From assembly GCF_040054535.1 (NCBI RefSeq), contig NC_090784.1, forward strand, positions 17,019,001 through 17,083,000: 64,000 bases of DNA, in the 5' to 3' direction. The notes under the pieces are model-generated. The model was given only the letters and a program-made list of their open reading frames with translations, ran no database searches and was not told the DNA's origin. The stretch comes from Antennarius striatus (Eukaryota; Chordata; Actinopteri; Lophiiformes; Antennariidae). The position numbers were made by a program, and so were the translations under genes. Each line of letters opens with the position of its first letter. Positions within the stretch are counted from its first letter, which is position 1. Below are positions 1 to 64,000 of the stretch, piece by piece.

Positions 1-645
1 AACAGACCGAACAGCCCTACTGCTGCACCTTTTCATGTCCAACTAAACAGCAGATGGTTGAAGATATTCCCCTTTAATGAGCAGACAGTTTATTTATATG
101 AGGATGAATAAAGTCTTTACTCTTGGTGATGATATCAGGTTTGTTTTCTTGGGCAAACAACGAGTAAACAGCTAGAATGAGATTACCATTCAGACAAAAT
201 GAGAAATGTCTTTCCACAGTATGAAAAAACATTTCCGTACTGGGAAAGTGTCTTTTCATATTTCATCGGATAAACTTTGCATGTTAATGTCTGAATCAAT
301 CAATGCCGAAGAATCTACCCAAAGTTTGAGAAATATTTTATTCAATTCTTGTCTTCTATTCAGCTGTTTTTATGTGGTTTTCTTTGTGTTATTGTGTGTA
401 ATTTCATTTCCTGCAGTTCTCCTGTTGTTTATAATTACACCCTTAGCTTCAAGTGTTTTTGCACTCATTCTGCTCATTTAACTCCTCTCTCCCTCTCTCT
501 TCTATATTTCTTTATGTCTCTCACCCCGCTCTCCTCCTCCTCTCTTATTTCTCCCACCTCCTTCTTTTTCCTCTCCACTTTAAACCCTCCTTTCCCTCTG
601 TCATCCCTCCTCTTCTCCCTCTCTATCTCTGTCTCTCACCACCAG
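1..645 (+). other. clcn1 intron (5' part of gene lies outside window)
   Basis: I see no exon here. The block ends in a long pyrimidine-rich stretch (about 480-640) and the acceptor ACCAG just before the first recognisable clcn1 exon at 646. The exons for the N-terminus and first pore helices, including the filter motifs GSGIP and GKEGP known for the family, must lie before position 1. Confidence 0.6.
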
Positions 646-786
646 GGGTGTTGTTCAGTATTGAGGTCACGTCTACCTACTTTGCTGTGAGGAATTACTG
701 GCGGGGATATTTCGCTGCCACATTCAGTGCCTTCATATTCAGGGTGCTTTCTGTGTGGAACAAGGATGCTGGTGAGAAGCAGATGC

Positions 787-874
<88 letters not shown>

Positions 875-3800
875 CACACAATTGTAAAACACTGCTGAGC
901 TGTCATTTTACAGAAAGTGGCTGAATATGACAACTGAGTAATGTTTTCGTCTTTGGATTAACCAGAAATGTTTTGAGTCATCACCAGCAGTATCTTCACA
1001 ACCCACCCACACCTTTAAAAATCTCCATAAATCCTACATTCATCTTCCTAAGCATCTTAAAAAGCAATGGTCGCTCGTCAGATTTTGAAAAGGTGTTTTC
1101 AGACACAGCTTGCAGCCAAAAAGCTTTGATAAACCCACTGTGAACCACCTGCTCTGCACCTCAATTTAAACAGAAGGGGTGGATGTCTAGCTGCTGAACA
1201 TGTGGGATTTGTCAGGGAAAGAGTTTGGTACTTCCCTCAGGAAAACCAAAATGAAAGTAGAGTGAATATTGGACTTAATTCATCAGACGAACACAATGAC
1301 AAATAAACAGATCGGCCGTCTCACCCTGAATACGTTCAAGATTCTTTCCTTATATTTATAATTTCTCATATTTCTTTCTTCTCTCAGTCACAATCACGGC
1401 TCTCTTCAAAACTAACTTCCGGATGGATTTCCCCTTTGACCTGCAGGAACTGCCTGCATTCGCAATAATAGGGTGATGATATTAATGAGTGTTTGTGTGC
1501 TTGTGTATGTGCAATGATACTGCATGTCTCCTTTGGATCTGCTTTTGATCCGTTAATGATGGCGATGAAGGAAGTCTTCACATCCTTTATAGGAGTAGAA
1601 ATACAAAACCGAAGTGTGAAACTACATGCAAGCAAAATGGTACTTAAGTACAAGTAGGATTTAACTTTTTCAAAGTAAATCACCTAATGCAGACAAAATG
1701 TTCCTGTGAACTATTTTATATGACAATACACTCATAAAAGTGGAGCGCACTATTTTTATTTTGGATTTATGGATTCTTTTTTACCTGCCTGGAAGGACTG
1801 GGTTCATGTACAAGAAGTCCATTCTTTCAGCTGTCTGTCTGTCAGCTGTCTATATGCTTTCTATATATTGTGTCCCTATATTATAACATTAGGTTTCTTA
1901 CACCACTTGCAGGGAGGGCGAGCTGTAAGAACAATTTGTTTCTCGTGTTGCAGGATCTCGTGTGGCTTTCTGGGGGCGTTCTTCGTCTACTTGAACAGAC
2001 AGGTGGTTCTTTTCATGAGAAGACCGACAGCGCTCACACGCTTCCTAACCAAACAGTGAGACCCCAATGTACAACAGCACATCAACACACACGCAACAGG
2101 CCCACACATGCTCTGCTGGTGTAGCTTAATGAGCCGCTTCAATCTTAAACTGCTCTGAATCTGATCCAGACGTTTCACAGATCTCAAACCATTTCCACAT
2201 TCACACCCAATTCCTCTCAGCTTCACTCTGTGAACTCATCAGTTTCACAACACTGACCAGGACAGCAGCAATGCCTTAACAACCTTTGAGCTGGTAACTC
2301 AGTCAGCAGAGAGATTCACTTATTCTCCGAGACTCAGCAGTCAGGGAACATTAGCCTTCACCATTAGAGGAGAGATGTACAACCAGCGGTGGTACGCACT
2401 CAGACTAACACATCATTTCTGTTTCAAGCATCACTTCAGCATCATCTATTTCTGAGACTACACAGGAATTCCCCTCAATGCCTGTGTGTCTGCGTGTGTG
2501 TTTCTGTATGTGTGTGTGCCTGTCTTTATACGCCCAGTCGGTTGATATATCCAGGTGCAGTAACATTGATCATCGCTACCCTCACTTTTCCTCCTGGATT
2601 TGGACAGTTTATGGCTGGAGAGGTTAGTCTGAATTAATCTCTGACTTCTTTAAATCACACCTTCATGAACATTTATGTTTTTTTCCAAAAAGTACCACCA
2701 GTGTGATTTCAAATAGCTTTAATCATTTTAATCTACAGTGTGTATACGCAAATTAAAGGGGAGATATATCCATTTACACATTGAATTCTGTTTACCAATC
2801 TTGGTTGTTATTATTGCAAATATATAGTACATTTTTAGAAAAAGCTTAGTTAAACCTAGTATTTAATTTTTTAAAGGTATCTCAGTGAAGTCACAGTTTA
2901 TTTATTATTTATTATTGGATCACACAGGCTTCATCAGAGACTTGCTGAGAATTTTTGAGAATAATTAAGAAATTTCGCACACATAGTTTAGATGATTATT
3001 TTTTAGATGATTATTTTTATCCTTTTTGATCATTTTTTACAATTTCTAACTTCAACAGGTTCAAAAGAATGATTTCCACTTCCTTGAAATTATTGTCCTG
3101 CTTCTTACCTGATAAATGACGTAAATCATTTGAAATAACTGTTGTTGTTTGTTTATCTTTCCCTTTTGCCAGCTGATGCCCAGGGAGTGTATTAACTCTC
3201 TATTTGACAACTTCACCTGGACCAAAATATCGGGATCTCCTGTTCCACCTGGCCTGGGTCGTTCATCTGCGTGGCTCCATCCACACGTCAGCGTCTTCGT
3301 CATCCTCCTACTCTTCTTTATCATGAAGGTGCTTCCCTCTCTTCCTGGCTACAGAACACATTACCTTGAAGTAAATATGAATGCATGACAAACCTCTGGG
3401 ATTGGTCAGGCTTCTACCTTTATCCTGTTTTCTATGCTGCAGTTCTGGATGTCAGCAGTTTCCACCACGATGCCTATCCCCTCAGGTGCCTTTATGCCTG
3501 TGTTCATATTAGGTAAGAGGATTTTGTAATACAAGCACAGGTTCTTCTGCTGAGTTTCAGTTCAATTTGTCTTTAACAGCCTGTCTTATCTGTCTCCTCA
3601 AGGAGCTGCTTTCGGTCGCCTCGTAGGAGAGATCATGGCCACTCTTTTCCCAAATGGAATCTTGTTTGATGGGATAGTCTACCGCATCCTACCTGGAGGC
3701 TACGCTGTCATTGGTCAGTCTAGTAATCCCAGTCGCGTGAGCATGTTCCCAGAGACCTAAACACTTACTGAGGACATGTACACTACAAAAAACAACAACA

Positions 3801-6800
3801 TGAGGCTTCTATATGGAGTAATTTTGAAGCTGGATTATGTTAATGAATAGATCAAATAAGAGGCAACCCTTACAGATTAAAACCAGAATATGTACACATC
3901 ATAAAACCCTGAAAAACTAGAGGACATTAGAACCTGGCACATGAGGGTAGGGACACGCACACTTAATGCATTATGAGATGGGGTAATTAGATGCAGGTGA
4001 AAACGACCAGGGCAGAGAGGTAATTAAAGAGGTGGGGAAACACTGGAAGGAGGGAGTCTGGAACAAGACGAGGGTTAATGAAGGGATCACAGGAAGATAG
4101 GAGGTACAAAAGAAGAGCATGATGCCTCGTTAGAGTAGAATAAGTCACCATAATAATGAAATAAGTGTACAGTACTTTAACTGGAGTTGAATCATTTGCC
4201 CATAACCCTCAACCCTTCGCAAGAGAAGAAAAGAAAATAAACTGATTCAAAGCTGTCCAAGTTTAAATAATTCACACTTTAATTTATGCATCCCCAGGAT
4301 TTACAGACAATCTCTTCTTTTACAAAATCTATTTTACTACATTGTAAAATTTGATAATACTGGATCATTTTCAGCAACAGACAAATCAGCTGGAGAAAAA
4401 TCTCTTTCCATCCTACCACATTCTGTCCCTTTTGATTTGCGTCAGGTGCGGCAGCGATGACGGGAGCTGTGACACACACGGTCTCCACTGCAGTCATCTG
4501 CTTTGAGCTGACCGGCCAAATCTCCCACATCCTGCCCATGATGGTGGCCGTCATACTAGCAAACATGGTGGCCCAAGGTCTGCAGCCTTCGCTCTACGAC
4601 TCCATCATTCAGGTGAAGAAGCTGCCCTACCTGCCTGAGCTGGCCCTCGGGCACATCAGGTAAGGGTTAAACTCTTTTTTGCTTGTGTGTTTATTAACCA
4701 GATACATGACAAGACAAAAAGGTTTTATTTTAAATTCTCGGCATTCACAGCAAGTACAACATATTTGTGGAGGACATCATGGTTCGAAGAGTGAAGTTTC
4801 TGTCATCTCATTCCACCTATCGGGAATTGAATCGCATGTTGGAGACCACATCTTTGAAAACCATACCTCTGGTCGACTCCAAAGGTTGAGTGATTAATTC
4901 ATATCCTATACGTGTTGTGTATTTGTTTGGTAATTGTGAAGCTAGAATCAGAAGGATAGTGTACCTAATTACTGTATAAAGAATTAAAATCTTTATACAG
5001 TACTGGCTATACAAATCTGGCTCTGTTAAACCAGCTTTCCTGATAAACTAAGCTTAAACTGCTACTTGACATAAATTCAATTTTTCCACAGAGGAATAAA
5101 AGTGGTGTCATTCTTCTCATCTGACTGCCTTAAAGACATGAAACATGCATTTCCTCCAAAATCTTACATAAATCTTAAATAATTCCTCTTGCAGAATCTA
5201 TGATTCTTCTGGGCTCCATTGAGAGGACAGAACTTCAGGCTGTCTTTGACTGGTGGCTCTCACCGGAGAGACGGGTCTTCGAAAGAGGTCAGAGCTCCCT
5301 GGGTCCGGCCTCCAAAGTGAGCTGGGAGTCCTTCACCTTCGTTGATGAGGAAGGTGGAGAGCAGGGCGCAGAAAAGGTGGAAACAGTTATACAATTGCAT
5401 TAAAGCTTTTGATTTAACTTGAAAGATGTAGGATTTATGTATCGGTCATGTTGTTCCCACAGACTGAGCCAGCCCATGAAGAATGTAATGGACCCGTGCC
5501 ATCCCCTAAACCTCAAGAGTCCCCCACCGACCATACAGACTCAGGTAACATGATGTTCTACTGCTCATTTACATAGATCCACCCACCACATGTCACTTCT
5601 TCTTCCTCTTCTTCTCTCTTCTTACCTGTGTCGCCATATCACATCCTCAGACAAGCGCAACCTGACATCTGTCAGAAGAACATTTCAGAGACTCTTCTTC
5701 TCCACATCCTCATCAAGCCAAACTGAATCTCAGGTACAATGCCAGCGTCAAAACTCGTATGCTCATCGCTTTGACCCAAAAAGCTCGAGGCGCATCACTG
5801 ATCTGCCGTCGAGTTGGCAGTGACAGCTCGGATGGGGGTTCACTGCAGTCCATCTCTCAGAAGTGATGGGAGGGGCATGACATGATGCATGCATCCGGGT
5901 GGGGGATGCAGTGGGGGATGGCATGAAACCACCAGGGGTCATCCTCTCATCATCTGTATAGCTTTCTAACCGACTGACTGCCCATGCTTTCATCCCTCAC
6001 TTTTTCCATCCGCCTTCTTTCTTCAGGAGACCCCGGCCCCTCCGTTGACAGACACCATGTCCCCAGAGGAGGTATGGCACCTTATTAATTCACCACTCAC
6101 ACTGTCAACAAAGAGACGATCAAACCACCCAGAGGAACAATTAGAAACTCTGAGTTCATGTCTCTGCTTGTGATTGGCTGATGCAGATAAAAGCCTGGGA
6201 AGAGGAAGAACTGGATAAACCAGTCGATATGGAGCAGATACGGATAGACCCCTCTCCGTTCCAGCTGGTGGAAAGAACATCACTGCACAAGGTGACCACA
6301 GCACTAGACTGGGGATTTTACCTCACAGCTCACTGCGGCGTGTTCTCTCTCCATACAAACCATAAATTTTTGAATCCTGAATATTGAATTTCATGCTGTG
6401 GAGCAAAGCCATGCACTCCCTCTTTACTTGCATAGAAATTGTTTATGAGCAACAGTGCAGCCATGCAAGCGGAATACTGTCACACCACAGTACGTTTAAC
6501 ACCGACTGGATCATGTCCTCCTCTTTCATTTCTTAGGCCCACACTCTGTTCTCTCTGCTGGGTCTCAGTCACGCTTATGTCACCAGTATTGGAAAGCTGG
6601 TGGGTGTCGTGGCACTGAAGGAGGTACCGTCACTTTATTCCATTTTGTCCTTGTTAGCATGGTTATATCACGATTCTTTGTTTTATCCAGTCATGCAGCA
6701 TGACAGCGAGATGTGATGAGCTCATGTGGGCTGTTGTTCTGTCACAGGTTGCATCATGTTTTACGCTCTAATTCATGTGTTTATCCCCCTGACTGCTCCC

Positions 6801-7362
6801 GAGTTGTCTCCATTGATGTTCTCTTTAGCAGTCATTGTCACTTCAACATGCCACTTTGCTTGTTTTGTTGATTTAACCTCTTTCTCCCCTCTAACAGCTG
6901 CAGAAAGCAATAGAGGGCTCAACTCGCAGTGGGGTGAGGCTTCGTCCCCCTCTGGCCAGCTTCAGGGACGCCAGCAGGAAAACGAAGAAGCACCAGCCTC
7001 CATCATCTACCCCTTCCTCACCCACTCGGGATAAAGACTTGTGGGGGGAAGGGAGCAGGGAGGATGGGGAGCCGGGGAGAAGGGAGTCCAAGGATGATTC
7101 CCAAGGGAAGGCGTCATTTTCCCGAGGATGCCCCGGATGTGGAACTGATTCCTTGCCTCCCAGCGGCAGGGAGAGTTGCAGCAGCAGCTCGGCCTCGACA
7201 GGAGGAGATGACGTTGCTTCACAGGAGGCAGCATCCCCCTCTACCTCTGCCCCTACGTCGCCCTCACCCCCCACCTTGCCTGCATCACCCTCAAGCCCTG
7301 TCCTCACACTGGCGTCCCTTCGAGAGGAGAGGGAGAGCGAGGACTCAGATGAGCCAATATAG
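646..7362 (+). CDS. clcn1: ClC-1 voltage-gated chloride channel, 3' portion (16 exons)
   Basis: This is the plasma-membrane, double-barrelled chloride channel that sets resting conductance in skeletal muscle. Exons read: 646-771, 1388-1472, 1954-2055, 2538-2622, 3173-3328, 3443-3512, 3603-3713, 4446-4659, 4751-4884, 5195-5376, 5463-5544, 5651-5733, 6027-6071, 6187-6291, 6537-6623, 6898-7362. All have GT-AG borders in matching phase, giving about 710 residues against roughly 990 for the whole human protein. Visible blocks are [19 protein letters not shown], the filter segment SGAFMPVF (GxFxP), [13 protein letters not shown], and QPSLYDSII with the pore tyrosine. CBS1 spans the exons at 4751 and 5195; CBS2 spans those at 6187, 6537 and 6898. 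[21 protein letters not shown] and [15 protein letters not shown] favour ClC-1 over ClC-2. The tail keeps RPPLASFR and then turns Ser/Pro-rich and acidic. Which teleost duplicate (1a or 1b) this is cannot be decided here. Confidence 0.93.
787..880 (+). repeat. (CA)n microsatellite beside a clcn1 splice donor
   Basis: About 42 CA units with a single T interruption near 814, running into TGTACACACA. It starts only 15 bases after the donor GT at 772-773. Confidence 0.97.
3900..4130. repeat. Possible diverged teleost interspersed repeat in a clcn1 intron
   Basis: The purine-rich run with GCAGGTGAAAACGACCAGGG, GGTAATTAA and GGGGAAACACTGG resembles a high-copy fish element I remember only loosely. 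There is no coding potential. The assignment is tentative and rests on recall of motif order, not on an alignment. Confidence 0.3.
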
Positions 7363-7942
7363 TCTGGATTTTAAGAGGAAAGACTTTTAGCTTCTTTTTT
7401 TTCTTCCACACATTTTCCTTAGAGACAGATCCGCTGTCTGGGCGGAGAGTCGGGTTCAACCTGTAGCCTCCACAGACTTTCAGCTCTCAGTGAGCAGAAC
7501 AAGCTGGTGCACATGCAACTTCTGAAAACTTTGGAACAGGATGTTTTTCTACTCTTACAGCAGTCTCACTTTGTCATTCAAAATCTCAGGTGCCATCGTG
7601 TGTCGTCTGAATCGCAGCTGACACAAGTTCAGTTCTACCTTTGACTGATGTTCAATGTCCATGCACATATCTGAAATGTTGGATGTAGCCGTATATCATT
7701 TATATCTGTTAATTCATTGAGTACATTTTATCAGACAGAAACTGACAGCAATGAATTGTATGATAATGAAGTAATACATCACTTAATAATTTTGGCCTTA
7801 ATGCTTTTAATGTTTACTTATTTAGATTAATTTTAAATTTCAACTTTTATCATTTCAAATCATTAATACCAGTCTGTAATTTTTAAAGACTATAAATATT
7901 TATGTTGTTTGATAGATTATTAGAGTTATTTACTACAATAAA
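7363..7942 (+). other. clcn1: clcn1 3' UTR with poly(A) signal
   Basis: This is non-coding sequence after the TAG stop. The first strong AATAAA on the plus strand is at 7937-7942, so cleavage near 7955-7965 is likely. The UTR is AT-rich from about 7680 on. The end is inferred from the signal alone. Confidence 0.5.
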
Positions 7943-8469
7943 AGATGATGATTAGAAAACTATAGTTGCAATTGCAGCTCTCAGGTTGATTATTACTTAT
8001 GAATATGTATGACCATATCATATCATCAAAATTTTCATATTGATAATACAGGCACATGGAGTGGACGAAATGTATCATGAATCTATTATTTAGATTTTTT
8101 TTGATACGCTTTATGATCAACTTAAACTAAAAATTAGATTAATTTCATTCTACATATGAAAAGGAATTATTCAGTAATCTATCCTACTGCTGTCAGCAGA
8201 AATATTGTTTACTATCTCTTCCTGAGATAGACCTACTGCTCAAATAATGGGTTCAATTGGTAAAAAAACAAAAACAAATTTAGTTAGTGAACTAACAATT
8301 GACTAGTAACAATTTAAGTTGTGGATCAAGTCAACTACAGTATCAGGGAAGACATAGCCCACTGATTTCATTCTTCAAACAGAGACTTTTAAACCTTGCA
8401 TCATTGTTCTTTAAAGCAGAGCAGTGGCCACGTGCTAAATGCTAACACCAGAATGGTAATGCGATGTTT
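7943..8469. other. AT-rich intergenic stretch
   Basis: Between the clcn1 poly(A) signal and the LINE remnant. No convincing open frame, RNA gene or long repeat is seen. Confidence 0.5.
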
Positions 8470-9620
8470 TACAATAAGATATAATAAGATAAGATAGAAC
8501 TTTGTAAATCCAGAAGGAAATTCCGTTTCCTGGTTGCTTCAGAGAGTTACAGAAAAAGAAATAAGGCAATCAAAATATAACTATAAATAAATACACTGAG
8601 CAGAATAGAATAAGCTGACAGTAACAGCGACACAATGAAATTGCATCTGAACCCAAAATAGGCTAATAAATAAGTACTGAATGTAAAGTACTGGTCAGTA
8701 AGTATTACACATGGTAATGTCAGTGGGAACTGAATGCTAGCTGTCTTCCTGACAGAAAGGGGAGAGGTTATACAGTCTGATGGCCACAGGTAGAAACAAC
8801 CTCCTGTGGCGTTATGTGGTGATTTTCGGTAACCTCTGCCTGTGGCCAATGGTGCTCCTATAACCCTCCAGATTGGCATGCAGGGGGTGAGAGATGTTGT
8901 CTCAAATGCGCATCAGTTTCCTCAGCATCTCCTCTCTGACACCTCCACAAAGGACTCCAGCTCCATTCCCAGAACAGAACCAGCCTTTCTGATGAGTTTA
9001 TGATGTGTGTTTGTGTCAGCAGCCTTCAGCCTGCTTACCCAACACACCACGGCATAGAAGATGACACTGGACACCAACGAGTGATAAAACAGCTGCAGCA
9101 TGGGTCCACAGACGTTGAAGGATCTTAGTCTCCTGAGGAGGAACAGACATTTCTGACCTTTTCTGAAGACTGCTTTGGTGTTTTTTTTTTATCAGTCCAA
9201 TGTATCGTTAATGTGGACAGCCAGGTATTTATAGTCATCCACTATGTCCACCTCTGTTCCCTGAATGGAGACCGGGCTCAGATTGTTCCTCCGTCTCCCA
9301 AAGTCAACCAAATGTTCCTTAGGTTTTTGTGGTTTAGTCTACACCACTCCACAAACCTGTCCACAACACATTTGCACTCAGTTTCCTGGCCTCCACTGAG
9401 GCAGCCCACAATAGCAGAGTCATCTGAAAACTTCTGCACGTGGCAGGACTGTGAGCAGAAATTGAAGTCTGAGGTGTAAACAGGAAGGGAAGATGGGACA
9501 GTCTCTTGTGGTGCACCGTGCTGCTGACTGGTATCAGAAGTGATGTTCTGCAGTCTCATATATTGAGTACAGCCTGTTAAATAGACTGTCAAACAGGCAG
9601 AATGCTGCATATCCTTTGCT
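8470..9620 (-). mobile_element. Rex1-like non-LTR retrotransposon, 3' fragment
   Basis: Read on the minus strand, the piece begins inside the reverse transcriptase domain. The blocks include GAPQETVPSSLPVYTSDF and FSDDSAIVGC, the latter matching the Y/FxDD catalytic motif. Frame breaks and stops follow. Downstream come a VDDYKYLAVHI block and FRKGQKCLFLLRRLRSF-type sequence typical of fish Rex1/CR1-group LINEs. The 3' end reads GGAATTTCCTTCTGGATTTACAAAG followed by degenerate TATCTT units, as expected for the 3' tail. It is 5'-truncated and decayed, so it cannot move by itself. The family is certain to group level; the exact clade is inference. Confidence 0.75.
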
Positions 9621-11370
9621 CACAGCTCTGGTTCTATGTGTTGTCACTATCTAGAACGGTATCCAGTGGACAGCAAACTGCTGCCAAGACAAAACAATCC
9701 TCCTTAAAGTTTTTTTGAAACTCGCTGAATAGTTTCTAAAGAAGTCCTACTGCACACTGTTGAAGTAACTGGGTAAAAAATATTATATACTCAAGACCCT
9801 AACAGGTTCTTCCCATGCACTATCCTTCCATCATGGTTTGTGGAAACTATCCAGCAGTTATAGTTTTAGCCTACTGATAAACCAACTAACCAACAGACAG
9901 GTGAAAACCTAACCAATCAAGACAAAGTACAGCTAAAGGGGTGATGGGAATGTTTTTGCTCTGTTCAGACCTGCTTTATTGGTGGTAACAAAAAAATGCA
10001 GATCCCTCAGTCATTTTAATGGAGCTGGCAGTGGTGGGAATCTATACTAATATTCTCGTGGCTTAAAATCCCTGGTAGAGAGTGGAGATGAATGTTTTTG
10101 CAAAAGCATGACAGGCTGGGTTACCCTGATTGCAGGTCCATCATTACTGCCTTCATGATGATGATGATGATGATGATGATGAGGGCCCATGAGTCGGCCA
10201 GCTGCAGCCAAGTGTGTCAGCAAAAGGTAAGTCTAATGTGTTAAGATGTGATAGGGAACACGTGAGAATCAAAGTACATTGTATTGCACCCAAAGATATC
10301 CACACATAGCGACAATAAATACCATTTGTTGAATTGTTTATTTGCTGTTTCTCCACCAGAGGAGAAGAAGAGGAGACAGGTAAAGGAGCTGGAGGGAGTT
10401 ATAGGAGGTTCTGTCGTGCAGGAAAAAGAGGGGAAAGAAGGAGAAACAGGAAGAGATAGAGAGCTGTCGACAAAAGAGGAGAGAGAGGAGGGACCGAGTG
10501 GAAGAACCGTCCTGTGACAACCGCCCAACAAGCATGCATAGGTGTGAGTGTCATGAGTGTACACTGGTATCAGTCACACTGCCTCAGTCTAAGTAATTAA
10601 ATTCCAAATTTATACAGATTTTTTTACAGAAGCCATCCAACTTTTTTTTCTTTACAGCAGCTTTTTTCTTTTTTTTTGCACACATTTCCAAATTAAATAT
10701 GCATGTCTGATTGCCTCAAATCCCCTTTGGTTGATGTGGAAATTTTTTTCTGGCAGTGATTCTTCCAACAAGACAGCAGACAACTTACTGTACACAGACA
10801 GACATACAGACAGACACAAATACACAGAACAGATACAAAGAGATAGAAAGAGGGAAAAAGGAGAAAGGCAGAGGACCAGAAGCAGATTTTGAGCATCATG
10901 CCTGCAGACAAATTACTGTAACTTATGGAAGATGGCAGTACAGTTATACAAAAACAAAACACAGTTGTAAAATCAGTAAGTTGACAGAATGTGATCAGTA
11001 AACCTTAACATCCACAGAAATATATTTGGTTTCTTGTTATTAGTTCATTCATTAAGATCTTGATAGATTAAAAAAAACAACAATAAAATATTTAAAACAG
11101 AAGCAGTTTCATTTCATCCTTCCTAATGCCTCATATGAACCAAATCAGCCTCACAGTTGTTGCCATTAACAAATATAAAGCAGCAGTCTTTGTATCACAT
11201 TATGTCAAACAGAAAAAGATACCGTAACTAGAAGAGTAAGTACCTACATTAAAGTATAGACTGTACCAATGATCACATCGTTCCTCCCCACCAAGTAATT
11301 GTTTCAATAAATAAATGAATATGTGCCATCATGTAAAGACATTCTGTTTGCAGTTTTGAGCCCTCTCGGT
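9621..11370. other. Intergenic DNA between convergent clcn1 and fam131b
   Basis: There is no recognisable protein. It contains a (ATG)9 run at 10155-10181 and a purine-rich segment at about 10360-10500 that opens frames only because of its composition. Part may belong to the fam131b 3' UTR, depending on which poly(A) signal is used. Confidence 0.4.
10155..10181 (+). repeat. (ATG)9 trinucleotide repeat
   Basis: Nine perfect ATG units ending in GAGGGCCC. No surrounding exon was found. Confidence 0.9.
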
Positions 11371-13847
11371 TTTATTAGTCGTCCAACACGGGTTCTTTCA
11401 GTGAAATAAAACAATAAAATCGAGAGCTGCCAAACTATCTGTCTTTAATTTCCCCACAAGGTATCAAGGTGTGTTTTTGTCGATGTAAAGTGCTCAAAAC
11501 CAGACCACAGCTTTACCATCATGACACCTATTCCAACGCTTACTGGAAGGGATTTTCAAGAAGTCAGTAGAAAAATAAACATTGTCCCCAACATTGCATA
11601 AAGAAGCAATCAGCAAATAAATTCATTCAAGTCAACGAACCATTTTACTATTTTTAAAAGTTTCTCACGCAATCACCATAGCAAGAACAGAAGGAGCTCC
11701 CCAGCAGAGAAAAGATGGAAATGGGCTTTGTGTGTTGTTGTCAAGTTCAACAGCGAGTCCACAATATTCTCTTTTGACCATACCCTCCTCATTGGAAGAC
11801 ACCAATTCTTCCTCCAGTGACAGAAAAAAGTACTTAAATGAAGAAATGCTTCCTCAAACATCAACAATCACTATCACACTCCAGGCAGCTGCTTCACAGT
11901 AATCACGATGAGCAGGAAGACACTGATCTATTCGGTTATCGTCTTCAGTCCTAGTCTTCTGTTCTATTCCCTGATTGGCTGATTGAACACAGACCTATTA
12001 CTGTTCTTTGCTTCCCCACTGGTGGACTCATTGGATAAAACACACTCCAGGCTGAGTGATCAACTCTATTTACAAAATAAGTATCTGTTTTCCTTGTATG
12101 TGTAGTGATACACATGAGGAAAAACAAAATTTAGGCCTTAAGTGTGAGCTTGAGAGCAATCCCAGATGGGACAAAGAGGTGTAAAAAAATAAAGAAATCA
12201 TACTGTAGTAGAACAGTTGTAACTGTGAGTGAGAGGCGATTCTTATATTCTTTGACTATTTACATCTATTCGACAGAGCTGACACTGGTTGGTTGGGGAG
12301 CCAGTGTTATGCTTGCCTATTGCTGGTTACAATTTAGATATTTGTGTGTTCTATGTGTGCATGTGTGTACATGTGTGTGTGTGTGTGTATGTGTGTGAGA
12401 CTGTGTGCAATGGTGGAGTAGGTGTGAACAAGCACTGAATCTATTTTCAGCTGCTCCTTCCCACAAGTTTTAAAGACTTGCCTGTTTATCTTTGTTTTTC
12501 TTCATAAAGAAAGGGTTTGATTCTTTTTCCTTTGTAGACCGTGAGGAGACATCAAAAACAATACTCATGTACTGCCATCTCTCTCCCGGTACATTCAAAT
12601 AGTGTTTATCAACAACCTCCAACTATCACGACTAATGTCTAATGAAAAAGTAGCTGAGGGTGCATGTTGTTAGCGGGTCGGTTTTGGTTGTTGGCGGTGC
12701 TGTAAGCGTTCAAAATGGAAACTAGGTTAGCATCAACGGTCCAAAGGCAACCTCCAGTCTGTTGGATTGCATCAGTGCAAAAGAGATTCGCTTATGCAGC
12801 TCTATCATTATTCTCCGCCATGAAACTTGCAGCTCACGCCCACCGTCTGTGCCACCGTGGCCTCAACCAGGGTAACTGTGGTTCAGTGCAAAGTATACAG
12901 TGCTGTATGGTACAGGTACTCCATAGTGCTCTGAAGAATCATGCATACATCGAGAGAGAGTAGGAAGCACACTATCATACAGTACAATCCTTATCTGTGC
13001 AGAGTTTAGTTGTGTGCAGTCAGCAGGATGGGCCTGTCCCTGGGTGGTGCCGGGGGGGCACTCTGAAGGGCATTCTGCTCCTCAACATCGGAGAAGAATT
13101 TATTTCAGAGGGTCAATATGCATTTCACTAAAATATCGACATCTCTGAGTCTACGTCAATTACAGCTAAAATTGCTTGGGTTGGCATTATTAAGGTTTAC
13201 AACATGTGTGTGATGCAACGGGGAAAGTAACTTGATTCAACACTAATTTGTTGAGTAACAGCTGTAAACAGAGTAGTTCTCCCACAGGAAAACTGTTTTA
13301 TCTTATCATACACCTATACGTACATACATTTTTGTCTTATTCTTTGCTTTATTATAAAATTATTCTTATTATATTGTTTGTTGTGATAGATTTCCAGTAT
13401 TATTAGTCTTATTATTATTATTATTATAAGTCAATGACAGGGTCGAGTTGTTTGTCTTCATAAAAAGCATGCATGTTTCTGATCCCCTCCTCTTCATCTC
13501 AACCTGGTATCATTTCTCTGAAGAAAATGTACCAATTGAGGCTCCTCCTCCTCCTCCTCTTCCTCCTCTTCCTCTTCAGTTTCTCCTTCCTCGCTCCACT
13601 TTTCATTTACCTTTGGGATGTAAGGCTTACAAAGAAATAGGTGTCCATTGTTGCATCCGATCCTGTCTCATTGTGAGTCCACATCTAAAGTTGCTTCTAA
13701 CCATTTTCGAAGAATTCACCTTGCAACCAAAAAGTTGTGGTTTTGATACCTGAAAGGAACATATTAATAGATATATATTGTATTATTATGCTCATTCCTC
13801 GCTGATATCCAGTCAGTTTGTAAGAAGGAGTCTTAACAGCCAGGAAT
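11371..13847 (-). other. fam131b: Probable fam131b 3' UTR
   Basis: This follows the TAA stop of fam131b on the minus strand. Reverse-strand AATAAA signals occur at 13348-13353 and 11371-11376, so short and long forms are both possible. No other gene is recognisable in this stretch. A short TG run sits near 12365-12398. The boundary is inferred from signals only. Confidence 0.35.
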
Positions 13848-32610
<18,763 letters not shown>

Positions 32611-35453
32611 GTTGTATTCACAAAGGCCCTGGATACAAGCGTGGAAGTGTTGCCCAGACAGCGTGCATTCTCTCTCTTCCTCCTGCGACTCTCTCTCGGC
32701 TCGGGCTTCTTTTTCTTGCTCTACTGTCCTCTCTCTTTTCCTCTCTCCCTTCTGCACCCACTTGATCACTCACACACACACATGCTCTCTCTCTCTTCCT
32801 ACCTCCCTGCCCTTCTCTTTCTTTCTCTCTCCCTCCCCCCTTTCCTGCTCCCTCTCTCCGGTGCAGTGTCTTAGAAGAGATGTGGTTAGTAAGTCAGTAT
32901 GCCTGAGGAAAATAGATTTAGAACAAATAAAATTGTGAGGTGTTATCATACACACACACACACATGATATTGGAGTACCAATATCACTAACATGTTTCCT
33001 GTAATATCCAATTCAATTTGCAACCATGATCACATATACCTGAGTTACAGGGACTGACACTCATAACATGATTGGGTAATTTGTAGAACAAGCACATGCA
33101 TTCATGCAATGAGTGGTTAAATCAACAATTTGATATAGTGTGTATATATTGGGTTGCCACTACAAGATCAATAGCATAAAGCTGATAATGCCACGCTGCC
33201 ATTGTTGTAGTTATCTCTGCACTGCTGTAATATTGTTGAGCTAAAATGGGGGATTCTCTCTCTCTGTCTCCCTCTCCTGTGTGCACTCAGCCTAACAATG
33301 TACTGCAGCGGTTTGCCTCTCCCATCTCCATCTCAGTCACCCCCCCCCCCACACACACACACACACGCACACACACACACACACACCGATTGCCAAAATG
33401 TACACCCAGACACCAACACCAAACAACCCTGGAAAAATGGAAGAAAAAAAAACAAAAACAGAAGAGGGTTTTCCTTCACACCCAAGCCGGCACTGAGTCT
33501 CCACCTCTTCCTCTGTCGTCTCTCTGTATCGATCCGCCCCTCAGTCATCTCCCTGCTTGTATCTCTCGCTCTGAATCACATCCCCACTCAATCCTTTCTA
33601 TGTTTGTGTTTTGCTCATATATTCACCATCATCATATCTTCCCTGGAGAAAACAAACCCAACAACATGTGTCTCCTAGATTTGATTTGTATGTTCATCTC
33701 CACCACCAAAACTCTCCACCATCAACCATCAGCCTCTGCGTCTCGCATCTGCTCCACACACATTTGTCTGTTGTTCCTGAAAGTGCTTGCCAAGAAAATG
33801 ATGCGGTGAGCAGCTTGGACAGTGAAGAGAGTCTGTGCAGTCGCTGACGCTTTTGTTGACATGTATGGGGTGAAGAAGTAAGAAAGGAAGACAACACAAC
33901 AGATGGGAGGATGAGAACAATGAGAAAATGAGCAGATGGGGGAATGATGGGAAGGACAATCAGAGAACAGTTGAGTCATGTGTAGGAGAGGTGTGGAGAC
34001 GATGCTGTATGAAATTATAATCAGAACTGAGAGAGGAAGCAGATAATCCAAACACTTGGTTTCATGATTAAACAGACACACAAAAAAGAAGACACTGAGA
34101 CTTTGAGGTGATTTAACAAAGTCTATAAAGTGGAGGAGTGACTTGCCAGACATAGCATCTCATGTATAATCCAGCCAATCCCTGCACTGTGAGTTTATAT
34201 ATAGATGTGTGCTCGCGCTCTCAGTTGAGTTCCCTCAGGGGTAGAGGAAATGAGGCTATGGGCTGCTGCAGCGGTCAGCTCCACTCAGGCCTCATACCAT
34301 GAATCTGTTTGGGGATGGAAAGGATGGCTCCCCTCTGATATGTGTAATCGCAGACTAAGTATTTTGTCCTCCACCCCTGCCTCCCCCTTATGGCTCCTAA
34401 CCCCTCCCTCCTCCTGCCCAGCACTATGAAAGTCTAAGGCTTGCATGACCATAAAATTTTAGCTGATGATTAATTGTCATATAAATAACTTTGATTAACG
34501 ATTTAATTTTCTCCTGTTAATTTTATCCCACCATTATACTGTAAGTCTAATCACAATGTAATAATATGAATACACCTTATGAAAAGACTTATTTTAAGCC
34601 TCGGTAATTCGCAAAAGCCTCGATTGGACCTGCGGCTGTGGCCGTCTGTCCATATTTGGGGGATCCGGCTGCCAAATCACCTCCTCCTGCTCACCTCCAG
34701 ACAGTAGATGCACATTGAAACAAGAGGTTAACATTGAAACAAAAGATTAAACAGTAAAGGTTAAATTAACTCTCCATTCATGGTGAAAAGCTCCTCAGAT
34801 GACATCCTTAAAGAGCACCAGCAAAACATCATGCAGACAATAATAACATGTTTACAGTCATAGAAATGTGACATTCCCATGATTATGCAAAATACCTACA
34901 GTCAGGTCAGATAATTGCTGTCAGGCAGTAATGGAATCATTGTGGCAGGCCTTTGTACGTCTGGAAGTCCCCGTAGTGCTTTTCTTAGTCTGTCTGTTCT
35001 CGTGGTGTCATTACTGAAATTATTGATTGGTGTAGGTGTATCCATCCTCTGCTACCTGTAGTCCCTTGTCAGTATGACTCATATTTGATTCTCATTCACT
35101 CTGCACATTCTTCAGTATCAAAAGATGGATGTATAAAATAAGCTAAAACATAAATTGCAGATATGAACGCAGAGAAATAAGTACATACACTAGACCTGCA
35201 AAGTTTTGATGGTGAGAAAATAAATCTGTAAGTACAGTGATTTGATGATCAAATCACTCTCTGTGCTGCTTTTACTTCTCATACAAAACAGTAAACTGAA
35301 AATGTTACTGGATTTAGACTGTTGATCAAACAACACAAGGCCGTTTAGGCATTTCCTCAATCTCTGGAAAATGTGATTTTTATATATCCTTCTCTGAATT
35401 CTGAGATGAACTGAGAACATACACAATAAAGAAAGTAATGATTGGTTACAACA

Positions 35454-35649
<196 letters not shown>

Positions 35650-38600
35650 CACACATATGCTTTATGTATATACAGCGCACTTCTGACAACATTGTGATCC
35701 ATGATGGACCGTCAATGTGAAACAAGGTCAACCACAGAGGGAAGATATTCATGACACTAATCTCATTCGTGATGTTAGGGCCATTCACAAAGACAACTGC
35801 CTCCACCCACCCGTTAACACACATGTCTACCAACAAAGCATCTTCAGCAGCATGACACTGCTTTGCAACACATGACACAAACATCTTTGTTCATGTTCCT
35901 GTCAGCACGATTCATGTTTTCCTATGTTGGGTGACAAGGCTGTACTGGATATAAATTATGCAGCCCCTGTTTAGTATTATCGCCATGATCCACACAAACC
36001 TCATCAGTTTCTGGCTGTAAGGAAAGATTTTCACCTCAAGGATAATGAATAACAGCTTTTATGCTGTCTTTTCCTGGAAAGCTTAAGATGTTCAGAGCTG
36101 ATGAATGGAAATTCCCGTTTATAAAGTCATTCTAAAGGTTGGAAAACAAGTCCAGACAGCTCAAGTTGGGTTTTTTTTGAAATTCCTAAATATTTTTACC
36201 TCATTGCTTCCCAATGCTATATACTGACTTTGTCCTCTGCTGAGCTGCTTGTGTGTGTTATGTCATGTGTTAATTGCAACCATATGTTAACATCTGCAAC
36301 CATGGGACATGATATTTATTATCAGACAGCCAGAGTGCAATGGGTTTCACATATGAAGAAGGAGAGGAAAACATGTAAGTAGAGAAAGAGAGGTGACGGG
36401 GGTTGGACTGAGGAAATAGAAAAGTTGAGAAATAGAAAGGGGGACACAAAAATGGTGGATTGCTGCTTCTGAGGAGGAGAGAGGCCAAGGAGCCTCTCAT
36501 AAGATTCTCTCTAATGGCGTGATAAGCTTTTCTTTAGCCAGTGGCAGACAAGTTATATGAGCATTATTTAACGCTTTGGGCAGTTCACTGCTTCTAGCTG
36601 GGATTTATTTTTTGGGTTGTTTTTAATGTGTGTGTGGTGGGAGTTAGGATGTCTATGTGTACGTTTTTGTGCACTTACACAAACCCTTGTGTATGAGGAG
36701 TTCCCAAATCTCCTCTATTATTTACAATTCTCTTTTTGTCTCTCCTGCAACTGCCTCACATTCTCTCTTGCTACAGCGCTCCTCGTCTAAAACACTCCAA
36801 CTTGCCCTTGCACGTTTTGTCCCTGGTGAACCACCCATCCATTCTCCTCAACTGTGGTTTAGGTCTCTGTTTATATGATTTTACTCTTTCCATACCCTCC
36901 TATTTTAAATACTGGGAGAATCTTCTTCATTTTCGGTGGTGACCCATGGCCCCAGTAGTGTGTATCACTCTGACACCCGCTGGGGGAAGTAGGGACTGCA
37001 ATCTTACACTGGTTTTCAACAGAGGCCGGATTGGCAGCGCAGTGATTTTTCCCCCAGTTGCAGATTGAAGAGACCATGTTCTAACTCAAGTATGCAGGTA
37101 TGAGTAGAATAAAATCAGTTTTACTTTGTGTGCACTACTGCTACCTTAATTACAGGCTAGTCGCCATGTCTCTACTAACTGGGGGATTTGTTCATTAGGT
37201 ATTATAACTTGTCTTACCAACTTGGAATATTGGAAAAGCTTTGTGAATTTGAGCCCAAATGGTCAAAATATGTTTTAATACAGTGGAAAAATCTTGATAC
37301 TGAATTTGATATTTTTGTTACAAATATGGATTCTATCTAAAAGAATTAAATTTTTCAAAAAAGGGTTCTGTGTTGAAAGAAAGTGTTTAGTAATGACATG
37401 GAGGATGAGTGTGCTTTTTTTTGTTGTCTTTTCTTACATTTTAAAATCTTGAAAACCCATTTACAAGAGATCCTATTATGTCAACAGATGGGTTATGACC
37501 CCTCCTCCAGCCATCCATGCACAAGGTGGGGTTCACGGTGCACAGCTCATTCAGTCATCAAACCACAAATCTCCACAGTGTGAGGGAACAGTGCTAACCG
37601 AACCCCTGCACAGACTACAGATACATACAGTCTACACAGTAATGTCTGTATTCTATGTCTTTAAATACATTAACTTATGTGTGAACAAAAAGTAAGTGAA
37701 TGCAGAGAAAGAGGGAGACCATGTCTATGCCTCTATCCAAATTGAAAATGATCCAAGATCAGGATATTGACTCTTGAGTGTTGAAACATTATTAGGGTGG
37801 AGGGGAAAGAAAGATATGAAGGGAAATAAAAGTGCAGTGTGCAGATGGCAGACAGAGAGCAAACTGGTAAAAACATGAAGCATAAAAAAAGAGAAAGGGG
37901 AAAGAGAAGTGCGGGTCTTCAGAGAGGGAGGGGGGCGAGGAACTGTTCATTCCACAGTTTGGCTGCATTCCAAGCTGTCTGGCTCTGATTCTGACAGCCT
38001 CACGTTTTTTTGGGTTTTTTTTGTTATTGTTTTTTTGGCTTTTTTTGTGTGTCTTAACTCCATGCTGGGCCTTGAGCTTCCTTCTCCCTGTCTGTTCCAA
38101 ACTTTTGTACCTTCACTCATTTTAGTGTGATATAATATTTGCAATGTTATTAACCACCCCCCCCCCACCTCCACCCCCACCGGTTGGATGAACTTTAGAA
38201 CTGCCAGGAACTTGGAACGGCATACAAACACTGACCGTTTCCTTCGGATGTCACCTGCCTGAGAGCCGCCAACATGGACAATTTTCAGCACGGCACCGAA
38301 GCTGCTGTGGAAATGTCTGACTGGAAACTGATGATTTGCTGTTCCAGTATTACTGGGGAGAGACTGGAAACATTCCTTGTGGGACAATAGGCTATCAAAG
38401 ACCCTAGTGACCACTCCCTGTTGTTCACAGACATGAATCAGGCAGGTTACACAACATGCTGCAAAAGTTCCATTGTGGGAGAGTGGATTCCAAACCTGAA
38501 TGAAACAGATCTGTGCTGTCACGACTGAAGGATAGATCTGTCAGTCGTTCGTCAAGTTATAGAGGTGTCATGAGTCAGGGTATACTAATGTTAACTGGAA

Positions 38601-38878
38601 ACGCATTCATTTTAAGATACTGAACAAAGTCCTAGTAACTCTTAAGCAAAGACAAGCTTGTCCTGTTTGCAGGTTACCTCTGACCCTTCACTGAAAATAC
38701 GTGATGAAGTGAAGCATCAAAATATAAAGACAGAGAGATCCGACTGTCGGACAACTGAAGGTGTATACCAAACCACAGTAAGACAGAAGTCCACTTTTAA
38801 AAAAAAGAACAAAATAGCAGTTCCCTGTAAATGGATGGTTCCTGAATTTTGTTAAAAAATGATGTACCACAATGATCT

Positions 38879-38996
38879 ACAGTATATACAATGATATATA
38901 TACACAATGATATATATACTGTACAATGATATATACTGTGTATATATACACACTGTGTACAGTATATACTATATATATATATACAGTATATACAAC
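38879..38996. repeat. AT-rich palindromic repeat
   Basis: Repeating units of the type ACAATGATATATATAC and ACTGTGTACAGTATATAC. They are rich in TATA and contain short perfect palindromes such as GTATATAC and GTGTAC-type steps. It is likely to form cruciforms or hairpins. Confidence 0.8.
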
Positions 38997-39415
38997 TTTT
39001 TTTTTCTTTTTCTTTGACATTTTGCCTATTGTCCCAATAATAGACATTTTCTAACGATGACACCTCAAAGTGTGATGCATGGGCTGCATTATTCATCCAG
39101 GGTATGTGGTTTGTGTAAGCGCAGTGCATGAGGGTGACACATTAAAGGATGTTAAGTCATAGAAGTGGAGGATGTGGAGGATGGGAGGTGTCATTTGACA
39201 TCAGCTTGAGGGCGATCACATCCTTTAGTATCGTCACAGTAAGACTTAACAGCCGTGACATGGATTCACTCTATAGTAAAACATATTAACTGTATACAAA
39301 GAATAGGTTTATGTATGTGCATGTTGCCCTCATGCAGTGCAAGTTAAGATATTGAAATGCATTTGGCAGAAGAAATTATGTCTTAACATGACTCTGGCTT
39401 TGCTTGTTGAGGCAA

Positions 39416-39447
39416 GTGTGTGTGTGTGTGTGTGTGTGGGGGGGGGG
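39416..39447 (+). repeat. (GT)n followed by a G run
   Basis: About 11 GT units then an uninterrupted G run of about nine. Confidence 0.9.
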
Positions 39448-39763
39448 TTATAAAAACCATCCATGTCTTTTCCTGACTGTAAATAAAGTTAAATAGCAGA
39501 CTTATTCCACCAACCAGTCCTGTTTGAACATACTTTGTTCAGCTGTTATAACTCCTTGTGATGAAAACCCCTACCGTTTTTAGTGTCTGCATCTAATCAG
39601 GCCTCCAGCCCCATTATCTCTCCCTCCCTCTCTCTCCCTCATTCCCTACGTCTGACCTTACAAGGAGAGGCAACAGGGTTGATGTCATCGAGTGAAGAAT
39701 GTTGCAGGAATCCAGAGAGAAAAGAGAGCAGGGGGGAGGAGGGGTCTGACTGGACAGTTTATG

Positions 39764-40028
<265 letters not shown>

Positions 40029-40172
40029 GTTTACATAGTGATACACAACTCCTGAGCCGAAGTGAAACGAGAACGAACTTGTTTGGAAGGATGGTGTCAT
40101 TCCTTTACCAGGCTGAAAAGTACAAGGGGAGGGTCTAATAACTGGAGAGGAGAAGAGAGAAGTTACGATTAC

Positions 40173-40870
40173 AGTCGAATCTCTCTCATCCTGAACCGAT
40201 ACGGAACGGAATAAAAGGAAAAGGGAGAGAAAACGGGATATCCACATTTCAGCTGCATTACAAAGTGAGTAATTCTTGTCAGTCGGGATAATTGGCTTTT
40301 TTTCCCCCCTTTTTCTCTTTCTATGTTGTTCTGTAGTGATTTTTAAAAAATAATTATGTTTAAACAGATTTTTTTTTTATTACTGCTGCCGCTATCACCT
40401 GATGGAATGTCAACTTTGTATGTTCCTCCATCAGAGATACCTTCGGGTGGGTAGTGTCCCTCTGTCGTCCATCTATCCGAGTGTCCCTTAGTGGCCGTGA
40501 ACGCACCATACTGTAGTTCGTCCAGCTGATGAGCGCCGACAAGAGCGGACAATGCGGAAGTTACGACAGGAAGTCGGGCTCAAAAGTTGATCGAGCTAGC
40601 ATAGTGGCGATGCGGCTATAATCGCTCGCGTACGTCAGGGACAAGGGGAATATCTAATTTATGACAGAAAAATTACGACAGGCCATCTTCTTTGTCATAA
40701 GGTAAGATTAAAATAGGGTGGCCTCGGTAGCAAGTTGACCAGAGGTGCTTACGTGTGCGGGTGTAGGTGAATGAAGCTAACCGCTGGAGTGATAAACCGG
40801 GGAGATAACGACTGTCATATCCGCCGGTCAGACGTGCAGGAGCGATGTGGTTCATCCGTCCGTGGATTAA
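40173..40870 (+). promoter_or_regulatory. zyx: Candidate zyx promoter and untranslated first exon
   Basis: This block has clearly more CpG than its surroundings (for example CGCTCGCGTACGTC near 40624). It holds an ETS-like CGGAAGT at about 40554 and a YY1-like GCCATCTT at 40683. A strong donor follows at 40701/40702 (CATAAG then GTAAGA), and a weaker donor GTGAGT lies near 40264. Zyxin genes have a non-coding first exon, so an exon ending at 40701 that splices to 47718 is plausible. The orientation and start site are inference. Confidence 0.4.
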
Positions 40871-41499
40871 ATGTGGCTGAAACTATGACTGTTCAACTTG
40901 GATTAAGAGCTAACAATATAATTTACTATAATTATTCAGTCGGCTAACGTTAAAATTGACATGATTTGTTGTTTTTGGTCTATGGGTAACATCGCCAGTT
41001 CATGGTCTCCCTTTTGGATCGATGCTTCTATTTTCATCATTCTGTATTTTGCTATTTAGTGATGGAATGTTGTGTTTAATTAGGCTGTGGCTGTGTTGGT
41101 GTGCGCTCGCCCACCGCCAGCTGTCAAAGCAGAGGCTAACATTACCCTATCTAATAAATGGGGCGCAAACGTGTCTGGAGCGCCATGGTGCCGCATGTTT
41201 GACTTAGTGATAGCGCCAAATAAATAGAAATCTGCGATAAAGTGCCACGTTTTCCTGCTCCGTTTGTTTCCGTGTCAGTGAGGCCTGTAATCATGACACG
41301 TTTTTTAAAATGACTTTTTTAACACTCCTCAGGGAACACACATACACTCATTGTGACCCATTTCTGTGTTTTAGACTTGTTTGCACATCTATATTCTCAG
41401 CATACTAGGATTAATCATGTTTGACTTGAGTCTCAAAACATAATTTTCATAGAAATAGTCTTAATCGAACCAAACCCTATGACCACTCCTTTTTTAAAC

Positions 41500-41840
41500 T
41501 AACTCGCCCTTTTAAAAGGCATGAATATTAGGTAGAGAACTACTTCTGGAAGAACGCACAAAATGACTGGGATCATGCCACTTTGGCATGCCAGTGAAAT
41601 TCCTGAAGTTCTGGAATAGCTGGGGATGATCTGATCTAAACCACAGGGAAAACCTGTGGGGTTTGTGGAGTGAGTAAGTGAGACATCCTCTGCAGTCCCA
41701 GCAGCAAGTCCAGACAGCTGTGACTGCAGAATTGGCCGCCATCCTACAAGATCGCTACCAAAGGCTGTGCAGGTCAATGCAGAAGGTGCACTACGGCTGC
41801 TACCTGTGCTGTATCCTAGCGTTGTGGAATTCATTCCAGT
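41500..41840 (+). mobile_element. Tc1/mariner-like transposase relic
   Basis: The plus strand carries a decayed block SDLNHRENLWGLWSE, matching the conserved SPDLNPIENLW motif of Tc1-type transposases. Further on, YQRLCRSMQKVHY corresponds to the C-terminal L-x-x-SM-P-R-R-V region. Stop codons break the frame before and after. No terminal inverted repeat pair was found, so this is an old, dead fragment. Confidence 0.6.
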
Positions 41841-44800
41841 AGTTTTCTGACAATTAATGAGTATGATGCAAAAACAACCTTTCTCATAATATGGAATGAA
41901 AATCCAATGATCAGCCCTTTATTGAGATAGACATCTTTTTTTTTTCTTTCTTGGACCGTGCCTTCCATCAGGATATGTGGAAATACATCCAGTAGATTTT
42001 GAGTAATCCTACTGACAGACAATACACCACTGGACATGGATGAAAAAAAAACATGTTTTAAATCCCTTGAATATACTTAACTGGATTACAAAATTTGGTT
42101 TTCATATAATATATGCGAGGATGTGAATAATAAGGATGAATAGGGTGGAATACTTGAGAATTCTTGTCGTTTTAGTAGGGCTGTGCTTTACTGACATAAG
42201 TTGATATTTCTGTTGTTTGACATTTTAAAGGTAAGGATAGTCAGACAATATTTTTGCGTCTGTATTAATAAAATTCCTGTGTTATACCAACTCTTTTTGA
42301 TAGGATTGTATTGTACAATAGAGATCTTTTAAGTGTCACTCTAAACTATCTAATCTGGTGCCATGTCTTCTGAGATGTCATTGGTGAGGGTGTTGCCATC
42401 TGTTGCTGTTCTTGTCATAAGGATTAAACTAAATAGTCCTACGAAAGTCTATTTTTTTATTGTACCATGACTTGTTTAGGCCTGTCATAGACAGCTGACT
42501 CCCAAAGCTTTTTATAATCAACATAAACTAAGTGGCATTTTATTTGGAGATGTTAAAACAAGATATTTGTGAAGTTGTGTACACATTTCTGACAGCTAAT
42601 TTTTTGAGCAGCATCTGCCTTTTTGGACCCAAACCACTGCCATGCTTGACAGAATGATCCACATTTATAAACATGAATGTTGAAACTGGTAGTCTCTTTT
42701 CTGTTGTATTAACTTCATTAACTAATTTTTGTCAGTCTGAACACTACAATGGAGCCAACATTTACGCCTGCTCAGCACACACTGCATACACTCACAGTGC
42801 GCCAGTGTCATCACGCAGTTATCTGTCTTGCTAGACTGATCAATGAGTGTTCGGGATGTGGATTTTTTTATTGGTTCAAAAAAGGTGACACGCTAGTTGA
42901 TGTCAGCTCAAACATCATTGACACAACCGCTACACATGTACCATATTCTACATCCCTACATTTTAGAATAGATTTTCTGCAAGAATATGAAAATCCTGTG
43001 ATCATCAGTGTTTGTTTTTCTTTCTTACTTACCTTTTCAACAGCAAGATTGTAGAGGAGCCTCAAACCAAGCCCACAAAAAACAGTGTTTAAGAATAACT
43101 TATGGGGAAAAGACTCTGGCTTGAGTTCTCCTGAGGGCAGTGTGGTGCTTATGTTTGAAAAGCCTGCCATTATGGTTACTGACGCCTTAGTAACTGGTGA
43201 GGTAGTTGAGGTCTGGAAGTGATGATGGTCTATGGATGGCTTTATGCCACACTTTGTGAGGTGATAAGAAGACCTCTTTCACTGGAGTCTAATGTCATTG
43301 TTTTTGAGAGCATATTTTGCCCAAATCAAATTCTCCATTGTGTCTCTGTCTTGTGACTGTTGCATCGGCTGCACCATTCCAATTGTTTGACTGAGGGCTA
43401 ACACGAAAGCTATCAGTTAATGTGATTACCAGTTTTGAAATGTTGCCTGTTCAGTCATTAATTTAAAAGCTGGACTGATGCATTGGTGCTCAATGCATGG
43501 CCAGTGACCTGTAAGGTTGGACTCGACAAGGGTTGCTTGCTGCTGCTCATTGACCGCTGGCCAAGACACACTCTTTCAGAAACTGGGTGTTCTATTAACG
43601 TCAGAACAGTAGAGAAGTATTTGAATAACACACGACTAACTGATAGGATGTCTGACTGGACATGGAAGGAGTTACGGTCTGCATTTCATGTTCTCTTTAT
43701 GTTATGTGTCCATATCTTTACTGTAGAGTATAAATGGGCCTTTAGATAGTGAGTGAATGTATTGTATGTAGTTTATACCAAGTTCAATAAACTGCAGAGT
43801 GCAGTGTGTAATCTATGTTGGGTGCCCATATCAAGGCGACACTCTACTATCCTTCATCACAGTAGTAAAGTAAAAAATGATTAAATGCAGCTGCCCCGAG
43901 TGATGTCATTCAGTTCAAGTGGTGGCTGACAGATGAAGGATAAGGTTGAGGGAAGTGCAAGAATGAAAGAGATAAAATGATCGTGGGTCAGCTACAGAGC
44001 AGAACAGTTTGTCCATCTGATTGTTGAAACTCTTGATTTGGGGAGTAACAATATGACAAAAGATGAAAACAGTTAAGAAAGAGGCTGAATGGAGAAAAAA
44101 GAAAGTGATGTCATTCATTTCCAGTGCCAAATATGTTCCTCAGCGGAGGGTCCTCTGAAATCTCAAGGATCAGATTTCAAGATGGATTTGCACAAGGACG
44201 TCTGAGGCAGTGGAGGTGATCTCATTGTATGAAGTCCCCCAGGAATGTATCGAGGAACAGATGGAACAGGACCGCCAAGTTATTATCACTGTTGAATAAT
44301 TTAAATGTACTGTTGTCTAAGGTAGTCCAAGTACTGTAATGAAAATGCTAAATCATAGTCTATACTGCCCTTGTCAAGCACTCCTGTCAGAAAACTGGAT
44401 TAGGTCTGGGTGTGTTGTGTAGAGCAATGCTGTGGATTTTCATACTTGTAACCCTTGATTCAAGCAAGAGCCTTATCTGGACCGTAACGAGTCAATCTGT
44501 CTTCTCATTACACGTTCCCTCCCACAGAATCTGAAGTAGGTCTTGTTACTAGGTTAATGAGTAGCCAGCGATTTTCCAAAAGACTGAAAAAACATCTGTC
44601 CTTGCTCTCCTATTTATGTTAATTTGCTATTCTGTTTTTCCTTTGCTGTAAACTGCTCCACCATTATTTGCCTGCAGAAAGCTGGAAACCAGAGTAGTTT
44701 GCATCACCTCTTGCTGATTCATGGAGCAATTTTCTGCACAATTGTGAAGTGCAGCTAAGGTTTCGTGGGTTGTTTTTCCAGCTGCTCTAAGAGGATGAGG

Positions 44801-46184
44801 ATATTTTTTTAGAGCAAATTCCAAACAATTTCATTTAGATTTTACATCAGTCAATGCTGCAAGATTTAAGAGCTCATCATTTCTCAAGTTATACCTTTGA
44901 CTCATGACGTTGGAAAGTTTTAACACAGTAAATTTAACGGGGGTATGACTTAATATGCATATACACTTTATTTATATGTCCCTGTTGTGTGTGGTAAAAA
45001 GGTTCAAAACACGATTAATAATGAGCCACCATAGATTATCGAATGAAATATTTGACACTTAAAAATGATTGTGGTCATAAAACATGTCTGTAATTGTTCA
45101 GTGTCAGGAAAACTTGATTAAAGTAAACCGACTCATGGTTTGAAAAGAAAAGCCCTCCCATGACTTCAGAGAATTTCTGGATGTCATGAGTGTCAGAAAC
45201 ACTTTTAGATCTAAGGCTTTTCTTGTCTTGTTGGCTCTGAAACCATTGTGTGTGTGCCAACAAAGTGGAACGAGGATGAAATACATTTCCTGGTTTGTTT
45301 GCTGTTGCAGTCAGTGAGCCCATTTGTACATAGTGATTTTCGAGGATGTGTCAGACTTCATCTCTTCTTCTGGGTTTTTTTTAAATGTAAACCATTATCT
45401 AAACAGTGAAAACTGAACTGTTGCAGAGCAGGAATTGCTATTTCATGTTTTAATCTTTGGATGAATGCAACTTATGTAAAAGAGCTGGCAACTAATTAAA
45501 AAACTAGCATCTCCATGCCTAGAATCATTGTCAAATTTTGTATGTCAAATAATAAAAATCATGTCTATGGTTTTCTTTACTCGCTTTAAGGGCAAAAGAA
45601 AGTAAATGAGAGAATGAAAGTAATAAACTCAGGGGGTTGCAGTAATGTGTGCCTTAGGTCACAGCCAAATTGAAAAGAGACTTTGAAGGTGCTACCTTTC
45701 ACTATTATAAATATGGTTTAACATGGTTTAACCATAAAATACCTGCTTTTACAGTGGAGTTAGGTTATTGATTTGTCCACTTTTCAGACCACTGGGAGCA
45801 GAGCTAACCTACCCGCAGGTACTGAACATTATGAACAGCATGAAGTAATGTGGAAACTGCACCTAAATCTTACCACTTCTCTCATCTCGTCATAAAAATC
45901 AACTAATAGGAACAAATAAGTGTCATAACAGAAATGGTGTTCCTACTAAGCCACAGAAAAATGTTCAAATGAGATCTACACCATTGAGAAATGTGCGTTT
46001 ATAGGACCACTTCTGAACTACATATGACTGAGATGATGGTTTACCAGCCTCTCACTTGGTGCCTCATCATGCAAAATGTTCTAATGTGGCTAATTTTACC
46101 ATCTGCAACTCATTCAGCTTGCAGACTGTGGCTGCGTGAAATATCTCTTTTACAAAATATTGAATATGACTAGGCATTACTGTT

Positions 46185-46325
46185 ATTGTAGGCAGGGTGG
46201 TGAGTAGGGGCCACGCTACTTCTGGCTGTTGTCTAACAGCCAGCAGGTTCCAGGTTTGATTCCTCTCTGTGAGGAGTTTTTACATTCTCCTCGTGTCTTT
46301 GTGGGTTCTCTCTGCATTCTCAGAA
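46185..46325 (+). repeat. SINE-like fish repeat, partial copy
   Basis: Contains a B-box-like GGTTTGATTCC at 46253-46263 followed by CTCTCTGTGAGGAGTTTTTA and CATTCTCCTCGTGTCTTTG, the same order as the copy at 52219. It is truncated at the 3' side. Confidence 0.6.
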
Positions 46326-47733
46326 TCAGAATTCAAGTTTTCTGAATAACTCCAATAGAATTTGAGTTTTGGTCTCAATTTGCAACCCCACTGTTGAAAG
46401 ACGTGCAAATTAAATCAAATCACGGTGCGTAAAACAGTTTCTTAGTTGAAATGATTGTTTATCAGTATGAAAAGCATTTCAGAGCTCTAGGGTTCAATAG
46501 TTTGTCAAACGGCCACATTGTGAGTTCAGTTCCTTCATGTGTGAGTTAACGTTTCGGTTCAATAAGAAGAACCATACATCTGAATAAAGGTCATGTTCTG
46601 AGTCAGCGGCCTGCAGTGAAATGTGTTCAAACTTCCCGAGGAATCTCGATAGAACCGCTGACGTAACATCAGCGTTTGTTTAAGCACAGTAAAGAAGCAT
46701 GTGTTAAATATTACAAGTCGTCTCTGGCATCTGCCCTGTGTCCGTAGCCTGAGGATGTTGTCACACACTGTTCTCTTATCCTGCTGTCGACTATATCCCT
46801 CAGGTCTTTCCTTTAAAAAGGTAATACTTGATCTGAAGAATGCCTGCTGGTTATTTTCTTGTTAAAGCCCCACCAAACGGGGCTTATGGTGTAACCCTCC
46901 TCCGTCCTATGATCTGTAGAAAGACAGTGGACAGAATTTAACTTTGTCAATTTTCCTGTCAGTTTGATCACATTGAACTATGATACAGGGTGTGGGCCAT
47001 CCACATGAGCACAATTCAGTTTTTCTGTTCAGAAACGGTATCTGCAACCCTGAACGCAGCTCTCCTCTTTTTTTATTTTTAATTCAACAAATCCAAAAAT
47101 TACATCAGCAACATTTTAAGAGAAGCTTAAATCCATGGGGTGTCCAGTAGGTACCAGTCTGCACAGTGTACTGATGTTGCAGTCAATGTAAAAGTAGTGT
47201 GTTGTGCTAACTGAAAAAGTCAAAAATGTGCAACTTTTTAGGAAGCTATTGCCAAGGTTAAGGTTGGAAAATTTGGCAGAGTGAAAGAAAAATCTTTCCC
47301 TACACATTCATCATTCTAGTTTTAAGCTGTTCCTTCAGCTGCCTCTCCCTTTACACCGTCCGAGTTACACTGAAGTACGATTAATGCAGTGGTACCACTT
47401 TCAGATATCAAACAAGTTAAGTCTAATCTTTTTTTCAGTGTAAAGACATGACATACTCCACATCTGGTTCCTGATAGTACCTACCTTGTAGTTTTCATCA
47501 CTATTTTAATGCTGATCTTCTCCAGCAGACGTCCTGACTAAGAATGAAACCCATTAACTTTAGACAGCGGATCTTTAATTGTGGTAGATTTTTGTCACAG
47601 GGACAGAGGGGTTGATGTCAGATCATTAAATAGCTGCCAACTTCTTCATGCTACTTGTACTGAATTGTTGTTTTTGTTAATTGGCTCTTCATCTATCTGC
47701 ATGTTCTCATCCTCTAGATAAAACACTTAAAAA

Positions 47734-50700
47734 ATGGAGGACTCCAGCAGCAGCAAGCCTGTCATGGTGACGTCCTCTCTCAACTTCAAAGTCACCACCC
47801 CATCCTTCTACAACCAGCCAAAGAAGTTTGCCTCTGTGGCTCCACCACGCCCCAAAAGTGTGACGCCTCCCTCAGGTCCCTCGCCGACACCAGTGGGCAC
47901 AGGCGTGATTGGACGAGTGGGAGACCTGCCTCCACCGCCCCCTTCGCTCTGTGATGGTATTTGTATTATTTATGCTATTATTCATGCTGTTTTCTGAACC
48001 ATTTCGCGCTGATTTTAAGATGTCAGCATTGAAGAGTTGCACAGTTGATTTGTTTTATTGTGCTGTTACATCAATCCATTGTTTCTGAGGCATCCTGTTA
48101 ACCTACTTTAACTCCTGTCTCATTTAAATTTCAGTCAAATGTTGAGGGAGCTTTTGGTTACTTTTGGATGTGTGTGTTTATAGTTTAATTAATCTTTCTG
48201 AGTTGATTTAATTCAATGGTTCCAGGTAAAATGAAAAGTTCCATGTGAAATTAATAACACTGTAAAGAGTAATGCTTTTTTGATTAGTTTCCTGTATTGT
48301 AGGAACATTTTTAACACATCAAGGCATCTATAAATATATCCATATCATACACCTCAAACTATCCAGAACCACAGAAATCATGCAGTTTTGTATTTTATAT
48401 TTTTATGGTTTACTTTAATTTCATTATTTGAAGAAAAAAAGAGCCTGCACTGCATTGGATGATCAATGCAGCGTGAGTATGAAAAAAAAGCAGCTTTTAA
48501 CCAATCAACCCTCTTCATTTCTGTCAGACTTCCCACCGCCACCACCCCCTCCCCCTCCACTGGATGACGACTTGCCCGCCCCTCCCCCTGAATGCCAAAT
48601 CACAATCGCTGCCTCTGACGTTCTCCCTCCCGCCTTCCCCGCTCCACCTCCGGTGGCAGATGACCTGCCCCTGCCAGCTCCCCCCGAGGATAACACTTGT
48701 TTGCCCACCTCCCCATCTCCCCCTCCTCCCCCACCCCCTCCACCTCTACCTGCCTCCAGTACCAGTTTTCCAAGCGCTGTTGGACACCCACAGGTGAGTC
48801 ACGATGGAATCTTCACCACATAAACGTGAGTTGCCTCACCAGTCTGCATGTTTCATTCTTTCAGTGTATGTCACAGCATTCCAGTGTCATTGGTTAAGCA
48901 GGGTGGACATTGTTCTCGCCAATCGATCGAGTGCTGACAGGAAATACTATCTATTGAGTTTTTGCTGCAAATTATATTAGCGTCAGTCTGGAGTAAATCA
49001 CCCAGCGTCATGCTCCAAACAGGATTACTGCTCAATTGTGCAACAAAAATAGTTTATAGACTTGAAACAAAAGGCTTGTTGTGGAGTTGTTGTTTATTGC
49101 AGGACTGCTGTAATTACTGTACAGCTGGCTTGTCGACATACAAATACGCGTATATAAAAACATGGCTTGGATGTAATAAAAATACCTATGTACATGAATT
49201 CATGAATAAAGAATCTCCTGCTACGCAAACAATTCTGTAAACTGAAAATTAAATCATCAAATAGCCGGTGTTCTCCTTCGCCTGAATGGGGAGTAGAAAT
49301 TCACATCAGTTTTACTTTGTCATCTTCAATATCACTATACTGTGTTTGTTCTGTCATTGATTCTTAACCAGATGTTTGATGTTCCACACCATTAACTGTC
49401 ACCGTTTTTCAAATAGAGCTAGATTATATTTCAAGCAGTATTTTGAAATAAACTCAGTAACTCATAACTTTATAGATCATGATATTTTCTTGTCATTCAT
49501 TCATGACGTCTTTGCTCATCCTGGTCCCTTCATCTTCTGTTTCATCACGACGACTTGATTTATCTGAATAATTTTGTGTTCGCTCTGCCAGAGGCTGATG
49601 GAGAAACAGACCAGCTTCGACAAACAGCTTGACTCTTTAACCGACTTGCTGTCTGAGATGGAGACCAGGGGACCTTTCAACCCGAAGGTAAACAGAATGT
49701 TAGGATTCTAGCTAAAGAGGATGAGAGAAAAATGTCAGCAGGTATTGGCTCAAGAGCCTCACTATATGAAGAGAGAATGAGTCACACAAGCAAGGTAGGT
49801 CAGTGGAAATACTTCAGGGAGACGCCAAGATGGGGTCAATGCTCTCTTCATCTGTTTAGGGTGAAAGCTCAGTGATAAATAAACCGCATACACAAGTATA
49901 CAAGACATGAAAAACAAAGAGCAAAGAAGCTGGTGGTTCACAGAGGGAGAGAGGGATACACACAGAATTGAGTGGAGAGCATGGAAGTGTGATGAAACCA
50001 ATGTGTGCTGCCAGAGAACCAGTGAGAGGGCCATAAATGGAGAGCACTTTCATCCAAGTGGGAGGTACCGGATCAAGACAGAATAATGTTGGCACAAAAC
50101 GGCAAAATAAATGTCAGAAAGATGAAGCACTTCTCTTGTTCAAACTTTGGAGGACTAACTATATTTTCTTTAATCAACCTGCCTCGTATAATATTAAGTG
50201 ACTGCTCCGTTCATTTCAGCACACATTATTATACTGTATTCCCCTCCAGTGTGTGATAACAGATCCTTTATGTTGCTTAAGGTACAGAATGTTTTTATAG
50301 AATAACCTGAGTTTTTTTTCCTGTGTTCTTTGCTTTGGTGTTAATAACTCCTAAAGAGATTGTTTCATTTATTTACAGTTACCAAGCCAGTATACTGCAG
50401 CACCAGCACCCAAACATTCAGCTCCTCCCCCAACCGCTCCAAAACCAGCCCTCTCCTTCCTCCCACCGCCTGAGATGGGTGACCGTCCGCCCCCAGCACC
50501 TTGGGCAGAAGAACTCAAAGCCAGAACTAGCAGACACGCCAATCACAACTCTGCACTGAACACTGCTCCCCAGCCGTTTGCTAAGGCCCCAGCTACGGCT
50601 CCTAAGTCTGGGTTCGGAGGGAGGCCGGCAACCTCATCCATCTCTCTGGCACAAAAACTAAACCAGAACCTGAACCAGACTTCCACCCCAATTAATGTTG

Positions 50701-52966
50701 GACCAAAACCTTCCCCGCCTTCTGCTTCTGTCATCAGCTCTTTTCCTCCTATTCCTCCCACCGTACCCCCCGTACCTGCTACTCCACCAAACAATATGGC
50801 AGCTCCCCAGGCCTCAAACCATGTAAAGCGATCTCCCTTTGCCAGTCAGGATAATGCAAACCAAAACCCCCCTGCTGCTATACCTCCTCAACCCAAGATG
50901 ATGGCACCTCCCAGCTCCTCTTTTAGCCAGCCAATGAAAACTCCTCCTGCATCAGCAGTATGTTCCAGCTTTATGTATTTATTTACTTAGAAACATTTGA
51001 CCTTGTATATACTGTATAAAAACAGGAAGAACAAATAATTTACTATAGTCAACAGATCATAAAATTGAATTTCATGCACTGTTTTCAACTGCTTCATCAT
51101 AAATAATAAAATGCTCTGCAAGACAAGTTGAAAGCAGGTATGTAAATTATCTATTTGTGTGTGTGTGTGTGTGTCTGTCTCTGTGTTTCTGTGTGTAGAA
51201 GCAGCCCTCACCACCTGGCCCAGTACCTATCCCAGGAGGAGGTGTTCCTTTGAATATGAGGGAAGTGGAGGAGTTGGAGAAAATGACCAAGGACTTCATT
51301 AAAGACATGGACACACATGCGCCGGTCATCACCTCCCCTCCTACAGGTACATGCAAACAGTGATGGCTGTAGTATTGGTGCTGGAGCTAACACTGAGATT
51401 CACTATAGCAGTCATTTGTGAATCAAATGGATTGTAATGATAGAATGATTTGAAGGACTTTTAAGCTAGGAATTTTGCTTTCCTCACTAATTAGGAAACT
51501 ATAACAGAAGAATTTAGAAAGATGGATGTATTTGCAAACAATCTTGTTCTCATTCTTCTGCTCTCTCTTACACACGCTCATCTTTTATTGTTTTTTTAGA
51601 CATCTGTGGGAAGTGTGGCGAGGCTCTGTCCCGTACCCAACCAGCAGTGAGGGCCATGGACAAACTCTTCCACTCCAACTGCTTCTGTTGCATGAGCTGC
51701 CATCGCCCCCTACAGGGCATGCAATTCTATGACAGGGATGGTTCGCCCCAGTGCGAGGACTGCTATATGGTGAGGATGCAAACGCACAGTTGACAAAATT
51801 GTTCATTGTGTAAAGTGGATGAAGTGATGGCAAGGAAAGGCAAATACTGACTTATTAAAAATGTGTCCAACGGTTATTTCTATTTTTAATGAAACGCTCC
51901 TTTTGCTCCCCCTCAGAGTTCTTTGGCAGTGTGCTCCAGATGCGGGGAGAAGATCACGGACCGTGTACTCAAGGCGGTGGGCCAGTGTTTCCATGCCCAC
52001 TGTTTCCGCTGCAGCACCTGTTCCTGTGTACTTGAGGGGGCGCCTTTTATCACTGACGACAACAACAACCCCTACTGTGTCCAGGATTATCACAGGTAGC
52101 TTTTGGCTGTTGATACCTTAGCGAGTAACTGCTTCTATTCTTAGGGAATGTATTGATCTAAAACCAGTCCGCTTACTGAGCAGACCAAACAGTAATTTGA
52201 CTAGCATGATTCATCCTTTGGGTGGTATGCTGACGCCGACGGCCCACAGCAAGACAGTTCCAGGTTCGAGTCCTTTTCTGTGCGGAGTTTGTATGTTCTC
52301 CTCTATGTGGGTTCTCTCCGTGTTCTCCGATTTCCTATGACCTCCAAAAACATGGACTTCAGGTGGATTGGTCAGTTCCAAATTGCCCATAGGTGTGAAT
52401 GTGTGTGTTAGTGCTTGTTCATTTTTGTTGTGCTGGCGTTGAGTCCGTAAGGTCTCCCCGCCTACTGCTCATGTCAGCTGGGATAGGCTCCAGCAACCCC
52501 CGTGTAAGTGGAAGAAGTGGTATGGAAAATGAATTTAATAATTCATCCTTCCCAGTCTAGGTTGGCAGGCCTACAAGAACTTGGTGAGAGTGTTTCAGAA
52601 TTTGTCTGGTGGCCATTAACTGACAGCCAGTTTGTCACTTTTATCCTCAGGCGTTTCTCTCCTCTGTGTGTGAGCTGCAATGAACCCATAGTTCCAGCCC
52701 CAGGCAGCGAGGAGACTGTTAGAGTGGTGGCTCTGGACAGAAACTTCCACCTCAAGTGTTACCGTTGTGAGGTGAAGCATTTAAATCTTTTACCAAATAT
52801 GCATCATTCAGTGAATCCAGTCAACTAATAAACATGCTTATTTACTCTCCAGGACTGCACTCGGGCTCTGTCCATAGAAGCGGACGAAAACGGTTGCTAT
52901 CCATTGGATGGTAGGATCCTGTGTATGAAGTGCCACACCCAGCGGGCCAAGCAAGCTGCGCAGTGA
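47734..52966 (+). CDS. zyx: Zyxin, focal adhesion LIM protein (9 coding exons)
   Basis: Zyxin joins alpha-actinin and Ena/VASP at focal adhesions and stress fibres and also shuttles to the nucleus. Coding exons: 47734-47956, 48528-48793, 49592-49687, 50379-50957, 51199-51346, 51600-51769, 51917-52095, 52651-52771, 52853-52966. The phases match and give 631 residues (human 572). The N-terminus has [16 protein letters not shown], the alpha-actinin binding region. An Ena/VASP ligand DFPPPP sits at residues 75-80, its Asp split over the first intron. Long proline runs follow. [20 protein letters not shown] near 405-425 matches the leucine-rich export signal. Three LIM domains start near C440, C500 and C560 with all Cys/His zinc ligands visible. 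The end [13 protein letters not shown]. Its nearest relatives are LPP and TRIP6; the N-terminal block favours zyxin. Confidence 0.95.
51153..51198 (+). repeat. zyx: (TG)n tract serving as the polypyrimidine region of a zyx acceptor
   Basis: TG repeats with TCTGTCTCTGTGTTTC run straight into the acceptor TGTGTAG before exon 51199. Confidence 0.8.
52219..52535 (+). repeat. tRNA-derived SINE-like fish repeat in zyx intron
   Basis: A full-looking copy: a tRNA-like head with a perfect RNA polymerase III B-box GGTTCGAGTCC at 52263-52273. Then come TGTATGTTCTCC, GTGGGTTCTCTCCG, CCAAAAACATG, AAATTGCCCATAGGTGTGAATG, CAGCTGGGATAGGCTCCAGC and TGGAAAATGAATT. This order is that of a very common teleost repeat. 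The family name is not certain. Confidence 0.75.
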
Positions 52967-54926
52967 TTTGCAGAAGCGCACATCAACTACAAATCAAATC
53001 CAAAAGCACAGGATTTATTCAGCTGCCAGTTTTGCCTTTATAACAGGGCCTGATTCAGTAGACGTGTGCGAGTGTGAGTGTGAAAGTGCTGCGTGAAAAG
53101 TTTTGCATGCCAGTGCAACGTAGTATTTCCCTCGTTTCTGTTCACTTCAGTGCAGAAGTAATGTACTGCACTGAAATAAATGGCCCTGATATTTTATTCC
53201 TGATCACATCCTCTACAATCTATTACCTTGTTTGTATAGCAGAGCATACTTTTTGTGCCAATTCTATGTTTACGCTAAAAAAACAAAAAACTAATTCCAG
53301 CATAAGTTGCACAAGAACAGTTTGGTAAAAAAGAGCAGTCTGGTGAATATAATGTTGCCTTTCTTTGTCTTTCTTCAATGTTAATAGCACCATGTAGTAA
53401 GATATGTCCATCTCAAGACTTTCACTGCCTGGTTATTTTCTCCATGAGCACTGTAATTGTATCATTGATACTGAGGCAGACTGCTGTCATTGAGAAGACG
53501 TATCAGTGACCATTGTGAAGATATCGCCACTTGGGTGCTGGTAGAATATATAAGGACTTCTGCAGTTGCTGTGCCAATAAGCGGGGTTAAATGCGCCTTC
53601 CTCCAAGTTTACTCTTATCATTAATGTCATTGGGGGTGAAACATTGACTGCAAAAATGATTAAAACAGTGAATGTTGCTTAACATTATATATGTGAATTT
53701 GATCATTTATACGCATGTGTTGAATTATATTATTTGTTGCTTTTGTATTTGATCATTAATATTGTATGATGGCAAGATAAGAACAAAAATCAGTCACGTT
53801 CCTCTCAAAAATAGTCCACAGCTGACTTAGCATTGTATTTTTAGATGCATGCTCTTAAAATGCACAAAATGAACAAAGAAAAAAGCACAGATTTGCAGAG
53901 CACAGATTCCATTTGAGTGATGTTGACATTTTAAAAAAACATCTTGGATAATGCCAGCGGCATGGTTGGAAAAAAAAGACCTAATATGCGATAGTTGCAC
54001 AATTCCTTTAAGAAAAAAATAACCTTTAACTGTCACTTTGACTCAAAAGTCTTCGCACATTATCAATTTAGTTTGTATTTTAAGTAGATGCCACACAGAA
54101 ACATTACTTTTTGATATCCATTTCAGAATGTCTTGCTTTATATAATAGATTTTTTTAAGGCTGTGTGTAACTATACTAAAATGACCCTTCAAGATAATAG
54201 ATTAGCACAGAAATTAGCTTTTAGGTTTAGCTATTAACTCTTAGTGAACAAATATTTGAAAGCTCCAAAATTAAGGTTAGAACAATTGTATTGGATGGCA
54301 TTTTTTTGTCATGTTCTGTTACAGTAAATACCACTATTATTCATCTTTTGTATTTTGGTCTATTCATGTTATATACTGTTGGATCCTTATCTTACTGTAC
54401 TGTAGTGTATCAGTGGTAAATGCTTAATTATTTGGTTTTATTATTAACCCGGAGATATGCCTTCTCTATCTCGTCTGTGGGTTCCTTCTGAATTGAGCCT
54501 GGTCTGCAGCCACAAAGTCATTCCATAATAAAAATAAAAACCGTTATAATTTGTGCTTGCGTTGAGCCTGGTATAGTATAACACCAGAATGACTAACATT
54601 GCAATAGCTTTTCAGCATTGCATGAGTGCTGTGTTTGTGTTGGTGGCGGCATCTCTTATAGTATTATGTCTTGTTTGCACCAAATATACCACCTTTGTTG
54701 CCCTGCATTTGTCATCAAAATGTGATACGCATATGATGATGCCTTCACAGTTGCATTTATCTGGTGTATTATTGTGTTATGTCCTATTGTATTAAATGTG
54801 GATGCCTTTTCATATACTTTTTTAAATAACTTCCTATTTGACATGTGTGAATGTGTATATGTTTAAAAACATTTAGTCCCACCCCTTCCCCTCTGGCTGT
54901 ATCAGAAGATAAACACAATAAATAAA
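52967..54926 (+). other. zyx: zyx 3' UTR with two groups of poly(A) signals
   Basis: Non-coding after the TGA. AATAAA occurs at 54527-54532 and 54533-54538, then at 54917-54922 and 54921-54926. A short UTR of about 1.6 kb and a long form of about 2 kb are both possible. No other gene is visible. Confidence 0.5.
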
Positions 54927-55915
54927 ATGCTGTATACCAACAAGATCCATGTCTGATTCCTCAACTCCCTTGTGCCACTGTAAAGCTGGAAACACCAATA
55001 AAACATGAAGGATAATGCAATTTACAGATGCATACATGAGTAAAAGTACTTCATTGAAGTACAAAAATAGAAAAGTAATGCTGAAAAATGGAAACTAGTC
55101 ACTACTATTACATATTGTAATGCATATTTGAAATCATTAATTTGCCTTTTGAATATTTTTATAGCATTACAACTGATGGTTTTGTCTTCATCTGTGATCA
55201 GTTTCTCAATTTGTCAAAATGAAAATGGTGAGTTGTCAGTAAAAAGTATAAAAGACATGTTGAAATGTGTTTTGTCCGACAGAACTTTTAAAAATTAACA
55301 TTTGGCAGCAAATCCTCATAATTTTGAGAAGCTGGAACCATGTTTGTACATAGTAGAGAGTCATTTTCATGAAAACAGAAAGTGAGCGCCCTCAACTAGA
55401 AAGCTACTGTGCAGCACTAAGCAGTAAACAAAAAGCTGAAAATGAGAGCTTGTCGTATTTGTTTTTGCACCCACACTCTGTCGCTGGTTGGTTCCCATGT
55501 GACATCCGTGTAACGTGTCCTCGGCTCTCTCATTGATGTGTTGCTTTGCAATAGGAGATGCCAAACTGCTCTATCAGTAGTTAACAGCCATGTGTTGCAC
55601 TGATAGTGACGACAGCGGTCGTCTGTGTGCATACATTTAAGGCTGAAATGCCAGAAGGTGCTGCAGACAAAAAAGGAATCGAAAACAGAAGTCAGAGTTT
55701 TCACTTTGAGTTTCTTCTGCTTTCACAAACCACTAAACGTGAGAATCCCAGAGGAGACCCGCTGACTTTGCTCTCTGATGTGCAGAGAGAGTAAGACATA
55801 GTCAGCGGAGTTGGTTTTATCAGTATCAGAGGAAGAGAGTGAGTGAGTGATGAAGTGAGATAGAGAGCTGACATTCAGCTGTTTGACATAAAGACAACAG
55901 GACGAGGAAGTACAC
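54927..55915 (+). promoter_or_regulatory. zyx-kel spacer; probable kel promoter and 5' UTR
   Basis: Less than 1 kb separates the last zyx poly(A) signal from the kel start codon. Three WGATAR motifs lie close upstream of it: CTATCA at 55571-55576 (reverse), TGATAG at 55601-55606 and AGATAG at 55858-55863. No TATA box is convincing. Function is inferred from position and from the erythroid expression known for KEL. Confidence 0.3.
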
Positions 55916-58900
55916 ATGAAACACCAAATGAAAAAGACAGGACATGCAAGCCACTGGAGGAAAACACAGCAGGAGGACATCCAGTTGCTAAGAATGGGGG
56001 AATCTCCACGAGAACATGAGGTAGGCTTTATCTCCACAATCTGAGTTCACCAGGTTGAAGCTGTGTTTACAATGTTCTCATGGTAATGGTGGGAATATTG
56101 CTGGAAGCAAGCAGTTTGTTCCTGAGGGAGATTATATTATTCAAATTATGTGGTTTGGTGATGTCAGCAGTGAACCAAAATGATAGCCCTGTTGGATGCC
56201 AAAGCACAAAATGGTTTTGACTTAACCAACATTTTCCAGTAACGTTGGAAAATGATCAAGTCAGAAAACATGTGGGCATATAAATTTTATTAAGACGTAG
56301 TATGACAGACTGAAATGTAGAAATAGTAAAATAGAGCAAACTGTAGGGGTTTCTACAGGTTGTATATGTGAAAGTTACCTTAAAGTCACAGCTGCTTCGC
56401 ATAAAACTGCAAATAAATCATAATCTTCAAATAGACTTGGTCATGTTTGATGATAACGTATATGAACAGAATGAGTTCTTGCAAAATTATTTATTGCTCT
56501 GAGAACAGAAATTCCTAAGCGGTTCTTTGTGGTAGTCTTGAGAGACATGGTGGAGTGGTGAGTGGAGCACTGGAAATTATTCAAGATATCATCAGAATTT
56601 GTGTGTTCCTCAAGAGATGTGAACGTATGGGGTACCAGATTTCACCTTTAAGGTGCTGGTTCTGCCCAGTTCTATTGATAATGTGGTGTTGGGGATCCAG
56701 ACAAATAATTAAGAAAGTCAGTTGTCACCGAGAATAATGATTTGTCGAAGTCACATAGAAAAATGAACTTTTACAGTAAAAACATTTGTGTACAGTCATA
56801 GTTATAACCTATTAATTTAACATTTAAGTGATGTGCAATATGTCCGAGTCAGATGATAGTCAGGGGTGTTAAGGTTCAAACTCTGGAAATATTTATTCTT
56901 GTAAAACCTCAGCAGCGTCACCGCTCGTAATAATCTGTGTTGTGTTACTTTCTCCTTTCACTTGTTCTCTATTAGCATGTCACACTGTCCCAGTTAGAAC
57001 CCGAGAGGCGGCTTCAGCCTCCACCACTATATCAGCTGCCACTCCCCACCCAAGACCCCTCCGAGACCCAACAACAGACCCAGCTCCAGTATGTTCTGCA
57101 GCTGTCAGAACACCAGCACCAGACAAAACCAGTGTGGATGAATGGTCGCAGGCTGCTTCTCCTCCTTCTGGCTTTCTCAGTCTGTGTTGCCATTCTAGGA
57201 CTAACTTACTATATTCTGCAAAATTTTCAAAGTAGGAGCAACAACAAAGCCACCACTGGTAGGTCTCCAAATAAAAATCAAAAAAAAGGATATGATGGTG
57301 CAACAACAGGACAATAAATATATATTTTGCCTTTTTTCTGACTGTTCTCTCATCATTTTTCTGTAGAAGGTCCGTGTGTTTCTTTGGCCTGCCAGTGGGC
57401 CTCGGACCGTCTGGCCATGTCAGCTGATCCCTTCACCCAACCGTGTGATTACTTCTTATTCACATGTGGGTCTGACAGATATACATCAAAAAGCAGGGGT
57501 GTACAAAGAGGTAAGACCATCCCTGGACATCCTCAGGACCAAAAGGTAACAGTGGCGAGCCTGCAGGAGAGAGATCAGAGTAAAGAACACGGGCTAAGAG
57601 ATAACGACACGCTGGACAGGAGAACTACGCTGCTGCAGTATCTGACTGAAATGTTAGGTAGGACTGAAATATCATTATGTGTTCTGCATAAGAGTACATC
57701 TGCATAAGAGTACATTATGGTATATGAATGGATTATCTAATTTGTGTATTCCTTAATCACTCTGGCAGAATCAGCAGACAGGCCGGGTAGCACCGCCGTG
57801 CAGAAGGCCAGACAATTCTACCTTTCCTGTTTAGACACCAAATCCATGGAGACTGCTGGAGCAGAGCCCTTCCTGGCACTCATTCAGAAAGTGAGGCCTA
57901 TATACACATTTAAGATATGGGCATTAGTCAGATCTTTGACGACGAGGAAATCTTACTGTTAACATGTCAACATCTTGAGTGATGCTAGTGAGGCTTAACA
58001 TTCAGTTAACATGAAGACTGACCTCCTGTTTTATGTGCATTTTTTGCCAGATTCATACCTTTTCTAAGAAAAAACTGTGACCATGTTATAGAAGGAGGTC
58101 CACCGTTAGATTAAAACTCCAATATGTTGGTTTATTTATTCCAATCAGCCTCAGCTGTACTTTGATTTAGTGATTATTGGCAAACATTTGCTAATAAGAT
58201 GGAGAACACTATGTAAATATTATACCTGTCTCATATGCAGTGAGGTGAAATGTGTCCAGCTGACTTTGAAACATTTACAGTTCATTTTGTTTTTAAGAAA
58301 ACACCGTATAAAAAGCTCCTCACATGTTGATGTTTAGCAGACATAATCAGTGTGTTTGCCTGATGATGTTTGCATCTTGCTAAAACCGTGGCCTCACAGA
58401 GCCAATAGCATAGCTGTAATGTTAGTGTTGTTTAAGTTGGACAGCTTGGGGAAAATCCTGTGGTACAGCTCCATGTATTAACTTGTCACATCAACTGATT
58501 AAGATTTTCCTACTTGACAGAAGTATTTAAAACAGAATCTCATTTACTTGTTGCTGTGTGTGCAGCTGGGAGGCTGGGCAGTGTCAGGCCAATGGAATCA
58601 GACTGATTTCAACTCCACCCTGAGCATGCTAATGAAAGACTATGCCACTTTTCCATTCTTCAGCCTTCGGGTGGGCAGAGACCCAAATGAAATTACCCGT
58701 GAAACAGCAAAAAGATATATACAGGCCAGTACCCATTAAGATCATTCAGTGTGTTAACATGCTGGTGGGAGCGCCGGAATGGGGTAAAAAATGGACATTG
58801 TGTTATTGCTTTTGGGTTTCCTCTTTGTCAACAGATTGATCAGCCGGATTTGCTGATCCCAATTGAATGGAACAACAAGACACAGAAGTCTCAAGCTAAA

Positions 58901-61483
58901 ACTCAGGTTGATAACTTAGCCAGAGCCATATTGATTTAAGAGATTTCTTTGGCAAAATGCAGCAATATCCATCCGTCACACTGTGTCACTCTCTTGTCAC
59001 TTTGCATCCAGACACTGCGTCCCTTCTTGGCATCGTGTCAGAGGTATCTGGCACTCCTGGGATCCCCACCCAGCAGCAGTTTGATCCATGTCGGTGCGTT
59101 CATCTCTCTGTCCTCTGAGCTGGCTGTCGCTGCTGCACCTCTGCACCACCGCTTGTCAAAAGGACAGCTTTACCAACGCATGACCATCAAAGAGCTGCAG
59201 GTATACTGGAGGAGGAACACATGCAGCCATGAACACATGATGGATCTGCTGTAGCCATTGATTTTGTTGTTGTTTGTTGTTGTGTAAATATGTCAACAGA
59301 GCCGGGCCCCTGCTATTGATTGGCTGCGCTGTCTGCAAGCTGCCTTCTATCCACTGCCCCTTATTGATGATGATCTTGTCCTTCTACACAACTTACCCTA
59401 CATCGAGCAAATGTCCCACATAATTGGCAAATGGCTGAACATGCATGAGCTGAGAACCAGGTACTGTGACACTAAACAGCCCATAGTCACATATGCATGG
59501 ACTTTTTATGACCTTGTGTCGCCACATTTGATTCCACTCAGCGGCCCCCTTCATACTTACATGATCTTCCATCTGCTGCACACCCTGATGCCAGCTCTAG
59601 ACTCCAGATTTTCTGAAACGGCAAACAATCTGTCTGTTGCCCTGGGTTACAGTGAGAGAGTGAGTCAACAGAGATGTCGTCTTCTGTATTTCTTCAAAAG
59701 ATGATACCTTAGAGCCGGTATGTTGAGTCATATATTCATTGTGGGGTCTTTTCAATAGGTAGCCCCACGCTGGGAACAGTGTGTGTTGGAGACTGAGAGA
59801 GGGTTTGACTTAGTTCTCAGGGATCTTCTCCGTGAGCGGACAGAAAACAGAAAAGTAAGAAGTCAGATTTGGGATGGATTGCATTAATCAGTCATTACTT
59901 CTTAAGACAAATATTAAATGCATTCAAGATTTTTATCGTTTACTAGGTGGAAGAGGTCGTTCAGAATATCTTCTCCTCCTTCAAGGCTAAGTTACATGAA
60001 TTCAGGTGGAAAGATCAGAATTCCCTCCAGTTTATCATGAAAAAGGTAAACATGTGAAATAGCTTTTTGTATTGTCTTATGGTTTTTTATATTTTTAACA
60101 TAAGATGCTTGTCTCCCTCCAGGTTCAATCTTTAATTCCAAAACTTTGGACTACAAACCACATTTCTAGTGCAGCTGAGCTTGATCCACTGTTTTCCAAG
60201 GTATAAAGGACCACCAGTATCTCTAACAGATACAATGTAAAATGACTTTCAGCATTAAATAACCTGAGAAATGAAAACTTGAATAAACACCCCTGACTTT
60301 TCAATTCCAGGTATCAGTCGGCACAAACAACTTCTTCTCCAGCTACGTCCAGCTACTGTCCTTGTGGCAAAGGAGACGCACTAAACTCTTGACCGAACAA
60401 ACTAATCCTGCTGATATGTGAGTATCTTTATCCTCTTCATGTTTTTTTTTTAAAGAATGTTTTAAATGTGTATTTAATATTCTTTTGTCATTCTTAAGTT
60501 TGTCTGTCACATCACTTCTCCTGGGTAATGAGCTTCTCTTTCCTATGGGAATGTTTGTCCCTCCTTTCTTCCATCCTGCCTATCCTAGGTAAAGTGCACA
60601 CTAATTTTAAAAGGGGTAGTAATGGGTTTCCATTTTTACATTTAATCAGTATAAAACACCATCTTTCTTTTATGTTTTTTACAGAGCGATGAATTATGGT
60701 GTAATAGGGTTCCTAATTGCCAAAGATATCCTCCACTTGCTCCTTCCTGACAGTAAGAGAGTGTAACAACCGCCCTTCCCTCTTGACATTTTTAATTACT
60801 TAGTAAATTGGGTTGATAACATATTGTTTCTCAGACATTTTCTCCACTCAGTATATTTATGATTCACTGGAAGTAAATTACTGCAAAGTCATGTTCTATT
60901 CTCTGTTGTGTAGTTAATTCTCAGAGTGAGACAGTGCGTGCTGTGGGTGAATGCGTTTGGGCTCACTACCTCAGTGTGACACAAAAAGCAGGACAAGCTG
61001 GAGCATTTTCACTGTCAGCAGCACAGCAGCAGGAGGTGTGGGTGCAGTACTCTGCACTGCAGATAGCATTGCAGGTGAGCAGCAACCTTTGCACATTCCG
61101 CTCCAAATATACAAAAAACCTTGAGCTCATTCATCCACCATTTTGCCGGCGTCTTTCTTTAGGCTTACAGTCAAACTCTAAAGGAGCAACCAGGTGACAC
61201 TTCCCTGTCAGGACTTTCACAAACGCGTCTGTTTCTCACATCTTTTACTCAGGTGCTATACCTTTATTATTAACTTTATATGTTTTAATTTCCCTCCATT
61301 TAAACTGCTGACCCTATGCCTTTTAATGTCTTCCAGGTTAACTGTGACTCAGACCCATACCGTCAGTTCATGCCCTTGGAGCCGTCCTTCTTGGTTACAG
61401 TCATCTGTGCCAAATCTGACTTATGTCCCACAAAACTTCAATGCCACAATAGAACTGAACAGTATACACTAAAAACATGTTAA
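55916..61483 (+). CDS. kel: Kell-type M13 peptidase homologue with degenerate active site (18 exons)
   Basis: Exons: 55916-56020, 56976-57258, 57367-57657, 57769-57890, 58566-58724, 58835-58906, 59012-59200, 59300-59460, 59542-59659, 59759-59854, 59947-60045, 60123-60200, 60311-60417, 60499-60588, 60685-60752, 60914-61074, 61163-61252, 61337-61483; 811 residues (human 732). The ATG is the first after an in-frame TAA at 55889. A type II anchor (RRLLLLLLAFSVCVAILG) lies near residues 94-116, then the M13 head CVSLAC and PCDYFLFTCG. Kell-like blocks are LGGWAVSGQW, FPFFSL, YIQIDQP, APAIDWLRCLQAAF, PPFFHPAYPRAMNYG and ALQIALQAYS. The M13 zinc motif HExxH is KDILH (670-674), the NAYY-type block is SVTS (629-632), and E720 is retained but followed by VWVQ. 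So I infer no endopeptidase activity, although the human protein cleaves big endothelin-3. The exon ending at 58724 uses a GC donor. The intron 59461-59541 is in frame and stop-free. Confidence 0.9.
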
Positions 61484-61756
61484 ACACATATTTTTTTAAG
61501 CTCCTAGTTATTAAAATGTATCGTCTGGCAACTGTTGATTTGATGCTGTAGAGATTACATACTGTGCAATGTCTACAGTTGAGCAATGTGCATGGCAAAG
61601 TGCTGTTAGAATAAATATGAAGGTATTAATGGCACAAGTTCTGAAGTTACACTATATAAAAAACAAGAAAACACTTTATATTTTTGTATTGATAGGACTT
61701 ACTAAGATGTTTTCATTTCCATGGTGTGCACAAGATGTTAAGTATGTGAAAATAAA
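61484..61756 (+). other. kel: kel 3' UTR
   Basis: Short UTR after TAA. AATAAA occurs at 61610-61615 and at 61751-61756; the second is followed by a T-rich stretch and looks stronger. Confidence 0.5.
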
Positions 61757-62172
61757 AGAGAAATTTTAAACTCATGTTTGACATTCTAATTTCATACACT
61801 GAAATGATCACTACATTCTTCTCATGAAGCTTCAACTATAAAAGGCCTCAGTGAGGCAGTAGCCAAGAGTTGCGGCTGACTGAAGGTTGCTTTAGCTAGC
61901 ATTACGAGTTTTAACAAAATTTGAACTTGTTCCTGACAACTTTTAAACTTAATTTAGGGTAAATGAAAAGCACTGGTTTTGTGGAGTAACTCCATAAAAT
62001 TATTTTGAAATTAGTCATTACTTGAGATGCAATTGGCCTTTTATTTTCATGACATTAGCAGAAGTGAGTTTCTATAAAAAATATCAAACTAAAAATACTT
62101 ATGATGGGAGAATTGTGTTAACATTTTACATCCTATTTTATTGAAATAAAATACAACTAGAACTAAGGCCGT

Positions 62173-62320
62173 CAGAGACTGCAACATCCTGTGACACCCC
62201 TGAATTCAAAATTCTACGCTGACCTACTTTCAGGGTAGGTCAGGGTGAGTCTCGGGATGTTGCAGTCTCTGAATTCAAAATTTTACACTGACCTACTTTC
62301 ATAGGTCAGGGTATATCAAA
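62173..62320. repeat. Nested direct and inverted repeat cluster
   Basis: CAGAGACTGCAACATCC at 62173-62189 is the exact reverse complement of the 17 bases at 62255-62271. A unit of about 32 bases beginning TGAATTCAAAATT and ending CTGACCTACTTTCA occurs near 62210 and again near 62270 with two changes. Between them TGACCTAC and GTAGGTCA form a hairpin around TTTCAGG. Confidence 0.85.
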
Positions 62321-62604
62321 GCATAGGTAGAGTGGGATGTAACTACACCAAAAACGACTGTCTTTATAGGCTTGATAGAAATAATTGTAAATTATTAGCT
62401 TTACATACTCAATACTGTATTAGGATTTATATTAGATTACACATGTCTATATTTATCCTATCACAACAATTTGGCTTAGGTCTTTGGTTCTGGTGTGTCC
62501 ACAAGATTTCTGTTTTTAGTGAGATGTCTGTGTAGGTTTCTGTTTTTAGAGAGTTCTCCAGGTGTCATGCTCGTCTGTTCAAACGTGAGACTCAACGTTT
62601 TTCA

Positions 62605-62695
62605 CAAACAAGGCCCACTGGATTATAACGCAGTCAGTTTTTGAGAAAATGAAAGGCTTTTATGTGCGCCTTATAGTGCGGAAAACACTGTAAAT
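62605..62695 (-). mobile_element. Terminus-like fragment of a common vertebrate DNA transposon
   Basis: GTGCGCCTTATAGTGCGGAAAACACTGTAA preceded by CTGGATTATAACGCAGTCAG and a GAGAAAATGAAAGGCTTTTA segment resembles the end of a high-copy non-autonomous DNA transposon in fish. I cannot name the family with confidence. No matching second end was found. Confidence 0.4.
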
Positions 62696-62864
62696 TAACC
62701 AAACCCAAAAACATGAAGAAACATCACCGGGAGATATTATATTAAATTTAGGATTAGCATTTAGAATAACTTATTTTGAGCAGTAAGTCAAACTTCTAGG
62801 AACATATTGTGCATTTTCTTTTGACACAAACTGGTTGGAAAAAGCTTTTTCTAATGTCTTATTT

Positions 62865-63265
62865 TTTATTTCAATCTATTTTTTCTCATAATTTTCCGAT
62901 GTGGACTCTATTTAATATAAAACAAAGATACTCATTATCCTATTCTTATATTTTAATGTAACTCTATTGTATGTTATAAAAAACAAACTGTAAATGGTGT
63001 AATTGATCATTTTAGAAGCAGGCTTCTACAGGAAGAAGAGTCACTGAATACAGAAATCCATGTATATTACACATGGGAGTCAAACACCATTATAGGAGTA
63101 TAAACATACAAAATGTTACGGGATGCATGTCTGTAGTCCATGTGGCATCACTCGTGAAAAAACGGATAGGAGGCCCATTGCTTCCTTTATATCAATTTCC
63201 AGTCCATTAAAAATGTCCAAGCACCCTACAGTCTCCTGCAGAAAGCATCAGTAGTCCATTGACTG
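62865..63265 (-). other. emg1: emg1 3' UTR (probable)
   Basis: On the minus strand the first convincing AATAAA after the stop is at 62870-62865. The end is inferred from this signal only. Confidence 0.35.
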
Positions 63266-63948
63266 TCACAGGACACCCCACACTTCCTCAAATGCTGAGC
63301 ATATCTTTGCACAAGTCAGTGCCGCAGAGAGAGGGTAGTTACTGATGGACGCAGTCTTCTCTGTGTAGTCCACATTCACCTAGAAAAAGACACAGGGATC
63401 TATAAGATATTGATTTGACACTTATTTGAACCAGCTACTATCAAGAGTCATATCTCACCGCTCCATGTGCAAAAGCTCCAATCACCACTGCAGCCGGTCC
63501 CTCTGGCACCAAAGTCCGGGGGCAGACAGCCTCTCCAGCAGAGAAGGAGGTGGCTATGCGGGGGCAGCCGGGCGGTAGGTGGTCAGACACTGGATTTTTG
63601 ATCATCCTTAGAAGTTTCTGAGGACCATCAGCAGCTCTGACACTTAGCTTGTGCAGCAGCTGAACTATGATAGAATGGTAGAAGAGGGAATGTTTAGGAG
63701 ATCAGCTCAGGAGAATCCAACTGGAAGCTTTGCATTTCCACAAAAAAAAAAAAAAGTATTCCAAAAGGCAGCGTCAATAGCAAATATACACTCTCTTTTA
63801 GCTTACCCATAAGGCCACAGAAGCGGGTGAAGGTTCTTGGAATGCGGGTTTGTGGGTTGATCTCTATTAAAGCGTTTTTTTCTGTGTGGATGTAAACCTG
63901 CAATAGGCCTGCCCTGTTCAGCGGACTGTCCATCAACATGAGCAGACA
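63266..63948 (-). CDS. emg1: EMG1 rRNA pseudouridine N1-methyltransferase, C-terminal exons (partial)
   Basis: This SPOUT-class enzyme of the nucleolus methylates N1 of a pseudouridine in 18S rRNA and is part of the small-subunit processome. Exons in transcript order: 63948-63807, 63664-63459, 63379-63266, phases 0/1, 1/0 and 0/stop, giving about 153 residues out of some 244 in human. The 5' exons lie to the right of the window. Conserved blocks are [63 protein letters not shown] and [14 protein letters not shown], with the end FEEVWGVL. The SAM-binding knot is the C-terminal part, and GAFAHG and the NYPLSA loop are intact, so a working enzyme is expected. It is convergent with kel. Confidence 0.95.
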
Positions 63949-64000
63949 CTGGTACAAAAGAGCAAAAGATTAAACTATATTTACACTCCATTGACTGAAC

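Follow-up and report, generated by a model that had tools for sequence, protein, structure and literature searches.

Kell of Antennarius striatus is probably an M13 membrane protein without peptidase activity

We report that the kel gene of Antennarius striatus probably encodes a KEL orthologue that forms a type II membrane glycoprotein on the M13 scaffold, has no peptidase activity and works by binding. Judged by the residues at its active site, the predicted protein is very probably catalytically dead. The gene lies in a window of 64,000 nucleotides (NCBI RefSeq assembly GCF_040054535.1, contig NC_090784.1, positions 17,019,001 to 17,083,000), and all coordinates given here are window positions on the forward strand (+) unless marked (-).

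The kel gene occupies 55916-61483 (+). Spliced translation from the DNA gave a CDS of 2436 nt in 18 coding exons, encoding 811 residues with no internal stops, in agreement with the open 18-exon frame claimed in a preliminary description of this DNA. Translation and splice sites place exons 1-6 at 55916-56020, 56976-57258, 57367-57657, 57769-57890, 58566-58724 and 58835-58906; exons 7-12 at 59012-59200, 59300-59460, 59542-59659, 59759-59854, 59947-60045 and 60123-60200; and exons 13-18 at 60311-60417, 60499-60588, 60685-60752, 60914-61074, 61163-61252 and 61337-61483 (all +). The splice-site reading gave 16 of the 17 introns as GT-AG and intron 5 as GC-AG, with the GC donor at 58725-58731 (+; GCCAGTA, preceded by CAG). 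By eye, a GT four bases past this donor would break the frame. An in-frame stop at 55889 lies upstream of the ATG, and AATAAA signals at 61610 and 61751 lie on the 3' side. Hydropathy identified a single strong hydrophobic transmembrane helix at about residues 94-117 (57150-57221, +), with Gly-Arg-Arg directly before it; the Arg-Arg pair fits a type II topology, and the upstream stop, the AATAAA signals and the single helix together make the predicted product fit a complete single-pass membrane protein. Pfam analysis of the product detected Peptidase_M13_N (E 2.4e-50) and Peptidase_M13 (E 4.2e-12), and the well-kept blocks that had been reported to flank the altered motifs were found at residue 648 (PPFFHPAYPRAMNYG) and residue 727 (ALQIALQAYS). 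Four GATA-type sites were counted within 1 kb 5' of the ATG and carry no weight here.

Orthology was assessed by identity, phylogeny and gene neighbourhood, using a human KEL sequence (length 732) that agrees with 93/93 residues printed in PMC11669894 and PMC11371627. In a four-row alignment, A. striatus Kell was 32% identical to KEL (678 aligned sites), 27% to ECE1 (615) and 23% to NEP (620). Its best PDB matches were ECE1 (3dwb, phmmer E 3.7e-51) and neprilysin (4cth, 7.3e-25), and no Kell chain was found among these matches. A nine-protein tree joined A. striatus Kell with KEL in a clade with support of 100/99; the same tree flagged A. striatus Kell as a long branch (2.16 vs 1.08 for KEL) and flagged KEL, NEP, one bacterial row and A. 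striatus Kell for odd composition. Pfam matches in the window located a CLC channel exon (PF00654) at 4436-4660 (strand not given), a FAM131 gene (PF15010) at 17807-18166 (-), zyxin-type LIM domains at 51518-52099 (strand not given) and EMG1 at 63441-63969 (-). In humans, CLCN1, FAM131B and ZYX are found close to KEL on chromosome 7, and the CLC, FAM131 and LIM neighbours agree with that neighbourhood at family level only. Closeness in sequence to KEL, the well-supported KEL clade and these three neighbours identify the predicted gene as KEL by descent. Elsewhere in the window, a glutamine-rich open frame without a Pfam match (15588-16082, -) lies near the FAM131 gene, and the list of open reading frames includes long ones dominated by simple repeats (IYLS, HT, ER, SL) at 18304-18706, 20829-21197, 28016-28394, 35190-35890 and 39565-40376.

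The active site was examined in a nine-row alignment of A. striatus Kell with ECE1, NEP, KEL and five bacterial M13 proteins (two nearly identical, activity unassayed). The zinc ligands, the general base and the substrate Asn of M13 enzymes are named in section 10 of PMC2259306 and in PMC11669894. Eleven active-site positions were identical in 8/8 of the other M13 proteins aligned; in human KEL numbering they are N540, A541, Y543, H581, E582, H585, E634, D638, H694, R700 and W732. At these positions A. striatus Kell carries L, S, T, K, D, H, E, Q, Y, L and no Trp, keeping 2/11 (H674 and E720) or perhaps 3/11 with R772. The substrate-binding NAYY block is replaced by SVTS at residues 629-632 (60503-60514, +), and N540, A541 and Y543 of KEL align in the nine rows to L628, S629 and T631. 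HELLH is replaced by KDILH at residues 670-674 (60722-60736, +) in both the four-row and the nine-row alignment, so that the first zinc His and the general-base Glu are gone and the second zinc His, H674, is retained. These two substitutions had been described before in the same terms, and the rebuilt translation bears them out. ENAAD is replaced by EVWVQ at residues 720-724 (61033-61047, +). Here the earlier reading, with Glu kept and Gln at the Asp position, is reproduced in the four-row and nine-row alignments, which set E720 (61033-61035) at human E634 and Q724 (61045-61047) at D638; a two-row alignment instead sets Q717 at E634, and none of the three alignments retains the Asp. Overall, 57/124 positions that are invariant in NEP, ECE1 and KEL are lost in the four-row alignment. 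The broader statement that all catalytic signatures are lost was slightly too strong: most are, but 2/3 zinc-ligand positions are still present in the four-row and nine-row alignments, and R772 takes the place of the active-site Arg in the two-row and four-row alignments, though the nine-row alignment has L there.

The last kel exon (61337-61483, +) contributes two further changes. Its segment is shortened and lacks the transition-state His in the four-row and nine-row alignments, as had been proposed, and the protein ends in ...LKTC with no CxxW; near the M13 C-terminus, KEL H694 is the transition-state His and R700 the active-site Arg. Because C787, C799 and C811 follow one another at intervals of 12, as the last two cysteines in NEP, ECE1 and KEL do, the C-terminus can be read in two ways: the four-row alignment gives a 12-residue tail beyond C799, and the nine-row alignment stops the protein at the last Cys, with no xxW. 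The terminal Trp is gone under both readings, whereas the short extension said to replace CxxW is found under the first only. Separately, the C-terminus (61337-61483) may contain a repeat of the 12-spaced cysteine unit.

Since the equivalents of H581 and E582 are missing, zinc placement and water activation would be expected to fail. The protein could still be a metal-dependent enzyme with an altered centre formed by K670, D671, H674 and E720, or one that uses a different catalytic chemistry. Such an enzyme would draw on the retained H674 and E720, on the conservative replacement of Glu by Asp and on R772 as the possible active-site Arg of the two-row and four-row alignments. Against it, the enzyme would have to function with one zinc His fewer and with no Asn-Ala block, Asp partner, transition-state His or terminal Trp, and it would have a Lys, a residue not known as a usual zinc ligand; we regard it as very unlikely. 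In the preferred reading of a non-enzymatic Kell, K670 might provide a fixed positive charge facing E720, a charge pair in place of the zinc, and the ectodomain would bind instead of cutting.

To locate the losses, we scored the columns at which NEP and ECE1 agree in an N-terminal part (KEL 77-535) and a catalytic part (KEL 536-732); these parts are sequence stretches and not structural lobes, which are built of non-consecutive regions (PMC11669894). In the N-terminal part, KEL retained 60/134 columns and A. striatus Kell 51/134 (22 columns kept by KEL alone vs 13 by A. striatus Kell alone, paired p 0.18), or 58/130 and 51/130 when columns with gaps in A. striatus Kell were left out (p 0.30). 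In the catalytic part, the corresponding counts were 64/116 and 35/116 (35 by KEL alone vs 6 by A. striatus Kell alone, p 4.9e-6), or 58/103 and 35/103 without those gap columns, where the test is weaker (p 1.2e-4). The contrast between the two parts reached only p 0.034. Because the difference from human Kell is small in the N-terminal part and clear in the catalytic part, the loss, as read from these alignments, is concentrated in the catalytic part of A. striatus Kell. The likeliest working surface is the N-terminal part, whose decay does not clearly exceed that of its human counterpart; at the cell surface it could bind a ligand, act as a decoy or stabilise a partner. The scaffold is also retained in its cysteines: all ten KEL cysteines of the M13 pattern are matched by a cysteine in the four-row alignment, the last two pairing with C787/C799 there or with C799/C811 in the nine-row alignment. 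In the two-row alignment, 11/16 of all KEL cysteines are matched (unmatched: C60, C72, C511, C596 and C599), and the KEL N191 glycan site aligns to N283, which lies in an NST sequon.

We then considered whether the gene is decaying as a whole. In a simulation of neutral decay (kappa 2, 0.1 indels per substitution, 2000 runs per level), a gene counted as intact if it had no stop, kept its splice dinucleotides and had no frameshift. Intact genes fell from 3.1% of runs at 0.01 substitutions per site to 0.25% at 0.02, and from 0.05 up there were 0/2000; stop-free frames alone made up 0.75% at 0.05. Set against this simulation, a frame that is still open is at odds with prolonged neutral decay, and a long-dead pseudogene is unlikely. 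Drift across the whole gene is also hard to believe, because the change from His to Lys needs two base changes and is accompanied by several further active-site changes. Relaxation across the whole kel gene may nevertheless have occurred, since the A. striatus branch is twice that of KEL and is flagged both as long and for odd composition. That long branch, the decayed catalytic part, the single GC-AG intron and the fact that Kell deficiency is without disease in people (PMC2259306) would suit a kel that, after long weak constraint, recently became or is becoming a pseudogene whose frame has not yet broken. An N-terminal part not clearly worse than that of human Kell, matched M13-pattern cysteines and a simulated intact fraction of 0.0025 at 0.02 substitutions per site, though 0.031 at 0.01, make this improbable. 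The preliminary description called the protein a maintained pseudopeptidase. What the sequence bears out is a KEL orthologue very probably devoid of catalysis, its frame unbroken and its cysteine scaffold matched; for "maintained", the concentration of losses in the catalytic part and the open frame give indirect support and not proof.

To place kel among its relatives, we searched the same genome (548,383,777 bases, 42 contigs) with domain models for M13 and scored the best 25 and 33 candidates. At least six other M13 loci were found among the candidates scored. HExxH, NAYY/NAFY/LNAYY, ENIAD and CxxW are kept in all six of those found, and the H-S/A-P block was matched by pattern in five. Among the seven M13 loci found in these best candidates, kel alone has lost the motifs. 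By summed tblastn score, two loci were nearest ECE1 and two nearest NEP, each by a wide margin; one further locus (C20) was nearest NEP, and one, scored in part, was nearest ECE1. Window kel was nearest KEL (191 vs 82 and 35), and no second KEL-like locus occurred among the six others by this measure. Window kel is thus the only KEL-like M13 gene found in the genome among the best candidates scored.

These data also bear on two other readings: that the lost motifs stem from an error of assembly or splicing, and that an active Kell sits elsewhere in the genome. Window kel itself had no match in one domain search and a single exon below the cut-off in the other, and because the domain models barely detect it, a diverged second Kell copy could be missed. 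None of the six other loci found is KEL-like, however, and the losses are spread over four exons (14, 15, 16 and 18). An alternative exon restoring HExxH or NAYY had been named as a check: a six-frame scan of 53000-63400 found no HE..H, NA[YF][YF] or EN[IA]AD on the coding strand, a scan that motifs split by an intron would escape. Given that His to Lys requires at least two base changes and that several exons are affected, a sequence error is an unlikely cause of the losses, and we regard artefact or a second active copy as extremely improbable.

The second function known for human Kell is its link to XK. Human Kell Cys72 is disulfide-bonded to XK Cys347 (PMC11371627). The juxtamembrane stretch of A. 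striatus Kell, NFQSRSNNKATTEGPC, starts at 57222-57258 (+) and continues in exon 3 from 57367. In the translation and in the two-row and nine-row alignments there is no cysteine between the membrane helix and C133, and nothing here corresponds to Cys72. We located an XK orthologue in three exons (L050 829-7161, G000:C12; strand not given) with 65-74% identity to human XK, and it retains the Cys347 equivalent, KTDIYGFICAPLL (L014/L050). Given the predicted protein, a covalent Kell-XK bond cannot form through the usual cysteine in A. striatus, and the partnership with XK-type proteins put forward in the preliminary description is therefore weakened and needs a non-covalent form. A complex without the disulfide, which overlaps with the binding role that we favour, would be in line with an XK orthologue that keeps Cys347 while the three XK-family paralogues aligned, out of more loci found, are without it. 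Several further XK cysteines are kept as well, however, so the retention of Cys347 says little about the bond, and with the Cys72 equivalent absent we rate non-covalent partnership as rather unlikely.

The loss of most catalytic residues and of the XK cysteine suggests that A. striatus Kell is probably a membrane protein with another, non-enzymatic job. Kell may here have given up peptide cleavage and the XK disulfide, the two functions described in mammals, and yet be kept; we tentatively raise the possibility, short of a likelihood, of a third, non-enzymatic role that resides mainly in the N-terminal ectodomain and is maybe older or more general. If true, such a role would go some way to account for the absence of disease in people whose Kell is missing or inactive.

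Kell function is an old open question. Human Kell cleaves big endothelins, and its contribution to endothelin processing is described as unclear (PMC4815360); its deficiency causes no disease in people (PMC2259306). Because the human K1 antigen is inactive, as stated in the title of a work that PMC4815360 cites, and deficiency is without disease, Kell activity seems dispensable even in people. A natural Kell without catalysis and the XK cysteine, with its scaffold kept, separates the candidate functions and shows where to look. Among the papers listed in the literature searches, none was recognisable by title and abstract opening as a description of an inactive fish Kell. kel genes are annotated in fish genomes. 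A 2008 survey of M13 proteins (PMC2259306) did not find Kell in Fugu and proposed that only mammals have it, a suggestion that A. striatus kel speaks against.

Compared with human Kell, the A. striatus protein shares the N-terminal single membrane helix, the M13 cysteine pattern, the aligned N191 glycan site and the blocks PPFFHP.YPRA.N.G and ALQAYS. It differs in that HELLH, VNAYY, LENAAD, CQLW and Cys72 of the human protein are none of them intact, and in a part before the membrane helix that is about 46 residues longer. ECE1 (3dwb) and neprilysin (4cth) belong to the same family by sequence, but they are active enzymes. The 2008 survey listed 30 sequences with altered key positions, all from invertebrates except rat Kell, in which the general-base Glu is reported to be Lys and the zinc Glu to be Ser, in a sequence joined from two partial records (PMC2259306, section 10). 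Other residues are lost there: in A. striatus Kell a zinc His is gone, and the zinc Glu is still present in the four-row and nine-row alignments. The Drosophila proteins Gone early (Goe) and Nepl are, like A. striatus Kell, M13 proteins with catalytic residues replaced, and Goe is a type II membrane protein that has been called an inactive pseudopeptidase (PMC11266112, PMC8223033). They are, however, products of insect genes; most Nepl proteins are predicted to be secreted, and Goe has EAxxD and no Glu ligand, losses unlike those described here. M13 pseudopeptidases are thus known in flies, and a Kell from a vertebrate with neither of its known functions would be a new form of them.
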